In this document: positions 1 to 64,000 of the stretch, piece by piece
How positions within the stretch are numbered: the stretch's first letter is position 1
Layout of the letters: each line of letters begins with the position of its first letter
NCBI GenBank assembly: GCA_030913385.1
Contig: CP133159.1
Coordinates: forward strand, 2,378,584-2,442,583
Source: Cytophagaceae bacterium ABcell3
GTDB taxonomy: Bacteria > Bacteroidota > Bacteroidia > Cytophagales > Cytophagaceae
Reading direction: 5' to 3'
DNA: 64,000 nucleotides
Notes under the pieces: generated by a model
What the model was told of the DNA's origin: nothing
The model's input: the letters and a program-made list of their open reading frames with translations, nothing else
Database searches by the model: none
Translations under genes and position numbers: made by a program

Positions 1-92
1 GTTGGCTTTTAGTATGTTGCTTATTTAGGTTAGAACGCGCTTTTCTGAGTTTTCTACTTTAGTTTTGAAAATAGACGGAAGTGAATTGTTTT

Positions 93-238
93 ATAGGGTT
101 TCCCATTTAAGTCTCTAGGGAGTACTAAGTTATTTTTGTCTAAGACAAAAAGTAAGGCCCTGCCGGCGAGGCAAAAAGCCACTAAGCGAGCCTAAGTAAG
201 CTAATAAACACATAAGATATCTAAATGGATAACCCTAT
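93..238. repeat. Inverted repeat flanking a gene-free stretch
   Basis: The arms at 93-110 and 221-238 are near-complementary (about 16 of 18 positions; arm 1 begins ATAGGGTTTCCCATTT). They enclose about 110 bp containing GC-richer short hairpins near 155-200. No gene is seen in positions 1-305. The pair could be the ends of a small mobile element or the foot of a long hairpin; I cannot tell which. Confidence 0.4.
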
Positions 239-305
239 TGTTTTATTTTGTATCTTTATATTGGGTCTCCTGAAAATCACTATATAGTCATTATAAGTTC
301 TATTT

Positions 306-845
306 ATGCATTCATTTAAACACACACTTTGCTTAATTGCTGTTTTGTTGCTGGCTTTTGCTTGTAGTAAGAATGATAAAGAAGAAATTACTCCAGAAGA
401 AGATGCTGAGGAAAAGATTGTCAATGCTTCTTTTACGGTTGTAGGTGAAGAAAATATTCAAAAGGAAGGGAAAGCGACCTATTTTTTAACACAAATTCAA
501 GACACGCCTCTTGTTATTGGCATAGATGATGGTGGGCAAGGCGATAGGAGCTTTTCTCTTAATATGTACTTTATGAGTGAAGAAAAAACCTACCCTGAGC
601 CTGGTGAATATGTTATTGGGGAGGAGGGTGATCCTGATGCAGATTTTTATGTGATCTATATTGAATATGTTAGCGGTGGAGATAATCGCGGGTATAAGTC
701 TCCTGCAAGTGGTACAATCATAATTGACCAGGTATCTGCTTCTCAAATTAAAGGTACCTTTAACTTTGAGGCTGGTGCTATGGATAATTCAGGAAGAAAT
801 GTTAAAGTGGAGAATGGAGTCTTTGATGCATTTAGCCTTAGTTAA
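306..845 (+). CDS. Small secreted lipoprotein, function unknown
   Basis: A 179-residue protein. Residues 1-20 form a lipoprotein signal peptide ending in the lipobox LAFAC, so Cys20 should be acylated and the protein anchored to a membrane facing the periplasm or cell surface. An acidic linker rich in Glu and Asp follows. The rest is beta-prone with many Gly and Thr and no catalytic motif I recognise. The layout (lipobox, acidic tether, one compact beta domain) resembles many small Bacteroidota lipoproteins of unknown role. The ATG at 306 places the signal peptide at the very start. The stop codon TAA at 843-845 directly touches a small inverted-repeat element. Confidence 0.8.
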   Translation: MHSFKHTLCLIAVLLLAFACSKNDKEEITPEEDAEEKIVNASFTVVGEENIQKEGKATYFLTQIQDTPLVIGIDDGGQGDRSFSLNMYFMSEEKTYPEPGEYVIGEEGDPDADFYVIYIEYVSGGDNRGYKSPASGTIIIDQVSASQIKGTFNFEAGAMDNSGRNVKVENGVFDAFSLS

Positions 846-885
846 ACCTGAATTTTATGCGATAGTGTTATTGCATAATTTTGGT
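846..885. repeat. Family 1 inverted-repeat element, minimal derivative
   Basis: About 40 bp that look like the two ends of family 1 joined with the middle missing. The left end reads ACCTGAATTTTATGCGATAG and the right half, GCATAATTTTGGT, mirrors it. It starts on the base after the stop codon of the preceding lipoprotein gene. The full-length copy at 14447-14612 begins and ends with the same ATGCGATAG and CGCATAAT motifs. Confidence 0.5.
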
Positions 886-958
886 TTAATGCCGCATATG
901 AAGGGCTATGAAACCTCTGGCTACTTTTTGTTTGTTAAAGTATAAAAAAAGAGGGTTT

Positions 959-1432
959 ATGGAGACAACATTTGTGGAGATAGAGGATAGGGTAAGGAAA
1001 CATTCAATACCTGAAGTTAACGAGAGAATAGATAATGAAATTCAGGCATCGGTACGTAAATATACCAATCGGTCGAAAAGAGAAATAGATGCCAAAATCC
1101 AACAACTCGAAAAAGAGTGGAGTATCGAGCGGGCCTTAGACTTTTCGGCGTCTAGTCTAGCAATGACTGGAATTGCCTTAGGGATATTTAAAAACAAAGG
1201 ATGGCTGGCCCTTACGGGTGCCGTATCGGGTTTTTTAATGATGCATTCCTTACAAGGATGGTGTCCGCCTGTTCCTGTGTTAAGGGCTATGGGTTTTAGG
1301 ACAAGAAAGGAAATTGATTGGGAAAAATATGCTCTTAAAGTACTAAAAGGTGATTTTGATATTATTGACCCGGCCGATAATTCTGATCCGGACATAAGAG
1401 CTTACAAAGCACTGACTGCGGTGCAGATATGA
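959..1432 (+). CDS. DUF2892 (YgaP-like) membrane protein
   Basis: 157 residues from the ATG at 959; an in-frame ATG at 908 would add 17 residues that do not look like a signal. Residues 1-55 are charged and helical. Residues 60-100 form two short hydrophobic segments, followed by WCPP and a basic tail. The Cys-Pro after the second membrane segment is the hallmark of DUF2892, the membrane part of YgaP-type inner-membrane proteins. No rhodanese domain is fused here. The role of stand-alone DUF2892 proteins is not established. A hairpin lies between it and the convergent gene downstream. Confidence 0.75.
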   Translation: METTFVEIEDRVRKHSIPEVNERIDNEIQASVRKYTNRSKREIDAKIQQLEKEWSIERALDFSASSLAMTGIALGIFKNKGWLALTGAVSGFLMMHSLQGWCPPVPVLRAMGFRTRKEIDWEKYALKVLKGDFDIIDPADNSDPDIRAYKALTAVQI

Positions 1433-1451
1433 TAATTAGTTTTATATACTA

Positions 1452-1475
1452 GAAAGATCTATTGCACTTTCAGGT
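1452..1475. repeat. Solo end of a family 1 element
   Basis: The stretch ending TTTCAGGT matches the last 24 bases of the family 1 copy at 29296-29454 with few differences (GAAAG, TCTA, TGCAC, TTTCAGGTT in the same order). No partner end is found nearby, so it is read as a remnant. Confidence 0.4.
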
Positions 1476-1477
1476 TT

Positions 1478-1511
1478 AAAGTGAGGCTGTTTTCTTGAAT
1501 AGCCTCACTTT
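1478..1511. terminator. Hairpin between convergent genes
   Basis: Arms AAAGTGAGGCT (1478-1488) and AGCCTCACTTT (1501-1511) are a perfect 11-bp inverted repeat with a 12-nt loop. It lies between a + strand and a - strand gene and overlaps the last codons of the latter. T-runs on either side are short, so termination strength is uncertain. Confidence 0.55.
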
Positions 1512-2065
1512 GTCAGAATACTACGAATGTCTGTTTGATATTTGTTTAGTTTTATGACCAATGCAATCTCTTCTATGATTTCCAATAAGCTAACAGTATA
1601 CATTACTTTGAACAGTTTACTATCAGGTCTTTTCATAATGAGCTTTATTAAAAAATAGGCTTGTAAAATGGCAGAAACTTTTGCGCCATAAGTATGAAAA
1701 CTTGTAATCTTGCCATACTTGATTAGGCTCAGGGTTAACTGGAACACATATAAGCCCAGTCCCGTCATCAACAGCTCTTTGTTTCTCCGAAAAAACAACC
1801 TTTCAAATTTGATAAGCGCAACAACTCCTGCGCCCAAAGTAAAAACGTCTCCTATTGAGTCTAGCATGGCGCCTTTTTTAGAGCTTATATTTTTAGCTCT
1901 GGCAATAAAACCATCAACAGCGTCTGAAATAAAATTTACCGTCAACAAACTACCTGCCTTTTTTCTTTTTCCGTGCCAGGTATAATGTAAAATTAAAGGT
2001 GAACTTACAATTCTGTATAGGGAAATATAGTCTGCTGCATTAAGTTTTTTGAGGGCTTCCATCAT
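1505..2065 (-). CDS. CDP-alcohol phosphatidyltransferase family membrane protein
   Basis: 186 residues. The full CDP-alcohol phosphotransferase signature is present: D-x2-DG-x2-AR-x8-G-x3-D-x3-D, read from SDAVDGFIAR through GAMLDSIGD (about residues 47-72). These residues bind Mg2+ and the CDP-alcohol in PgsA, PssA and related enzymes that transfer a phosphatidyl group to an alcohol such as glycerol-phosphate or serine. Several hydrophobic segments follow, as expected for an inner-membrane enzyme. The acceptor alcohol cannot be read from sequence. Its ATG overlaps the stop of the upstream gene as ATGA (2062-2065), so the two genes are probably translationally coupled. Confidence 0.85.
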   Translation of the reverse strand: MMEALKKLNAADYISLYRIVSSPLILHYTWHGKRKKAGSLLTVNFISDAVDGFIARAKNISSKKGAMLDSIGDVFTLGAGVVALIKFERLFFRRNKELLMTGLGLYVFQLTLSLIKYGKITSFHTYGAKVSAILQAYFLIKLIMKRPDSKLFKVMYTVSLLEIIEEIALVIKLNKYQTDIRSILTK

Positions 2066-2577
2066 TTCAGTTTTTTTACCAACTCTCTTTTATTCATTTT
2101 CGACCTATTGGGAATGTCTTTTTCTTTTGCCATCTCATAAAGTTCCTGTTTTGACTTGTTCTTTAGGTCTTCTCTTTTTGCAGGAGCCCTGTTCTTGTTC
2201 TTTAAAGGTTTGACGGCTTTTTTTACTTTGTTTTCCTGAACCCTTTTCTTTGTTATTACCAGTTTCTTTTGGCGGTCATTTTTATCTGGTAAGTCATTGG
2301 GGAGTAAAAACTCTTTATAGGTTTTTCCGTCTCTTAAAAACAGATGTGGGATGTCATTGAACTCAGGGTTGTTTCTAAAATCTGCTTTGTAAAAATCTCC
2401 TTTTTGTACCGTTTTATTTTTCTTGTGATTACTATCTGTGGCCACTAAAATATGCCCATACTTACCTTTTACAATCGCATACCAATGTTGTTCATTCAGA
2501 ACAAGTATGTGGGAACCGTTTACTGTTTCAAAAATTTCATATTTCCCTTCTTTGTCCAATGTTCCTTTCATAAGCAT
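2062..2577 (-). CDS. Protein with basic linker and C-terminal Rho-N/SAP-like helix-turn
   Basis: 171 residues from the ATG at 2577 (TTG at 2580 and ATG at 2571 are also possible). The first about 100 residues are a mixed domain with several aromatic and His residues. Residues about 105-135 are very rich in Lys and Arg. The C-terminal 35 residues (LKNKSKQELYEMAKEKDIP, then a Lys-rich helix) fit the Rho N-terminal/SAP/HeH helix-extension-helix pattern that binds nucleic acid. A DNA- or RNA-associated role is therefore inferred, but no enzyme motif is visible. It is the first gene of a two-gene unit with the phosphatidyltransferase. Confidence 0.65.
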   Translation of the reverse strand: MLMKGTLDKEGKYEIFETVNGSHILVLNEQHWYAIVKGKYGHILVATDSNHKKNKTVQKGDFYKADFRNNPEFNDIPHLFLRDGKTYKEFLLPNDLPDKNDRQKKLVITKKRVQENKVKKAVKPLKNKNRAPAKREDLKNKSKQELYEMAKEKDIPNRSKMNKRELVKKLK

Positions 2578-2732
2578 CAAATTTAAAAGCCTTTATGTAA
2601 CTTAACTTTGGCTACCTCTTTAATGTTTCTGCTGGTATCAACAAAGCCTTTTATAGAAGTGTTGTTATTAATAGAGGAACTGTATAATCTGTTAATGAAA
2701 ACAGGTTTACTAATAACTAAATACTTGCAGAT

Positions 2733-3437
2733 ATGGAGCAGCAGAAGCTAAAAGAAAAAAAGGTTGCAGTGCTGATAGATAATGGTTTTGAGCGGGTGGA
2801 ACTTGAGTCTCCCGTTGAAAAGCTTCGTCAGGCAGGGGCAACTGTAGAAATTATTTCCAATAAAGATAAGGTAAAAGCATGGGAAGTTGATGATTGGGGA
2901 AAGGAAGTAAAAGTGGACAAGATGGTAGACCAGGCTGATGTCCATGAATATGATGCCCTGTTATTACCAGGAGGGGTTATGAACCCTGATTACCTACGAA
3001 TTGATCAGAAAGCGATTGATTTTGTAAAGTATTTTATAGGTACCCAAAAACCAGTAGCAGCTATTTGTCATGGTCCATGGACTTTGGTGGAAACTGGAAT
3101 GGTCAAGGGGCGAAAGCTTACTTCTTATCCTTCTTTAAAAACTGACCTGAAAAACGCAGGAGCCGAATGGGTAGATAGGGAAGTGGTTGTAGATGGTAAC
3201 TTGATCACTAGCCGGAATCCTGATGATTTGCCTGCTTTTAATGAAAAGGTTCTTGAAATGTTTTCGTCCGTTGGCGTTAGTGTCAGTGATGACCTTAATT
3301 CAGGAAGTACTCAAGACTCAGAGCTGAAGAGGCAGGTAACCGATACTATGCACAAAAAAGGGCACATTCAGGTGGAGGATGGCAATGACAGGTTTATGAC
3401 GCGCGATGATGAGCTGAAGCATAGATATGAAAAATAA
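2733..3437 (+). CDS. DJ-1/PfpI family protein with C-terminal extension
   Basis: 234 residues. Residues 8-180 match the PfpI/YhbO branch of the DJ-1 superfamily: the nucleophile elbow AAICHGPW puts the reactive Cys at 112 followed by His113, and Glu residues expected to support it are near the N-terminus. Members act as protein or nucleic-acid deglycases, or glyoxalase- and stress-related hydrolases; the exact activity is debated. Family members are usually about 170-190 residues. This one carries about 50 extra C-terminal residues, polar and charged, without a recognised domain. Neighbours (DUF2892, DUF2383 ferritin-like protein) suggest a stress context. Confidence 0.88.
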   Translation: MEQQKLKEKKVAVLIDNGFERVELESPVEKLRQAGATVEIISNKDKVKAWEVDDWGKEVKVDKMVDQADVHEYDALLLPGGVMNPDYLRIDQKAIDFVKYFIGTQKPVAAICHGPWTLVETGMVKGRKLTSYPSLKTDLKNAGAEWVDREVVVDGNLITSRNPDDLPAFNEKVLEMFSSVGVSVSDDLNSGSTQDSELKRQVTDTMHKKGHIQVEDGNDRFMTRDDELKHRYEK

Positions 3438-3451
3438 TTATTGTGATTATT

Positions 3452-3476
3452 GGGGGGAGGTTTGTGACCTGCCCCC
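3452..3476. terminator. GC-rich hairpin between convergent genes
   Basis: Arms GGGGGGAGGT (3452-3461) and ACCTGCCCCC (3467-3476) pair except for one internal mismatch, with a 5-nt loop. The hairpin lies in the 40-bp gap between the DJ-1-like gene and the convergent DUF2383 gene and could serve both. Confidence 0.55.
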
Positions 3477-3477
3477 T

Positions 3478-3894
3478 TTATAGTTTTAAAGATGCTTCCG
3501 CTTCCTTTATGTTCATCAGTTGTTTGCTGATTATGAGCAACAGTTCAGGAGGAAGTTGGTCCTCGTAAACTTGCTCGAAGAATTTTACGGTTTCTTTTTC
3601 AGCTTTTTGACACGCATCTTTAATGTCTTCTTTGTCAGTAAACCCCTGATTGTTTATGGCAATCATAATGTCTTTCCACAACATGGCAAGAGGTTGTTGT
3701 GGGTCTTCTTCACTTTCATCATAATCGGAGAAGTATCTTATGTCGCTTATGAAGTGAAGGTTCTGAAGACCGAACTCTTCAAACTTCTGATGTAAACTTG
3801 GGTCTGAAACCGCATTGGCAGCAGCCTGATATGCTTCTTTCCTGCTTTTGCTAACTACAATCAGTTCATGGACTCTCGTTGCTACTTTTTCCAT
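3478..3894 (-). CDS. DUF2383 (PA2169-type) ferritin-like four-helix protein
   Basis: 138 residues, nearly all helix. The N-terminal pattern (helix with SKSRKEAYQAAANAV, then a second helix with Glu, Phe and His) fits the PA2169/DUF2383 family of ferritin-like four-helix bundles. Members occur near stress genes, and a metal-binding role is suspected but not proven. No signal peptide or membrane segment is seen. The gene is monocistronic and faces the DJ-1-like gene. Confidence 0.7.
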   Translation of the reverse strand: MEKVATRVHELIVVSKSRKEAYQAAANAVSDPSLHQKFEEFGLQNLHFISDIRYFSDYDESEEDPQQPLAMLWKDIMIAINNQGFTDKEDIKDACQKAEKETVKFFEQVYEDQLPPELLLIISKQLMNIKEAEASLKL

Positions 3895-4045
3895 AGGTAC
3901 ATTTGTTTTTTAATCTAACCTGAGAGCATTAAGATTGTTGAACCCGATAAGTTAAGTGTGCTGGGTCAAAGAATGGTTGGCTTGAGAAAGGTTTGCATAA
4001 CAATTTTTTAATAGCTGTGTTTCCTTTTTTAAAAGGTATTGTGTT

Positions 4046-4498
4046 ATGGAGAATATACTATTGGTAGAAGTTATTTTTTCATTATTTGTGGCGGCTATCA
4101 TCACAGGAACTTTATATATTGTTTTTAAGACAGTAGGGCCATGGGGAAGGGCATGGGCTGTGTTTTTGGTTTTGTTTTTAGCCATGCTGGCAGTGTCTGA
4201 ATGGTTTGTCCCTGTTGGGCCTTCTGCTTGGGGGTTCTATTGGCTACCAGGTTTATTGGCTGCTGTAATTTTGGGATTTCTGCTTGCGGCAACTTCGCCT
4301 TCAGGGCGTAAAAAGTTTCCAAGAAATGATGAAGATCCCCGCAAAACAATCAGGCCTGAATCTTACTATAGTACACATGCCGCTGAACCTGATGGACACG
4401 AACGCGGCGATGACTCTGGTAGGGTGGTGACAGGTACACTGTTCTGGATATTTGTTGGATTATTAGGCATAGTGGCCGTTGTTGGAATCATTACCTAA
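4046..4498 (+). CDS. Three-helix membrane protein, function unknown
   Basis: 150 residues. Hydrophobic segments lie at about 5-27, 35-50 with 63-82, and 127-149, separated by a polar loop (about 84-125) rich in Arg, Asp, Glu and His. The loop includes a GPWGRAWAVF-type turn after the first helix. I recognise no named family; similar small conserved membrane proteins occur in Bacteroidota. It stands alone between two convergent or divergent neighbours and is followed by a hairpin. Confidence 0.7.
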   Translation: MENILLVEVIFSLFVAAIITGTLYIVFKTVGPWGRAWAVFLVLFLAMLAVSEWFVPVGPSAWGFYWLPGLLAAVILGFLLAATSPSGRKKFPRNDEDPRKTIRPESYYSTHAAEPDGHERGDDSGRVVTGTLFWIFVGLLGIVAVVGIIT

Positions 4499-4506
4499 TG
4501 TTCAAT

Positions 4507-4545
4507 AACCCTTGCTGTTCCAATTAGGTGAGGGTTTACTTTTTA
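4507..4545 (+). terminator. Rho-independent terminator
   Basis: The arms AACCCTT (4507-4513) and GAGGGTT (4530-4536) pair with one G-T wobble and are followed by TACTTTTTATT. It sits just after the membrane-protein gene and directly before the end of the convergent glycerate kinase gene. Confidence 0.5.
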
Positions 4546-5682
4546 TTAATAATTACCATCTGCTAGCAATTTTGCTATTTTTTCTGAAGCCTTTTGGAGG
4601 AAATAAGGTGCTTTTTCCAAGGTCTCATGGGTAGGGGTGTATGACGATGACAAAGGAATAATCTCAGAAATGCCTAAGTCATAAAGCCCCTCATGACCCT
4701 TTTCTGCTATTCCACAAATAAGAAAAGCAGGCTTTTGGTATTTTTGTGCTAGCTTGGCAATTTCAGCAGGGACTTTCCCTGAAAGTGTCTGTTTGTCTGT
4801 TTTCCCTTCGGCTGTTATGACCACATCACAAGCTTTGATATGTTCTTCAAGGTTGAGCGCTTTAGATATCATTTGAAAGCCCGGCATTAACCTGGCATGG
4901 GGAAATATCAACATTCCTCCTCCTGTACCACCTGCAGCTCCTGAGCCAGGTATATTTTCTATTGACCTGCCCGTATGGCGTTTAATAATCTCAGCCCAAT
5001 ACTTAAGGTTTTGGTCTAAAGCAATTATCATTTTTTCGTCAGCACCTTTTTGATTGGCATAGACGTAAGATGCACCGGTAGGGCCTGTTAAGGGATTTTT
5101 GACATCACAGGCAACAGTTAAAGCAATACTTTGTAAGGATTCTAGCGCAGGCATAAAATTGGCTTTGTGAATTTTAGAAAGATAGCCACCTGCGGGTTTT
5201 ACCTTTTGCTGGTGGCTACCTGTAAACTCAGCACCTAAAGCAGCAAGTATTCCAGCTCCCCCATCATTGGTAGCACTGCCCCCGATGGCTAGTAATATGT
5301 TTTTAACACCTGCTTTTATTGCTTCTTGAATGAGTTGGCCTGTACCATAGGTGGTAGTTTCCCACGGGTTCCTTTCTGTCTTTGTTAGAAGTTCCAATCC
5401 TGAGGCTGAAGCTAATTCTATAATAGCTGTTTGCCGGTCTTGAGACATGCCCCATTTGGCTTTCATAGGCCTCATCAATGGATCCCGAACATTGGCAAAG
5501 CTGATTTGACCTCCTGTGGCTGCCACATAAACTTCCGTTGTGCCTTCGCCTCCATCTGCAAGTGGCATGTTTGTTACTTGTGCATCTGGAAGGACATGCC
5601 CGATACCTGTAGCAATTATAGACGCTACTTGCTTGGCAGATAAGCAGTCTTTCATCGAATCTGGGGCTATTAAAATTTTCAT
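4546..5682 (-). CDS. Glycerate kinase (GarK/GlxK type)
   Basis: 378 residues, the normal length for the GarK/GlxK family, which phosphorylates D-glycerate (usually to 2-phosphoglycerate) and feeds it into glycolysis. The start MKILIAPDSMKDCLSA is the family's characteristic N-terminus. Further family blocks are MPLADGGEGTTEV (residues about 60-72), IGGSATNDGGAG (about 132-143), the glycine-rich GSGAAGGTGGG (about 247-257) and TAEGKTDKQTLSGK (about 289-302). It is cytoplasmic, with no neighbouring glyoxylate or glucarate genes, so the glycerate source is not shown by context. Confidence 0.92.
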   Translation of the reverse strand: MKILIAPDSMKDCLSAKQVASIIATGIGHVLPDAQVTNMPLADGGEGTTEVYVAATGGQISFANVRDPLMRPMKAKWGMSQDRQTAIIELASASGLELLTKTERNPWETTTYGTGQLIQEAIKAGVKNILLAIGGSATNDGGAGILAALGAEFTGSHQQKVKPAGGYLSKIHKANFMPALESLQSIALTVACDVKNPLTGPTGASYVYANQKGADEKMIIALDQNLKYWAEIIKRHTGRSIENIPGSGAAGGTGGGMLIFPHARLMPGFQMISKALNLEEHIKACDVVITAEGKTDKQTLSGKVPAEIAKLAQKYQKPAFLICGIAEKGHEGLYDLGISEIIPLSSSYTPTHETLEKAPYFLQKASEKIAKLLADGNY

Positions 5683-5974
5683 TCTTAAAATTAGGAATAT
5701 GTTGAATTCAGTGTGCTGACTGTCAATGCTATCCTAGTATTTTTCTTCTAATAGAAAATAAGTTAGCAAAACAGCGTTATGGTCAATGATTTGTTAATAA
5801 AGATTTAGGAGAAAGAGCTTTCCAGGATAAAGGGAGGTGTTAAGGTGCGTATGTAAGTGAACGGTTCAGGTTTCATACGTTTTCTATTATAGCGATTTAA
5901 ACTTTTTACAAAGATAAATATGCTAAAAAGTTTTTTAGTTTTTGGATTTTTTAGTAAAATCAAAAAAAGTTTTT

Positions 5975-7036
5975 ATGAGTACTTCCTTTAAATTTACTGT
6001 TCTAGTTGTAGTTTTAATCTATGCAGGAATGATGACTTCCTGTAAAACATCTTCCATTTATATAGATAAATATTTGCCCGCAGAAGTTGATTTGGGGCGG
6101 GGAATGGATACACTAATTATTATAGACCGTTCTAAGCCTCCTCGGAGTTTCGGAAATGTGGTAGAGGGTGTATTGACTGGCGGTGGGCAGTTTGTAAACG
6201 GTGAATCTGCAATGGAAGTGCTGGAAGGGATATTTTCAGGCTTATATGATTCTCCTCGGTTCAATTTCCGGCTGGTAGAAGACCGGTTGTCAGGGGGAGG
6301 GTTTACTGCTTTTTTGGGCAAGGCGCCAGAACCTATGAGCTGGGAGGAAGTAGTAGAAATATGTGAGGAGTTTGAAGGTGATGGACTAGTTGTGTTAGAA
6401 GCTCTATACCCAGATGTTAACGTTAGAAACTATACAAAAGAAAGGAAGAAGAAAGGCAAAAATGGCAAAACCGAGGTGATCATTGAATACTATGCAGAAG
6501 AAACTGTAGATATTGATGCGCTCTTTAGAGTTTATGACGCAAAAAATAAAGTCATTGTAGACGAGCACCGGTTTACACATCGTATGCGATGGAATGCTAA
6601 AGGGAACTCGCCAACCAATGCTGCTGATCGCTTGATAGATAGAAGGGCTGCCGTAATGGAAACATCCCGGGCATCTGGAGTAAGCTACGCTAGAAGGATT
6701 GCGCCTTCTCCTGCTAGGGTTATGAGGTTCTATTTTAGAAAATCTCAGCGTGATCCTTATATAAAGGAAGCACATCAAAGAATTCTTGAAGGAGATTGGG
6801 AAGGGGCTATGGATGACTGGTATTATGTGTTTGAAATGTCTAATAAAAAGAAAACCATTGGAAGGGCAGCGTATAATCTGGCTGTAGGTTATGAAGTGTT
6901 AGGGGATTTAGAAACTGCCAAAGAATGGGCAAATGAAGCTATATCGCTAAATAATAGGAAAGCTAAAAAATACTTACATTCGCTTTCTATAAGAATGAAA
7001 AACGAAGAGCGTTTGCGTCAGCAGATGGGGGAGTAG
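5975..7036 (+). CDS. DUF6340-type lipoprotein with TPR-like C-terminus
   Basis: 353 residues from the ATG at 5975; an upstream in-frame ATG at 5942 adds 11 residues before a normal signal peptide. Hydrophobic residues 5-20 end in MMTSC, a lipobox. The body (GRGMDTLIIIDRS, then a Gly-rich segment and EEFEGDGLVVLEAL) fits the Bacteroidota DUF6340 lipoprotein family, whose function is unknown. The last 80 residues form two helical hairpins with the Ala/Gly spacing of tetratricopeptide repeats (GAMDDWYYVFEMS, AAYNLAVGYEVLGD, AKEWANEAISL). The next lipoprotein gene begins 18 bp later, so the two are probably one transcript. Confidence 0.8.
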   Translation: MSTSFKFTVLVVVLIYAGMMTSCKTSSIYIDKYLPAEVDLGRGMDTLIIIDRSKPPRSFGNVVEGVLTGGGQFVNGESAMEVLEGIFSGLYDSPRFNFRLVEDRLSGGGFTAFLGKAPEPMSWEEVVEICEEFEGDGLVVLEALYPDVNVRNYTKERKKKGKNGKTEVIIEYYAEETVDIDALFRVYDAKNKVIVDEHRFTHRMRWNAKGNSPTNAADRLIDRRAAVMETSRASGVSYARRIAPSPARVMRFYFRKSQRDPYIKEAHQRILEGDWEGAMDDWYYVFEMSNKKKTIGRAAYNLAVGYEVLGDLETAKEWANEAISLNNRKAKKYLHSLSIRMKNEERLRQQMGE

Positions 7037-7054
7037 TTTTAAAATTATTTTCAG

Positions 7055-7477
7055 ATGGGTAGTCGCTGTATAAATCGATTAATGATCTTGTTGCTCTGTG
7101 GATTTTTGGCTTCTTGTCACAAAGAAACTGCTGAAATAGAAGATATCGTGGTAAAGTTGGATGGAAGGTGGAATATAGAGCGGATGACTTATGCAAAACT
7201 AGGCGATGAGCGTAAGGTCGAGCATGTTGTCCTTTCGCCTGAAGACTATATTGATTTCAATGACTCAACTTTTGATGTTGTGAAATATGTAGGAGGAGAT
7301 TTGAGGTATGGGAGTTTTGCTTCTGTAAATGACGTAGCTGTAAAGATTCACATGTTTGGCGATGCAGATGCGGATGTTTATGTAGTACGTTTTATTTCCC
7401 CTAATGCATGTGAACTGGAAAGTACCAGACGGGGAGACGAGTATGATATTAATAAAAAAATAAAACTTTACCGGTGA
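7055..7477 (+). CDS. Small lipoprotein, lipocalin-like
   Basis: 140 residues. The signal peptide ends in GFLASC, a lipobox (Cys21). The mature part is one compact beta-rich domain starting LDGRWNIERMTY, a pattern seen in lipocalin-like small lipoproteins of Bacteroidota; the match is weak and based only on the opening G-x-W and alternating strands. It follows the DUF6340 lipoprotein gene by 18 bp and is closed by a strong hairpin, so it ends that transcript. Confidence 0.7.
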   Translation: MGSRCINRLMILLLCGFLASCHKETAEIEDIVVKLDGRWNIERMTYAKLGDERKVEHVVLSPEDYIDFNDSTFDVVKYVGGDLRYGSFASVNDVAVKIHMFGDADADVYVVRFISPNACELESTRRGDEYDINKKIKLYR

Positions 7478-7517
7478 TTCCGTATAGAGAAAAGGATGTT
7501 TTCTACGAATGGATATT

Positions 7518-7550
7518 AAAAGACTTCTCGGCTAGGGGAGTCTTTTTTGT
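7518..7550 (+). terminator. Rho-independent terminator of the lipoprotein pair
   Basis: The arm AAAAGACT(TCTC) at 7518-7529 pairs with GGGGAGTCTTTT at 7535-7546, including G-T wobbles, and is followed by a T-run (7543-7555, one G). Confidence 0.75.
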
Positions 7551-7649
7551 TTTTATGGACTGTTAAATTTTTTTACTGGTTTTTTCCTGTACTACCGAGC
7601 AGGCAATTGTTCCGCCTTGGTCTCATTCCTGAGGTATTTGTTAGGGCAA

Positions 7650-7681
7650 AAAAAAAGGTTCTGAATGTATCAGAACCTTTT
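7650..7681 (-). terminator. Terminator of tRNA-Ser
   Basis: The perfect 11-bp stem AAAGGTTCTGA (7654-7664) / TCAGAACCTTT (7670-7680) has a 5-nt loop. Read on the - strand it is followed by a run of T, placing it directly after the tRNA-Ser 3' end. Confidence 0.8.
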
Positions 7682-7685
7682 CTTG

Positions 7686-7770
7686 CAGAGGGAGAGGGAT
7701 TCGAACCCCCGGTACCTCGCGGTACAACGGTTTTCAAGACCGCCGCATTCGACCACTCTGCCATCCCTCT
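7686..7770 (-). tRNA. tRNA-Ser (anticodon TGA)
   Basis: On the - strand the 7-bp acceptor stem AGAGGGA/TCCCTCT closes an 85-nt cloverleaf with discriminator G. The anticodon loop CTTGAAA carries TGA. The long variable arm (TACCGCGAGGTA) is typical of class II serine tRNAs. The T-arm GGTTCGAATCC is canonical. CCA is not encoded. Confidence 0.93.
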
Positions 7771-7846
7771 TTGCGTTAGTTTCAAGACCTTTTGTCCTGA
7801 ATTGAGTTGCAAATATAGGGGTTGGGTTGTGAAATGCAAAATATAT

Positions 7847-8779
7847 TTACGATTTTTTTGCTTTTATTTTCTTTCTCGCAATGTCTATACTCACATCTAG
7901 TTCAAAGCCAATGAGAAGCATAATGCTAATAGAGTATACCCAAACCATTGCACCCATTAATGCACCTATTGAACCATATAACCTGTTATAAGAGTCGAAA
8001 TTGTTGACATAAAACGAAAAAGCAAACGTGAACAACAAGCACAGAAAAGACGCTGTAAATACACCGGGAGAGAAAAAGCGTAAAGTTTTTTTTGTTGCTG
8101 GGGCTATATAGTAAGTGATAGCAATGGTAATGATAAAAAATGAAAGGAATAAAACATACTTCATGACCACCAGTACATATTGTGTCAATAGGTTTCCTGC
8201 ACCTATAAGCTCTTGTAATCGGAAGAGGTAAATATTTACATAAAATGAAATGGCGACAATGAGGATAACTGACAGAAGCAAGAGCGTGCCTATAATTATT
8301 GATACAAAAACCCTTTTTAAGAAGCCTCTGTCCTCTACTATGTAATAAGACCTGTTAAAAGTTATCATCATGGTACGTATTCCATTAGTGGCAAAAAATA
8401 CTGCAGAAATAAACCCGAAAGACAACAACCGGCCACGTTGATTTTCCACAATGTCGATAATTGTTGTTTCAATCGGTTCATATATGCTTTCTGGAAAAGC
8501 TTCGCTTAATAGGTCGAGAATGTTCTCGGCCAGTGCAGGTATCGGAAAGAAGGGAAGTAGTGTAAACAAAAAAATAACTCCTGGGAATACAGAAAGAATA
8601 AAGTTGAAGGCCATGGCACTGGCCTTGTCATCTAATCCATCCCGTAGCATTTTGTTGATGAAGATCTCCAAAACAGAAGCTACCGGGACTTTTTCCTTGG
8701 GTAGATAGGTATGTTGAAGTTTGTTCCAAAGTGGCTTCTTAATTTTATTTGAGTAAAAAGACTTAAGTTTGTTTTTCAT
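7847..8779 (-). CDS. YihY/BrkB family inner-membrane protein
   Basis: 310 residues from the ATG at 8779; the frame stays open to a TTG at 8794. After a basic N-terminus comes DDKASAMAFNFILSVFPGVIFLFTLLPFF, the first block of the YihY/BrkB family (shown here in full only as its pattern A-x-A-F-x-x-x-x-S-x-x-P). About six hydrophobic segments follow. The family was once misnamed RNase BN; its transport or envelope role is unproven. It overlaps the end of the upstream thioesterase gene by 17 bp, so the two are coupled in one operon that starts with mltG. Confidence 0.88.
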   Translation of the reverse strand: MKNKLKSFYSNKIKKPLWNKLQHTYLPKEKVPVASVLEIFINKMLRDGLDDKASAMAFNFILSVFPGVIFLFTLLPFFPIPALAENILDLLSEAFPESIYEPIETTIIDIVENQRGRLLSFGFISAVFFATNGIRTMMITFNRSYYIVEDRGFLKRVFVSIIIGTLLLLSVILIVAISFYVNIYLFRLQELIGAGNLLTQYVLVVMKYVLFLSFFIITIAITYYIAPATKKTLRFFSPGVFTASFLCLLFTFAFSFYVNNFDSYNRLYGSIGALMGAMVWVYSISIMLLIGFELDVSIDIARKKIKAKKS

Positions 8780-9182
8780 CAAAAAATGGAGCAATTTTTT
8801 GGCTAAAATCTTCAGGTGGGTAACAAGGCCGACCTGTTTCTGAGCTTACAAAAACAAGCGTAGTCTCTGCAATGTTTAAAAGTACGCCCTCTTCATTAAA
8901 AATTTCATACTCAAAAATGATCCTAGCTTCTGGCTTCTTCTTGATAGACACTTTTATTGTTAGCAGGTCATCATATCGGGCAGGTCTTATGTATTTGGTT
9001 TTATATTCGAGAACAGGCATCATTACACCAGCATCTTCCATTTTTTTATAGCTGAGGCCTAGGTGCCTGAAAGTTTCAACTCTTGCTACTTCTAGATATG
9101 TTGCGTAGTTTCCATAATAAACATAACCCATTTTGTCAGTTTCTGCATACCTGACTCTGATATTTACATCGTGGCTGAACAT
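8763..9182 (-). CDS. Acyl-CoA thioesterase, YbgC/hotdog family
   Basis: 139 residues, one hotdog fold. The YbgC/4-hydroxybenzoyl-CoA thioesterase active site is clear near the N-terminus: RYAETDKMGYVYYGNYATYL, with the catalytic Asp in TDxMG and the following Tyr/Asn. The family hydrolyses acyl-CoA thioesters in the cytoplasm, and YbgC proteins often accompany Tol-Pal envelope genes. Here it lies 1 bp after mltG and overlaps the YihY gene, so it is the middle gene of a three-gene envelope-linked operon. The substrate is not predictable. Confidence 0.88.
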   Translation of the reverse strand: MFSHDVNIRVRYAETDKMGYVYYGNYATYLEVARVETFRHLGLSYKKMEDAGVMMPVLEYKTKYIRPARYDDLLTIKVSIKKKPEARIIFEYEIFNEEGVLLNIAETTLVFVSSETGRPCYPPEDFSQKIAPFFDEKQT

Positions 9183-9183
9183 A

Positions 9184-10224
9184 TTAACGAATATTTGATT
9201 GGTTTAGAGCTTTACTGTATTTTCTGGCATTGCGCAGGTGCTCATTATATGTTTTTGCGAATACATGGTATCCCGAAAAGTCTGGCGCAGCACAAAAGTA
9301 CAGGTAGTTGTGTTTTTCATAGTTAAGTACAGCATCTAAAGAAGTGCGCGACGGAATGTTGATTGGTCCCGGGGGTAGACCTGGATACATATAAGTGTTA
9401 TAAGGACTATCTATTTTGGTTGTTTCCTTATAAACCCGTTTTATGCCAAAATCGCCAGTGGCAAACACTACGGTAGGGTCTGCCTGTAAAAGCATGTTTT
9501 TATTGAGCCTGTTGATGTACACGCCAGCAACACGTGGTTTCTCATCGTTCATTTTTGTTTCTGCTTCCACAATAGAGGCTAAGATAGATACCTCAGTTGG
9601 AGACAAACCTATAGCTTCAGCCTTGGCTAATCTTTCGTCATTCCAAAACCGCTTGTACTCGGAATGCATACGGTTGATCAGTTTTTCTGCCGAAACTGTC
9701 CAGAACATTTCATAAGTGTCCGGAATGAACATAGAGACTATAGTAGTGGTGTCAAAACCCATAGAACTTGTCAATTCTGGGTCGTTGAGCTTATTTAAAA
9801 TCTCTTCATGAGATAATTCAAGGTTATTACCAAGCCTCTTTGCCAGATCTTCCTTCAAACGAATGTTGTTGAAGATAATCCTTACCGGGGTTTGCTCTCC
9901 GCTTCGTAAGCGGCGTACTACCGTTAAGTTGTTTTCTTTTTTGTTAATCTGATACCTGCCAGGCTTAACTTTCTCCTGATAGCCTAATATTTTAGATATA
10001 AATGCAAAAGACAATTTGTCGTGCAACAATCCTTCGTTTTCAAGCGTATGCATTACATCTTTAAATGTATCGCCTGAGTGTATGTAGACATATCCTTCTT
10101 GTCGCTGTAATGCAAAGTTTGGCGAAAAGAAGATTTGCCAGAAATAAAAAGTAAATGTGATGCAAACAATGGCAAAAGTTAATATTACCCCTGCAAGAAA
10201 TGTTGGTGATTTTTTTCTTATCAT
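9184..10224 (-). CDS. mltG: Endolytic murein transglycosylase MltG
   Basis: 346 residues, the usual size for MltG (YceG). One N-terminal membrane helix (about residues 10-30) anchors the protein in the inner membrane. A LysM-like region follows, then the YceG catalytic domain with ILASIVEAET (catalytic Glu), RVAGVYINRL, LQADPTVVFA and the closing block PYNTYMYPGLPPGPI. MltG cleaves nascent glycan strands and so sets peptidoglycan chain length. It is the first gene of the mltG-thioesterase-yihY operon. Confidence 0.93.
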   Translation of the reverse strand: MIRKKSPTFLAGVILTFAIVCITFTFYFWQIFFSPNFALQRQEGYVYIHSGDTFKDVMHTLENEGLLHDKLSFAFISKILGYQEKVKPGRYQINKKENNLTVVRRLRSGEQTPVRIIFNNIRLKEDLAKRLGNNLELSHEEILNKLNDPELTSSMGFDTTTIVSMFIPDTYEMFWTVSAEKLINRMHSEYKRFWNDERLAKAEAIGLSPTEVSILASIVEAETKMNDEKPRVAGVYINRLNKNMLLQADPTVVFATGDFGIKRVYKETTKIDSPYNTYMYPGLPPGPINIPSRTSLDAVLNYEKHNYLYFCAAPDFSGYHVFAKTYNEHLRNARKYSKALNQSNIR

Positions 10225-10329
10225 AAGGCAGGCAATTTACAAAATTGATTTCTTAAAATTGAACATTTCGATTAACAATATATATTTGTCAAAGGTTTCT
10301 ACGAACAGAAGTTGTTTAAATTATTTTTT

Positions 10330-10956
10330 ATGAAGGGAAAATTGATAAAAATTAATCCTGATAACCCTCAGGAAAATAAAATCAGAGAAGTTGCAGAGAT
10401 ATTATCAAAAGGAGGTGTGGTAATTTATCCGACAGATACTGTATATGGTATAGGGTGTGATATTTTTAATAAAAAGGCTGTAGAGAGGATATGTAAAATA
10501 AAAAATATGAATCCGGCAAAAAGCCATTTTTCTTTTATCTGTCATGATTTGAGCCACATTGCCGATTATGCCAAGATACCTGACCAAGTATATAAGGTAA
10601 TGAAAAAAGCATTGCCAGGGCCTTTTACGTTTATATTAAATGCCAATAAAACGGTTCCTAAAGTACTTAATCCTAAGAAGAGCACAGTAGGTATCCGGGT
10701 TCCTGACAATAACATCCCACGGATGCTTGTGAAAGAACTAGGAAATCCCATTATTACTACGTCCATTAGAGACGAAGATGATATCCTGGAATATTCTACC
10801 GACCCTGAATTGATTTATGAGAAGTTCAAGGATACTGTAGATGCAGTAATTGACGGAGGTTATGGAAACAATATGGCCTCTACTGTTGTTGATTGTACCA
10901 ACGAGGAATTCGAAGTGGTAAGGGAAGGTTTGGGAAATCTGGAACAATACATTTAG
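10330..10956 (+). CDS. L-threonylcarbamoyladenylate synthase (YrdC/Sua5)
   Basis: 208 residues from the ATG at 10330; the frame opens at a TTG at 10312. The YrdC domain is complete: KGGVVIYPTDTVYGIGCD, then KNMNPAKSHFSFICHD and PGPFTFIL, with STVGIRVPD toward the C-terminus. The enzyme makes threonylcarbamoyl-AMP from threonine, bicarbonate and ATP for the t6A37 modification of ANN-decoding tRNAs. There is no Sua5 C-terminal domain, so it is the short YrdC/YciO form; a YciO paralogue of less certain role cannot be excluded. Confidence 0.85.
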   Translation: MKGKLIKINPDNPQENKIREVAEILSKGGVVIYPTDTVYGIGCDIFNKKAVERICKIKNMNPAKSHFSFICHDLSHIADYAKIPDQVYKVMKKALPGPFTFILNANKTVPKVLNPKKSTVGIRVPDNNIPRMLVKELGNPIITTSIRDEDDILEYSTDPELIYEKFKDTVDAVIDGGYGNNMASTVVDCTNEEFEVVREGLGNLEQYI

Positions 10957-10964
10957 TTTTGTAT

Positions 10965-11591
10965 GTGGATCTTTTAGTTGAGTTACATTATTTCCCGAAC
11001 GTAGATTTTTTTGCACAAGCTGTGAAAAATGGTTCTGTTTGTATTGAGGCATGTGAAAACTACCAAAAACAGACTTATCGAAACAGATGTTATATTCTTG
11101 GTGCCAACAAAGTGCAGTTGTTGACTGTTCCTGTCAAAAAGTCAGGAAAAAAAGTAGGGGTTAGGGAGGTTGAGATTGATTATACAACCTCATGGCGGAA
11201 CAATCACCTGCGTTCTATTGTTTCTGCTTATGGAAAGGCTCCTTACTTTGAGTTTTATATTGATTATGTTACAGAACTCTTTAATAAAAAACATCAATAT
11301 CTTTTTGATCTTAATTTAGAGGCTTTTTATTTGTGTATTCATCTTCTTCAAATAGAAATTGATGTCAAAATGACAGAAAATTATATTAAGAAAGAAGAAA
11401 TTGACGTTAATCAATACATAGACCAAAGGGATGTTTTTCAACCTGGTAAAAAAAATCAACTAAATGATTTGGGTTACGTACAATATTATCAGGTATTTGG
11501 CAAAGAGTTTGTACCTGGTTTAAGTATACTGGACTTACTTTTTTGCGAAGGCCCCGGTTCTAAAGAAATTATAGGGAATATTGTAAGATAG
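10965..11591 (+). CDS. WbqC-like family protein
   Basis: 208 residues, starting at the GTG at 10965 and 8 bp after the preceding stop. This start gives DLLVELHYFPNVDFF, matching the normal WbqC N-terminus; a TTG at 10959 is the alternative. Conserved features are the N-terminal hydrophobic strand, YQKQTYRNRCYI and LTVPV, then a Trp- and Tyr-containing segment. WbqC proteins are found in polysaccharide loci and alone; no biochemical function is firmly known. Closely spaced with the YrdC gene, so probably co-transcribed. Confidence 0.82.
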   Translation: MDLLVELHYFPNVDFFAQAVKNGSVCIEACENYQKQTYRNRCYILGANKVQLLTVPVKKSGKKVGVREVEIDYTTSWRNNHLRSIVSAYGKAPYFEFYIDYVTELFNKKHQYLFDLNLEAFYLCIHLLQIEIDVKMTENYIKKEEIDVNQYIDQRDVFQPGKKNQLNDLGYVQYYQVFGKEFVPGLSILDLLFCEGPGSKEIIGNIVR

Positions 11592-11698
11592 GCTTGAACA
11601 AATTGCCGATACACAATGTTTTTTTAAAAAGTTCTTTCTTTGGGATTGGGAAATTACAGGGAAAAAATTAGATTTACGAATATATACAACTCCTTCAT

Positions 11699-14257
11699 AT
11701 GGAAGCAAAATTTTCAAATAGGGTCAAGGAAGTGATTTCGCTAAGCAGAGAGGAAGCTCTCCGTCTGGGGCATGACTATATTGGTGCTGAACATCTTTTA
11801 CTGGGAATGATCAGAGAAGGTGAGGGAGTAGCCATTAGTCTGCTCAAGAAACTGGGTATTTCTCTTGACGAGCTGAGGCTTTCCGTAGAGCAGGCCACCA
11901 AAGGTACTGCCTCTGGGAATGTCAAGAACCTCGCGAATATCCCTTTGACCCGCCAGTCTGAGAAAGTACTGAAAATAACTTATCTTGAAGCTAAAATATT
12001 CAAAAGTGAGCTGATTGGTACAGAGCACTTATTGTTATCTATACTTAGAGATGAAGATAATGTAGCAACGCAAATTCTTGAAAAATTTGACGTAACCTAC
12101 GATGTCATCAAAGAATTACTTGAGTATCATTCGCACAACCCTATGGCTTCTGATACTGATGAAGGAGATGATGAAGGTTCTAGAATTTTTGGAGGATCTG
12201 GTTCTTCAGGTAAAGAGTCAGGTAAAGCGGGTGCTACTGAAAAATCAAGAACACCTGTCCTTGATAACTTTGGTCGTGATTTGACCAAGATGGGTGAAGA
12301 TAATAAACTTGACCCTATCGTAGGTAGGGAAAAGGAAATTGAGCGTGTTGCTCAAATTCTAAGCCGCCGTAAAAAGAACAACCCTATTCTTATAGGTGAG
12401 CCTGGGGTTGGTAAAACAGCTATTGCTGAAGGTCTCGCGCTTAGAATTATTCAGAAAAAAGTTTCAAGGGTTCTTTTCAGTAAACGAGTAGTTACACTTG
12501 ACCTTGCATCTTTGGTTGCAGGAACTAAATACAGAGGACAGTTTGAGGAGCGTATGAAAGCCGTGATGAACGAGCTTGAAAAATCTCCAGAGGTAATCCT
12601 CTTTATAGATGAAATTCATACGATAGTGGGTGCCGGTGGTGCTTCCGGATCTCTGGATGCATCAAACATGTTCAAGCCAGCACTTGCCAGAGGTGATATT
12701 CAATGTATTGGTGCTACTACGCTCGACGAGTACCGTCAGTATATTGAAAAAGATGGTGCGTTGGCCAGAAGGTTTCAAATCGTAATGGTAGATGCTACCA
12801 GTCCTGAAGAAACGGTGGAAATCCTTAACAACATTAAGGAGAAGTATGAAGACCACCACCATGTCAATTACACTGAAGAGGCTGTCGATGCTTGTGTGAA
12901 GCTTTCTGACAGGTATATCAGTGACAGGTTTCTTCCTGATAAAGCGATTGATGTACTTGACGAGGCTGGAGCACGCGTTCATTTAAATAATATTCATGTT
13001 CCTCAAGATATTGTTAAACTTGAAGAGCAAATTGAGAATATTAAAAAGGAGAAGAACAAAGTTGTCAAGAGCCAAAAGTATGAAGAGGCTGCCCAACTGA
13101 GAGATAAAGAAAAGAAACTTCTCGAACAGCTTGAAACTGCCAAGCAGAGATGGGAAGAAGAGACCAAGAAGAAAAGGTATTCTGTAAAAGAAGAGAGCGT
13201 TGCTGAAGTGATTGCCATGATGACTGGTATTCCTGTAAGCCGTATCTCTCAGAATGAAGGTACTAAGCTTCTTGGCATGAAAGAAGAATTGCAAGGTAAG
13301 GTTATTGGTCAGGATGAGGCCATTGTTAAACTTACTAAAGCAATCCAACGTACCAGGGTCGGTCTGAAAGATCCTAAGAAGCCAATTGGTTCATTTGTGT
13401 TCTTGGGGCCAACAGGGGTAGGTAAAACAGAGCTTGCAAAAGTACTTGCTACCTATTTGTTTGATAAGGACGATGCGCTTGTAAGAATAGATATGAGTGA
13501 GTATATGGAGAAATTCTCTGTATCTAGACTTGTAGGAGCACCTCCGGGATATGTTGGTTATGAAGAAGGTGGTCAGCTAACAGAAAAGATCCGTCGTAAG
13601 CCTTATAGTGTTGTATTGCTTGACGAGATCGAAAAAGCGCACCCAGATGTGTTTAACTTATTGCTTCAGGTCTTGGACGATGGTATTCTTACCGATGGCC
13701 TTGGTAGAAGAGTTGATTTTAGAAACACCATCATCATTATGACATCTAATATCGGAGCCAGAGACTTGAAAGACTTTGGCGCAGGAATTGGTTTTGCCAC
13801 CAAATCCAAAACCGATAACTTAGATGAGTTGATGAAAGGTACTATTCAGAGTGCGCTTAGAAAAGCGTTTTCTCCTGAATTCCTAAACCGTCTTGATGAT
13901 GTGATCGTGTTTAACTCTCTTGAGCGTGAGCATATCCATAGGATTATTGATATTACGCTTAAGAGCGTTTTCAATAGAATCCTTACACTTGGATATAATG
14001 TTGAGCTTACTGAGAAAGCTAAAGATTTTCTTTCTGAAAAAGGCTACGATCCTCAGTATGGCGCACGTCCGTTAAACAGAGCTATACAAAAGCACTTGGA
14101 AGACCCTATTGCAGAAGAAATTCTCAAAGGTGATGTTCAACAAGGTGATACGTTGGTAGCAGATCATGATGGAAAGAGTGATTCTTTGCATCTGAAAATT
14201 GAGAAAAAGAAAGTTAATACGGAAGAAGGCGGTAGTTCATCTTCTTCTGATAAATAA
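11699..14257 (+). CDS. clpC: ATP-dependent Clp protease ATPase subunit ClpC
   Basis: 852 residues. Two Clp N-domain repeats lie at 1-150, followed by a Gly/Ser-rich linker. The first AAA+ module has Walker A GEPGVGKT at about 233-240 and Walker [15 protein letters not shown]-like coiled region is at about 441-480, the mark of ClpC rather than ClpB or ClpA. The second AAA+ module has GPTGVGKT at about 570-577. ClpC unfolds proteins and feeds them to ClpP, usually aided by adaptors; neither clpP nor an adaptor gene is next to it. The C-terminus ends in a Ser-rich tail. A strong terminator follows, so it is transcribed alone. Confidence 0.96.
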
Positions 14258-14272
14258 TCACTTCTTATTAAG

Positions 14273-14306
14273 AACTACAAAAGCCCCTTATGGGGCTTTT
14301 GTAGTT
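14273..14306 (+). terminator. Terminator of clpC
   Basis: The perfect 15-bp stem AACTACAAAAGCCCC (14273-14287) / GGGGCTTTTGTAGTT (14292-14306) has a TTAT loop. The A-run and T-run are inside the stem, so it may work in both directions. Confidence 0.8.
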
Positions 14307-14321
14307 TATAGGCTTTCGTAG

Positions 14322-14740
14322 TTAGGATCTGACGAAAAAGTCACAAGTGTGTGTAGCCACAAGGCATCCCTTGTGGCTACACTACGCATAGCCTTACATG
14401 AAGATGTATGTGCGCTTGTGGCTAGCCCAAAAAAGCATTTGATTAAACCTGCAATATGCGATAGAACTTCTATTACGTGGCAAAATTACTTCAAATCAGT
14501 CGCTTCGCTTACATTTGTGTCTTAATCATAACGCTGCTATGCTTTGCGACCCAAAAGTGCTGATTTACTGTTATTTTGCTCCTTATGACGAAATCTATCG
14601 CATAATTCAGGTTAAAAGTTTCTCAATTTACTGTGCACGGGAAAATGAGAATTAACCGAAAAAAACTTGCACTTATACCTCATAATTTTTATACAAATAT
14701 AAACAGATCAGAATTTTGGGCGTTTTTCAGTGCGCCCTAA
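14322..14740. repeat. Family 2 inverted-repeat element, interrupted by family 1
   Basis: Starts TTAGGATCTGACGAAAAAGT and ends TTTTTCAGTGCGCCCTAA, which are imperfect inverted repeats of each other. Internal blocks (TCACAAGTGTG, CCTTACATGAAGA, GCGCTTGTGGCTAGCCC, TTTACTGTGCA) recur in the same order in the copy at 46116-46372. Without the 166-bp insert and its 3-bp duplication at 14447-14615 the element is 250 bp, against 257 bp for the other copy. There is no open reading frame of note, so it is a non-autonomous element. Confidence 0.75.
14447..14612 (+). repeat. Family 1 inverted-repeat element, nested copy
   Basis: 166 bp with ends ACCTGCAATATGCGATAG and CTATCGCATAATTCAGGT, which are inverted repeats. 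Flanked on both sides by TAA (14444-14446 and 14613-14615). The uninterrupted site GATTAAAAG is present in the family 2 copy at 46.2 kb, so element and target duplication can be set exactly. The core has further inverted blocks (TTACTTCAAATCAG and CTGATTTACTG), giving one long imperfect hairpin. Confidence 0.8.
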
Positions 14741-15050
14741 TTAATGTCATTGAGCAGGTAGCCTGTGCAGCTCACGCATCTTTTTCGAGGTTTAATGTTA
14801 ATTGAGATAGTAGGTATGAGATCTCAATTATTTATGTATAAAGGAGTAGGGGATAAAAAAATGTCAGGGCGCTTTAGTAAGCTTATTTCATACCCTTGAT
14901 AAATGAAAAGAAAAGCTTATGCAGGGACATGGCGCTATTGATCCTACTGAAAACAAGTTGTTGGACAAAAGTAAATATGTTTGAATGAATAATTTTTATT
15001 GGTAAGAGTGGTTGTGAGTTATTTTAAATGCCCAGTTGTGGAAGGTGTAC
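14741..15050. other. Gene-free stretch with small hairpins
   Basis: No coding frame of note. A hairpin is seen around 14800-14831 (AATTGAGA/TCTCAATT). Between about 14862 and 14930 the block ATGTCAGGGCGC is loosely mirrored by GACATGGCGC, with AAGCTT inside both arms. This could be the relic of another short repeat. The function is unknown. Confidence 0.3.
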
Positions 15051-15078
15051 AAAAAAATGGGAAGCTTCTGCTTCCCAT
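15051..15078 (-). terminator. Terminator of ftsH
   Basis: The 9-bp stem ATGGGAAGC (15057-15065) / GCTTCCCAT (15070-15078) has a TTCT loop and, read on the - strand, a T7 run after it. It lies 12 bp beyond the ftsH stop codon. Confidence 0.85.
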
Positions 15079-15090
15079 ATATCGATAGCG

Positions 15091-16995
15091 TTATTTTAGA
15101 ATTTCTTTCAAATCATCACGGTAAATCACTTCTTTTTCTAAAAGCACTTTACCAATGCTTTCTAATTTATTTTTCTGTTTGAGAAACATGTTTTTAATAT
15201 CCTGGTAGCATTCATCTACAAGTTTTCTCACTTCCTGGTCTATCATTTTTCCAGTTTCTTCGCTATATGGTTTTTGGAAGCTTTCTTGTCCAGAGGAGTC
15301 ATAGTAGCTTATGTTTCCAACTTTTTCTCCAAGACCATAATAGGCAATCATACCATAAGCTTGCTTACTTACCCTTTCCAAGTCATCCAATGCGCCAGAG
15401 GTTACCTCTTCAAAAATTACGTCTTCTGCAGCTCGGCCTGCCAACATGATTTTTATTTCGTTTTTGAGTTTTGAAAGGCTCAAAAGTTTCAGTTCTTCCG
15501 GTTTGTTCCACGTAGCACCTAACGATTTCCCCCTTGGAATAATGGTAACTTTAACTACGCCTTCTATTCCTTTTAGAAGTACAGTTGCCAAGGCATGCCC
15601 AGCTTCATGGTAAGCAACTGTCTTTTTTTCTTCTGGAGAAAGTACGCTACTTCTGTTTTCTAGTCCACCCACGATTCTGTCTAAGGCATCAGAGAATTCC
15701 GGTTGGCCTACTTTTTTCTTTTTCCTTCTGGCGGCCAATAGTGCAGCTTCATTGCAAACATTTGCTATGTCGGCACCGGAAAATCCCGGGGTTTGAGAAG
15801 CAAGCGTTTCAGTGTTTACATTCTCTTCTAGGTTTAAGTGTTTCATGTGCACTTGAAATATATCTTTTCGCTCTTTGTTGTTTGGGAGTTCTAGATATAT
15901 ATGCCTGTCAAAACGACCAGGCCTCATAATAGCTTTATCCAATACTTCACCTCGGTTGGTAGCGGCTAATACTATAACCCCTGAATTTGGGGTGAAGCCA
16001 TCCATTTCGGTGAGCAATTGGTTCAATGTATTTTCCCTTTCGTCATTGGCACCGCCCATCGAATTGTTTTTGCCCCTAGATCTTCCTATGGCGTCTAACT
16101 CATCTATAAAAATTATGCAGGGGGCTTTTTCTTTGGCTTTATTAAACAAGTCCCTTACCCTAGAAGCACCTACTCCAACAAACATTTCTACAAATTCAGA
16201 GCCTGATAATGAGAAAAATGGAACTTGTGCTTCACCTGCCACAGCTTTGGCTACTAATGTTTTACCTGTTCCGGGAGGGCCGGCCAACAGTACCCCTTTT
16301 GGTATCCTAGCACCTAGTTTAGTATAATTTTGAGGATGTTTTAAAAAATCTACCGTTTCCTGTAGCTCTGCTTTTGCTTCTTCCATCCCTGCTACATCTT
16401 TAAAACTTACTCCTAGCTTATCATGACTAGTAAACATTTTAGCTTTTGATTGGCCAAAGGAGAACATATTGCCTCCTGCGCCGCCTTTGCTCATGCGCCG
16501 CCCCCAGGAAAAGATTAGAATAAGAAGTAAAAGGGGAAAGGCCAAAATGAGTAACCACGACCAATCGGTAGAAGAAGTATATATGACTTCCGCTTGCTCA
16601 TCTTCAGGAAATTCTCTTTGGATACGCCACAGCCTATCTTCAAAAATTTCTGGTGTACCTATGTTAAATTGGTATTGTGCGCCTGTGGTCTCAAATAAAG
16701 CAGGAGTGTCCTCGTCATTTATTTCCTCGTTCACTTCTACGTCTTCTCGCAAAGTTACTTCTGCAATTTCCCTATCTATTACTTTAACACTTTCTACTTT
16801 TTTATTCTTTACCATTTCCTCAAAGTCAGTCCATGTAATTTCGGCAGGTCCGCCAGGAGACCAAAGCCAGAACATTACCATTAGAAACAGCAAAAAGTAG
16901 ATTAAGTATTTTAAATATCCTCCTGAAATGTCAGGGTTGTTAGTATCTTGTGGATCTTTTTTATCCGGTTCGTTCTTGCTCATCTTTTCGTACAT
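15091..16995 (-). CDS. ftsH: ATP-dependent zinc metalloprotease FtsH
   Basis: 634 residues; ATGs at 16995 and 16983 are both usable. A membrane helix at about 29-45 and a second near 146-164 flank a periplasmic region of about 100 residues, the FtsH topology. The AAA module has Walker A GPPGTGKT at about 238-245 and the second region of homology with ATNRGEVLDKAIMRPGRFDR. The zinc site HEAGH is at about 462-466. FtsH degrades membrane and short-lived cytosolic proteins. It is transcribed alone, diverges from the DUF2141 gene, and ends at a strong terminator. Confidence 0.96.
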   Translation of the reverse strand: MYEKMSKNEPDKKDPQDTNNPDISGGYLKYLIYFLLFLMVMFWLWSPGGPAEITWTDFEEMVKNKKVESVKVIDREIAEVTLREDVEVNEEINDEDTPALFETTGAQYQFNIGTPEIFEDRLWRIQREFPEDEQAEVIYTSSTDWSWLLILAFPLLLLILIFSWGRRMSKGGAGGNMFSFGQSKAKMFTSHDKLGVSFKDVAGMEEAKAELQETVDFLKHPQNYTKLGARIPKGVLLAGPPGTGKTLVAKAVAGEAQVPFFSLSGSEFVEMFVGVGASRVRDLFNKAKEKAPCIIFIDELDAIGRSRGKNNSMGGANDERENTLNQLLTEMDGFTPNSGVIVLAATNRGEVLDKAIMRPGRFDRHIYLELPNNKERKDIFQVHMKHLNLEENVNTETLASQTPGFSGADIANVCNEAALLAARRKKKKVGQPEFSDALDRIVGGLENRSSVLSPEEKKTVAYHEAGHALATVLLKGIEGVVKVTIIPRGKSLGATWNKPEELKLLSLSKLKNEIKIMLAGRAAEDVIFEEVTSGALDDLERVSKQAYGMIAYYGLGEKVGNISYYDSSGQESFQKPYSEETGKMIDQEVRKLVDECYQDIKNMFLKQKNKLESIGKVLLEKEVIYRDDLKEILK

Positions 16996-17306
16996 TAAAA
17001 AACTCGATGGATTAATCCATTAAAAAATTCCTTTTATAATTAAAACCATATGTAACAGGTTATGTTTTGATGAATGCAAGATGTGTTTCTTTGTACTGGC
17101 ATAAATTATATTCGATATATTAGCATAAAATGTAGTAAGCCTTTTTTATATGTGTGAAAAGGGCTTGAAATCAGGGGATTTGTTTGTTTTTTTTCTTTTG
17201 ACAATTATATCCAGCCCTTTTGCTTCATCCGGGTTTAATTTTGGCTGGTTTTTTCAATAAATGAGAAAGTTTTGAGTTGTTTAAGATAAATAACGGGTTT
17301 TTATTT
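16996..17306. promoter_or_regulatory. Divergent intergenic region ftsH / DUF2141 gene
   Basis: 311 bp between two divergent genes, AT-rich, without coding frames. A TAATTTTG at 17236-17243 fits the Bacteroidota -7 element TAnnTTTG and would serve the downstream + strand gene; no good -33 element sits at the usual distance. No hairpin or repeat family member was seen. Confidence 0.35.
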
Positions 17307-17747
17307 ATGGGTAAAATATTAAGATCTCTGGTGTTGGTTTTAACTTGTTCGCTGCTGTCAGGTGGTGTTTTTGCTCAACATGGGAAGTTGATTATTGAAA
17401 TGGAAGGGTTTAGAAACGATGATGGCAATGTACGGTTGGGGTTATATAACTCAGAAGAGGATTTTTTAAAAGATGGTGGTTCTTATAAAAGGTTCTATTG
17501 TGAAATTGAAGATGGTAAGTGTGTGGTTGATACAGGAGAATTACCTTTTGGAGAATATGCAGTGGCTTTGCTACATGACGAAAATCTAAATAAAAAAATG
17601 GACTATAGTTGGATGAAAATTCCTAAAGAAGGATTCGGATTTTCTAACAATCCGAAAGTGAAGCTAAGTGCTCCTTCTTTTAGCGATACCAAAGTAACTC
17701 TTGATGTCCCTGAAAAAAGAATAAAGATTACTGTTAAATATATGTGA
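17307..17747 (+). CDS. DUF2141 secreted protein
   Basis: 146 residues from the ATG at 17307; the frame opens at a TTG 30 bp earlier. A signal peptide ends at about residue 24 (GGVFA before QHG), so the protein is exported without lipidation. The mature domain fits DUF2141: an opening beta-strand, then GNVRLGLYNSEEDF, LPFGEYAVALLHDENLNKKMD and EGFGFSNNPK. The LHDxNxNxKxD block is the family's hallmark. The function is unknown. A family 1 element begins 5 bp after its stop codon. Confidence 0.85.
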   Translation: MGKILRSLVLVLTCSLLSGGVFAQHGKLIIEMEGFRNDDGNVRLGLYNSEEDFLKDGGSYKRFYCEIEDGKCVVDTGELPFGEYAVALLHDENLNKKMDYSWMKIPKEGFGFSNNPKVKLSAPSFSDTKVTLDVPEKRIKITVKYM

Positions 17748-17751
17748 CTTA

Positions 17752-17915
17752 ACCTGAAATATGCGTTAGAACCTTTTATTGCGTGGCATAACAACTTCAA
17801 ATCAGACGCTTCGCTCACATTTGGTTTTTATCCATAGAACCACTATGCTTTGCAAACCAAATACGCTGATTTTTTGTTCTTTTGCCCTTCATAACGAAAC
17901 CTAATGCATTAAAAA
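17752..17915 (+). repeat. Family 1 inverted-repeat element, right end eroded
   Basis: Starts ACCTGAAATATGCGTTAGAA and follows the 31625 copy closely through AACTTCAAATCAGACGCTTC, CACTATGCTTTGCAAACC and TTCATAACGAAACCTAATGC. The last bases (CAGGT) are lost or replaced, so the right boundary is approximate. It lies 5 bp after the DUF2141 stop codon. Confidence 0.7.
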
Positions 17916-18082
17916 GATTTCAAATAGCATGAATGTTTTCATACATTTGTAGGTGTTATTTGTACTGAGACGTTATGGGTAAATGCTTTAAGATTGTTGG
18001 TTATTATACGCTATAAATGGTTTATGCAAGGTGAGGTCATGCTCCTTGTTTACCTCGGTTGGCGGTGGATTTAAGTTTTGAT

Positions 18083-18523
18083 ATGAATAAATTATTGATT
18101 TTGTTGTTAGTTGTTTCTTTCTCTGCTTTTGGCCAGAGAACGAAAGTGGATATTCCAGAAGAAGTGGAACAAGCATTTGTTGAAAAATATGGTTCTATTC
18201 AGGTGTCAAAATGGCGGTATAGAAAATATGAAGACCATTACGTAGCAGAGTTTAAATACAGTAAAGATAAACACAGGGCTTACTATAAGCCAGATGGGGA
18301 ATGGTTTAGGACCGAGAAACTACTTAGACGCTCCAAGTTGCCTAAAGATGTTTGGTTTTCTTTCCAGCGGACTGATTACTTTAGGTGGGAGGTTTATGAG
18401 TTCCTAGAGTGTTACACACCTACTGACTTTTTTTATGTTTTGGTGCTTCAGGAGCCAGGGTACCAAAATATCTACTTGCAGTTTCTTCCTGATGGGACAG
18501 AGGTAAGGGACAAATATAAGTAG
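18083..18523 (+). CDS. Small secreted PepSY-like protein
   Basis: 146 residues from the ATG at 18083. A signal peptide of about 18 residues ends at FSAFGQ. The mature part begins VDIPEEVEQAFVEKYGSI and continues W-x-Y-x-x-YEDHYVAEFKY with alternating charged strands, the pattern of PepSY-like (BLIP-like) secreted proteins common in Bacteroidota. These are single-domain proteins of unknown function. No partner gene is adjacent. Confidence 0.7.
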   Translation: MNKLLILLLVVSFSAFGQRTKVDIPEEVEQAFVEKYGSIQVSKWRYRKYEDHYVAEFKYSKDKHRAYYKPDGEWFRTEKLLRRSKLPKDVWFSFQRTDYFRWEVYEFLECYTPTDFFYVLVLQEPGYQNIYLQFLPDGTEVRDKYK

Positions 18524-18592
18524 CCTGTAAACCTTAGAGGCCCAAAAACAGTTGATTGATAGATTTTGTTTATAAGCGATAGGGAAAATCTC

Positions 18593-18624
18593 TTTGATTT
18601 TTCTTTATGACGGCTGTACCTTTG
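18593..18624 (+). promoter_or_regulatory. Bacteroidota-type promoter of dps
   Basis: TTTG (18593-18596), 20 nt, then TACCTTTG (18617-18624), a full match to the -33 and -7 elements of the phylum's primary sigma factor. The dps ATG follows 23 bp later. Confidence 0.65.
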
Positions 18625-18647
18625 AGTAAATCAAAACTTTTTTATTT

Positions 18648-19121
18648 ATGGAAAAGCTAAATACAATAGGAATTAATAATGAAAAAGCCAAGACGCTGGC
18701 AGACAAGCTGAACATTCTTTTAGCTAATTATCAAATATTCTATATTAACACCAGAGGTTTGCACTGGAATATTAAAGGTAAAGAGTTTTTCGAACTTCAT
18801 GCTAAGTTTGAAGAATTGTATTCAGACTTGCAAGTGAAAAATGATGAACTAGCAGAGCGTGTATTGACCTTGGGGTACACCCCGTACCACAGTTATACAG
18901 ATTACCTAAAACATGCTTCTATCAAGGAGGAAGCAAATGTGACAGATGGAACGCAAGGCGTGAAAAGCATTTTGGCAGCTCTTCGCATCATTCTCACTTT
19001 ACAGCGGGAAATTTTGGAACTTTCTGGTGATGCCGATGACGAGGGAACCAATGCTCTGATGAGTGATTACATCAGAGAGCAAGAAAAGCTTGTATGGATG
19101 TATACTGCTTATTTAGGATAA
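18648..19121 (+). CDS. dps: Dps family DNA-protection ferritin
   Basis: 157 residues, the usual length. The Dps ferroxidase site formed between subunits is present: the first block reads NTRGLHWNIKGKEFFELHAK (His at about 40) with FEELYSDLQVKNDELAERV following (Asp and Glu ligands). Dps dodecamers oxidise iron with peroxide and protect DNA in stationary phase. No long Lys-rich N-terminal tail is seen, so direct DNA binding is uncertain. A strong promoter lies just upstream and the gene appears monocistronic. Confidence 0.93.
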   Translation: MEKLNTIGINNEKAKTLADKLNILLANYQIFYINTRGLHWNIKGKEFFELHAKFEELYSDLQVKNDELAERVLTLGYTPYHSYTDYLKHASIKEEANVTDGTQGVKSILAALRIILTLQREILELSGDADDEGTNALMSDYIREQEKLVWMYTAYLG

Positions 19122-19140
19122 AAGACTTGCAAAGTAGCAT

Positions 19141-19286
19141 TTAGATAAACTCACAAGTGTGCAGATATGTGTGGCCTTCTGTGAAGACTTATTGGAAGTA
19201 CTTCGAATCTGAGGCTATAGCGTTTGTGCACTTGTGACTAGTTAAAAGAAACGATGGATCAAATTTTCTCAATATCCCATTGTAAA
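19141..19286. repeat. Family 2 inverted-repeat element, degenerate copy
   Basis: Opens TTAGATAAACTCACAAGTGT and keeps family 2 blocks in order: GTGTGGCC, GTGAAGACTTATTGGAAGTA, CTTCGAAT, GTGCACTTGTGACTAG, TTTTCTCAAT. The terminal TTTTTCAG...CCCTAA end is missing. It runs to the last codon of the LysR gene. Confidence 0.6.
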
Positions 19287-20210
19287 CTAATAATCCTTTA
19301 GCCAATCAAATTCGTTTTTGATAATGTTTGATTTTTCGCTTTTAATGTAATGTATAAACTTCGTTGCTACAGGCGACATTTTTTTGTCTTTTAACCAAGT
19401 AAGGCGCCACTTTGACCTTATTGGCAAACCATCAATAGGAATAATTTGTAATGACCCGTTGTTCAATTCATTTTTGATGCCAATGAGGGGCATGACGGAA
19501 TAGCCTAGACCAGCTATTACAGCTTGCTTTACTGCTTCGTTAGAAGTTAACTCCATCTTCTTTTTTATAGAAAGTTCATTTTCTTTAATAAACCTTTCCA
19601 TGACATTTCGTGTAGCAGAGCCAACTTCTCTATAGATAAGTGGAAGCTCTTCTAATACGCTTTTAGAGTGAGTTTTTGGAATGGTTTCCAGTCTTGTATT
19701 TCCTACCAAATATAATTTGTTCTCGACCAGTTCTTCACTTTCTATCCCTGGCTTGTCGGGTAATACAGAAATAAGGGCAAAATCTATTTCATTCTTCTCA
19801 AGACTTTTTATTACCCTCAGCTTGTTGGTTACATCTATTTTTAGTTCTACTCCTTTGTTTTTATGAATAAAATCAGCTAAAAAATAAGGCATTACATATT
19901 GTCCTGTAGAAGCAACAGAAATTTTAAGGCTGCCTGATAAAATACCTTTAAAAGAGAGCGCTTTGTAGTTTATGGCATATGCTTCATCGATAATCTTTTC
20001 TGCAGCAGCAGCTACTTCTTTTCCAAAATCGGTTACATAGAGTTTTCTGCCCACGACTTCGGTTAGCGGGATATCAAATTGTTCTTGAAACTTTTTTAGT
20101 TGTATGGAAACTGCTGGTTGACTGATGAATAACTCTTCTGAAGCTTTGGTAATGCTGCCTAATTGAGCTATTTTTAAAAAGATTTGTAGCTGGTGTAAGG
20201 TATAGTTCAT
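19287..20210 (-). CDS. LysR family transcriptional regulator
   Basis: 307 residues. Residues 1-60 form the LysR winged helix-turn-helix (LHQLQIFLKIAQLGSITKAS then EELFISQPAVSIQLKKFQ). Residues about 88-300 form the two-lobed effector-binding domain of the periplasmic-binding-protein type. LysR regulators usually control the divergent neighbour, here the PEP carboxylase gene 168 bp away. An AT-rich palindrome, ATATTTTAAATAT (20229-20241), just upstream of its start is a candidate binding site. The effector cannot be read from sequence. Confidence 0.92.
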   Translation of the reverse strand: MNYTLHQLQIFLKIAQLGSITKASEELFISQPAVSIQLKKFQEQFDIPLTEVVGRKLYVTDFGKEVAAAAEKIIDEAYAINYKALSFKGILSGSLKISVASTGQYVMPYFLADFIHKNKGVELKIDVTNKLRVIKSLEKNEIDFALISVLPDKPGIESEELVENKLYLVGNTRLETIPKTHSKSVLEELPLIYREVGSATRNVMERFIKENELSIKKKMELTSNEAVKQAVIAGLGYSVMPLIGIKNELNNGSLQIIPIDGLPIRSKWRLTWLKDKKMSPVATKFIHYIKSEKSNIIKNEFDWLKDY

Positions 20211-20295
20211 AAGTTTTGTTTATGTTAGATATTTTAAATATAAATAAAAATATATGATTTTATTTTTGTTTTTTTGAGTTAAAATTGATGAAACA

Positions 20296-20326
20296 TTGTA
20301 GAATTGTTAAAGCAAATTTACTTTTG
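20296..20326 (+). promoter_or_regulatory. Promoter of the PEP carboxylase gene
   Basis: TTG (20296-20298), 20 nt, then TACTTTTG (20319-20326), matching the phylum's -33/-7 elements. It lies 53 bp before the ATG, inside the region shared with the divergent LysR gene. Confidence 0.55.
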
Positions 20327-20378
20327 TGGTCAATTTAAGTTTCTTAATATATAGTCAGTACATAAAAAATAGCTGCTA

Positions 20379-22985
20379 ATGCATTTGGATACAGGAAAAA
20401 GCAAAATGGTAAAAGCAGATAACAGAATGTTGTCGGTGTTTAAAAGTGAAGTAGGGAATAAATTTCAGCTTTATAATAGTTTGTTTACATCCCTTCCTTT
20501 TCATAAAGTAGAAAGAACAGGTATTTTACTTTCTATGTTTTTGGCACACTGTGAAGATGGATTTGGAAATGGGAAAAGTCCAGAAGAGATTGTAAACTCT
20601 TTTTTTGATCAATACACCTCTTACAAGGACGATAAAAACCGTAACGATTTACTGTTTAGGTTTATTCAATATACAGAGCGGCAGGTAGTACTTTTCGACG
20701 CCTTGGAAGATGCCGCCTTTTCTCAGGTCAATGATACCAATGGCCCAGGTACTATGAGGCATTTGTGGTCAGATGTTGCTGTAAACGACAAGTATGAAGA
20801 ATTAAAAGAAGTTGTTAAAAAATTTTCTGTAAGACTTGTGCTAACAGCTCACCCAACACAGTTTTATCCAAGCTCAGTGTTAGGTATTATACATGATTTG
20901 GCTAAGGCTTTACAAGCTGATAATAGTGCTGTAATTAATTCATATTTACAGCAATTAGGTATTACTCCTTTCTTAAAGAAAGAAAGGCCAACACCTTTTG
21001 ATGAGGCCAAGAGTTTGATATGGTTCCTTCAGAATACGTTTTATCCTGCTGTTGGTAAAATTTATACTTCATTAAAACAACATTTCCCGGAAATCCTTGA
21101 CCTTCATAACCCTGTGGTGCGTTTAGGCTTCTGGCCAGGTGGCGATAGAGATGGAAACCCTTTTGTAAAGGCTGACACTACTTTAAAAGTTGCTGACGAG
21201 CTAAGAACTGCCATTGTTGTTTCTTATTACCGTGAGGTGAGACGATTAAGCAGGAGACTGACATTTAAAAATGTAGCTGCTCCTTTAAAGGCCTTAGAAG
21301 AAAAGTTGTATAACAACATATTTGTTCCTGGTCATGAGGCTGATATTTCAAAAGAGGAAATTGTTGATACCTTATTAAGTATTAAACAAGTATTGGAAGA
21401 CAGGTACAATGGTTTCTTTGCTACGGAGGTAGATGCTTTAATAGCTCAGGTAGAGGTGTTTGGGCTATATTTTGCAACACTGGATATTCGTCAGGATAGT
21501 TCAGTACACATGGAGATCCTTCAGCAGGTTGCAGAAAAAACAGATGCGCTTCCTGAAAATTACAATGATCTTTCAGATAAAGAAAAAGCTGATCTTTTAT
21601 TAAGTATTTCAAAAGAGGTTTCACCTTCTGATTTTAGCGATGAGCTGCACGAAGATACCATCAAAACCATGCATGCTGTTAAAACTATTCAGCAGATCAA
21701 TGGTGAAGAGGGTTGTCACCGCTATATTATTAGCCACTCTACCAAAGCTTTAAGTGTACTAGAAGCTTATGGGCTTTTCCTTTTGAGTGGATGGAAGAAA
21801 GAAGAACTAAATATTGATATTGTTCCTTTATTTGAAACAATAGATGATTTAAAAGCTGCTCCTGCAGTTATGGAAGAGCTTTATACCACAGAAGGATATA
21901 AATCACATCTGAAGCGCAGAAGGAATATACAAACAATCATGTTGGGCTTTTCTGACGGTACCAAAGATGGAGGTTATCTGATGGCCAACTACAGCATTTA
22001 TAAAGCTAAAAAAGAGCTTACTGAAATCTCCAGAAAATATGATGTAGAGGTTGTTTTCTTTGACGGTAGGGGAGGCCCTCCTGCTCGTGGTGGTGGTAAA
22101 ACCCATCAATTTTATGCTTCAATGGGTGGTGATATTGAAAACAAAGAGATTCAATTAACAATACAGGGGCAAACTATCAGTTCGAACTTTGGGAACAGCG
22201 ACTCTGCTCAATATAACCTAGAGCAGTTGCTGCATGCTGGTATTAACAATGCCCTTTTCAGGAACAATGATGTTACATTGACTGATGAGGATGCTGTTAC
22301 CCTTCAAGAGTTGTCAGAAGAAAGCTATAACGCCTTCAAAGAATTAAAGCACAACGAAGATTTTCTTGACTACTTGAACTATTTCAGCCCATTAAGATAC
22401 TATGCAGAAGCGAATATAGCTAGTCGACCTTCTAAAAGGAATAAAGATAAAAAACTTTCCCTCGATGATTTGAGAGCAGTACCATATGTAGGTTCTTGGA
22501 GTCAAATCAAGCAAAATCTTCCTGGTTTCTATGGTGTTGGATCTGCTTTAGATAAGTTTAAGAAGCAAGGTAAATGGGACAAGGTCGTGCAGCTTTATAA
22601 AAATTCCGCTTATTTTAGGGCCTTGATTGGCAATTGTGAAATGGCCATGACCAAAGCATTTTTCCCTCTTACGCAGAGTTTTGGCAAGCACGAAAAGTAT
22701 GGTTATCTGTGGAATGATTTCCACGATGAGTATCAACGTACCATAAAATTGGTATTGGAGCTTACCGGAGAGGAAGAATTAATGGATAATAAGCCTGTAG
22801 ATAAACTGTCAATACAAATGCGCCAGAGAATTGAATTGCCATTGACTACTATTCAGCAATTCGCATTGGCAAAAATTAGACAGGCCGATGAGCAAGAGTC
22901 TATAGCTAATTTGAAAGAAGTGTATGAAAGGATGGTAATACGGTGTTCTTTTGGCATAATTAACGCAGAAAGAAATTCGGCCTAA
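20379..22985 (+). CDS. ppc: Phosphoenolpyruvate carboxylase
   Basis: 868 residues, close to the 880-930 of classical PEP carboxylases. It converts PEP and bicarbonate to oxaloacetate, refilling the TCA cycle. Catalytic blocks: LTAHPTQ with His at 158, WPGGDRDGNPF at about 252-262, SDGTKDGGY, and FFDGRGGPPARGGG at about 560-573 (the mobile catalytic loop). PYVGSWSQIKQNLPGFYG is also typical. The C-terminus ends NAERNSA rather than the usual R-N-T-G, whose Gly carboxylate lies in the active site. An internal ATG at 20406 is an alternative start. The gene is followed by the acc and car genes. Confidence 0.95.
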   Translation: MHLDTGKSKMVKADNRMLSVFKSEVGNKFQLYNSLFTSLPFHKVERTGILLSMFLAHCEDGFGNGKSPEEIVNSFFDQYTSYKDDKNRNDLLFRFIQYTERQVVLFDALEDAAFSQVNDTNGPGTMRHLWSDVAVNDKYEELKEVVKKFSVRLVLTAHPTQFYPSSVLGIIHDLAKALQADNSAVINSYLQQLGITPFLKKERPTPFDEAKSLIWFLQNTFYPAVGKIYTSLKQHFPEILDLHNPVVRLGFWPGGDRDGNPFVKADTTLKVADELRTAIVVSYYREVRRLSRRLTFKNVAAPLKALEEKLYNNIFVPGHEADISKEEIVDTLLSIKQVLEDRYNGFFATEVDALIAQVEVFGLYFATLDIRQDSSVHMEILQQVAEKTDALPENYNDLSDKEKADLLLSISKEVSPSDFSDELHEDTIKTMHAVKTIQQINGEEGCHRYIISHSTKALSVLEAYGLFLLSGWKKEELNIDIVPLFETIDDLKAAPAVMEELYTTEGYKSHLKRRRNIQTIMLGFSDGTKDGGYLMANYSIYKAKKELTEISRKYDVEVVFFDGRGGPPARGGGKTHQFYASMGGDIENKEIQLTIQGQTISSNFGNSDSAQYNLEQLLHAGINNALFRNNDVTLTDEDAVTLQELSEESYNAFKELKHNEDFLDYLNYFSPLRYYAEANIASRPSKRNKDKKLSLDDLRAVPYVGSWSQIKQNLPGFYGVGSALDKFKKQGKWDKVVQLYKNSAYFRALIGNCEMAMTKAFFPLTQSFGKHEKYGYLWNDFHDEYQRTIKLVLELTGEEELMDNKPVDKLSIQMRQRIELPLTTIQQFALAKIRQADEQESIANLKEVYERMVIRCSFGIINAERNSA

Positions 22986-23288
22986 ATGACATTTGTGGTA
23001 ATTCTGAGCAAAAGAGTAGTAAAAAAGAACGATTTTTCATTTGTTTATTATTAGTTTTGCTTTGTTTTAGCTTGGAATACTTATAAAAATATTTCATAAG
23101 TGGCAAAATAACGATAGCTCAGTTTATTGATGTTACAAATAAAGTAGCTCAAATGCCTAATTTTGACTGGTTAGAAGTTGTTTTGCCATTTTTAGAAAAA
23201 GGATAAAGAGAAGGTTGTTTTTTATAATTGCTAGTATTCGTGGTAATGCGATATAGTATCTTTTGAGAATGTTTTTAATAATAAAAAA
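22986..23288. other. Gap between ppc and accB with a palindromic block
   Basis: 303 bp, AT-rich, without coding frames. The block TGGCAAAATAAC (23101-23112) is mirrored by GTTGTTTTGCCA (about 23177-23188), about 65 bp apart. The same inverted words occur in the core of family 1 elements, so this may be an old relic without its ends. A promoter for accB probably lies here but none is convincing. Confidence 0.3.
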
Positions 23289-23777
23289 ATGAATATTAAG
23301 GAAATTAAAGAGGTTTTAAAGCAGATTTATGAAGCAGGCTTGCAGCAGGTGGAGTTTGAAACCTCTGATGTTAAAATTAAGGTGAAGCGTGATCCTGAAG
23401 TAACAGAAAAAAACTTTATAGTTCCAGGACCTGTACAAAGCTTACCACAAGCGCCGGCAGCCACCCAAGCTGCACCATCAGCTCCAGTAGCGGAACCTTC
23501 AGCGCCGGTCAATCCTCCAGTGCAACCTGATGATGCAAATCTTGTCCCTGTTAAATCACCTATGACAGGCACTTTTTATGCTTCTTCGGCACCGGATCAA
23601 CCAGCACTTGTTTCAGTAGGGACTGAAGTTAAACCAGGACAAGCCTTGTGCATTATTGAAGCGATGAAGCTTTTTAATGAAATAGAGTCTGAAACTTCTG
23701 GTGTTGTAGAGAAAATTCTGGTCAAAGATGGACAAGCGGTAGAGTTAGACCAGACGTTGTTCTTGCTAAAGGCTTGA
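23289..23777 (+). CDS. accB: Biotin carboxyl carrier protein of acetyl-CoA carboxylase
   Basis: 162 residues. An N-terminal helical part (1-45) is joined by a Pro/Ala-rich flexible linker (about 45-85) to a C-terminal biotinyl domain. The biotin acceptor is in EAMKLFNEIE, with Lys127 as the attachment site. The thumb-like PMTGTFYASSAPDQPALV precedes it, as in AccB of the type II fatty-acid pathway. AccB carries CO2 from AccC to the carboxyltransferase. It is followed by accC 51 bp later; accA and accD are not in the window. Confidence 0.95.
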   Translation: MNIKEIKEVLKQIYEAGLQQVEFETSDVKIKVKRDPEVTEKNFIVPGPVQSLPQAPAATQAAPSAPVAEPSAPVNPPVQPDDANLVPVKSPMTGTFYASSAPDQPALVSVGTEVKPGQALCIIEAMKLFNEIESETSGVVEKILVKDGQAVELDQTLFLLKA

Positions 23778-23828
23778 TATTTAATAATTAGATACACTGA
23801 TAACTTGATTTCTGTAAATTAGATTAGA

Positions 23829-25163
23829 ATGTTCAAAAAAATACTAATAGCAAATAGGGGCGAGATAGCTCTAAGGGTGATCCGTACGTGCAAAGAGTTG
23901 GGCATTAAAACGGTAGCCGTTTATTCTACCGCAGATAAGAATAGTCTGCATGTTAGGTTTGCAGATGAGGCTATTTGTATAGGAAGTCCACAGAGTAAGG
24001 ATTCTTATCTTAAGATTCATAGTATTATTGCGGCTGCGGAAATTACCAATGCTGATGCTATTCACCCTGGTTATGGTTTTTTGTCTGAAAATGCCGCTTT
24101 TTCTTCTGCTTGTAGGGATCACAATATCAAGTTTATAGGGGCTACTCCTGATCAGATCAATGGCATGGGTGATAAATCTAATGCTAAAGATACGATGATT
24201 AAAGCAGGCGTTCCTACGGTTCCAGGTTCTGCAGGGTTAATTAAAAGTGTAGAGAAAGCAAAAGTTACTGCCAAAGAAATAGGTTATCCAGTAATGCTAA
24301 AAGCTACGGCAGGTGGTGGTGGAAAGGGAATGAAGATTGTATGGGAGGAGTCTGAGTTGGAGAATGCCTTGACCAAAGCTATGCAGGAAGCAGAGGCCGC
24401 TTTTGGTAATGCCGGAATGTATATGGAGAAGTTTATTGAGGAGCCAAGGCATATAGAAATACAAATAATTGGAGATCAATATGGAAATGTGGCACATTTA
24501 TCTGAAAGAGATTGTTCTGTGCAGAGAAGGCATCAGAAACTGATAGAAGAGTCTCCATCTCCATTTATGACCCCTGAGTTAAGAGAGCAAATGGGGCAGG
24601 CTGCCATCAAGGCTGCTAAAGCTGTTGATTACGAAGGCGTAGGTACCATTGAGTTTCTTGTTGATAAAAACAGGAACTTTTATTTCATGGAAATGAATAC
24701 CCGTATTCAGGTTGAGCACCCTGTAACCGAAGAGGTTACCAATCTTGACTTAATAGCCGAGCAGATAAAAGTTGCCGCCGGACATAAAATTTCTGGTGAA
24801 AGCTTATACCCTCAAAAGTATTCGATTGAGTGTAGGATTAATGCAGAAGACCCAGATCATAACTTTAGGCCATCGCCGGGTAAAATTACTGGTCTGCATA
24901 AGCCTGGAGGCTACGGCGTAAGGGTAGATTCTCATATTCATTCTGGGTATGAAATTCCTCCTTACTATGACTCTATGGTTGCCAAACTCATTACTTCTGG
25001 CAGAACAAGAGAAGAAGCTATTGACAGGATGCACAGGGCGCTAAATGAGTTCATTGTGGAAGGTATTAAAACTACCATTCCTTTTCATATTAAAGTAATG
25101 GAAAACGAAGATTTCCGTAGCGGAAATTATACTACTAAATTTATTGAGACCTTTAAACCTTAA
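23829..25163 (+). CDS. accC: Biotin carboxylase subunit of acetyl-CoA carboxylase
   Basis: 444 residues, the expected length. It carboxylates biotin on AccB with ATP and bicarbonate. Features in order: [20 protein letters not shown] at the N-terminus, [13 protein letters not shown], the ATP-grasp lid [12 protein letters not shown] at about 157-168, [20 protein letters not shown], and [15 protein letters not shown] with the catalytic Glu and Arg. No carboxyltransferase or biotinyl domain is fused. It forms a unit with accB and lies 53 bp before carB. Confidence 0.96.
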
Positions 25164-25216
25164 AAGATAGGTTGCCTTCAGTTTTATATATTAAATTTTA
25201 GATTTACAGAACAATT

Positions 25217-28033
25217 ATGCCAAAAAATGAATCTATAAAATCCGTTCTAATCATAGGTAGTGGCCCTATAGTTATTGGCCAAGCATGTGAATTTGACTAT
25301 TCGGGCTCTCAGGCCGCCCGGTCTTTAAGGGAAGAAGGCATTGAGGTTTCTCTTATAAACTCGAACCCGGCTACCATTATGACAGATGAGGTAACGGCTG
25401 ACCATATTTACCTGTTACCTTTAGAGCCGAAGTCAATTGTAAAAATTCTTGAAGAAAGAAATATAGATGCTGTCTTACCTTCTATGGGTGGACAGACTGC
25501 CCTTAACTTAGCTATTAAATGTGAGGAAGCTGGAATTTGGGAAAAGTATAATGTTAAGCTTATAGGTGTAGATATTGCTGCCATTGAAGTTACTGAAGAC
25601 CGCGAGCTCTTTAGAGAAAAAATGGAAGAAATTGGGGTTCCTGTAGCTCCATCTAAGACAGCTTCTTCTTATTTACAAGGTAAGGAAGCCGTACAGGAAA
25701 TCGGATTTCCGGTAGTAATCAGACCTTCCTACACGCTGGGAGGTTTTGGAGGTGCCGTAGTGGATGAGCCAGAAAAGTTTGAAGCGGCTTTACATGATGG
25801 TCTTCAAGCTTCTCCTATTCACGAAGTCATGATCGACAAAGCGGTTATTGGCTGGAAAGAATATGAATTAGAATTGCTAAGAGATAAGAGTGACAATGTC
25901 GTCATTGTTTGCTCTATAGAAAACTTTGATCCTATGGGGATCCATACGGGGGATTCTATAACAGTAGCCCCTGCCATGACACTTTCGGAAAGCACTTTCC
26001 AGAAAATGCGTGACATGGCTATCAAAATGATTCGCTCTATAGGTAACTTTTCAGGTGGGTGTAATGTCCAGTTTTCTGTCAGCAATGATGAAAATGAGGA
26101 TATCATTGCCATAGAAATAAACCCTAGGGTTTCCAGGTCATCTGCCTTGGCTAGTAAAGCAACGGGCTATCCAATTGCTAAAATTGCTTCAAAATTAGCG
26201 ATAGGTTATACCTTAGATGAGCTTGCCAACCCTATTACTGGCAATACTTCTGCCATGTTTGAGCCTACACTTGATTATGTAATCGTTAAAATACCAAGAT
26301 GGAACTTTAACAAGTTTAAAGGTGCTAATCGTAGGTTAGGTTTCCAGATGAAGTCTGTTGGAGAAGCCATGGGTATCGGTCGTTCTTTCCAAGAGGCACT
26401 TCAGAAAGCTTGTCAATCACTGGAAATTGGTAGAAATGGTCTTGGAGCTGATGGTAAAGAGCTTACTGATCAGCAGGCGATCCTGCATAGTCTTGCTAAT
26501 CCAAGTTGGAACAGGCTTTTCCATGTATATGATGCATTTAAGTTAGGTATATCTTTCAGTACTATTCACAAAAACACCTGGATTGATCCTTGGTTCTTAA
26601 ACCAGATTCAGGAACTTGTTAGCCTTGAAAGGGAAATTGAGAAGTATTCCTTAGATACTATTCCTAAAGACTTGTTGATGCAGGCCAAACAAAAAGGGTA
26701 TGCAGACAGGCAGTTGGGACATCTTATGAGATGTCTTGAAAGTGAAGTATATGAGAAGAGAAATGAATTAGGCATTAAACGGGTTTATAAAACTGTAGAT
26801 ACTTGCTCTGCTGAATTCCAAGCACTTACTCCGTATTACTATTCCACTTTTGAAGAAGAAAACGAATCTATCGTTTCTGATAAAAAGAAAGTGATTGTGT
26901 TGGGCTCTGGTCCTAACCGTATTGGACAGGGTATTGAGTTTGACTACTCATGTGTACACGGAGTTTTGGCCGCAAAGGAATCTGGTTATGAGACAATCAT
27001 GATCAACTGTAACCCTGAGACTGTGTCTACAGACTTTGCCACTGCTGATAAACTTTATTTTGAGCCGGTTTTCTGGGAGCATATTTATGACATAATCCTG
27101 CATGAAAAACCAGAAGGTGTTATTGTTCAGTTAGGAGGCCAAACGGCACTTAAGCTGGCAGAAAAACTTCATAAATACAAAATACCTATTATAGGAACCG
27201 GTTTTGAACCGCTGAACCTTGCGGAAGACAGAGGTTTGTTTTCTGCTTTGCTGAGAGATCTTAATATTCCTTATCCTAAGTTTGGATCTGTTACCACAGC
27301 GGAGCAGGCCGTGGAAATGAGTAAGGAGCTTGGGTTTCCTTTACTGGTAAGGCCTTCTTATGTATTGGGTGGGCAGAGTATGAAAATTGTTATCAATGAA
27401 AAGGAGCTTGAGGAACATGTGGTGGATATCTTGAACAACATGCCTCAAAACAAAATCCTTATTGACCAATTCCTTGAAGGGGCACTTGAAGCTGAAGCTG
27501 ATGCAATTTGCGACGGTGAGGATGTATATGTCATAGGGGTGATGGAGCATATTGAACCTGCGGGAATCCACTCTGGAGACTCTCATGCAGTATTGCCGCC
27601 TTTTGATTTAAGTGATGCAGTTATTCAAAAAATAGAGGATATTACAAAGAAACTTGCTGTAGCACTCAACACTGTAGGTCTTATTAATATCCAGTTTGCT
27701 ATAAAAGATGATGAAGTTTATGTTATTGAAGCGAACCCTAGGGCTTCCAGAACCGTTCCTTTTATAGCTAAAGCATATAATGAGCCTTATGTTAACTATG
27801 CCACCAAGGTGATGCTAGGGGTCAAAAAGGTTAAAGATTTCACCTTTAACCCGACTAAAAAAGGGTATGCTATAAAAGAGCCAGTGTTTTCATTCCACAA
27901 ATTCCCTGAAATAAACAAGGAATTAGGGCCAGAAATGAAGTCTACAGGTGAAGCTATTCACTTCATTGACAGTCTTAAGGATGAGTTTTTCCTTAAGGTA
28001 TATAGTGAGCGAAATTTTTATTTAAGCATGTAA
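25217..28033 (+). CDS. carB: Carbamoyl-phosphate synthase large subunit, lacking the regulatory domain
   Basis: 938 residues against about 1,070 in Escherichia coli. Both ATP-grasp halves are present: the first carboxylates using HCO3- (start IGSGPIVIGQACEFDYSG, RPSYTLGGFGGA), the second phosphorylates carbamate (VLGSGPNRIGQGIEFDYSCV, RPSYVLGGQSM). The protein ends soon after MKSTGEAIHFIDS, exactly where the C-terminal MGS-like allosteric domain would begin, so control by UMP and ornithine through that domain should be absent. The stop is a normal TAA with no open continuation seen. It makes carbamoyl phosphate for pyrimidines and arginine with CarA, encoded 61 bp downstream. Confidence 0.95.
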   Translation: MPKNESIKSVLIIGSGPIVIGQACEFDYSGSQAARSLREEGIEVSLINSNPATIMTDEVTADHIYLLPLEPKSIVKILEERNIDAVLPSMGGQTALNLAIKCEEAGIWEKYNVKLIGVDIAAIEVTEDRELFREKMEEIGVPVAPSKTASSYLQGKEAVQEIGFPVVIRPSYTLGGFGGAVVDEPEKFEAALHDGLQASPIHEVMIDKAVIGWKEYELELLRDKSDNVVIVCSIENFDPMGIHTGDSITVAPAMTLSESTFQKMRDMAIKMIRSIGNFSGGCNVQFSVSNDENEDIIAIEINPRVSRSSALASKATGYPIAKIASKLAIGYTLDELANPITGNTSAMFEPTLDYVIVKIPRWNFNKFKGANRRLGFQMKSVGEAMGIGRSFQEALQKACQSLEIGRNGLGADGKELTDQQAILHSLANPSWNRLFHVYDAFKLGISFSTIHKNTWIDPWFLNQIQELVSLEREIEKYSLDTIPKDLLMQAKQKGYADRQLGHLMRCLESEVYEKRNELGIKRVYKTVDTCSAEFQALTPYYYSTFEEENESIVSDKKKVIVLGSGPNRIGQGIEFDYSCVHGVLAAKESGYETIMINCNPETVSTDFATADKLYFEPVFWEHIYDIILHEKPEGVIVQLGGQTALKLAEKLHKYKIPIIGTGFEPLNLAEDRGLFSALLRDLNIPYPKFGSVTTAEQAVEMSKELGFPLLVRPSYVLGGQSMKIVINEKELEEHVVDILNNMPQNKILIDQFLEGALEAEADAICDGEDVYVIGVMEHIEPAGIHSGDSHAVLPPFDLSDAVIQKIEDITKKLAVALNTVGLINIQFAIKDDEVYVIEANPRASRTVPFIAKAYNEPYVNYATKVMLGVKKVKDFTFNPTKKGYAIKEPVFSFHKFPEINKELGPEMKSTGEAIHFIDSLKDEFFLKVYSERNFYLSM

Positions 28034-28094
28034 TTGCCTGAATAATTGTAATTTAATATCAATATCTTAGTATCAATTGACAACATCGAATATA

Positions 28095-29198
28095 ATGGAT
28101 AACAGAACAGGTATTTTACTGCTCGAGGATGGCACCGTTTTTTACGGGACATCTCATGGGACACCTAAAACCAGTGCTGGGGAGATCTGTTTTAACACTG
28201 GTATGACAGGGTACCAGGAGATATTTACCGATCCCTCTTATTTTGGACAGATTGTAGTGGCCAGTACTTCTCATATAGGGAACTATGGTATTCATTCAGA
28301 CGAATCAGAGTCTAAGTCTGTAAAAATTAATGGCTTTGTTTGTAAAAACTTCAGCCCGATCCATTCACGTGTCAGGGAGTCGGAGACACTTCAATCTTAT
28401 TTTGAGAGAGAAAATATTCCTGCGATATCAAATGTAGACACCAGGAAATTGGTTCGCCATATCAGGGAAAAGGGTGCTATGAATGCTATCATTTCTAATG
28501 ATGGGACATCCCTTGAAGCACTTAAAGAGCAATTGAGCAAAGTTCCGCCTATGAAAGGTAGGGAATTGGCTTCAAAAGTTTCTACTAAAGAGAAGTATGA
28601 ACTTGGCGCTGCTGATAGCCCTTATAGAGTGGCTGTTATTGATCTTGGAGTAAAAGAAAATACTTTGCGTAGTAGTGTAAAGAGAAATGCACTTGTCGGG
28701 GTATTCCCTTACAATGTTAGCTTTGAAGAGCTGATGGAATGGAAGCCTGATGGCGTAATTGTATCAAATGGTCCTGGCGACCCTGAACCTTTAAAAGCGG
28801 TTATCGAGGTAGTAGGAAAAATCATTGATGCCAATATACCGGTACTGGGTATTTGTCTAGGGCACCAAATTATTGCTTTGTCACAAGGACTTTCTACCTT
28901 CAAAATGTTCAATGGCCACAGAGGAATCAATCACCCGTTGAAGAACTTACTTACTGGTAAGTGTGAAGTATCCAGCCAGAACCATGGTTTTGCGGTTAGC
29001 AGAGAGTCTTGTGAAGATAATGAAAATATTCAGATTACCCATATTCATTTGAATGACAATACTGTAGCTGGTATTCAAATAAAGGGGAAACCTGTTATTT
29101 CAGTGCAGCACCACCCAGAGGCATGTCCTGGACCTAACGATTCTGCATATTTGTTTGACGACTTCTTTAAGTTGATTCAAGAGCATAAGGGTAAATAA
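28095..29198 (+). CDS. carA: Carbamoyl-phosphate synthase small (glutaminase) subunit
   Basis: 367 residues from the ATG at 28095; the frame opens at a TTG 18 bp earlier. Residues 1-150 form the CarA N-terminal domain (LEDGTVFYGTS, FNTGMTGYQEI). The class I glutamine amidotransferase domain follows, with GICLGHQ (nucleophile Cys254) and the His/Glu pair in SVQHHPEACPGP. It supplies ammonia from glutamine to CarB. The order carB then carA is the reverse of the common carAB order. A strong terminator 40 bp downstream ends the unit. Confidence 0.96.
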   Translation: MDNRTGILLLEDGTVFYGTSHGTPKTSAGEICFNTGMTGYQEIFTDPSYFGQIVVASTSHIGNYGIHSDESESKSVKINGFVCKNFSPIHSRVRESETLQSYFERENIPAISNVDTRKLVRHIREKGAMNAIISNDGTSLEALKEQLSKVPPMKGRELASKVSTKEKYELGAADSPYRVAVIDLGVKENTLRSSVKRNALVGVFPYNVSFEELMEWKPDGVIVSNGPGDPEPLKAVIEVVGKIIDANIPVLGICLGHQIIALSQGLSTFKMFNGHRGINHPLKNLLTGKCEVSSQNHGFAVSRESCEDNENIQITHIHLNDNTVAGIQIKGKPVISVQHHPEACPGPNDSAYLFDDFFKLIQEHKGK

Positions 29199-29237
29199 GT
29201 ATAGTCAGAGTTGTAAAACTCGGTATTATAAATACAA

Positions 29238-29276
29238 AGAGGCCACTTCTATTATCAGAAGTGGCCTCTGTTTTTT
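29238..29276 (+). terminator. Terminator of the acc-car unit
   Basis: The perfect 13-bp stem AGAGGCCACTTCT (29238-29250) / AGAAGTGGCCTCT (29257-29269) has a 6-nt loop and is followed by G and T6. Confidence 0.9.
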
Positions 29277-29295
29277 GTGCTTTTAAGAGATTTAA

Positions 29296-29454
29296 ACCTG
29301 AACTATGGGGTTATGAGGAGCAGAAAAGACAATAAATCAGCACTTTTGGATCGCAAAGCATAGTGCCGGTATGGTTTAAGACATAAATGTGAGCAAAGTA
29401 CTGATTTGAAGTTATTTGTTTACGTAATGGAAAGTTCTAATGCACATTTCAGGT
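29296..29454 (-). repeat. Family 1 inverted-repeat element
   Basis: 159 bp, in the opposite orientation to the 14447 copy. Ends ACCTGAACTATGG and TGCACATTTCAGGT, flanked by TAA at 29293-29295 and 29455-29457. The core holds AATCAGCACTTTTGGATCGC and ACTGATTTGAAGTTATTTG, the inverted blocks shared by the family. It ends 20 bp before the stop codon of the VWA protein gene. Confidence 0.8.
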
Positions 29455-29474
29455 TAAATGGGTAACCCCAAAAA

Positions 29475-31553
29475 TTAATATCCTCCTTTAAACTTTCTAG
29501 TACCCCATTCTACAGAAATAATTAATAGTAGAACCAACAATAGCCACCACTGATTAATAATTTCAGAAAGTTCTTCTGTGCTGTGGATAATACTTTTTGT
29601 TTGCTTTCCTAAAAGTGTTTCTTTTACAGAAGATAGGTCTGAAGGCAAAGCAAAGGTACCACTGGTTTGAGAGGCTAAGTTTCTTAACATGGCGTGGTTA
29701 GCAGTCATGTCCAGTGCTTCTAGAGAAACTTTTTCTATAAGAAACTCTCCGTGTACTTTTTCTTTTTTGTCGCCGTCATTTAATGTGGCTGTATATTTAT
29801 AAATGCCCTCTCCTAGACCTTTTACTTCAAATACCGAGTTGGCTTCACTGTTAACAAAAGAGTACGTGTTGGTTATTTCTTCTTCATTGGTAATGCTGAT
29901 GTCGATCTTCTTTCCGTATACTTTTTCATAAATAGAGTTATAGATCTCTGTTTCAAATAAGATACGGTCTGTAGTCAAAAATTGGTCTGATAAAGGGTAA
30001 AACCTAAATCTCCGCTTGTCTTCCTTAGAAGACAAATACTTTGTCAGGGAAGCAAGCATATGGTCAAAGGCCTTAAAATTGCCAGTTTCTGTAAACTCTG
30101 TCATTCTCCACTGCCAAATTCCTTCGCCGGCTATTACGCCAAACTTGTGGTCTCCTTCGCCTTTATCAACCAAAATCAATGGCTTTTGGGTTTTTAGGTT
30201 CCCAATCTTTTGGTGGAAAAGTACATCAGGGTTATTTTTTGTTGAATAGTTTGCGTATGGGACAGCCAATGGAGGATATTTTGCAAATACCTCCGGTTCA
30301 TTATTGTTGAAAGAAAATCTGTCGAATGCTTTATTGAAAACTGCTAAGACTTGGTCTCTTTGCCATGAATTTGAGTGGACGGTCAGTACCTTGTTCAATT
30401 GATTGAACTTTTGCAGGTTTGTTTGGCTGCCGATTATAAAAAGTGATGAGGTTTTTCCTTGCAGCTTATTAATCAGGTCAGCAGCAGTATTGCGTTTGTC
30501 TGGTAGCTGGTGGTAAATGACCAGGTCGTATTTTTCGTCTTTAAACTTTTTCAACCCTGGAATATGGACTTCTACCTGATAGTTTGCTTTAGTTTCTAAA
30601 GCACTTCGAATGGCTTTAATATCAGGGTGTGGTGCTGCGGCGAGTATAAGTATCTTTTCCCGTCCTTCTATAATATCTATATAAGCATGGGAAACATTGT
30701 TTTTTGCCGTAAATTCTCCATCAAGAACGTCTGTTTCCACTACATAATGCTGAATACCGTGGGTTTCCGAAGACGTATAAAACTTGACCTCCTGAACCCC
30801 GGTTTCTTTATCAAATGTAACCTTTTTTTGTCCCAACACTTTGCCGTTCTGCTTTAGGGTAACGTTGGCATCTTTTCCTTTGAAGCCTGTATTGTGTAGT
30901 TCGGCTACTATTGGGAATTTGTTCCCTGCGTAAGCTACTTTGTTATAGAACAGTGCTTTTAGGTTTAAATCTTTTCGTGCATTGGTGTCGCCCAGCCCAA
31001 TGGCGTGGATTGGGAACCGCCAAGAGCTGTGGGTAGGGGACATGCCTTGGTTAATAATACCGTCTGAAGCAAGTACTACTGCACTTAAATTCCTGTTTTC
31101 GTAATCAGATTGAATATTTCTGAGAAGCTTGGTAAGGTCGGTCGCTTGGGCTGTAAAACTATTTTCTGATAAGTTGTTTTTGCTGCCGCTTAAAAAATAA
31201 AATTTAGTCTCAATGTCTTTTGTGCCAAGGGCTTGTTCCAGCTCAACAAGATTTTCTTTGAAATTTTGTAAAATGGTAGAGTCTGTCCCATCTATAATAG
31301 ATTCGGAATCATCAATGGCAAATACCACAGTAGGTTTTTCAGGGTGGTTTTTGATCATTTTTGCCAGAGGGCCTAGCAGCAGCAGGCAAAGTACACTAAC
31401 TAGAACAAAACGTAGTGTAAAAAGGATCTTATTAACGCCAGAACCCCAAGGTGCTTTTTTTGGGTATAGGAGATAAGCATATCCAAAGCCTGCCAAAAGG
31501 CAGAGCGAGGCAAACCAAAGGGAATATTCTGTGACTATTTGTAATTTCTCCAT
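29475..31553 (-). CDS. VWA-domain inner-membrane protein
   Basis: 692 residues. Two N-terminal membrane helices (about 10-30 and 42-62) are followed by a von Willebrand A-like domain that starts VVFAIDDSESI; D-x-S-x-S is the metal-ion-dependent adhesion site. ASDGIINQG is the later MIDAS loop. A long periplasmic part with beta-sandwich and Rossmann-like stretches (EKILILAAAPHPDIKAI) follows, and a C-terminal helix ends the protein (WWLLLVLLLIISVEW). This layout resembles BatA/BatB-related and amidotransferase-like Bacteroidota proteins, whose function is unproven. No MoxR ATPase gene is nearby. Confidence 0.8.
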   Translation of the reverse strand: MEKLQIVTEYSLWFASLCLLAGFGYAYLLYPKKAPWGSGVNKILFTLRFVLVSVLCLLLLGPLAKMIKNHPEKPTVVFAIDDSESIIDGTDSTILQNFKENLVELEQALGTKDIETKFYFLSGSKNNLSENSFTAQATDLTKLLRNIQSDYENRNLSAVVLASDGIINQGMSPTHSSWRFPIHAIGLGDTNARKDLNLKALFYNKVAYAGNKFPIVAELHNTGFKGKDANVTLKQNGKVLGQKKVTFDKETGVQEVKFYTSSETHGIQHYVVETDVLDGEFTAKNNVSHAYIDIIEGREKILILAAAPHPDIKAIRSALETKANYQVEVHIPGLKKFKDEKYDLVIYHQLPDKRNTAADLINKLQGKTSSLFIIGSQTNLQKFNQLNKVLTVHSNSWQRDQVLAVFNKAFDRFSFNNNEPEVFAKYPPLAVPYANYSTKNNPDVLFHQKIGNLKTQKPLILVDKGEGDHKFGVIAGEGIWQWRMTEFTETGNFKAFDHMLASLTKYLSSKEDKRRFRFYPLSDQFLTTDRILFETEIYNSIYEKVYGKKIDISITNEEEITNTYSFVNSEANSVFEVKGLGEGIYKYTATLNDGDKKEKVHGEFLIEKVSLEALDMTANHAMLRNLASQTSGTFALPSDLSSVKETLLGKQTKSIIHSTEELSEIINQWWLLLVLLLIISVEWGTRKFKGGY

Positions 31554-31624
31554 TTACAGCTAAACGTAAAAAAACAGGAGAAACGTATATTCCCCTGTTC
31601 TAAATCGTATTTTTGGTTATTTTA

Positions 31625-31792
31625 ACCTGAAATATGCATTAGAACTTTCTATTGCGTGGCAAAATAACTTCAAATCAGACGCTTCGCTCGCATTTGGTTT
31701 TTTAACCATAGAACCACTATGCTTTGCAAACCAAATACGCTGATTTTTTGTTCTTTTGCCCCTCATAACGAAATCTAATGTATAATCCAGGT
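31625..31792 (+). repeat. Family 1 inverted-repeat element abutting fabG
   Basis: 168 bp with ends ACCTGAAATATGCATTAGAA and TAATGTATAATCCAGGT. It is flanked by TTA on the left (31622-31624) and TTA on the right (31793-31795); the right repeat is also the stop codon of the fabG gene read on the - strand. It is the best preserved copy together with those at 14447 and 29296. Confidence 0.82.
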
Positions 31793-32539
31793 TTAAGTAT
31801 GCATTCCACCATCTACTAATAGCACCTGTCCAGTAACATAGGCAGACATATCAGAGGCCAAGAATACAGCACAATTGGCAACATCTTCCGGTGCGCCTCC
31901 TCTTTTTAACGGAATGGCATCTGTCCATCCTTTGACAACTTTAGGATCAAGCTCTGCGGTCATCTCTGTTTCAATAAATCCAGGAGCAATGGCATTGCAT
32001 CTGATGTTTCTGGAGCCTAATTCTTGGGCAACAGATTTTGTGAAACCGATGATTCCAGCCTTAGAAGCAGCATAATTTGCTTGACCCGCATTACCAGCTA
32101 CTCCAACTACCGAAGTAATGTTTATAATGGAACCATATTTTTGCTTCATCAATTGACGGGTCGCACATTTTGTCAGGTTGAAAACCGACTTAAGGTTGAT
32201 GTTTATTACTGCGTCCCATTGTTCTTCAGACATACGCATAAGCAGTCCATCCTTGGTCACGCCCGCATTGTTTACCAGCACATCCAAAGACCCAAACTCA
32301 GAGACTACATCTCCTATAAGTTTTTCCGCTGCTGCATAATCAGAAGCGTCAGAACGGAAACCTTTGGCTTTTATACCTGAAGCTTGAAGCTCTTTTTCCA
32401 ATGCCTCGCCTTTTTCAACACTTGATAAATATGTGAAGGCAACATTTGCGCCTTCCTGTGCAAACTTAAGTGCCATAGCCCGGCCAATCCCTTTTGAGGC
32501 ACCAGTTACCAATACATTTTTTCCTTTTAATAAACTCAT
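31793..32539 (-). CDS. fabG: 3-oxoacyl-ACP reductase (FabG)
   Basis: 248 residues, a classical short-chain dehydrogenase. The NADPH site is TGASKGIGRAMA near residues 12-23, NNAGVTKDGLLMRM follows at about 88-101, and the active site is Ser in NITSVVG with Y-A-A-S-K (Tyr at about 152, Lys 4 later). The block GVTKDGLLMRMSEEQWD is diagnostic of FabG, which reduces beta-ketoacyl-ACP in fatty-acid elongation. It is transcribed alone. Its stop codon coincides with the target repeat of a family 1 element, so its 3' end borders a long hairpin. Confidence 0.93.
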   Translation of the reverse strand: MSLLKGKNVLVTGASKGIGRAMALKFAQEGANVAFTYLSSVEKGEALEKELQASGIKAKGFRSDASDYAAAEKLIGDVVSEFGSLDVLVNNAGVTKDGLLMRMSEEQWDAVININLKSVFNLTKCATRQLMKQKYGSIINITSVVGVAGNAGQANYAASKAGIIGFTKSVAQELGSRNIRCNAIAPGFIETEMTAELDPKVVKGWTDAIPLKRGGAPEDVANCAVFLASDMSAYVTGQVLLVDGGMHT

Positions 32540-32889
32540 TTTAAAAAAGATTAATTACAGAGCACCAAAATTAAAGCGTCCAATTCATAATTAAAAAGAA
32601 AGTGCGAAAATCTTAACGTGTAGCATTGTCACACTTGTGATAAAAAGCATATTGATATTTATTGCCAAGGCCTATAATTGTAGCGTGTGAGTTAAATTTA
32701 CGCATTTTACCAGTCATCTGCTGATAACTGATGCTTGAAATATGAATGTAAATATTTTTCTATAGTAGTCTTAAAATCATAAGTTTGTGGGTTTTGGATT
32801 GCATCCTAAGTAGAAACACGCATAATTGGTTTTGATATAAAAGCAAATCCCTTAAATTTGCCTGCTCAACAAATTAATTGTTTTTTACT
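32540..32889. promoter_or_regulatory. Divergent region fabG / lpdA
   Basis: 350 bp between divergent genes, AT-rich, no coding frame. TAAATTTG at 32863-32870 fits the Bacteroidota -7 element and would serve lpdA, leaving a leader of only about 20 bp; TTTTG at 32830-32834 is slightly too far for a standard -33 element. I saw no repeat or structured RNA. Confidence 0.4.
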
Positions 32890-34284
32890 ATGTCTGCAAA
32901 ATATGATCTGATCGTGATTGGTAGCGGCCCGGGAGGCTATGTGGCTGCCATTAGGGCTTCTCAGCTAGGAATGAAGGTAGGTGTTGTTGAAAAAGCTGAA
33001 TTAGGTGGAATCTGTTTGAACTGGGGATGTATACCAACAAAAGCTTTACTTAAAAGCGCTCAGGTATTTGAGTATATAAAGCATGCTTCTGATTTTGGTA
33101 TTTCAGTTGGTGAAGCCAAAGCTGATTTTAACGCTGTGGTTAAGCGCAGTAGAGATGTGGCCGGGGGAATGAGCAAAGGAATTCAATTTCTTTTCAGAAA
33201 AAATAAGATAGATCACATAAAAGGCTTTGGTAAAGTGTTGGGGTCTAAAAAGGTTGAAGTGACTGCTGAAGATGGTAAAAAAGAGGTGATCAATGCTGAC
33301 CATATAATCCTTGCTACCGGTGGTAGGTCTAGGGAGCTTCCAAATGTGAAAATAGATGGTGAAAAAGTAATAGGTTACAGACAAGCCATGGTATTGGACA
33401 AGCAGCCTGAATCTATGGTTGTCATGGGATCTGGCGCTATTGGTGTAGAGTTTGCATACTTTTATAATGCAATGGGCACAAAAGTTACCATCGTGGAATA
33501 CTTGCCTAACATTGTACCGGTAGAAGATGAAGATGTGTCCAAGCAGCTTGAAAAATCTTTCAAAAAAGCAGGTGTAGACATATTGACCAATGCTTCTGTT
33601 GAGTCTGTGGATACTTCTGGTGCTAAATGCAAGGTGAAAGTGAAAACCAAAAATGGTGAAGAAAATATCGAAGCGGATGTCGTATTGTCGGCTGTAGGTA
33701 TTTCTACAAACTTAGAAGGTTTAGGTCTTGAGGATGTAGGTATTGCAACAGATAAGGGCAAAGTAATTGTTGACGATTACTATAAAACTAATATCCCAGG
33801 TATTTATGCCATTGGTGATATTGTAAAAGGACCTGCTCTTGCTCACGTGGCTTCAGCCGAAGGAATTATTTGTGTTGAAAAAATTGCTGGCGAAAACCCT
33901 GAACCACTTGATTACGGTAACATTCCTGGCTGTACTTACTGTTTCCCTGAAGTAGCTTCTGTTGGCTTGACTGAAAAAGCAGCTAAGGACAAAGGATATC
34001 AAGTGAAAGTTGGTAAGTTTCCTTTTACCGCTTCAGGAAAAGCAAGTGCAGCTGGTCACAAAGATGGATTTATTAAAGTTATCTTTGATGCTAAATATGG
34101 TGAATGGTTAGGGGCGCATATGATTGGTGCGAATGTAACTGAAATGATTGCTGAGGTAGTTGTGGCCAGAAAACTTGAAACTACTGGTCATGAGATTATT
34201 AAATCTGTACACCCTCACCCTACAATGTCTGAGGCGGTTATGGAAGCTACAGCAGCAGCATACGACGAGGTTATTCACATTTAA
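32890..34284 (+). CDS. lpdA: Dihydrolipoyl dehydrogenase (E3)
   Basis: 464 residues from the ATG at 32890; the frame opens 12 bp earlier at a TTG. The N-terminal FAD site reads VIGSGPGGYVAAIRASQLG. The redox-active disulfide is Cys42-Cys47 in GGICLNWGCIPTK. The NAD site is VVMGSGAIGVEFAYFYNAMG, and the C-terminal His-Glu pair is in HPHPTMSEAVMEA. It reoxidises the lipoyl groups of pyruvate and 2-oxoglutarate dehydrogenase complexes and the glycine cleavage system. No E1 or E2 gene is adjacent. A rhodanese gene follows 11 bp later. Confidence 0.96.
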   Translation: MSAKYDLIVIGSGPGGYVAAIRASQLGMKVGVVEKAELGGICLNWGCIPTKALLKSAQVFEYIKHASDFGISVGEAKADFNAVVKRSRDVAGGMSKGIQFLFRKNKIDHIKGFGKVLGSKKVEVTAEDGKKEVINADHIILATGGRSRELPNVKIDGEKVIGYRQAMVLDKQPESMVVMGSGAIGVEFAYFYNAMGTKVTIVEYLPNIVPVEDEDVSKQLEKSFKKAGVDILTNASVESVDTSGAKCKVKVKTKNGEENIEADVVLSAVGISTNLEGLGLEDVGIATDKGKVIVDDYYKTNIPGIYAIGDIVKGPALAHVASAEGIICVEKIAGENPEPLDYGNIPGCTYCFPEVASVGLTEKAAKDKGYQVKVGKFPFTASGKASAAGHKDGFIKVIFDAKYGEWLGAHMIGANVTEMIAEVVVARKLETTGHEIIKSVHPHPTMSEAVMEATAAAYDEVIHI

Positions 34285-34295
34285 AAAACATTTCT

Positions 34296-34610
34296 ATGAA
34301 AGAAATCAGTGTAAAGGAACTTAAGCAAATGATGGACAACAATGAAGACTTTCAATTGATTGATGTCCGTGAACCAGGCGAATATGATGCAGCTAATATC
34401 AATGGTGAATTGATTCCCTTGGCGACAGTTCCTCAAAATACAGATAAGGTTTCAAAAGATAAAAAAGTAGTGGTGCATTGCCGAAGCGGAAAACGTAGTG
34501 CTAATGCCATCAACTTTTTGGAATCTAATCATGGCTATGAAAACCTTTATAATTTAAAAGGAGGGATTATGGCATGGAAAGATGAAATAGACGATAGTCT
34601 AAATGTATAA
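34296..34610 (+). CDS. Single-domain rhodanese
   Basis: 104 residues, one rhodanese domain. The opening VKELKQMMDNNEDFQLIDVREPGEY is given here only as its core, LIDVREPGEY. The catalytic loop is HCRSGKRS with Cys62, followed by a G-G-I-M-A-W end. Such single-domain proteins carry persulfide sulfur in the cytoplasm. The 11-bp gap to lpdA and the terminator after it point to one transcript; a link between persulfide and lipoamide redox chemistry would be an inference only. Confidence 0.9.
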   Translation: MKEISVKELKQMMDNNEDFQLIDVREPGEYDAANINGELIPLATVPQNTDKVSKDKKVVVHCRSGKRSANAINFLESNHGYENLYNLKGGIMAWKDEIDDSLNV

Positions 34611-34633
34611 TTCTATCGAATATTAATAGAAAT

Positions 34634-34663
34634 AAAAAAAGCGCAGGAAACTGCGCTTTTTTT
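34634..34663 (+). terminator. Terminator of lpdA-rhodanese unit
   Basis: The perfect stem GCGCAG/CTGCGC (34641-34646 and 34651-34656) is extended by A7/T7, with a GAAA loop. It works in principle in both directions. Confidence 0.9.
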
Positions 34664-34780
34664 ATTTTCAGTGAAGTAGGCTTGATGGGTTAGTCGTAAA
34701 GGCTTACAGATAATTTTTTTTTTGCGAATCAAGTATATTCAGTTCAGTGCTTTAGAATTCTTGTGAAAATACTTTTTCAG

Positions 34781-34883
34781 GTAGGCAACTCCGAAAGGGG
34801 AGGGTGGCGACATGGTAGTTAGCGAGACGCTACTAAATTAATGAGTCGTAGCTGGAATGTTACGACTATGGTGTGTTGCCCAT
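34781..34883 (+). ncRNA. Candidate structured RNA, unknown class
   Basis: Read on the + strand, a closing helix GGCAAC (34784-34789) / GTTGCC (34875-34880) encloses three hairpins. The first is ACTCC-GAAA-GGGG with a GNRA tetraloop (about 34789-34801). The second is TAGT(T)AGCG-AGA-CGCTACTA with one bulge (about 34816-34834). The third is AGTCGTA/TACGACT, a perfect 7-bp stem (about 34844-34867). The stretch is GC-richer than the surrounding AT-rich gap. It matches no riboswitch or RNA family I can recognise. It lies 120 bp before an ECF sigma gene, so it may be a leader element or a separate small RNA. The region 34664-35002 has no coding frame. Confidence 0.45.
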
Positions 34884-35002
34884 GTTGATCCGATTTTATT
34901 TTTGTTGGTCACACCTGTTCTCATAAAAAATCTCTTTTATTTAGGATAAAAAGTGTATCTTTTCTTGCAGTCCTGCATTATGTAGGTAAAAATTTTTTCG
35001 TT

Positions 35003-35563
35003 TTGCAGACAATACATCAATCTAAGAGTGCAATAGCGCAAGAGCGTATTTGGATAAGCAGGGCTCAAAGCAATCCTGAGCATTTTGCTCCTCTATATGA
35101 GAAGTATTATAACCCTATATTTAGGTTTGTGTACCGTAGAACAAACCGTGAGGAGCTGTCGGCAGATATCACATCACAGGTTTTTCTAAAGGCTATGATG
35201 AATATCGGCAAATATGAACACCGGGGGCTACCTTTTTCAGCTTGGCTTTATCGAATTGCTAGTAATGAAATTAATATGGTTGTGCGTGCTAAGAAGGTTC
35301 AGCGTTATGTAAGTATTGAAGACGCTGGTTTGGAGCGTATGATGGAAGCTTTAGAGCCGGAATATGACGCAGAAAGGGAAAGTCTGGTTATAAAATCTCT
35401 TAATCAACTTTCTACAGAGGAAGTGCAGTTTTTAGAGCTTCGTTTTTTTGAAAACAAGCCTTTTAAAGAAGTGGGCCATATTATGAAGGTAACTGAAAAT
35501 AATGCCAAGGTCAAAATTTACCGCATAATTGGTAAAATAAAAAAAAATATAAAACTAAAATAA
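35003..35563 (+). CDS. RNA polymerase sigma factor, ECF type
   Basis: 186 residues from a TTG at 35003; no ATG lies in a suitable upstream position, so the start is uncertain. Region 2 (about 28-95) contains FRFVYRRTNREELSADITSQ and the promoter-opening helix LPFSAWLYRIASNEI. Region 4 (about 130-183) has LSTEEVQFLELRFFENKPF, then the recognition helix EVGHIMKVTENNAKVKIYR. This is a sigma-70 group 4 protein that redirects RNA polymerase to a regulon not shown here. The next gene, 10 bp downstream, is a small one-helix membrane protein that could restrain it. Confidence 0.9.
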   Translation: MQTIHQSKSAIAQERIWISRAQSNPEHFAPLYEKYYNPIFRFVYRRTNREELSADITSQVFLKAMMNIGKYEHRGLPFSAWLYRIASNEINMVVRAKKVQRYVSIEDAGLERMMEALEPEYDAERESLVIKSLNQLSTEEVQFLELRFFENKPFKEVGHIMKVTENNAKVKIYRIIGKIKKNIKLK

Positions 35564-35573
35564 GGTTTCCTAA

Positions 35574-35933
35574 ATGGAAAAGTTTAAGATTAATAAAAAT
35601 AAGCCCGAATTAACAGACGAAGAAATAGATAAGCACAAGGACTTTGATAAGCTTTTGAATAACTATAAGGACATTTATTCCTATAAAAAAGCCACTCAAC
35701 CTTTGTATAAAAATACTCGGTTACGTTTGTTCGTGATGCTTGTACTTGCTGTTCTTTTGGCAATATTTTATGGAGAAAAAGAAAAGCAAAGTAGCAAGGA
35801 AGGTGCCCCTGTTGAGGATTCTGAAAACATAAAACCTGTTGCTCCTGATTCCCTTAATAAAAGTAGCACTATAGAAGATTCAGAAGTACTCTACTGTAAA
35901 GAAATGTTGGCTTTACAACAAGAAGAATATTAA
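35574..35933 (+). CDS. Small single-pass membrane protein, possible sigma partner
   Basis: 119 residues. A polar, Lys/Glu-rich cytoplasmic half (1-50, opening KINKNKPELTDEEIDKHKDF) is followed by a membrane helix (about 52-68) and a short acidic periplasmic tail with one Cys. The topology fits an anti-sigma factor and it directly follows an ECF sigma gene (10 bp), but the zinc-binding H-x3-C-x2-C motif of ZAS anti-sigma factors is absent. The role is therefore an inference from position only. A terminator follows. Confidence 0.6.
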   Translation: MEKFKINKNKPELTDEEIDKHKDFDKLLNNYKDIYSYKKATQPLYKNTRLRLFVMLVLAVLLAIFYGEKEKQSSKEGAPVEDSENIKPVAPDSLNKSSTIEDSEVLYCKEMLALQQEEY

Positions 35934-35996
35934 AACTCATGAAAAGGGTGTTTTTGAATATTTTATAGAGACTGTTTGATCTTTTGGCTTAGCCAT

Positions 35997-36040
35997 AAGC
36001 GTATCCAAAAGAAATTCCTTTTGGATACGCTTGTGATTTT
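35997..36040 (+). terminator. Terminator after the sigma operon
   Basis: The perfect 15-bp stem AAGCGTATCCAAAAG (35997-36011) / CTTTTGGATACGCTT (36018-36032) has a 6-nt loop, followed by GTGATTTTTT. Confidence 0.75.
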
Positions 36041-36086
36041 TTCAGTAGGCCCTACTGCACCAGCCTTTAGGGTTTATTATACTAGG

Positions 36087-37541
36087 TTATATTCTGAACC
36101 TGAGAAATCCGAATGAAAACGATGCGATAGGGTTGTCTTTCATAAACCAGGAAATGAAATCTCTGGAAGCAAAACCAGCCTCGTATGTGCCGTTTTTGCC
36201 TAGCACAAAAGTAAGTCCAAGGGGGACAGCTAGTCTTTGATCAAAGTTGCCACCATAAACCATTCCACCAGACACTCTTAAAAACCCTAGAGGCCTAATG
36301 TCTCCACCGACTGAAATCAAAGGTCTTTCAAAGTTTCCGGGGGCACTATTCCCGGGAACTACCAAATCAAATCCTATACTTGCTTTATCATCTTTCAGGT
36401 GATAACTAGAGCCAATTCTCCACATAGTAGGCAGCTGAACTGTTACTTGTTCTTCGCCTTCCCACCTTACAGGGTTTTGTATGTCTATAGCATCATTTAA
36501 GTCTTCATAGAAAGCATAATTCATGGCTCCTGGGCTTGACCATTCATTGAGGGGTATATCTTTCATGGAGTAAACATTGGTATTGTAGGTAACAGAACCA
36601 ATGTTGTTGACGGCTACCCCAAATCGTAAGCGTTCTTTAAAAATTACAGTAGCACCATAGTCCATGCCCCATCCATGACCGGCAGGGGAGAGGTTAGAGC
36701 CATGGCTGGCAGAGGGACCTTCAAAACCATTGGTATAAGGGTTTAAAGCAGGGGAAAATGCGCCTGTACTTCTTAGTTCTCCGTTTTCTGCAACCATGTC
36801 AAGAAGTGCAAATCCTTGAATATATTTTACGCCCACTCCACCACTTATAGAGATCATATCATTACTAAAAAGTTCTTTCCCATAACTTAAATTATATTCT
36901 CTATAGTAGTTCATTGATATTCTTGAACCATCAAACACATCGGAAAAACTAAACGGTGTATTGGAACGTCCATAGGCAATCTGGCGCATGTATTGTTGAT
37001 AGTTTTGCGGTGTATTGGCCATTACATCTCCGTTATGCAAAACCAGTTCATCAAAAAAACGTGACCCGTAGCCCATAAAGAGTAGTTCAGAGAAAGAGTC
37101 GCTAAATTCTGTATAGATATTTAAATTGTCTCTTGAGTTAAAAGCAAACCCTCCTATTTTTTCAATTTGCACTGCTACGCCAAGAGACATAATAGAAGCA
37201 TTTATAGCCATAGGGCTGCTTGTAAACGTATGCATGGCTTGCCTTTTTTGGTCGTATCCAAAGCGGTCTGTGGAATTATACAGACTAGTAAGTTCACTTC
37301 TTCTTAAAATGCCTGAATATAGAGACATGCCTCCTTCTGCCAGCCCGAAAGTGACGGTTTTTGACTTAAACTGTTTTTTGCCCAGGTTTGCCGGGTTAAT
37401 GCCAATAGTATGGTAGTCATTGGCAAAGGTAGTGGCAGGGCCTCGGCCGGCAATAGAAAATGTGTTTAATTCGGATTGAGCGAAAAGCGCTGTTGTGCAT
37501 AAAAGAAGAATTACTAAAACAGGTAAAATTTTATTTTTCAT
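36087..37541 (-). CDS. DUF5723-type outer-membrane beta-barrel protein
   Basis: 484 residues from the ATG at 37541; a TTG two codons upstream is also in frame. A signal peptide ends at about residue 21 (LFAQ). The mature part starts ELNTFSIAGRGPATTF and continues with alternating amphipathic strands, Gly-Tyr turns and a C-terminal Phe-rich strand ending FLRFRI, as in Bacteroidota DUF5723 barrel proteins. These resemble the long-chain fatty-acid transporter/PorV class of outer-membrane proteins in architecture; the substrate is unknown. The VTT protein gene lies 38 bp upstream on the same strand. Confidence 0.8.
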   Translation of the reverse strand: MKNKILPVLVILLLCTTALFAQSELNTFSIAGRGPATTFANDYHTIGINPANLGKKQFKSKTVTFGLAEGGMSLYSGILRRSELTSLYNSTDRFGYDQKRQAMHTFTSSPMAINASIMSLGVAVQIEKIGGFAFNSRDNLNIYTEFSDSFSELLFMGYGSRFFDELVLHNGDVMANTPQNYQQYMRQIAYGRSNTPFSFSDVFDGSRISMNYYREYNLSYGKELFSNDMISISGGVGVKYIQGFALLDMVAENGELRSTGAFSPALNPYTNGFEGPSASHGSNLSPAGHGWGMDYGATVIFKERLRFGVAVNNIGSVTYNTNVYSMKDIPLNEWSSPGAMNYAFYEDLNDAIDIQNPVRWEGEEQVTVQLPTMWRIGSSYHLKDDKASIGFDLVVPGNSAPGNFERPLISVGGDIRPLGFLRVSGGMVYGGNFDQRLAVPLGLTFVLGKNGTYEAGFASRDFISWFMKDNPIASFSFGFLRFRI

Positions 37542-37579
37542 GTGCAATTGGCAATCGTATTGGTGAAAAATGAAAGTTA

Positions 37580-38263
37580 TTAATTCTCGGATTTAAAAGC
37601 CTTCACAAATATACGTAAAATTCCTGCAGAGGATATGGTGATGAGGGACAGCCATATAAGCCTGCTGGTAATATCTGTGTCTTGTTGCTCAATATCTGAA
37701 AATGTGGCAATGGTACTACCGATATAAACTGATAATGTTGTTCTAGGTAGCATTCCTGTAAGGGATCCGAGGTAATAACTTTTATGTTTTACCTTGGCTA
37801 AAGCTAAAAGGATGTTTGTAACGGCAAATGGAAGTATTGGAGATAGTCTGGAAAAAAATACTAGCTTGAATTCGCTCTTTTTTATATTTTTCAGAATGCC
37901 TGCCACTCCTTTGGTTTCGGAGATGCTCTGTAAAAAAGCCCCTTTGTCTACCCAATTGGCCGCATAGTACCCCAGTGCAGAGGCTATGCAATAAGAAATG
38001 ACTAAGGGAGGTAGGGCTGCCCAACTTAAGAAATACCCTGTAAGAAGTGCTATGAAAGTAGTTGGCGTAAGACCTACAGCCATCGTTAAACTTGTAAGGC
38101 AGAAAAAGAGTGTCCATTGCTCCCATCGGAAAGCATGTATAAAAGCTTCTTGTGTGGCAGCAAAAAAAGTCATTATCGATGACATGGTCAGTGCAAGCCC
38201 CCCTAAGATCAGCAAGTAAACTGCCGAGCTTTTATTTTTTTTTAGGAGGTTTTTTAACGCCAT
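37580..38263 (-). CDS. VTT (TVP38/TMEM64, DedA-like) membrane protein
   Basis: 227 residues with about five hydrophobic segments. The VTT core lies at about 70-185: ALLTGYFLSWAALP, SALGYYAANW, and the diagnostic block FFSRLSPILPFAVTN followed by LGSLTGMLPRTT. Related DedA and TVP38 proteins act in lipid scrambling or undecaprenyl-phosphate recycling in other organisms; which applies here is unknown. It shares a direction and short gap with the DUF5723 gene, suggesting one transcript. Confidence 0.85.
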   Translation of the reverse strand: MALKNLLKKNKSSAVYLLILGGLALTMSSIMTFFAATQEAFIHAFRWEQWTLFFCLTSLTMAVGLTPTTFIALLTGYFLSWAALPPLVISYCIASALGYYAANWVDKGAFLQSISETKGVAGILKNIKKSEFKLVFFSRLSPILPFAVTNILLALAKVKHKSYYLGSLTGMLPRTTLSVYIGSTIATFSDIEQQDTDITSRLIWLSLITISSAGILRIFVKAFKSEN

Positions 38264-38364
38264 CAGTAGAAATCTTGAATAATTAAAACAATCTAAGAAA
38301 AAGCAATATTATGTAACATCAGGCAAAAAGTATAACTTGCATAAAAAATAAACTTTAAGATTCT

Positions 38365-39504
38365 ATGAAATTCGGAACGAAAGCCATACATGCCGGAGTT
38401 AAACCGGATCCAGTTACAGGTGCTATCATGACACCTATATACCAAACATCTACTTATGTGCAAAGCTCGCCGGGGCAGCATAAAGGGTATGAGTATTCTC
38501 GTACGCATAATCCTACCAGGTCGGCTCTGCAGGATAGCATCAGTGCTTTGGAAAATGGGAAGTACGGCCTTTGCTTTGCTTCGGGGATGGCGGCTATTGA
38601 TGCTATTATCAAAATGCTAAAACCGGGCGATGAGGTTATTTCTACCAATGATCTTTATGGGGGAACATACAGGATTTTTACAAAAATATTTTCTGAATAT
38701 GGCATTAAGTTTCATTTCGTCCCTATGGATGACCCTAAAAGTGTGGAGGCTTACTTCAATGAGAAGACCAAGTTGGTTTGGGTTGAAACGCCTACCAATC
38801 CTTTGTTGAATGTGGTTGATATAAAAAGCATCATCTCTACGGCCCGCCAGAAGGGGGTGATGGTGGCTGTTGATAATACTTTTGCGACTCCTTACCTGCA
38901 AAACCCTTTGGATTTTGGTGCTGATATTGTCATGCACTCCGTGACCAAATACCTTGCGGGGCACTCCGATGTGGTTATGGGAGCCATAGTGGTCAATGAT
39001 AAAGATCTACTCGAAAAGCTATCCTTTATACAAAACTCTTGTGGTGCAACTCCTGGCCCTCAAGATTGCTTTTTGGTGTTAAGAGGGATCAAAACGCTTC
39101 ATTTGCGTATGCAGCGGCATTGTGAAAACGGCAGGGCGATTGCCGACTTCTTAAACTCCCATCCTAAAGTAGATAAAGTTTACTATCCTGGTTTAAAAGA
39201 TCACAAGAATCACGACATTGCTGTTGCTCAAATGCGTGATTTTGGTGGCATGCTTTCTTTTACATTGAAGGGGGACGATATCAAAGATGCTACTAATTTT
39301 CTGGAGAGGGTAAAGCTTTTTGCTTTGGCAGAGTCTTTGGGTGGCGTTGAGTCTCTATGTGGCCACCCTGCTTCTATGACCCATGCCAGCATTCCTAAAG
39401 AGGAAAGGGAAAAGGGAGGGTTGAAAGATACGCTTATAAGGCTAAGTATTGGTGTAGAAGATGTGGAAGATTTAATAGAAGATTTAAATCAGGCCATTGG
39501 TTAG
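38365..39504 (+). CDS. Cystathionine gamma-synthase/lyase-type PLP enzyme
   Basis: 379 residues of the Cys/Met-metabolism PLP family (fold type I). The opening FGTKAIHAGVKPDPVTGA and YEYSRTHNPTR are family blocks. The PLP-binding lysine is Lys195 in SVTKYLAGHSDV, and Tyr and Arg residues in YEYSRTHNPTR contact the phosphate. Members make or split cystathionine (MetB, MccB) or similar substrates. Sequence reading cannot decide between synthase and lyase. No other sulfur-metabolism gene and no SAM riboswitch are adjacent. Confidence 0.9.
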   Translation: MKFGTKAIHAGVKPDPVTGAIMTPIYQTSTYVQSSPGQHKGYEYSRTHNPTRSALQDSISALENGKYGLCFASGMAAIDAIIKMLKPGDEVISTNDLYGGTYRIFTKIFSEYGIKFHFVPMDDPKSVEAYFNEKTKLVWVETPTNPLLNVVDIKSIISTARQKGVMVAVDNTFATPYLQNPLDFGADIVMHSVTKYLAGHSDVVMGAIVVNDKDLLEKLSFIQNSCGATPGPQDCFLVLRGIKTLHLRMQRHCENGRAIADFLNSHPKVDKVYYPGLKDHKNHDIAVAQMRDFGGMLSFTLKGDDIKDATNFLERVKLFALAESLGGVESLCGHPASMTHASIPKEEREKGGLKDTLIRLSIGVEDVEDLIEDLNQAIG

Positions 39505-39544
39505 TGTTTGTTAGGGTGCAATAGGGGTAAAACCCTTGATACAA

Positions 39545-39577
39545 AAAAAGAGCCATGGGATATCCGTGGCTCTTTTT
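39545..39577. terminator. Bidirectional terminator
   Basis: The stem AAAAAGAGCCATGG (39545-39558) pairs with CCGTGGCTCTTTTT (39564-39577) with one wobble. It lies between the convergent PLP-enzyme gene and the OmpA-family gene and has A- and T-runs on both sides. Confidence 0.8.
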
Positions 39578-39595
39578 ATTTTTACTTATTGCTTT

Positions 39596-40555
39596 TTAGT
39601 TATTTTCAAGGATTTGGAACAGCTCGTCCAACCTAGGAGTCAGAATAATCTCTGTTCTTCTGTTTTGCTGACGGGCTTCTTTGGTTTTGCCCTCAGCTAC
39701 AGGCGAAAATTCTCCACGGCCAGAAGGTACAATCTTTCTAGGGGAAACGCCGGCGTTGATAAGGATTCTTGAAATTTCTGTAGCCCTTAATACACTTAAG
39801 TCCCAATTATCCTTAATGGCACCAGAGCTTTTCCCTACCGGGACATCATCCGTGTGCCCTTCTACCATAACATTGACATCGTCTTGGTCTTTTAATACCT
39901 CAGCAAGTGTCTTTAAAGCTTCCTGGCCCTTGCTATCTATGGATGTACTTCCTGACTTGAACAGAAGTTGTTCTGATAGGGAAACATAAACTTTGCCATT
40001 CTTTACATTAACACTTAAGTCTTTTTCTTTGAAAGAAAGCAAGGCTTTTGAAACCTTATTTTTGAGTTCGTTTACTGCTTCGTCTTTGTCTTCCAGTACT
40101 TTTTCTAGTTCTTTTACCCGATTTTCGCGTTCTTTTAGACTTTCAGTAAGCTCTCTGTTTTTCTTTTCAGCTTCATAAAGCTCCTTTTCTCTTCTGGCAA
40201 GGTCTTGGCTGAGCTTGTCTTTTTCAGCAGATGTCATGCTTTTGAATTTGTCATGGTTTTCCATGAGCTTTTCGTATGACTGGCTTACATCTCTAAAGTT
40301 TGATTTTAATCTTCTGTAAGAATCTCCTGTTTGGGTAGTGTCATCTATAAGCTTTTGGCACTTTTTGTTTAAATCACCAGCCAACTCGCTTAGCCGCTCC
40401 CTATCTGCAACTGCCGCAGCAAGCTTTTCTGAGCATTCAGCGTTTTCAACTTCGAGTGCTGATTTTTTAGCATTTAGATCATCAAATTTTTGTCTTGTAA
40501 CACATGAGGTAACACTCATGCTTAGCATAAGGCCGGCAGCCAAAAGCAATTTCAT
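39596..40555 (-). CDS. OmpA-family lipoprotein with coiled coil
   Basis: 319 residues from the ATG at 40555, which puts the lipobox SVTSC (Cys18) in the right place; ATGs at 40573 and 40567 would lengthen the N-terminus. Residues about 25-175 form a long charged heptad coiled coil. The C-terminal OmpA/MotB domain (about 195-310) binds peptidoglycan: LLFKSGSTSI, VEGHTDDVPVG, and NWDLSVLRATEI with RRTEI at the end. The architecture is a membrane-anchored rod that reaches the cell wall, similar to proteins linking envelope layers. It is transcribed alone. Confidence 0.88.
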   Translation of the reverse strand: MKLLLAAGLMLSMSVTSCVTRQKFDDLNAKKSALEVENAECSEKLAAAVADRERLSELAGDLNKKCQKLIDDTTQTGDSYRRLKSNFRDVSQSYEKLMENHDKFKSMTSAEKDKLSQDLARREKELYEAEKKNRELTESLKERENRVKELEKVLEDKDEAVNELKNKVSKALLSFKEKDLSVNVKNGKVYVSLSEQLLFKSGSTSIDSKGQEALKTLAEVLKDQDDVNVMVEGHTDDVPVGKSSGAIKDNWDLSVLRATEISRILINAGVSPRKIVPSGRGEFSPVAEGKTKEARQQNRRTEIILTPRLDELFQILENN

Positions 40556-40683
40556 ATCAGATAACATTGACATCTCAGGTTTTTTAGATTTTTTTACAAT
40601 AATACTTTTAATGAATCAGAAAGTACAGTCTTTTTTTTTCAACACCAACGAAAATATAGTTTTAAATATCTGATTTTGCTTTA

Positions 40684-41814
40684 CTAAATGTAAAATTTAA
40701 TCAAATTTTTAATTACATGCTCCTGCTCTTGTGCTGTCATGGAATAAAAAAGTGGTAAACGAACTATTCTCTCGCTTATATCTTCACAGATTGGTAGGTG
40801 AATGTGCTTGTTGTTAATGTCTTGCTGATAATAACTGCTCAAGTGTAGGGGAAGGTAATGAAATACAGCTTTAATGCCGTGCTTTCCTAAGTGCTGGATT
40901 AAATCGTTTCTTTCTTTGTGTGTGCGGCACAGAATGTGGAACAATTGACCGTTTTTGGTAGCATAGTCTGGCACAACAGGAAGCTTGAGAAATCCTTTGG
41001 CTTCTAAATCTTTTAAATGAGTATGGTAGTTATCCCAAATTTTGATGCGCTTTTTTTGAATTTCATCTTTTTGTTGAAGTTGAGCAAACAAATAAGCTGC
41101 ATTGATCTCTGACGGCAAAAAGGAGGAACCTATATCTACCCACTCATATTGTTTGGTCTCTCCCCTGAAGAACTTTGAACGATTGGTGCCTTTTTCTCTT
41201 ATAATTTCGGCCCTCTCACAATATTTGGGGTTGTTGATTCCTAAGGCACCTCCTTCACCACAAATAATGTTTTTTGTTTCGTGAAACGACCAAGTGGCAA
41301 AGGTCCCTATAGAACCCAGTGCTTGTTTTTTGTAAAAGGCATCCATAGCCAATGCCACATCTTCTATAATTGGAATATTGTTACTTTCAGCAATGGCAGA
41401 TATTTCGTCCATTTGACAAGCTATGCCTGCATAATGCACCAGTACAATGGCTTTTGTTTTGCTGGATATGAGTGACGGGAGTCCATCAGGGTCTATGTTG
41501 AACGTATTGGGTTCAATATCGGCAAATACAATGTTGGCGCCCCTTAAGACAAAAGCGTTGGCAGCAGATACAAAAGTAAATGAAGGCACAATTACCTCAT
41601 CGCCAGGTTTTATGTCTAGGAGGATGGCCGCCATTTCTAAAGCATCTGTACAGGAAGTGGTGAGCAAAGCTTTCTTTACTTGATAGTTTTCTTCAAGCCA
41701 GTGCTGACACTTATTGGTAAAATGCCCATCCCCTGACAGCTTGCCTTTTTCAACAGCTTCTTTTATATATTCAAGCTCTTTACCTACAATAAATGGCTTG
41801 TTGAATGGTATCAT
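40684..41814 (-). CDS. dTDP-4-amino-4,6-dideoxygalactose transaminase (WecE/RffA-like)
   Basis: 376 residues of the DegT/DnrJ/EryC1/StrS aminotransferase family, with the same length and layout as WecE/RffA, which transfers an amino group from glutamate to a dTDP-4-keto-6-deoxy sugar. The PLP lysine is Lys181 in SFHETKN. TSCTDALEMAAILLDI, EVIVPSFTFVS and the C-terminal HYLPLHLS are typical. The usual EDAAQ around the PLP-ring Asp reads EDVALAMDAFY, a variant. No other sugar-nucleotide or glycan gene is adjacent, so it is an orphan and its precise substrate is uncertain. Confidence 0.88.
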   Translation of the reverse strand: MIPFNKPFIVGKELEYIKEAVEKGKLSGDGHFTNKCQHWLEENYQVKKALLTTSCTDALEMAAILLDIKPGDEVIVPSFTFVSAANAFVLRGANIVFADIEPNTFNIDPDGLPSLISSKTKAIVLVHYAGIACQMDEISAIAESNNIPIIEDVALAMDAFYKKQALGSIGTFATWSFHETKNIICGEGGALGINNPKYCERAEIIREKGTNRSKFFRGETKQYEWVDIGSSFLPSEINAAYLFAQLQQKDEIQKKRIKIWDNYHTHLKDLEAKGFLKLPVVPDYATKNGQLFHILCRTHKERNDLIQHLGKHGIKAVFHYLPLHLSSYYQQDINNKHIHLPICEDISERIVRLPLFYSMTAQEQEHVIKNLIKFYI

Positions 41815-41883
41815 AGCGTAAAGCTAATAAATAATTATTAGCTTTGGTGTAGTACATTAATGTTAGACTAGACTTTCTGTAAT

Positions 41884-42744
41884 ATGGAAAATATGTTAAG
41901 CAAAGAAGCTCTAAAAGGTAAAGTGGTATTGATAACTGGGGGAGGTACTGGTTTGGGAAAGTCAATGGCAAAAACTTTTTTGGAATCTGGTGCATCTGTG
42001 GTTATTTCTAGCCGGAAGTTTGAGGTGCTTGAAAAAACAGCAGCCGAACTCATGGAAGAAACCGGGGGGGCTGTGCTTCCAGTGGCTTGTGATGTTAGAA
42101 ACTATGATGAAGTTGAAAAAATGCATGCTTCGGCTGTAGAAGCCTTTGGTAAAGTAGATGTGCTGGTAAATAACGCGGCAGGAAATTTTATTTCTCCTAC
42201 AGAAAGACTTTCTGCACGGGCTTTTAACATTATTCTTGACATTGTTTTAAAAGGTACCACCAACTGTACTTTGTGTGTGGGTAAACATTGGATCGCCAAT
42301 AAGCAAGCAGGAACTGTATTGAATATTGTAACAACCTATGCCTATACAGGCTCAGGATATGTGGTGCCGTCTGCCTGTGCTAAAGCTGGCGTATTGGCTA
42401 TGACCAGGTCTTTGGCTGTAGAATGGGCCAAGTACAACATTCGGATGAATGCCATTGCGCCAGGACCTTTTCCGACAGAGGGGGCATGGGCAAGGTTGTT
42501 CCCTAAAGCGGTAGCCGACAAAATGGATCCCGAAAAACGTATTCCTTTGAAAAGGTTTGGCAAACACCATGAGTTAGGAAACCTAGCGGCTTTTTTAGTA
42601 TCTGATTTTTCTGCATATATTAATGGTGAGGTTATAACTATTGACGGTGGTGAGTGGTTAAAAGGGGCAGGAGAGTTCAATGATCTCGACGATGTGTCGC
42701 AGGAGCAGTGGGATGATGTAGAGAAGCAGGTGAGGGGAAAGTGA
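41884..42744 (+). CDS. Short-chain dehydrogenase, 2,4-dienoyl-CoA reductase-like
   Basis: 286 residues. The cofactor site is TGGGTGLGKSMAK near residue 19. NNAAGNFISPTERLS is the block that sets the DECR/trans-enoyl reductase branch apart. The usual Y-x3-K reads SACAK (VVPSACAKAGV), as in 2,4-dienoyl-CoA reductases, where the catalytic Tyr sits elsewhere. It probably reduces unsaturated acyl-CoA with NADPH during fatty-acid degradation. No other beta-oxidation gene is nearby. It diverges from the transaminase gene, which is 69 bp away. Confidence 0.85.
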   Translation: MENMLSKEALKGKVVLITGGGTGLGKSMAKTFLESGASVVISSRKFEVLEKTAAELMEETGGAVLPVACDVRNYDEVEKMHASAVEAFGKVDVLVNNAAGNFISPTERLSARAFNIILDIVLKGTTNCTLCVGKHWIANKQAGTVLNIVTTYAYTGSGYVVPSACAKAGVLAMTRSLAVEWAKYNIRMNAIAPGPFPTEGAWARLFPKAVADKMDPEKRIPLKRFGKHHELGNLAAFLVSDFSAYINGEVITIDGGEWLKGAGEFNDLDDVSQEQWDDVEKQVRGK

Positions 42745-42877
42745 TGGAGCGGGTGTATTTTTCTGTTTTTGTATAGGATATACTGAGTACTTTTATTAAA
42801 ATACTTTGTGCCATCATAGCCTTACTTCTGTGGTGGCATTCTTTTTAGTTTTTGTAATAAACAACAATTTTCTTATT

Positions 42878-43600
42878 ATGAGATATTTACTGATATTAAT
42901 TTCCGTTTTTTGTATACAGTTCCCTAGCCAGGGACAGGTATCTTTAGGAGCAAAAGGAGGCGGGAATGTTTCTTGGTTGAGCACTTCCATTGAAGATGTC
43001 TCGCAGGCACCTTTATTAGGAGTTCATGGAGGCGTTTCTGCACAGTTTGGACTTCCTTTTTTACATCACAGATTATCTGTTCAGCCTGACGTGATGTACT
43101 CTCGCCAAGGTTCCAGTTTTAATTTTAGTGAAAGCGGACATGATGGTTTTGCTGCTTATAACGTAGATGGCCGGGCAGTAATGCGTACTGATTTTTTCAA
43201 CCTTATGGTTCCTTTTAAACTAACCATGGGGTTAGAAAGGATTGGTTATTACTTTTTGGCAGGTCCTTATGCAGGTTATTGGTCTTCTGGTAGGATGGAT
43301 GTGGAAGCAACAGGTAATTATGGAGCCTTCCCTATAAATGTGACCCAAGATGCCAGCTATGAATTTGAAGACGAAGATCAGCGCTTGGATATCGGTGTTA
43401 CGGTAGGGGTAGGCTACAGAATGACTGTTGGACCTGGAGATTTTTTGGTGGAAGTTCGATATAACCATGGGTTTGTTAATAATATTAGCACAGCTATACC
43501 TCCGGTAGGACAGTATTTTCAAGGGGTTGATTTTGGAGAAAACTCTGCCAACAGGGTAATTATGCTTTCTTTGGGATACCTAGTTCACTTGGGGAGATGA
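42878..43600 (+). CDS. PorT-type outer-membrane beta-barrel protein
   Basis: 240 residues from the ATG at 42878; the frame is open from an ATG at 42806 but the later start begins a clean signal peptide (ends about FPSQG before QVSLG). The mature part has the outer-membrane-beta-barrel pattern QVSLGAKGGGNVSWL, then alternating strands with RLSVQPDVMYSRQG, FKLTMGLERIGYYFLAGPY and FLVEVRYNHGFVNN, ending in a hydrophobic strand (MLSLGYLVHL). This is the PorT/OMP_b-brl_2 class. The function is unknown. Confidence 0.8.
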   Translation: MRYLLILISVFCIQFPSQGQVSLGAKGGGNVSWLSTSIEDVSQAPLLGVHGGVSAQFGLPFLHHRLSVQPDVMYSRQGSSFNFSESGHDGFAAYNVDGRAVMRTDFFNLMVPFKLTMGLERIGYYFLAGPYAGYWSSGRMDVEATGNYGAFPINVTQDASYEFEDEDQRLDIGVTVGVGYRMTVGPGDFLVEVRYNHGFVNNISTAIPPVGQYFQGVDFGENSANRVIMLSLGYLVHLGR

Positions 43601-43702
43601 GATGGGTGAGCTTTAGCTAATATAAATGTTCGTGCGATAGTTAATTTTTTTTATTGATAATCAGGTTGTAATTATAAAAAGTTAAATTTTTTCTAAACAG
43701 GG

Positions 43703-43734
43703 TTTGGTATTTAAAAGTTAAACCTACATATTTG
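43703..43734 (+). promoter_or_regulatory. Candidate promoter of tRNA-Gln
   Basis: TTTG (43703-43706), 20 nt, then CATATTTG (43727-43734); the -7 element differs from TAnnTTTG by its first base. The tRNA begins 41 bp further on. Confidence 0.45.
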
Positions 43735-43775
43735 CAATCTCAAACGGGGAAACAGCCCAACAATGAGAAGGTTAT

Positions 43776-43848
43776 TGTCCGATGGTGTAATTGGCAACAC
43801 GTCTGATTTTGGTTCAGAAGAGTCCAGGTTCGAGACCTGGTCGGACAA
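43776..43848 (+). tRNA. tRNA-Gln (anticodon TTG)
   Basis: A 73-nt cloverleaf. The acceptor stem TGTCCGA/TCGGACA is perfect, the anticodon stem TCTGA/TCAGA closes the loop TTTTGGT with anticodon TTG, and the T-arm is CCAGG-TTCGAGA-CCTGG. Discriminator A; CCA is not encoded. Confidence 0.94.
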
Positions 43849-43858
43849 CAAATACAGG

Positions 43859-43893
43859 AAATAAATCCCGGACTTAAGACCCGGGATTTATTT
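43859..43893 (+). terminator. Terminator between tRNA-Gln and prs
   Basis: The perfect 13-bp stem AAATAAATCCCGG (43859-43871) / CCGGGATTTATTT (43881-43893) has a 9-nt loop. It lies 11 bp after the tRNA and ends it before prs. Confidence 0.8.
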
Positions 43894-43922
43894 GTTTAAA
43901 GTAGCTTCTTTCTAAATACGAT

Positions 43923-44849
43923 ATGTCGTACATCAAGATCTTTTCCGGTACCAATTCCCGTTACCTTGCAGAGAAAATAGCCAACTCTTACGGCAAAGAA
44001 TTAGGATCTGTAACAATCAAGCGTTTTAGTGATGGTGAGATTTCAGTTAGCTACGACGAATCTGTTCGCGGTGCTGATGTATTCTTGATCCAATCTACTT
44101 TTCCTAATGCAGATAACCTTATGGAGCTTTTGCTTCTGGTTGATGCTGCAAGGAGAGCTTCGGCCGCTTATGTTACTGTAGTTGTTCCGTACTTTGGTTA
44201 TGCAAGACAGGACAGGAAAGATAAGCCTCGTGTACCTATTGCTTCTAAGTTGGTAGCAAACTTGCTTTCGGCTTCTGGGGCAGACAGGTTGATGACTTGC
44301 GATCTACACGCTGGACAAATTCAAGGTTTCTTTGATTTTCCGGTAGATCATTTGGATGGCGCTGCTATTCTTATCCCTTACATTCAGTCGCTTAATTTAG
44401 AAAAGCTGATTTTTGCTTCTCCTGATGTAGGAGGTGTGGCACGTGCAAGAAGTTTCTCTCAGTATTTTGGTGTTGACTTAGTGGTATGCGACAAACATCG
44501 TAAAAAAGCTAATGAGATTGCTGCCATGCAATTAATTGGAGATGTAGAAGGTGCCAATGTAGTGTTGATCGACGACCTTGTAGATACAGGGGGGACAATT
44601 TGCAAGGCTGCAAAATTAATTTTAGACAAAGGTGCCAAAAGTGTAAGAGCTATATGTACGCACCCTGTACTTTCTGGTCCTGCTTACGAAAACATTGACG
44701 CTTCACTTTTGGAGGAGCTTGTAGTAACAGACACTATTCCTTTAAAAACAAGTTCTCAAAAAATTAAGGTACTTACTGTTGCTGACCTTTTTGCTAAGGC
44801 TATTAGGAAAATTCAGGACAACGAGTCTATTAGTTCGCTTTTTATTTAA
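43923..44849 (+). CDS. prs: Ribose-phosphate pyrophosphokinase
   Basis: 308 residues, the standard size. It makes PRPP from ribose 5-phosphate and ATP for nucleotide, His and Trp synthesis. The ATP-binding region holds YARQDRKDKPR and the flexible-loop DLHAGQIQGFF. The PRPP-binding loop is VLIDDLVDTGGTI at about residues 215-227. It is followed by rplY 25 bp later and probably shares its transcript, a gene order (prs-rplY-pth) found in many bacteria. Confidence 0.96.
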   Translation: MSYIKIFSGTNSRYLAEKIANSYGKELGSVTIKRFSDGEISVSYDESVRGADVFLIQSTFPNADNLMELLLLVDAARRASAAYVTVVVPYFGYARQDRKDKPRVPIASKLVANLLSASGADRLMTCDLHAGQIQGFFDFPVDHLDGAAILIPYIQSLNLEKLIFASPDVGGVARARSFSQYFGVDLVVCDKHRKKANEIAAMQLIGDVEGANVVLIDDLVDTGGTICKAAKLILDKGAKSVRAICTHPVLSGPAYENIDASLLEELVVTDTIPLKTSSQKIKVLTVADLFAKAIRKIQDNESISSLFI

Positions 44850-44874
44850 ACTTAAACTTATAAATTAAAAAAAG

Positions 44875-45450
44875 ATGAAAACCGTAGAGATTATAGGGTA
44901 TAAAAGAGCAAATCTCGGTAAAAAGGTTTCTAAAGACCTAAGAGCTGAAGCGCAAGTGCCATGTGTATTATATGGAGGTAAAGACCAAGTACATTTCCAC
45001 GTTCCGACTTTTCTATTCAGAGATATAGTATATACGCCTGACTCTCCAAAAATATTGATCAATGTTGATGGAAAGCAGTATGAAACTATCCTTCAGGAAG
45101 TACAGTTTCACCCAGTAAGTGAAAATATTCTTCACGCAGACTTCCTTGAACTAGTACCTACTAAACTAGTTAAAGTTGATGTTCCTGTTAAATTCACTGG
45201 AACTTCACCTGGTGTAGTAAAAGGTGGTAAGTTTACTGTTAACTTGAAGAAAATCAAAATTAAAGCTTATCCTAAAAATATCCCTGAGTCTATCAGTGTA
45301 GATATTTCAAAATTAGAATTGGGTAAGTCTATCAAAGTTTCTGCAATCACACCTGGAGACTATACTATCCTTAACAACAAGTCGCTTCCTGTTGCTACTG
45401 TTGAAGTACCAAGAGCACTTAAAGGACAACAAGCACAAGCTGCTGAATAA
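44875..45450 (+). CDS. rplY: 50S ribosomal protein L25 (CTC form)
   Basis: 191 residues. The N-terminal L25 domain (about 1-92) binds 5S rRNA; it opens VEIIGYKRANLGKKVSKDLR with AQVPCVLYGG. The C-terminal TL5/CTC beta domain (about 95-185) follows, so this is the long CTC form rather than the 94-residue Escherichia coli form. A short Ala/Gln tail ends the protein. It sits between prs and pth and a hairpin follows it. Confidence 0.94.
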   Translation: MKTVEIIGYKRANLGKKVSKDLRAEAQVPCVLYGGKDQVHFHVPTFLFRDIVYTPDSPKILINVDGKQYETILQEVQFHPVSENILHADFLELVPTKLVKVDVPVKFTGTSPGVVKGGKFTVNLKKIKIKAYPKNIPESISVDISKLELGKSIKVSAITPGDYTILNNKSLPVATVEVPRALKGQQAQAAE

Positions 45451-45477
45451 TAAGCGTTTTTTAATAAACTGTTTTGC

Positions 45478-45512
45478 AAAAAAGCTGTTTCTTCAAGAGA
45501 GACAGCTTTTTT
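45478..45512 (+). terminator. Terminator between rplY and pth
   Basis: The stem AAAAAAGCTGTTTCT (45478-45492) pairs with AGAGACAGCTTTTTT (45498-45512) with one wobble and a 5-nt loop. It lies only 19 bp before the pth ATG, so partial read-through would be needed for co-transcription. Confidence 0.8.
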
Positions 45513-45531
45513 CGTTTAATTTTTTGCTGAT

Positions 45532-46092
45532 ATGAAATATTTGATTTGTGGCTTAGGAAATATTGGTCCGGACTATGCCAATACCCGGCACAATATAGGT
45601 TTTATGGTGTTAGACCGTTTGGCAAGCCGGTTGAGCACAGGCTTCGATTCTGGTCGCCATGCTTTTGTTTCTCAAGGTAAATTTAAAGGAAGGAACCTGA
45701 TCCTTGTGAAGCCTACTACTTTTATGAACCTTAGCGGAAAGGCTTATTGCCACTGGCTCAATAGTGAAAAAATACTTATTGAAAACAGCTTGGTAATCAC
45801 GGATGATATTTCTTTACCTTTTGGAAAAATTAGGATCAGGCCCAAAGGGTCTAATGGAGGGCATAATGGATTAGGGAATATCCAAGATATGCTTGGGCAC
45901 TCCACTTACCCACGATTGAGAATAGGAGTAGGTAGTGACTTTCCTAAAGGAAGACAATCTGAATATGTTCTTAGTCCTTTTGACCCAGAGGAAGAAGCTG
46001 GCCTCGATGAACTATTAGACAGGTGTTGTGATGCTGTGGAAGCCTTTACGACAATAGGTCTTCAGATGACTATGACCCAGTTCAATAAATAA
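45532..46092 (+). CDS. pth: Peptidyl-tRNA hydrolase
   Basis: 186 residues, the normal length. It releases tRNA from peptidyl-tRNA that has dropped off ribosomes. The catalytic His20 lies in NTRHNIGF. KPTTFMNLSGKA and the block GSNGGHNGLGNI are the other family signatures. It follows rplY and prs in the usual order. A family 2 repeat element begins 24 bp after its stop codon. Confidence 0.96.
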   Translation: MKYLICGLGNIGPDYANTRHNIGFMVLDRLASRLSTGFDSGRHAFVSQGKFKGRNLILVKPTTFMNLSGKAYCHWLNSEKILIENSLVITDDISLPFGKIRIRPKGSNGGHNGLGNIQDMLGHSTYPRLRIGVGSDFPKGRQSEYVLSPFDPEEEAGLDELLDRCCDAVEAFTTIGLQMTMTQFNK

Positions 46093-46115
46093 TTCAATCT
46101 TAAAAAAACAGGTAA

Positions 46116-46372
46116 TTAGGGCCTGCTGAAAAAGTCACAAATGTGCAAGATACGCATGGCCTTACATGAAGACGTATTGGAATACTTCGAATGTAAGGCC
46201 ATAAAGTAGATTGTGCGCTTGTGGCTAGCCCAAAAAAAGTATTGGATTAAAAGTTTTTCAGTTTACTGTGCATGGAATAATAAGAAATAACCGAAAAAAC
46301 CTTGCACCTATACCTCATAACCTTTAACATATAAACAGATCAATGTTTTGGGCGTTTTTCAGCGCGCCCTAA
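46116..46372. repeat. Family 2 inverted-repeat element, intact copy
   Basis: 257 bp. The ends TTAGGGCCTGCTGAAAAA and TTTTTCAGCGCGCCCTAA are inverted repeats at 16 of 18 positions. Inside, GGCCTTACATGAAGACGTAT is mirrored by GAATGTAAGGCC and TCACAAATGTGC by GTGCGCTTGTGG, so the element folds into nested hairpins. It carries no coding frame. This copy shows the uninterrupted site (GATTAAAAG, about 46244-46252) where the 14.3-kb copy holds a family 1 insertion. Confidence 0.8.
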
Positions 46373-46373
46373 T

Positions 46374-46421
46374 CATATCCGAAATATACCTTAGTCAATA
46401 CTAAAGTTTATTTCGGATATG
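46374..46421 (-). terminator. Long hairpin after metG
   Basis: CATATCCGAAATA (46374-46386) pairs with TATTTCGGATATG (46409-46421), with further imperfect pairing inside. It lies 10 bp beyond the metG stop. No T-run follows on the - strand, so it may be a stability or weak termination hairpin. Confidence 0.5.
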
Positions 46422-46431
46422 AGATTTTTGG

Positions 46432-48480
46432 TTAGCTTATTTGGCTACCGTTTGATACAGCTTTCCCAGGGCTGACAAAAGCCAAGGTTCCGTCTTTGTC
46501 TTCAGCCATTAAAATCATTCCTTGGGACTCTATTCCTTTGATTTTACGTGGTGCCAAGTTCGCCATTAGGCATACTTGTTTCCCTATAATTTCTTCAGGT
46601 TTATAGTATTCTGCAATTCCGCTAACCACCGTTCTTTCATCAATCCCGGTATCTAGTTTAAGCTTTAGCAGCTTTTTAGTTTTAGGTACTTTTTCTGCTT
46701 CAAGAATGGTAGAAACTCTGATATCTACTTTGGTGAAATCATCAAAAGTGATTTCAGACTTTAGTTCAGGAACACTTGCTGCTTCTAGTTCATTGGCTTT
46801 TTTGGTGTCCAGCAATTTTTGTATTTGGGCTTCAACAGCATTGTCTTCTATTTTTTCAAAAAGGAGTTCTGCTTTGTTTATAGTATGACCTTCTGGCAGT
46901 AAGTTAGTTGTGCCTGCATGCTCCCATTTTTTGTTTGTTAAATTTAGCATCTTGCTCAAGGTGGCAGCAGTGAACGGTAAAAATGGTTCAGACAAAATGG
47001 CAAGAGCACCAGAGATTTGAAGACCAATATTAAGGATGGTTTTCACTCTATCTGGATCGGTCTTGAACAATTTCCACGGCTCTGTGTCTGCCAAATATTT
47101 ATTTCCTGTGCGTGCTAAATCCATGAGGTAGCTCAGTGCTTCGCGGAAACGGTACAATTCAAGTGAGCTGGCAATTTTTTCTGGAAAAGCTTGAAGCTTC
47201 TCTAGAACGTCCTTGTCAATGTTTTCTAACGGGCCTGCCTCTGGAACTTTTCCGTCAAAATATTTGTGCGTCAATACTACGGCACGGTTGATAAAGTTGC
47301 CATAGATAGCCACCAGTTCATTGTTGTTCCTTGCTTGAAAGTCTTTCCAGGTAAAGTCATTGTCTTTAGTTTCTGGGGCATTGGCACAAAGTGTATACCT
47401 TAGTACATCGGCTTTACCCGGAAACTCCTTTAAGTACTCATGAAGCCATACCGCCCAGTTCCTTGACGTTGATATTTTATTGCCTTCCAGGTTAAGGAAT
47501 TCATTGGCAGGGATATTATCAGGCAGAATATAGTCACCGCTTGCTTTGAGCATAGAAGGGAAAATAATGCAGTGGAAAACTATATTGTCCTTACCAATAA
47601 AATGAACAAGCTTCGTTTCTTTGTCTTTCCAGTGTTTTTCCCAATCGGTGTTGTTTTCTGCTGCCCAGTCTTTAGTTGCAGAAATGTAACCAATAGGAGC
47701 GTCAAACCAGACATAAAGGACTTTTCCTTCCGCACCTTCAAGAGGTACCGGTACGCCCCAGTCAAGGTCACGTGTTACGGCACGGGGTTGCAGGCCTTGC
47801 TCTATCCATGACTTGCATTGTCCATAAACGTTGGGTTTCCACTCTTTGTGTTCTTTAAGTATCCACTCCTTGAGCCAATCTTCATATTTGTTCAGCGGTA
47901 GGTACCAATGGGTAGTTTCTTTTAAAACTGGTTTTTCTCCACTTAAGGTGGAATGAGGATTTATAAGCTCTGAAGGGCTTAAGGTAGAACCACAAGACTC
48001 ACATTGGTCACCGTAAGCATTTTCATTGCCACATTTTGGACAGGTGCCTACAATGTACCGGTCTGCCAGAAACTGTTTGGCTTTAGGGTCGAAATACTGT
48101 TCGGTAGTAGTTTCTTCAAAACAACCTTTCTCGTAAAGGTCTTTAAAAAATTCAGAGCTGGTTTCGTAATGTGTTTTTGAGGATGTCCTTGAGTAGATGT
48201 CAAAAGAAATCCCAAATTCTTTGAAGGACTCTTTTATGATGTTATGATATTTATCTACTACTTGTTGAGGGGTAACACCTTCTTTTTTAGCTCTAATGGT
48301 TATCGGCACACCATGCTCGTCAGACCCACAAACAAAAGCAACTTCTTTGCCTTTGGACCTAAGGAAACGTACATAAATATCGGCTGGAACATAAACACCT
48401 GCCAAATGACCAATGTGTACAGGACCATTGGCATATGGAAGTGCAGAAGTAATTGTATATCTTTTAAATTGCTCAGACAT
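46432..48480 (-). CDS. metG: Methionyl-tRNA synthetase
   Basis: 682 residues from the ATG at 48480, which gives [18 protein letters not shown]; the frame continues to a TTG at 48504. HIGH motif reads HIGH in [10 protein letters not shown], and the KMSKS loop is KISTS, an accepted variant. A zinc knuckle C-x2-C-x9-C-x2-C lies near 145-162 (CPKCG...CESCG). A C-terminal tRNA-binding OB-fold domain of the EMAPII type (about 575-682) is fused, as in dimeric MetG enzymes. It charges tRNA-Met in the cytoplasm. It is transcribed alone and divergently from typA. Confidence 0.96.
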
Positions 48481-48668
48481 GGTTTCTGTTATTTGAAAAG
48501 GCAAATATAAAAAGAAAATTGAGGTAAAAGAGTTTAGGATTTATTTTATAATTTAAAGGATAATGAACTCAAATTTTAAAAAATACATTAAATTTAATAT
48601 TGATCCGGTTATAAATAGAAAGGAAATACATATTTTTGTATCTTGATATTTTCAGTAATTAATTTAAA

Positions 48669-50483
48669 ATGCAGAACATTAGAAATGTTGCCATTATCGC
48701 ACACGTTGACCATGGCAAAACCACACTCGTAGATAAAATCATTCATGCCTCTAAGCTGTTCCGCGAGAATCAGGAGTTTAATGACCTTATACTAGACAAC
48801 AATGACCTCGAAAGAGAAAGAGGGATTACCATTGTATCTAAAAACGTATCTGTAAGATACAAAGATGTTAAAATCAATATTATTGATACCCCTGGTCACT
48901 CCGACTTTGGTGGTGAAGTAGAAAGGGTTCTGAAACTAGCAGACGGTGTTCTTTTGCTTGTCGATGCTTTTGAAGGACCAATGCCTCAGACACGCTTTGT
49001 TCTTGGAAAAGCTTTAGGTCTGGGACTTAAGCCTATTGTAGTAGTAAATAAAGTTGATAAAGAAAATTGCCGCCCTGACGAAGTGCACGAATCAGTATTT
49101 GATTTGATGTTCAACTTAGGAGCCACAGAAGACCAACTTGATTTCGTAACCTTGTATGGTTCTTCTAAAAATGGCTGGATGGCACATGACTGGAAAACGC
49201 CTACTAACGATATTATTCCTTTATTGGATTCTATTGTAGAAAATATACCTGCTGCACCTTCTCCAGAAGGTATTCCTCAGCTTCAGATCACTTCTTTGGA
49301 TTATTCTTCTTTCGTTGGCCGTATTGCCATCGGTAGGGTTTACCAAGGAACATTAAAAGAAGGTGCCAACATGGCGCTTACCAAAGCTGACGGAAGTATT
49401 AAAAAAGTAAGGATTAAAGAACTTCAGGTATTTGAAGGTCTTGGTAAAGTAAAAGTGCCTGAAGTACATGCTGGTGATATATGTGCTGTAGTGGGTATAG
49501 AAGGTTTTGAAATAGGTGATACGCTTACAGATCCGGAAAACCCTCAAGAGCTTCCAAGGATTGCCATAGATGAGCCTACAATGAGTATGTTGTTTACCAT
49601 CAACAACTCACCTTTCTTTGGTAAAGAGGGTAAGTTTGTAACCTCAAGACATATCAGGGACAGGCTGTATAAAGAAACAGAAAAGAACTTGGCGCTAAGA
49701 ATAAAAGATACAGATTCTGAAGATAAGTTCTTGGTTTACGGAAGGGGTATCCTTCACTTGTCTGTTCTTATAGAGACTATGCGTCGTGAGGGGTATGAAC
49801 TTCAGGTTGGACAGCCTCAGGTGCTTTATAAGGAAATTGATGGGCAAAAGCATGAACCTGTAGAGCTTTTGGTAGTAGATGTGCCGGAAGAGTCTTCAGG
49901 AAAGGTTATTGAACTTGTTACTCAAAGAAAAGGAGAACTTGTTATTATGGAACCTAAAGGAGATATGCAGCATCTTGAGTTCAATATTCCATCAAGGGGA
50001 ATTATCGGATTGAGGAATAATGTTTTGACTGCTACCGCTGGTGAAGCGGTTATGACACATAGGTTTAAGTCTTATGAGCCTTTTAAAGGTGCTATTCCTG
50101 AAAGAAATAACGGTTCTTTGATTTCTATGGAAACTGGTACTTCCACAGCTTACGCCATTGACAAACTACAGGATAGGGGTACATTCTTTGTAGATCCCGG
50201 TGAGGAAATATATATGGGACAAGTTATCGGAGAGCACTCTAGGAGCAACGACCTTGTAGTGAATGTCATGAAAGGTAAAAAACTTACCAACATGCGTGCT
50301 TCGGGTTCTGATGATAACGTAAAAATTGCTCCTAAAATCCAGTTCTCTCTTGAAGAAGCGATGGAGTATATTCAGAAGGATGAGTATCTTGAAGTGACTC
50401 CTAAAAGTATTAGGATGAGAAAGATATATCTGGATGAAACAGAACGTAATAGAAACAAGCAAAGAGAAGCGACTGTTTCTTAA
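48669..50483 (+). CDS. typA: Ribosome-associated GTPase TypA/BipA
   Basis: 604 residues, the usual length. The G domain has GHVDHGKTT (G1), ERERGITI (G2), DTPGHSDFG (G3) and NKVDKE (G4). An EF-G-like domain II, domain III and the TypA-specific C-terminal domain follow. TypA assists ribosome assembly, especially under cold or stress. TATTTTTG at 48631-48638 fits the -7 promoter element. A strong terminator follows, so it is transcribed alone. Confidence 0.96.
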   Translation: MQNIRNVAIIAHVDHGKTTLVDKIIHASKLFRENQEFNDLILDNNDLERERGITIVSKNVSVRYKDVKINIIDTPGHSDFGGEVERVLKLADGVLLLVDAFEGPMPQTRFVLGKALGLGLKPIVVVNKVDKENCRPDEVHESVFDLMFNLGATEDQLDFVTLYGSSKNGWMAHDWKTPTNDIIPLLDSIVENIPAAPSPEGIPQLQITSLDYSSFVGRIAIGRVYQGTLKEGANMALTKADGSIKKVRIKELQVFEGLGKVKVPEVHAGDICAVVGIEGFEIGDTLTDPENPQELPRIAIDEPTMSMLFTINNSPFFGKEGKFVTSRHIRDRLYKETEKNLALRIKDTDSEDKFLVYGRGILHLSVLIETMRREGYELQVGQPQVLYKEIDGQKHEPVELLVVDVPEESSGKVIELVTQRKGELVIMEPKGDMQHLEFNIPSRGIIGLRNNVLTATAGEAVMTHRFKSYEPFKGAIPERNNGSLISMETGTSTAYAIDKLQDRGTFFVDPGEEIYMGQVIGEHSRSNDLVVNVMKGKKLTNMRASGSDDNVKIAPKIQFSLEEAMEYIQKDEYLEVTPKSIRMRKIYLDETERNRNKQREATVS

Positions 50484-50504
50484 TATTATCTAACATTTAA
50501 TTAG

Positions 50505-50538
50505 AGCCTTGCTACTATATAGTGGCAAGGCTTTTTTT
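50505..50538 (+). terminator. Terminator of typA
   Basis: The 12-bp stem AGCCTTGCTACT (50505-50516) / AGTGGCAAGGCT (50521-50532) has one wobble and is followed by T6. Confidence 0.9.
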
Positions 50539-50566
50539 ATATATCTATTATTGATTGCTTGTTTGA

Positions 50567-50721
50567 ACCTGAATTCTGCATTAGATTTCGTTATGAGGGG
50601 CAAAAGAACAAAAAATCAGCGTATTTGGTTTGCAAAGCAAGTTAAAAAACAAATGCGAACGAAGCGTCTGATTTGAAGTTGTTTTGCCACGAAATAAAAG
50701 TTACTATTGCATATTTCTATT
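50567..50721 (-). repeat. Family 1 inverted-repeat element abutting a gene end
   Basis: About 155 bp in the same orientation as the 29296 copy. It starts ACCTGAATTCTGCATTAGAT and keeps CGTTATGAGGGGCAAAAGAA, GTATTTGGTTTGCAAAGC and GATTTGAAGTTGTTTTGCC. Its right end has lost the exact CAGGT (reads CTATT). It runs to the stop codon (TAA, read on the - strand at 50722-50724) of the barrel protein gene. Confidence 0.75.
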
Positions 50722-51375
50722 TTAAAAAGCTACCCCTATATTAAAGCCTAGCATAAGTTTAATTCCTCTTATCTGTTCTGAGTCTACTACATTATCATAA
50801 AGGGTGCCGGTTCTTTCTACTGCTTCAATTAAATTGTTTCGCCCGCCTATAGCTGTAAAGAAGTCTATGACAAGGAATTTTGCAAATGGTTTTTGCCAAC
50901 CGCCCATAAAAACAGCATTTCTATAATGCATTCTGATAGCTGTTTGGGGGTTAGACCTTTCGGTGAACTCGGCATAGCTGTAAGAAAAATGAGGTCCAAT
51001 ATAAAAACCGTCCATTACTTCGTCAGATAGGAAATATTTAAATGTTGCTTGCAGTCTAAATCCGTTCGTTTCGGTATTTACATGCTGCCCTGTTTCCGCA
51101 AGTATAAACTCATCGAGCGACAATAGATTGGATGGCCCTAGATATGAGAGTCCCATTTGGGCAGAAAGCTGCTTTCCAACAGCTTTTTCAATAGATAAAC
51201 GGTATTCGCTTGTGAAAATGATCGGCCCCTGTATCATTGCTAGGGGAGATGTTTTTATAGCATTATGCTTAGGGCGTTTAAAATTAGAAAAGTCATTTTG
51301 TCTAAAGTTGTCTTGGGCTATGCTAGAATAACCCATAAAGACAAAAAACATCATTAACCCTAATATCCGGTTCAT
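50722..51375 (-). CDS. Secreted outer-membrane barrel protein, function unknown
   Basis: 217 residues. A signal peptide ends at about residue 20 (SSIAQ). The mature part is beta-rich: KTSPLAMIQGPIIFTSEY, FRLQATFKYFL, GFYIGPHFSYSYAEF and a C-terminal IGVAF strand ending in Phe, which fits an outer-membrane beta-barrel. It resembles DUF3575-like proteins in opening (asparagine- and proline-containing A-I-K-T-S-P), but the match is weak. The last codon touches a family 1 element. Confidence 0.65.
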   Translation of the reverse strand: MNRILGLMMFFVFMGYSSIAQDNFRQNDFSNFKRPKHNAIKTSPLAMIQGPIIFTSEYRLSIEKAVGKQLSAQMGLSYLGPSNLLSLDEFILAETGQHVNTETNGFRLQATFKYFLSDEVMDGFYIGPHFSYSYAEFTERSNPQTAIRMHYRNAVFMGGWQKPFAKFLVIDFFTAIGGRNNLIEAVERTGTLYDNVVDSEQIRGIKLMLGFNIGVAF

Positions 51376-51471
51376 TCTTTTAGCGTGGCTTATTTTTTTC
51401 TTGAAATTTGTTTAAGTTAATCAAAAATATTGGATGATTAATAATAATTTTAAAAAATTGTTCAATGTTGT

Positions 51472-52287
51472 ATGATGGATACATCGAGTTATTTTATGTT
51501 TTCAGGAGCGGTCTTGCACTATTCTGTCCGAGGGAGAGGAGGTAAGGCGATGCTTTCGTTTCACGGCTATGGTCAGAGCAATGAGTGTTTTAAAAAGTTG
51601 GATGAGGAACTGTCTGAAAACTATACTATATACAGTTTTGACTTGTTTTATCACGGACAAAGCTTTTGGCATAAGAAAGATGAACCAATGTCAAAACACT
51701 TTCTGCGAGAGATGATATTATCTTTTTTGAATGAAAAAAATATTGGTCGGTTCTCTGTGTTAGGCTTTAGTATGGGAGGGAAGTTTGCCTTAGGGGTGTT
51801 GGAGGCTTTCTCTGAAAGGGTAGAGGAGGTGATCTTAATAGCTCCTGACGGCGTTAGGCGCAACCCATGGTATGTATTGGCAACAAGTTATAGATTGCCT
51901 AGGAAGCTGCTAAGAAGGATTGTTTTAAGGCCTGGGCTTTATTTGGGAATGGCAAAGTTTTTTAGTGGAGCTGGTTTTTTGAATAATAGGGTGACTAAAT
52001 TTTCCAATTCGCAAATGGCTACCGTTAAACAACGGAGGAGGGTCTATTTCTCTTGGGTGGTTTTTAGGTTGCTATGTTATGATGTTCGTGCGCTTGCTAG
52101 TTTGATAAACAAGCACGAAATAAAAGTGACTTTTTTTTTAGGTAAATATGATAAAATTATCACCATTAGCCATTTAAAAAGATTTTTGAAGTATATTAAA
52201 AGTTCTGAAGTTTATGTTTTACAAGCCGGCCACAGTAACCTGATCAATGCCGTGGCTGATTTTTACAGAAAAAGGAATGAAAAATAA
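51472..52287 (+). CDS. Alpha/beta hydrolase
   Basis: 271 residues. The start ATGATG offers two codons. The first strand reads VLHYSVRGRGGKAMLSFHGYGQS, shown as its core LSFHGYGQS, the oxyanion-hole region. The nucleophile elbow is GFSMGG with Ser100. YDLFYHGQS-like text (SFDLFYHGQS) and a late Asp and His (near VYVLQAGHSNL) complete the triad. The substrate is unknown. It overlaps the start of the next gene by 11 bp, so the two are coupled. Confidence 0.88.
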   Translation: MMDTSSYFMFSGAVLHYSVRGRGGKAMLSFHGYGQSNECFKKLDEELSENYTIYSFDLFYHGQSFWHKKDEPMSKHFLREMILSFLNEKNIGRFSVLGFSMGGKFALGVLEAFSERVEEVILIAPDGVRRNPWYVLATSYRLPRKLLRRIVLRPGLYLGMAKFFSGAGFLNNRVTKFSNSQMATVKQRRRVYFSWVVFRLLCYDVRALASLINKHEIKVTFFLGKYDKIITISHLKRFLKYIKSSEVYVLQAGHSNLINAVADFYRKRNEK

Positions 52288-53089
52288 AGTTGTTATCATT
52301 ACTGGAGGGTCTTCTGGTATAGGAAAAGCATGTGCTGAAAAGTTTGGGTCGGAAGGTGCTAAGGTTGTTGTTACCGGTAGGAACCCTGAAAAGCTCCAAG
52401 AGACAGAACAGTGGCTTAAAAACAAAGGAATTGATGTGTTAGCGATAATCGCAGATGTAAGCCTTCAGGAAGATTGCAAACGGATGGTTGCTCATACCGT
52501 TGATCGTTTCGGAACCATTGATATACTTATTAATAATGCCGGTATTACTATGCGTGCTTTGTTTGAAGATGCTGATGTCGAGGTGATCAAAAAAGTTATG
52601 GATATCAACTTTTACGGGACTGTATATGCTACTAAATACGCCTTGCCCTATATTTTAAAACAAAAAGGGTCTATTGTGGCAGTTTCCTCTATTGCAGGTT
52701 TGCGTGGATTGCCTGCTCGAATAGGATATTCTTCTTCAAAATTTGCCATGCAAGGCTTTATGGAGTCTTTGCGTGCTGAGTTATTGTACAAGGGCGTTCA
52801 TGTACTTGTGGCTTGTCCTGGGTTTACTACTTCCAATATACGTACTTCTGCGCTAGGGGAGGATGGCTCTGTACAAGGAGAATCTCCAAGAGATGAAGGT
52901 AAAATGATGACTGCCGAAGAAGTAGCCAATCATATGTATAAAGCTGTAGTAAAAAGAAAAAGGGATATTGTATTGACCACCCAAGGTAAACTGACTGTGT
53001 TCATGAATAAATGGTTTCCTGGATTTATGGATAAAGTCGTATTTAAAGTTTTGGCTAAAGAAAAGGACTCTCCTTTGCAGAAGGCCTAA
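52277..53089 (+). CDS. Short-chain dehydrogenase/reductase
   Basis: 270 residues from the ATG at 52277. The NAD(P) site is TGGSSGIGKA at about residues 9-18. NNAG is at about 86, the catalytic Ser lies in VSSIAG, and YSSSK contains the Tyr and Lys. A C-terminal extension (FMNKWFPGFMDKVVFKVL) fits members close to the DHRS7-like group. The overlap with the hydrolase gene upstream points to a joint task on one substrate, for example a lipid or an ester product; this is inference. Confidence 0.9.
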   Translation: MKNKVVIITGGSSGIGKACAEKFGSEGAKVVVTGRNPEKLQETEQWLKNKGIDVLAIIADVSLQEDCKRMVAHTVDRFGTIDILINNAGITMRALFEDADVEVIKKVMDINFYGTVYATKYALPYILKQKGSIVAVSSIAGLRGLPARIGYSSSKFAMQGFMESLRAELLYKGVHVLVACPGFTTSNIRTSALGEDGSVQGESPRDEGKMMTAEEVANHMYKAVVKRKRDIVLTTQGKLTVFMNKWFPGFMDKVVFKVLAKEKDSPLQKA

Positions 53090-53192
53090 TTTTTTTCAAA
53101 AAAAGTATAGGTTACTATCTTTCTGAAAATATGTTAATTGCGAAATATGGCCTGTGTGAATTGAAAAATTATTGAAGAAATTTGCCTTCAGG

Positions 53193-53224
53193 TTTTGGAT
53201 TTAAAGGAATACCTCCTACTTTTG
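53193..53224 (+). promoter_or_regulatory. Promoter of the first tRNA-Lys
   Basis: TTTTG (53193-53197), 19 nt, TACTTTTG (53217-53224): a clean match to the Bacteroidota -33/-7 pattern, 36 bp before the tRNA. Confidence 0.65.
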
Positions 53225-53260
53225 CACTCGCAATTACGAAACAGAACGACATAAAATATC

Positions 53261-53333
53261 GATTCCGTAGCTCAGCTGGTAGAGCAATACACTTTTAATG
53301 TATGGGTCCTGGGTTCGAATCCCAGCGGGATCA
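53261..53333 (+). tRNA. tRNA-Lys (anticodon TTT), copy 1
   Basis: A 73-nt cloverleaf with acceptor stem GATTCCG/CGGGATC. The anticodon loop CTTTTAA carries TTT, and the T-arm is CTGGG-TTCGAAT-CCCAG. Identical in sequence to copy 2, 130 bp downstream. Confidence 0.95.
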
Positions 53334-53426
53334 CAAAATAAAAAAGCTTGTATTAAAACGTGATACAAGGATAAAATGATAAAGAATACTTTTTTGAGTT
53401 GTTGTAGATTTTAAGAAAAATATTTT

Positions 53427-53434
53427 TAACTTTG
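53427..53434 (+). promoter_or_regulatory. Promoter -7 element of the second tRNA-Lys
   Basis: TAACTTTG matches TAnnTTTG. The nearest upstream TTG (53402-53404) is 22 nt away, a little longer than the usual spacer. The tRNA starts 29 bp after. Confidence 0.45.
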
Positions 53435-53463
53435 CACCCTCAAAAAGATAGACATAAAATATC

Positions 53464-53536
53464 GATTCCGTAGCTCAGCTGGTAGAGCAATACACTTTTA
53501 ATGTATGGGTCCTGGGTTCGAATCCCAGCGGGATCA
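53464..53536 (+). tRNA. tRNA-Lys (anticodon TTT), copy 2
   Basis: The same 73 bases as copy 1, and also the same 12 or so bases just upstream (GACATAAAATATC). It is followed by a hairpin terminator. Confidence 0.95.
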
Positions 53537-53539
53537 CTT

Positions 53540-53571
53540 AAGCCTCTCAAAAATTTGGGAGGCTTTTTTTA
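53540..53571 (+). terminator. Terminator of the tRNA-Lys pair
   Basis: The stem AAGCCTCTCAAA (53540-53551) pairs with TTTGGGAGGCTT (53554-53565) with one wobble, followed by T5-T6. It begins 3 bp after the second tRNA-Lys. Confidence 0.8.
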
Positions 53572-53704
53572 TTTCCTATTCCTACATCCTGAGGAAGGTA
53601 AAGTGTTTTAAGTTTAAAATATTGTTGGTGAAAACCCCAACAAAATGGCGTGAAAACACCAACAAAAGGGCAGAAAGTATTGGGTTAAGTTTAATTGGAG
53701 AAAA

Positions 53705-53735
53705 ACAAAAAGGTGGGGAAGCCCCACCTTTTTGT
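53705..53735. terminator. Terminator hairpin
   Basis: The perfect 14-bp stem ACAAAAAGGTGGGG (53705-53718) / CCCCACCTTTTTGT (53722-53735) has an AAG loop. Placed between the tRNA-Lys pair and the convergent membrane-protein gene, it would stop transcription of the latter. Confidence 0.75.
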
Positions 53736-53812
53736 TCTGCTTTATATTTATTGCAAATATATTCCAAAAAGACAATGAAGCTCTTTCGAATATATATTAT
53801 GTTATGTTTTAA

Positions 53813-54514
53813 TTACGTATGTGTACGTCCTGGTCCCGGTTCGTTATGGGCAATTTCATAATCTGGTTTGCCCGCTTTTCCGCCAAATGCAGAAACAACT
53901 GCACCTAGGATCAAGGATATACCCATAAATATACCTGCTCTGGAAGCAGCTTGGGTAATCTCCTGTCCGTATGCCCTAATTTCTTGCTGCATTTCTTCAT
54001 CTTCCGGCACTTCTTCACCTTCTGCTTCTATGGTAGCTCTCACTTCCTCCTCAAGCTGCTCGATGTCTTCAGGAGTAAAAGCTAAGCCTGCTCCGGCCAC
54101 TTCCATGGTCTGGCCTATAATACCACCAACGCCACTTATAATGGTGCCGACTGTGGTGGTAAGCAGGAAAAAGCTGAATAGTGAATATACGCCCCAAGTA
54201 GTTACGCCATGAAGCATACTTTCAAAAGATTTTGGGATAGAGGCCAGTCTACCCGCAACATATGCACCTATAAAGATTGAAATCAAATTGGTCAATACCC
54301 AGTATATTAAAGAACCTATACCCAATCCCTCAGTAGTTGCGCCAGGATCCATTGGGTCCAATGTGCCAATCCCTATACCAAATCCAAGTACACTAAAGGT
54401 CAGTTGTAGTACAACTGCGATCAATGCACCTGCAAATACGGCTCCCCATGAGATCTTATTTCCTCTCTTGAAGCCCGACCACGTATTGTGTACATTTATG
54501 TTCTCTCTCTCCAT
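53813..54514 (-). CDS. Conserved integral membrane protein (PhnA-like/YrzE-type)
   Basis: 233 residues. After a short polar start, SWGAVFAGALIAVVLQLTFS and three more hydrophobic segments with many Gly (GIGIGTLDP, SLIYWVLTNLISIFIGAY, ISGVGGIIGQ) cover residues about 20-150. An acidic stretch (about 165-190) and a last membrane segment follow. Similar proteins are annotated as PhnA-like or YrzE-type membrane proteins; I give that with low certainty and know of no tested function. It is monocistronic. Confidence 0.6.
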   Translation of the reverse strand: MERENINVHNTWSGFKRGNKISWGAVFAGALIAVVLQLTFSVLGFGIGIGTLDPMDPGATTEGLGIGSLIYWVLTNLISIFIGAYVAGRLASIPKSFESMLHGVTTWGVYSLFSFFLLTTTVGTIISGVGGIIGQTMEVAGAGLAFTPEDIEQLEEEVRATIEAEGEEVPEDEEMQQEIRAYGQEITQAASRAGIFMGISLILGAVVSAFGGKAGKPDYEIAHNEPGPGRTHT

Positions 54515-54595
54515 CTTTCTATTCCTTTTCTTTCTTGTCTTCTAAAGGAACATGGAACATAGAAAAATGTTTAGCAGTCTACTAGTCAGTATGTT

Positions 54596-55492
54596 TTACT
54601 GTTTTTGGAGGTTGTTTAAAATATGCAATACGCCCGGGAAAAGGGCATTTATGGTTTCTTCAGCTCCTTTGGTTGAGCCTGGAATGGCCATGACTAATGT
54701 CTTGCCCATAAGTCCTGCAACTCCTCTTGAAAACATTGCTGCTGGGGTTCTTTGTTGGCCATAGCTTCTGGCTGCCTCCATGATGCCTGGAATCTCTGTC
54801 TCAAGCAAAGGTTTTAATACTTCTGGGGTATTGTCTTTTTTTGTTAAACCGGTGCCACCGCAAATGATTATCAAATTGGCTGACTGGCTTGCTGAGACGA
54901 TCTTTTCTTTTAATAGTTCTTGATTGTCGGGAATGATAGTGTAACCTGAAATTTCCAGATTATAAGATGCTAGCTTAGACTTGACAATACTGCCTGCCCT
55001 ATCTTCTTTTTTGCCACTGGCAATGCTGTCTGAGCATACAATTACTTCAGCTGTTGTTCCTGGTTTTGCTGCTTTATGGTCGCTTTTTCCACCTTTTTTC
55101 TCTAAGAGTTTTATATTGGCAATTTCAATGCCTTTGTCAATGGGCTTTAGCATGTCATACATGGTTAGGGCTACTACCGATGCACCATGCATGGCTTCCA
55201 CTTCTACGCCAGTTTTATAAATGGTTTTTACCTCAATATATATGAATATGTCAAGCCCTTTAATTTCATATGAAATATGTGTGTATTCTATAGGTAGAGG
55301 ATGGCAGTCGGGGATGGTGTCTGATGTGCGTTTTACAGCAAACAAACCTGCTGCTCTAGCTATTTCAAACACATTGCCTTTTGGAACCAAACCATTTTTT
55401 ATAGCGTCTATAGTTTCTTGTTTACTAGTTTTTACAATGGCTTGTGCTATAGCATGTCTTAAGGTGGTGGACTTTTCTGTTATATCTACCAT
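54596..55492 (-). CDS. Bifunctional MoaC-MoaB molybdopterin biosynthesis protein
   Basis: 298 residues made of two fused domains. Residues 1-150 are MoaC (cyclic pyranopterin monophosphate synthase): MVDITEKSTTLRHAIA, LPKGNVFEIARAAGLFAVKRT in part, CHPLPIEYTHISYE, and MTGVEVEAMHGASVVALTMYD in part. Residues about 150-298 are MoaB/MogA-like: ICGGTGLTKKDNTPE, SRGVAGLMGKTLVMAIPGST, which adenylylates molybdopterin. It is the last gene of the operon moeA-mobA-moaD-moaE-moaCB. A moaA gene, whose product feeds MoaC, is not in the window. Confidence 0.93.
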   Translation of the reverse strand: MVDITEKSTTLRHAIAQAIVKTSKQETIDAIKNGLVPKGNVFEIARAAGLFAVKRTSDTIPDCHPLPIEYTHISYEIKGLDIFIYIEVKTIYKTGVEVEAMHGASVVALTMYDMLKPIDKGIEIANIKLLEKKGGKSDHKAAKPGTTAEVIVCSDSIASGKKEDRAGSIVKSKLASYNLEISGYTIIPDNQELLKEKIVSASQSANLIIICGGTGLTKKDNTPEVLKPLLETEIPGIMEAARSYGQQRTPAAMFSRGVAGLMGKTLVMAIPGSTKGAEETINALFPGVLHILNNLQKQ

Positions 55493-55495
55493 GTT

Positions 55496-55927
55496 TCAAA
55501 AAATATTTTTTTTCCAGGTATAAGTATTGTTGTCAAAAATTTCTTTTCCCCAAACAGGAAGCTCTTTTTTTATTCTTTCTACTATATGCGCACAAGCTTT
55601 GAATACATTGGGCCTGTGCCCTGCTGTGACAAGTACAAAAAGGCTGGCTTCCCCTGTTTTGACCAAACCGAGGCTATGATAAATTTGAACGGTATTGAGC
55701 TCAAAGCTTTTTATAGACTCTTCAATGATTTTCTGGGCAGCTTTTTCTGCCATTTCTTCATATGCTGTATACTCTATGCCTTGAACTTCTTGCCCGTCTA
55801 TTTCGTCATTGCGTATCTGACCAAGAAACATGGTAAATGCACCAGATCTGTAATCTGAAGCATGCTTTTGAATTACTTCTGAAACGAATAGCGGTTTTAT
55901 GGGGCCTTGTATAAATAGTTTTTCCAT
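55496..55927 (-). CDS. moaE: Molybdopterin synthase catalytic subunit
   Basis: 143 residues, the normal size. It transfers sulfur from MoaD thiocarboxylate to cyclic pyranopterin monophosphate. The catalytic block is KKELPVWGKEIF, which holds the conserved Lys pair, and AGHRPNVFKACAHIVERIK is the other signature. The gene lies 3 bp before moaCB and 33 bp after moaD. Confidence 0.93.
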   Translation of the reverse strand: MEKLFIQGPIKPLFVSEVIQKHASDYRSGAFTMFLGQIRNDEIDGQEVQGIEYTAYEEMAEKAAQKIIEESIKSFELNTVQIYHSLGLVKTGEASLFVLVTAGHRPNVFKACAHIVERIKKELPVWGKEIFDNNTYTWKKNIF

Positions 55928-55960
55928 TTTTCGTTGGCTTGAAAATTAGTGTCAAAAATT

Positions 55961-56194
55961 TTATCCTCCAGAAAATGGTGGGAGTAATGCAACTTCATCT
56001 CCGTCGTTTAAAGGAACATTGTCGGTGATGGCCTCTTGGTTACGTGCTATTACAAAATTTAAGCCGTTAATTTTAGGAAACTTATTTAACAGGTAGTTTT
56101 TTAAGGTGTTCGTGTCTGAGATATTTTCGGCGGTTAACTCTTTTTGGCCTGTTATATCTGTTACCGATCCAAAGAATAATATTTTTATGCTCAT
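55961..56194 (-). CDS. moaD: Molybdopterin synthase sulfur-carrier subunit
   Basis: 77 residues, a ubiquitin-like fold ending in the required Gly-Gly (LLPPFSGG). The C-terminal Gly is thiocarboxylated and donates sulfur within MoaE. The start ATGA overlaps the stop of mobA by 4 bp, so translation is coupled. It is followed by moaE. Confidence 0.93.
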   Translation of the reverse strand: MSIKILFFGSVTDITGQKELTAENISDTNTLKNYLLNKFPKINGLNFVIARNQEAITDNVPLNDGDEVALLPPFSGG

Positions 56195-56757
56195 AGTTCA
56201 GATGTTAATTTTTTGTAATCTTCCGGCGTGTTAATGTTTAGGTATTGATCCGCCCCTTTTAAACTACAGGTAATGACATTGCAGTTTAACTTGGCAGGGA
56301 GTTGTTGGAGCTTTAAAAAGTCTTCATTGATCAAGTCCTGTAGTTTAGATAGACTACTTTTATTATAACAAGCATACAATGGTTGTAGTAGTTCACCTGT
56401 CTTGGGTATGGCAGCATCAAAATGTTGAATGTTTTCTAATAACATTTGCATAAACGATGCAGAAACCATGGGCATATCACAAGCAACTACTATGTTTAGT
56501 GGGTTGGAAGACTGTTGTAACGCACTATATATTCCTCCCAAGGGGCCTTTTTCTTCCATTACATCCGTGACTACCTGATACCCCAAATGGTCGTACTTGT
56601 GTGAGTTGGCATTGACAATTATTTCTGATGTTACCTTCTCAAGTTCATTGGCTATATGGTTGACAAAGGTATCGCCATTGAAAGTGAGCAAGCCTTTAGG
56701 GTATTCTTTCATCCGGCTGCTTTTCCCCCCGGCCAATATGATTCCTGTAGCTTTCAT
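56191..56757 (-). CDS. mobA: Molybdenum cofactor guanylyltransferase
   Basis: 188 residues. The nucleotidyltransferase signature GIILAGGKSSRMKEYPKG is at residues 5-22, and the metal site reads VVACDMPMVSA (about 95). MobA adds GMP to the cofactor to give the bis-MGD form used by DMSO-reductase-type enzymes, so at least one such enzyme is likely encoded elsewhere. It sits 2 bp after moeA. Confidence 0.9.
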   Translation of the reverse strand: MKATGIILAGGKSSRMKEYPKGLLTFNGDTFVNHIANELEKVTSEIIVNANSHKYDHLGYQVVTDVMEEKGPLGGIYSALQQSSNPLNIVVACDMPMVSASFMQMLLENIQHFDAAIPKTGELLQPLYACYNKSSLSKLQDLINEDFLKLQQLPAKLNCNVITCSLKGADQYLNINTPEDYKKLTSEL

Positions 56758-56759
56758 AG

Positions 56760-57956
56760 TTAATGGTTGAGTAAGTTGACTTTTACAGGTTCTCCTGTTT
56801 TAACTTCTCCTGTTTCCGAAGGAAGATATACAAAAGCATTGGCTTCTGAAAATGTGTGAAGCATGGATGATGCTTGTCCTTGAGATATTTCTACTTCACT
56901 TCCATTTGCCTTGGCTTTAAGAAACATGGCGAGACCTGGTTTTTTGGCAAAGCTGTTTTTTAAGGTCATGTTTTGTTCAGGAAGAAAATATGAAGAGTGT
57001 CCCTGGTGCTTTTTTAAATAAGGGTAAACGTACTGGTAGTAACAGGTCAAGGCAGCGGCAGGGTTTCCTGGAAGCCCAAAGACTGCTTTGGATGCTTTTT
57101 TGCCAAAATATAAGGGCTTTCCTGGTTTTTGGGCTATTTTATAAAATATACTGTTTACGCCTAGTTCTTCTAATGCTCTTTTAACAAAGTCATATTTTCC
57201 AGCCGAAATCCCACCAGTGACCAACAATAGGTCGCTTTCTTTAAAAATATGATCTATGGTTTCCTTAACAGAATTGAAATCATCTTTGACAAAATGGATG
57301 CTGACATCTTTAAGCCCTAAAGTATAGTGTAAAACAGATTTTAGCATCCCTGAATTAGACTCATAAACTTGGGCTTTGTCTAAAGCGCTTCCTGGTTTTT
57401 GGAGTTCATCTCCTGTTACCAAGATGCCGATCTTGGCAGGTTTTATTACTTTAATTTTTTCGATGCCCATACTGTTCAGGTAGCCTACGCTGGCAGGAGT
57501 GAGCAGCGTACCTTTTTTCAAAGCCAGCGCCCCTTTTTGTACTTGCTCGCCCTGTGGCCGAATGTTGGCCATGGGTTTCAAAAAATCAGCTTTGTCCGAT
57601 GTTATCGTGTCGTTATTGGCATTCACATTTTCCTGAATGACAAGACAGTTTACATCGTCAGGAACTCTTGCCCCTGTAAATATTCGGACAGCACTTTGTG
57701 CGTCTACAGGCCTTTCTACATAATCTCCTGCGCGTACCTCTGCAATTACCTTGTGATTAATGCTTTGGGTTTCTTTTGTTAATGCTATTCCATAACCGTC
57801 CATGGCAGCTTGCCTGAATGGGGGAAGGTCTGTAGGGGAGAATATATCTTCTGCTAATATTTTCCCTGCTGCTAGCTCACAATGTACTTCTTCCGAATTT
57901 TCTGAAATAGAGGTGTTTTCTATAATTAATTTTTTGGCTTCTTCTACTGAAATCAT
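56760..57956 (-). CDS. moeA: Molybdopterin molybdotransferase
   Basis: 398 residues with all MoeA domains. The N-terminal part has PFRQAAMDGYGIAL. The MoCF-binding domain has GILVTGDEL, YESNSGML and VTGGISAGKYDFV (about 243-255). PLYFGKK and VFGLPGNPAA follow, with a short C-terminal beta domain. MoeA inserts molybdate into adenylylated molybdopterin, completing the cofactor. It is the first gene of the five-gene operon; no promoter element or molybdate-responsive riboswitch was recognised upstream. Confidence 0.93.
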   Translation of the reverse strand: MISVEEAKKLIIENTSISENSEEVHCELAAGKILAEDIFSPTDLPPFRQAAMDGYGIALTKETQSINHKVIAEVRAGDYVERPVDAQSAVRIFTGARVPDDVNCLVIQENVNANNDTITSDKADFLKPMANIRPQGEQVQKGALALKKGTLLTPASVGYLNSMGIEKIKVIKPAKIGILVTGDELQKPGSALDKAQVYESNSGMLKSVLHYTLGLKDVSIHFVKDDFNSVKETIDHIFKESDLLLVTGGISAGKYDFVKRALEELGVNSIFYKIAQKPGKPLYFGKKASKAVFGLPGNPAAALTCYYQYVYPYLKKHQGHSSYFLPEQNMTLKNSFAKKPGLAMFLKAKANGSEVEISQGQASSMLHTFSEANAFVYLPSETGEVKTGEPVKVNLLNH

Positions 57957-58086
57957 ATCATGAAACTTTAATAAACATCAGTTGCAAAATGGGTTTCTTA
58001 AACAGCTTGATGGTAAATGGTTGCCATTTGACCATTGAATATCGTGCGCTGTTTTTTTTAAAATTAATGCTAAATGTTTATTTATT

Positions 58087-58127
58087 CCTAATTCTTGTTT
58101 AAGTATTTTTACTTAATAAGAATTAGG
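58087..58127. other. Long hairpin between hemN and moeA
   Basis: CCTAATTCTT (58087-58096) is mirrored by AAGAATTAGG (58118-58127), with TAAGTA/TACTTA continuing the stem inside. It lies between two - strand genes, after hemN (stop at 58223) and before moeA, without a T-run on the - strand. It may be a hemN 3' hairpin or a protein-binding palindrome. The rest of 57957-58222 shows nothing else. Confidence 0.4.
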
Positions 58128-58222
58128 TTTTATGTTAATTGATTAATGGGACGGTTTCTTTTTTACCTTATAAACTCTCTAAAAAAACTTGCTCTATATT
58201 GTATCCCGTATACTTCTCTGTA

Positions 58223-59575
58223 CTAAATAGACTTGCTGAAAATAGGGGTTTCTGGTATTTTTCTCCATAGCCTTGCGTCAAAACACATGCAGATGTTTCG
58301 TATAAATGGCTTTCCTTCTTTTTTTATTTTAAGGCTTCCTTCTTTGAGGACGACCAAGTTGTCTTCTATAAAAGGTTCTAGCTTCTCTAATCCTTCTTTA
58401 AATGATTCTGATTCAGAACTGGCATCCCAGCTTGTCTCCATTCTGCACATTAGGTCAAGAATATGCTGTCTTATGAATAGGTCTTCTTCAGTTAGCTCAT
58501 GTCCTTTTAGAACCGGCAACCTACCTTCATTGACCACTTTTTCATACTCTTCCACCTCTTTCACATTTTGCATAAAGCAGTCGGTGCTATCGCTTATTGA
58601 AGATGCGCCTAAACCAATGAGCAGTCCCGTGTTCTGTACTGTGTAGCCCATGAAGTTTCTGTGCATTTTCCCTTCTTTCATCGCAATATACAAATCGTCC
58701 TGCGGTAGCGAGAAGTGGTCCATGCCAGTTTCTGTATACCCATGTGCTACAAGCATTTCTTTTCCTTTTTCATACAGTTCCCGCTTCTCGTCTGCTGAAG
58801 GAAGATCTTCTTCGCTATACCTTCTTTGGGCCTTGCTTTTCCAAGGTACATGAGCGTAACTGTAAAAAGCGATTCTCTCAGGTTTTAGTACACTGGTTTT
58901 GCTGATTGTTCCTTTTACACTTTCCAGCTTTTGAAAAGGGAGTCCATAAATGATGTCCGCATTCAATGAGGTGAAACCTGCTTTTCGAGCTTCGTCAAAT
59001 ACTATTTTTGTTTGTTCAAATGTTTGTACCCTGTTAATAGCTATTTGGACTTTCGGGTCAAAATCTTGAATGCCGGCACTTAAGCGTTTGAAACCTAATG
59101 CGGCTAATACATGTAGATGTTCCTTTGTTGTATAGTTGGGGTGTACCTCTATACTAAAATCTGGATCTTCTGGTATAATGGCCTTACTAAATATGCTTTC
59201 TAAAAGATATTTTAAGTTTTGAGGAGTGAAAAAAGTAGGGGTTCCGCCACCAAGGTGCAATTCTTTGATAATTGGTTTGCCGCCAAATATTTCCAGATAT
59301 ATATTCCATTCCTTGAGAAGGGTGTTAAGATAAGGAGTTTCTACCTTATGGTTTTTTGTAATACGTTTGTTGCAGCCACAGTATGTGCAGAGTTGCTCGC
59401 AAAATGGTAGATGCAAGTATAAGCTTATTTCTGGTGATTTTTGAAAAGCCTGTCCTACATGTTTTGCCCATATGTGTTGGTCAAAACCATCACTTTCCCA
59501 GTAAGGAACGGTAGGGTAGCTTGTGTATCTTGGTGCAGGTATATCGTATTTGGAAATAAGATCGGCTCTGTTCAT
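58223..59575 (-). CDS. hemN: Oxygen-independent coproporphyrinogen III oxidase
   Basis: 450 residues, the length of true HemN rather than the shorter HemW. It is a radical SAM enzyme: the cluster motif C-x3-C-x2-C is Cys59, Cys63 and Cys66 in LHLPFCEQLCTYCGC, and the extra Cys68 matches HemN. The start NRADLISKYDIPAPRYTSYP is also HemN-like. It converts coproporphyrinogen III to protoporphyrinogen IX without oxygen, so the organism has a low-oxygen route to heme. No FNR-type site was recognised upstream. Confidence 0.94.
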   Translation of the reverse strand: MNRADLISKYDIPAPRYTSYPTVPYWESDGFDQHIWAKHVGQAFQKSPEISLYLHLPFCEQLCTYCGCNKRITKNHKVETPYLNTLLKEWNIYLEIFGGKPIIKELHLGGGTPTFFTPQNLKYLLESIFSKAIIPEDPDFSIEVHPNYTTKEHLHVLAALGFKRLSAGIQDFDPKVQIAINRVQTFEQTKIVFDEARKAGFTSLNADIIYGLPFQKLESVKGTISKTSVLKPERIAFYSYAHVPWKSKAQRRYSEEDLPSADEKRELYEKGKEMLVAHGYTETGMDHFSLPQDDLYIAMKEGKMHRNFMGYTVQNTGLLIGLGASSISDSTDCFMQNVKEVEEYEKVVNEGRLPVLKGHELTEEDLFIRQHILDLMCRMETSWDASSESESFKEGLEKLEPFIEDNLVVLKEGSLKIKKEGKPFIRNICMCFDARLWRKIPETPIFSKSI

Positions 59576-59804
59576 TGTAACTGTTTTTTTCGAGTTGTCG
59601 ATAATGCAAATGTAGAAAATGGTAATAGGGGAAAGAATGACTCACATCATATTGGCGACCATGATTTATCACTTGTACCCCTTGTTGCCGTTCTAAATCG
59701 GTACATTCAGGTAATCTGATTGAATTATTTGAAAAACCATTTTCTTTTTTGCCTGTTTTTAATCAGAATCATTTTTATTTGTATAAATTTTTCATTTAGG
59801 ATTC

Positions 59805-60866
59805 ATGAGTAACTTATATTTTAATTTAAAAGTACACAAAGTAGTTCAGGAAACAGACGAGGCTGTTACTTTGGTTTTTGAAACAAATCAGGAGCCCTTA
59901 TCCTATAAGTCAGGGCAATTTTTGACTTTAATAGTAGATATAGAAGGAAAAAAAGTGCGGCGCTCTTATTCTTTATGTTCTGCCGACGGTATAGACGAGT
60001 ACCCTGCTGTTACAGTAAAAAGGGTGTCAGGCGGTTTGGTGTCAAACTATTTGGCTGATAATATCAAGCAAGGAGATGTAATAGAAGTGATGCAGCCAAT
60101 GGGTACTTTTTGTCCTGAACTTGACTACCATAAAAAACGTGACGTGGTATTATTAGGAGCCGGAAGTGGTATAACACCTCTAATGTCCATTGCAAAATCT
60201 GTATTGGCCAAAGAACCTTTATCCTCTGTTTATTTACTTTATGGAAATAGAAATGAAGACTCTATTATTTTTAAGGACAAGCTAGATGAAATGGTCAAGG
60301 AGCATGAAGGGCGGTTTAAGGTAGTCCATGTTTTAAGCCAACCTAAAGACACTTCTTATAAACCAGCGGGAAGGTTAAATAGGAGTTTAATTATAAAGCT
60401 GTTGGAGTCTTATGAAGGCCTGGATATGAAACGTGCCGATTATTTCATTTGTGGCCCTGAAGGTATGATGGAAGAGGCACAGCAGGCATTAACGCTTCTA
60501 GAGGTTGCTAAAGATAAAGTCCATCAAGAGAGTTTTGTCTCCTCAGATGCTAAAGAGCCTGCTGGTGAGGTTGTAGAGCTAGAACAGGGGAGTGCCCAAG
60601 ATGTGACCATTTTTTATCAAGGAACAGAATATAAAATTACAGTTCCTCCTGAAAAATCTATTTTGGAAGTTGCACTAGAGGAAGACATAGATTTGCCTTA
60701 TAGCTGTCAAAGTGGTTTATGTACTGCATGTCTTGGAAAATGTATTAGTGGTAAGGTTAATTTGCAAGACTCTGATGCGCTTTCTGATAAAGAGCTGGAG
60801 CAAGGGTATGTCCTAACATGTGTAGGCCATCCGGTGACCCGCAATGTAGTAATCGAGATTGACTAA
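59805..60866 (+). CDS. FAD/2Fe-2S NAD(P)H reductase (PaaE-like)
   Basis: 353 residues. The order is FAD domain (RSYSLCSA at about residues 46-53), NAD(P) domain (LLGAGSGITPLMSI) and a C-terminal plant-type [2Fe-2S] ferredoxin with Cys301, Cys306, Cys309 and Cys339 (C-x4-C-x2-C-x29-C). This is the layout of PaaE, the phenylacetyl-CoA epoxidase reductase, and of similar oxygenase and hydroxylase reductases. No paaA-D genes are in the window, so the partner is open. The M3 peptidase gene begins 16 bp after its stop codon. Confidence 0.9.
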   Translation: MSNLYFNLKVHKVVQETDEAVTLVFETNQEPLSYKSGQFLTLIVDIEGKKVRRSYSLCSADGIDEYPAVTVKRVSGGLVSNYLADNIKQGDVIEVMQPMGTFCPELDYHKKRDVVLLGAGSGITPLMSIAKSVLAKEPLSSVYLLYGNRNEDSIIFKDKLDEMVKEHEGRFKVVHVLSQPKDTSYKPAGRLNRSLIIKLLESYEGLDMKRADYFICGPEGMMEEAQQALTLLEVAKDKVHQESFVSSDAKEPAGEVVELEQGSAQDVTIFYQGTEYKITVPPEKSILEVALEEDIDLPYSCQSGLCTACLGKCISGKVNLQDSDALSDKELEQGYVLTCVGHPVTRNVVIEID

Positions 60867-60882
60867 AGAAAAAATACATAGA

Positions 60883-62607
60883 ATGTCTGAAGCATTAACG
60901 CTAAAGAAGCGAAAAAGAAGATTTTTAGAAGAAGCCTTTAAGGTAGAAAACTGGGAGCAGGTTCGGCCTTATTATGAAGAGCTTGTAAGTAGGCCTATTA
61001 ATAATGTTGAGGAACTGAGGGAGTGGTTTAGGGACAGAAGTGAGCTGGAATCTGTGCTTTCAGAAGAATTGGGGTGGAGGTATATAAAAATGACTTGTGA
61101 TACGGCAAGTAAAGAATATACGGACAGCTTCAATTACTTTGTAAACGAAATTCAACCTCAGGTAGCACCATTTTCAAATAGGTTGGACAAAAAAGCACTG
61201 GAAAGCCCTTACTTGAAATCGCTTGATGATCCTGAATATGATATTGTGAAAAAGCTGCTTGAGAAGGATGAGCGAATTTTTAGGGAAGAAAATATTCCTT
61301 TAGAAACCCAAATTCATACAGAAGAGCAAAAGTTTGGTAGTATCTCAGGCGACATGACAGTGGAAATGGAGGGAAAGGAACTGACGCTCCAACAGGCCGG
61401 TGATTACCTGGACTTGTACGATAGGTACTTGAGGGAAGAAGCGTATAGAAAAATAGCAGAACGCCGGTTGAAGGACAAAGATCAGTTGGACGGTCTTTTT
61501 GATAAATTGCTAAACCTTAGAAACAAAGTCGCCCTTAATGCTGATTTTTCTAATTTTAGGGACTATATGCACACAGCTTTGGGACGGTTTTCTTATGGTG
61601 TGGAAGATTGTTTTAAGTTTCATTCTGCAGTTGAGGAAGAAGTCGTGCCATTGCTTAATGATTTGGCAGTTGAAAGGAAGAATAAACTTGCTCTGGACAA
61701 TTTGCGTCCGTGGGACTTGAATGTGAACTACCTTGGGAAAACACCTTTAAAGCCTTTCAAAACAGGAGAGGAGCTGTTGGAAAAAACATTGGTATGTTTT
61801 GATCGGGTAGATTCTTATTTAGGTAATTGTTTAAGGACAATGAAAGAAATGGGGCACCTTGATTTAGTTTCTAGAAAAGGTAAGGCGCCGGGTGGTTATA
61901 ATTATCCTTTGGATGAAACCGGTGTGCCATTTATTTTTATGAATGCTACCTCTTCTCTTCAGGATTTGGTTACTATGGTGCATGAAGGCGGACATGCTTA
62001 TCACTCTTTTCTGACCAGAGATTTGGAGTTAAGTATTTTTAAGAACCCTCCTTCAGAGGTTGCCGAGCTAGCCTCTATGGCTATGGAGTTGATTTCTATG
62101 GAGCACTGGGATGTGTTTTTTGATAATGAAAAAGACTTGGTTAGGGCTAAAAGAGAGCAATTGGAGGGGATTATCAATACATTGCCTTGGGTGGCCACGG
62201 TAGATAAGTTTCAACATTGGATTTATGAAAACCCTAATCATTCTCGCCAAGAGCGGGTGAAAGCCTGGAACGACATTTTTTCCAGTTTTAGCAGTTCTGT
62301 CACAGACTGGACTGGTCTTGAGCAGTATAAAGACTATGTTTGGCATAAGCAGTTGCATATCTATGAAGTACCTTTTTACTATATAGAATATGCCATTGCG
62401 CAGTTAGGTGCGGTTGGCGTTTGGAAAAACTATAAGGCTGACCCTCGTAAAGGATTTTCCAGCTATACTGAGGCTTTAAAGTTGGGGTACACCAGACCGG
62501 TAAATGAGGTTTATGAAGCAGCAGGGGTACGCTTTGATTTTTCTCGTGAGAATATTAAAGCGTTGATGTCTTTTGTAAAAGCTGAGTTGGATAAGTTGGC
62601 AGTATAG
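60883..62607 (+). CDS. M3 family oligoendopeptidase
   Basis: 574 residues from the ATG at 60883; the frame also opens at a TTG at 60859 that would overlap the previous gene. The zinc site is HEGGH (His367 onward) and the second-ligand helix lies in EVAELASMAMELIS, as in PepF/thimet-type M3 peptidases, which cut short cytosolic peptides. It lacks a signal peptide. It follows the reductase gene closely, so they may share a transcript although their tasks look unrelated. A strong hairpin follows. Confidence 0.93.
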   Translation: MSEALTLKKRKRRFLEEAFKVENWEQVRPYYEELVSRPINNVEELREWFRDRSELESVLSEELGWRYIKMTCDTASKEYTDSFNYFVNEIQPQVAPFSNRLDKKALESPYLKSLDDPEYDIVKKLLEKDERIFREENIPLETQIHTEEQKFGSISGDMTVEMEGKELTLQQAGDYLDLYDRYLREEAYRKIAERRLKDKDQLDGLFDKLLNLRNKVALNADFSNFRDYMHTALGRFSYGVEDCFKFHSAVEEEVVPLLNDLAVERKNKLALDNLRPWDLNVNYLGKTPLKPFKTGEELLEKTLVCFDRVDSYLGNCLRTMKEMGHLDLVSRKGKAPGGYNYPLDETGVPFIFMNATSSLQDLVTMVHEGGHAYHSFLTRDLELSIFKNPPSEVAELASMAMELISMEHWDVFFDNEKDLVRAKREQLEGIINTLPWVATVDKFQHWIYENPNHSRQERVKAWNDIFSSFSSSVTDWTGLEQYKDYVWHKQLHIYEVPFYYIEYAIAQLGAVGVWKNYKADPRKGFSSYTEALKLGYTRPVNEVYEAAGVRFDFSRENIKALMSFVKAELDKLAV

Positions 62608-62653
62608 ATAACAAGCTATTGACAGGATGTTGTCCTGTTAGATCTTGCTAAAC

Positions 62654-62684
62654 AACAAAGGGCCTCACTTAAGGCCCTTTGTTT
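62654..62684. terminator. Bidirectional terminator
   Basis: The perfect 12-bp stem AACAAAGGGCCT (62654-62665) / AGGCCCTTTGTT (62672-62683) sits between the M3 peptidase gene and the convergent lipoprotein gene, touching the latter's stop codon. Confidence 0.8.
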
Positions 62685-63276
62685 ATGGTTCTAACCTAAA
62701 CAGTTTTCTTTTCTTAAGCCTGTTGTACGGATCACCGGAACGTTCTAGCCTCTTTTGGTTATCGTCAATTAGTTTGTTGTACTTGTATGCCCATTCATCA
62801 TACCTGGCGCGGTACAGTACCACATCTTTGTCTTCGTCCATTATCTCTTTTTGGAGCTCTGAGATTTCTTCATCGTCTTCCAATTCCTCTGTTTCTTCAA
62901 TTAATTCAAAAGACTTCTTTATCACTTTATCTGTTGCCAAATCGTAACTGTCTATCTGCTCATCTGTTAAAGATTCAGGCTGATACCTCATTTGCAACAA
63001 GTCATCAAAGTCCTTTTGCAGTTCGGAAGTTTTTGGTTCTTCGACACCTCTCACATTAGAAATTTCACCAATAAGCCTGTCTATATCAGCAAGTTTTCGG
63101 TCATCGGCGGCCATCATTACATGCCATGCCTGATCCATACTGTCTACCACAGTGTCTACCTCTTTTTTGACTTTAGCTTTTTTGCTCATGCCGCCAAAGA
63201 GACCTCTTTGACCACATGATGTGGCAATTAAACAAATACAAATTATAAAAATATTTATCGTTAAAAGCTTTCTCAT
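62683..63276 (-). CDS. Helical lipoprotein, paralogue 2 of a tandem pair
   Basis: 197 residues. The signal peptide ends in the lipobox LIATSC (Cys21). The rest is almost all helix: a paired block with AWHVMMAADDRKLADIDRLI, then an acidic Glu-rich stretch, and a C-terminal block YDEWAYKYNKLID ending FRLEP. The gene overlaps the previous one by 4 bp (ATGA), and the two proteins match in order, spacing and several motifs. The Tyr-Asn C-terminal block recalls the LemA family, but the likeness is weak. The function is unknown. Confidence 0.75.
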   Translation of the reverse strand: MRKLLTINIFIICICLIATSCGQRGLFGGMSKKAKVKKEVDTVVDSMDQAWHVMMAADDRKLADIDRLIGEISNVRGVEEPKTSELQKDFDDLLQMRYQPESLTDEQIDSYDLATDKVIKKSFELIEETEELEDDEEISELQKEIMDEDKDVVLYRARYDEWAYKYNKLIDDNQKRLERSGDPYNRLKKRKLFRLEP

Positions 63277-63893
63277 TGTTGAATCTGAAATAAAGGTTTC
63301 TTATTTAAAGAACCATTGATTGAGTCTATTGTTTTTAAGGTTTCTTTGTTCTCCTCAATAAACTGGTTGTATATTAGTGCATAGTCGTCGTAGTCTTTCC
63401 TATATTTCCAAAGTGTCATATCAGCTTCAGTAATATCTTCTATGAGTTCAGGTACGATAGAATGTTTGGAAAGTTCGGGTGTGTTTTGGGTCAAATCAAA
63501 AGTAGCTCTGATTAAGCTGTCTGTAGCTGCATCATAAGCATCTATGCTTTCATCGGCCATGTTTTCTTGGACGTATCTTTTACTTATCAGGTTTTCAGCC
63601 ATTTTGCTGATACTGTCTAGGGCTATTTGGTTGTACCTTTTGCAGTAACTTACTTCTTGTAAAAGCCTTTTTATGTCTGCTATTTTTTGGTCATCAGAAC
63701 GCATCATTTCGGCCCAATAGAAATCTACACTGTCACATATTTGTTGGTATTCTGCGACTATTGCTTCTGGACTTGATGGGATTGCCTTTTCATGGGTTTC
63801 TTTCTTTTCTTGCTTCTCCGATGTCTTTTTCTCGCAAAAGGTGAACAAACAGGTAGAGGCTATCGCAATAATTGCAATAAAAAATCTTTTCAT
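63273..63893 (-). CDS. Helical lipoprotein, paralogue 1 of a tandem pair
   Basis: 206 residues from the ATG at 63893, which starts a good signal peptide (MKRFFIAIIAIASTC, then LFTFC as the likely lipobox); the frame also opens at 63920 with a TTG. The mature part parallels the downstream gene: WAEMMRSDDQKIADIKRLLQ, DESIDAYDAATDSLI, and WKYRKDYDDYALIYNQFIEE near the end. The pair is probably a recent or still-coupled duplication. Beyond its start the window has no further gene (63894-64000). Confidence 0.72.
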   Translation of the reverse strand: MKRFFIAIIAIASTCLFTFCEKKTSEKQEKKETHEKAIPSSPEAIVAEYQQICDSVDFYWAEMMRSDDQKIADIKRLLQEVSYCKRYNQIALDSISKMAENLISKRYVQENMADESIDAYDAATDSLIRATFDLTQNTPELSKHSIVPELIEDITEADMTLWKYRKDYDDYALIYNQFIEENKETLKTIDSINGSLNKKPLFQIQQ

Positions 63894-64000
63894 AGTATTC
63901 TTAAATTTATGCAGAAACAATTATAAAAATAATTTACGTTCCTTTAAAACAACGATTTAATTATCTTTATATTTCTTTACCTGTGACAGGTATTGTTTCT

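Follow-up and report, generated by a model that had tools for sequence, protein, structure and literature searches.

An apparently orphan MITE with IS1380-type ends inserted into a second MITE with IS5-type ends in a Cytophagaceae bacterium

A short repeat, here called family 1, is inserted into a copy of an unrelated mobile repeat, family 2, in Cytophagaceae bacterium ABcell3. Family 1 is very probably a MITE with IS1380-type ends that was moved in trans by an IS1380 transposase, and this transposase would since have been lost or have been present only transiently. The filled site and an empty counterpart both lie in the window, the 64-kb stretch of DNA analysed here out of a single-contig genome of 5.1 Mb (Table 1). 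The nested locus is bordered by a Clp-type ATPase gene (11699-14257) on one side and an ftsH gene (15091-16995) on the other. Here, two unrelated MITE families of one genome delimit each other.

Table 1. Family 1 and family 2 features in the window (window coordinates)
Feature	Position	Strand	Length	Details and basis
Family 2 element (IS5-type MITE)	14322..14740	+	419 bp	Parts 14322-14446 and 14613-14740 on the two sides of the insert; basis, alignment to the 46116 copy
Family 1 element (MITE, IS1380-type ends)	14447..14612	+	166 bp	ACC..GGT; alternatively 14448-14611, 164 bp, CC..GG
Left target copy, TTAAA	14443..14447	+		TAA at 14444-14446 in the 3-bp reading; sequence and flank statistics
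Right target copy, TTAAA	14612..14616	+		TAA at 14613-14615 in the 3-bp reading; sequence and flank statistics
Family 2 element without insert	46116..46372	+	257 bp	Unoccupied site GATTAAAAG at 46245-46253, single TTAAA at 46247-46251
Family 2, partial copy	19144..19276	+		nhmmer, 87.1 bits
Family 1 copy	17753..17909	+		nhmmer, 145.6 bits
Family 1 copy	29297..29453	-		nhmmer, 113.5 bits
Family 1 copy	31625..31792	+	168 bp	TTA on either side; nhmmer and end-pair search
Family 1 copy	50568..50717	-		nhmmer, 127.4 bits

Global alignment of the two long family 2 copies showed one 169-base gap (166 + 3), across which the flanks join at GATTAAAAG; the gap falls at 14443-14611 in the placement shown, and 168 alignments tie in score. 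This alignment had been proposed in the first-pass annotation, which was made from the letters alone, and the gap and junction are those it predicted. The letters and coordinates that it gave for both copies, the insert and the TAA borders also proved accurate. Its sizes of 250 and 257 bp, obtained by removing the insert and one TAA, are arithmetically right (419 - 166 - 3 = 250) but leave out the indels besides the insert: the 46116 copy has three further gaps (8, 18 and 3 bases) and the 14322 copy has two (35 bases and 1 base). Because the two copies carry different internal hairpin segments, the figures of 250 and 257 bp partly reflect compensating indels. Outside the gaps, the copies match at 195 of 221 positions. 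With nhmmer, the interrupted copy was picked up as two pieces (14323-14447 and 14609-14739).

The site was also compared in 40 other near-full-length family 2 copies (245-259 bp; nhmmer scores above 250 bits) from a 0.87-Mb sample of the genome, picked mostly around family 2 hits and not drawn at random. All 40 lack an insert at the site, where 31 keep G(G/A)TTAA(A)AG and nine have point variants. The empty sites are paralogous family 2 copies and not an orthologous locus. No same-genus genome was present among the relatives examined; the best 80 BipA relatives (81-85% identity) came mostly from Pontibacter, Hymenobacter, Rufibacter, Spirosoma, Sporocytophaga and other Cytophagales. FtsH as a probe against named genomes gave no match, and neither did a search of a plasmid collection. 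A filled/empty comparison has no direction by itself, so the 14322 copy could in principle be ancestral, with the insert lost from the other family 2 copies by precise excision. We consider this extremely unlikely, given one filled copy against 40 unoccupied ones and many family 1 copies that lie outside family 2 and have duplicated flanks.

Family 1 is abundant in the genome. The end pattern ACCTGNNNTATGCGATAGA had 114 + 92 matches in the 5.1 Mb with up to two mismatches, compared with 2 + 0 for the reversed pattern, and the family is therefore not a product of chance. With up to three mismatches, 192 ends were found in the sample, against 41 for the reversed pattern. These formed 39 inverted pairs with spacings of 42-173 bp, most often 166-169, and left 114 ends unpaired. 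Equal 3-mers stand outside 18 of the 39 pairs (TTA 12, TAA 5, TCA 1); three of the 39 pairs represent a single copy multiplied by a local duplication. That duplication was seen in stretch L142 (G000:C1:4722505-4735409, G000 being the genome of ABcell3), where three family 1 copies (1001-1169, 5340-5508 and 13737-13905) have the same ends, flanks and scores and were apparently carried along within 13 kb by duplication of the surrounding DNA. The window copy has ends ACCTG..CAGGT and 57-nt arms that are 72% complementary. Family 1 is thus short, with terminal inverted repeats, many copies and a target site duplication, which are the MITE features that we tested. Nine candidate pairs of family 1 ends lie 0.3-3 kb apart in the sample, and in the two that were read, small elements lie on either side of an ordinary gene or of a family 2 copy.

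Forms of 42 bp, with little beyond two family 1 ends, were also observed (25 pattern matches at 16 distinct places; reversed control, 0), for example at 1501-1542 of stretches L333, L340 and L341. Among 13 that were fetched, equal 3-mers lie outside five and equal 5-mers outside three. These forms either moved at that size or shrank later.

Relatives of family 1 are present in other Cytophagales. The whole 166-bp query had no match among 38 related genomes. A shorter end pattern matched at least once in 77 of 390 Cytophagales genomes (ABcell3 included), with single matches at about the control level. Four genomes stood out against controls of 0: G300 (10 + 15), G291 (5 + 6), G318 (5 + 4) and G288 (2 + 5). 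Forty stretches were fetched around end-pattern matches. Nine genomes from four genera (G291, G300, G318, G288, G231 and G065; G258; G267; G141) proved to contain elements of 161-194 bp. The full-size elements of all nine have the same ends and target, and shorter forms of 53-106 bp also occur in the fetched stretches. Twelve foreign elements, one of which (L279) carries masked N, align to a copy from ABcell3 better than interior-shuffled versions do (z 4.6-11.0). The palindrome CCGCCGCGGCGG was noticed at one place in the left arm in L271 (G291), L301 (G288) and L305 (G258), and other small palindromes occur at other places in elements, such as L276 and L297.

The ends of family 1 are shared with transposons of the IS1380 family in three other Cytophagales genomes. 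G300 holds a 440-amino-acid gene between family 1-type ends, which scored 259.9 bits with NF033539, transpos_IS1380 (cut-off 180). In its four contig-edge copies, both TAA and TGA are found outside the left end and again outside the right end; as they sit at contig edges, we infer the pairing of left with right. G018, from the same GTDB family as the window, holds a complete 1392-bp IS1380 element with TTA on both sides, a transposase scoring 242.5 bits (NF033539), and left and right ends with six mismatches over 20 positions. Three contig starts in G200 carry the tail of a similar gene that reaches into a family 1-type end, with a one-base change at the terminus in one of them. The flanks of the IS1380 copies are TTAAA and TTGAA in G300 (as paired above) and TTTAA in G018, and fit the TTNAA of family 1. 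Whereas the IS1380 copies are about 1.4 kb long and encode a transposase of 436-440 amino acids, family 1 has 164-166 bp, encodes nothing and forms one long hairpin. The first-pass annotation had taken family 1 for a discrete unit that moved, and this view is borne out by the many copies, the duplicated flanks, the relatives from further genera and the presence of the same ends around a transposase family elsewhere.

The genome of ABcell3 had no match to the IS1380 model at E 0.001 and none to the G300 IS1380 protein. Seven genomes had four or more end matches (G000, G231, G258, G288, G291, G300 and G318), and among them only G300 itself matched the G300 protein; as a single protein served as the query, more divergent IS1380 genes may have escaped this search in genomes other than the window's own. 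With no detectable IS1380 transposase in that genome, its roughly 200 family 1 ends look orphaned. The absent gene lowers current mobility and has no bearing on the origin of the ends. Our link between family 1 and IS1380 is drawn from ends and target only, with the proposed motor in other genomes, and it is the shared ends that point to mobilization in trans. An IS1380 transposase would recognize the roughly 19-base ends (A)CCYGRNWTATGCNNTAGA and insert at TTNAA, duplicating TTNAA; if the outer A and T are assigned to the element, the duplication would read TNA. The copy at 14448-14611 would have entered an older family 2 element at TTAAA. We infer that the IS1380 gene was later lost from the genome, or was there only transiently, which would have left the copies orphaned.

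We considered whether another transposase family, now lost, moved family 1, with the IS1380 likeness due to borrowed ends. No motor was found in the genome with the models searched there (DDE_Tnp_1, IS982 and IS1380), as this explanation would predict, but both ends and the flank type are common to IS1380 elements in three other genomes, and we regard it as quite improbable. A TNA duplication also points to IS1031-like (IS5) elements. This origin was rejected; such ends were not found, and it is IS1380 genes that carry the family 1 ends.

IS982 is another candidate motor, since its elements likewise start with AC and the genome holds one broken relic, with ends ACCTGAGTTCGA; an element in one relative (L229) has ends ACGTGAATTATGGATAA. 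IS982 ends, however, agree with family 1 only over roughly the first 7-12 bases, and the flank repeats, seen with at least 4 bp in 11 of 30 IS982 loci, are 4-8 bp long and TA-rich (TTCTA, TAAATA, TAATCTA) and not TTNAA. The full family 1 end sits on IS1380 genes instead, and mobilization by IS982 would call for a complete element with TATGCNNTAGA ends and TTNAA flanks. We therefore consider it highly unlikely that an IS982-family transposase moved family 1. The relic (L218, about 1316-2346; G000:C1, near 3521891-3522598) is single, has one internal stop and is flanked by TTCTA on both sides. An isolated family 1 end lies less than 0.8 kb away from it, which we take to be coincidental given some 200 ends in 5.1 Mb.

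Returning to IS1380 as the probable motor, we asked how the 169 extra bases are to be divided. With the target TTNAA, they can be read as 166 + 3 (ACC..GGT, TNA), 165 + 4 or 164 + 5 (CC..GG, TTNAA). At such a palindromic target, a filled/empty pair fixes the inserted length and not the boundary between element and target. The earlier proposal of a 3-bp duplication thus stands as far as the 169 extra bases and the duplicated flank are concerned, but the number 3 is not fixed by the pair, and 5 bp fits equally well. In 36 elements from other Cytophagales, a T precedes TNA in 33 and an A follows it in 33. Mismatches between the two 5-mers are flat over the five positions (3, 3, 4, 2 and 4), and the next bases outward are mixed. 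Equal 3-mers flank 31 of the 36 and equal 5-mers 28; in the more decayed elements of ABcell3 the counts are 26 and 17 of 63. In ISfinder, IS1380 elements have CC ends and duplications of 4-5 bp. ISEcp1, of the IS1380 family, makes AT-rich duplications of 5 bp (PMC2887853), and this argues for the longer duplication here as well. We favour a probable 5-bp TTNAA duplication made by a 164-bp CC...GG element. The same motor might instead make a 3-bp TNA duplication, with the outer A and T inside the element and TTNAA as a target preference. The ends would then be symmetric as ACC..GGT, and the slight excess of equal 3-mers over equal 5-mers in the 36 foreign elements would fit. A 3-bp duplication with a TTNAA preference gives the same letters as a 5-bp one, so that sequence alone does not separate the two. 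The T and A around TNA, the flat mismatches, the mixed bases beyond and the ISEcp1 precedent nevertheless make the 3-bp duplication somewhat unlikely.

Family 2 has its probable parent type in the same genome. A first look gave 127 candidates, and the 40 scored copies are 87-100% identical to the query; the family was not found among 58 related genomes. Its ends are GGGCCTGCTGAAAAA and GGGCGCGCTGAAAAA, with about 251 bp between GGG and CCC and no transposase gene. Flanks are equal over 6 bp in 20 of 41 copies, over 7 bp in nine and over fewer in 12. DDE transposase matches occur at 22 places in the genome, and one group of eight copies has the ends GGGTCTGCTGAAAAA and TANNTA on both sides in every copy. 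A base-level comparison of six copies in one orientation showed no difference over 1648 bp; the remaining two run in the opposite orientation. The 516-amino-acid product scored 376.8 bits with NF033578, IS5 family transposase (cut-off 275). Family 2 resembles this IS5-type element in the GGGYCTGCTGAAAAA ends and the TANNTA duplication but differs from it in lacking the transposase gene, in its size, in its right end GGGCGCGCTGAAAAA and in its equal flanks of 6 or 7 bp. Judged by these letters, family 2 is a separate MITE with IS5-type GGGYCTGCTGAAAAA ends and a TANN(N)TA duplication matching that of the eight-copy element. As ends and duplications differ between family 1 and family 2, two motors would have been at work, one that is present and one that was not found. 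The nesting can thus be traced to two candidate transposase families, of which one is present in identical copies and the other is apparently gone.

The gene context was taken from simple ORF calls (85% coding). More than half of the element overlaps an ORF in only 2 of 35 classified family 1 copies and 2 of 39 family 2 copies. Of the 39 family 2 copies, 23 occupy convergent gaps and one a divergent gap, compared with 81 convergent gaps among 442 element-free ones. This strong enrichment between convergent genes may reflect survival rather than targeting. The 35 family 1 gaps comprise 17 tandem, 10 convergent and 8 divergent ones.

The family 1 hairpin is more stable than expected, and its arms covary in seven foreign genomes of two genera. 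A folding energy of -48.3 kcal/mol was obtained for the window copy (z -5.2 relative to dinucleotide shuffles), and z ranges from -2.0 to -9.1 over the 12 elements tested. For covariation, 14 of 31 foreign elements were chosen for similar length (167-168 bp). In a 48-pair structure for these 14, pairing holds in 95.7% of cells, and 13 of the 48 pairs show Watson-Crick changes on both sides; the structure was derived from the alignment on which it is scored and is thereby favoured, and shared ancestry inflates the counts. Structures slid along the alignment reached 28-40% pairing and at most two pairs with both-sided changes. Four of five covariation measures beat all 500 shuffles; the fifth, further pair types, was reached by 464 of the 500. 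Both-sided changes occupy 33 cells, against 6 one-sided ones, of which 5 are in the apical stem. Outside the apical stem, G-T steps are almost absent, a pattern that would fit arms pairing as DNA, or being homogenized, better than selection on RNA.

The copies of ABcell3 alone gave 28 pairs, five with both-sided changes. When own and foreign elements were mixed (24 elements), RNAalifold returned the terminal stem only, with 12 pairs, four of them with both-sided changes. This result speaks against a simple structure common to all, although the interiors are visibly displaced by the aligner. We tentatively raise the possibility, which we hold to be less likely than its opposite, that family 1 is part of a long-lived Cytophagales lineage of hairpins of about 167 nt, in which the folded DNA shape is maintained and length and left/right asymmetry are fixed, and which usually outlasts the IS1380 gene; the 42-bp forms may spread too. 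The transposition substrate would then have to fold as DNA, for example as a single strand or a cruciform, or template switching would homogenize the arms. If the covariation reflects selection on folded DNA, the need of small DDE transposon derivatives to fold becomes testable.

Family 1 can be compared with QMITE2 of Coxiella burnetii (review PMC10969869) and MITEAba12 of Acinetobacter, which are likewise small, with terminal inverted repeats, direct repeats and a predicted stem-loop, but which have different ends and different hosts. IS1380 is not mentioned in the review. Our literature searches for IS1380 MITEs in Bacteroidetes and for miniature inverted repeats in Cytophagales found none. 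Family 1 apparently is an orphan MITE with IS1380 ends, and as such a known kind of element; its covarying hairpin is the interesting part. On five loci with family 1 or family 2, nothing in Rfam matched at E values up to 0.1. At gathering scores, the only Rfam matches in the window were tRNAs; two tRNA genes (53261-53333 and 53464-53536) stand in tandem about 130 bp apart and have equal scores.
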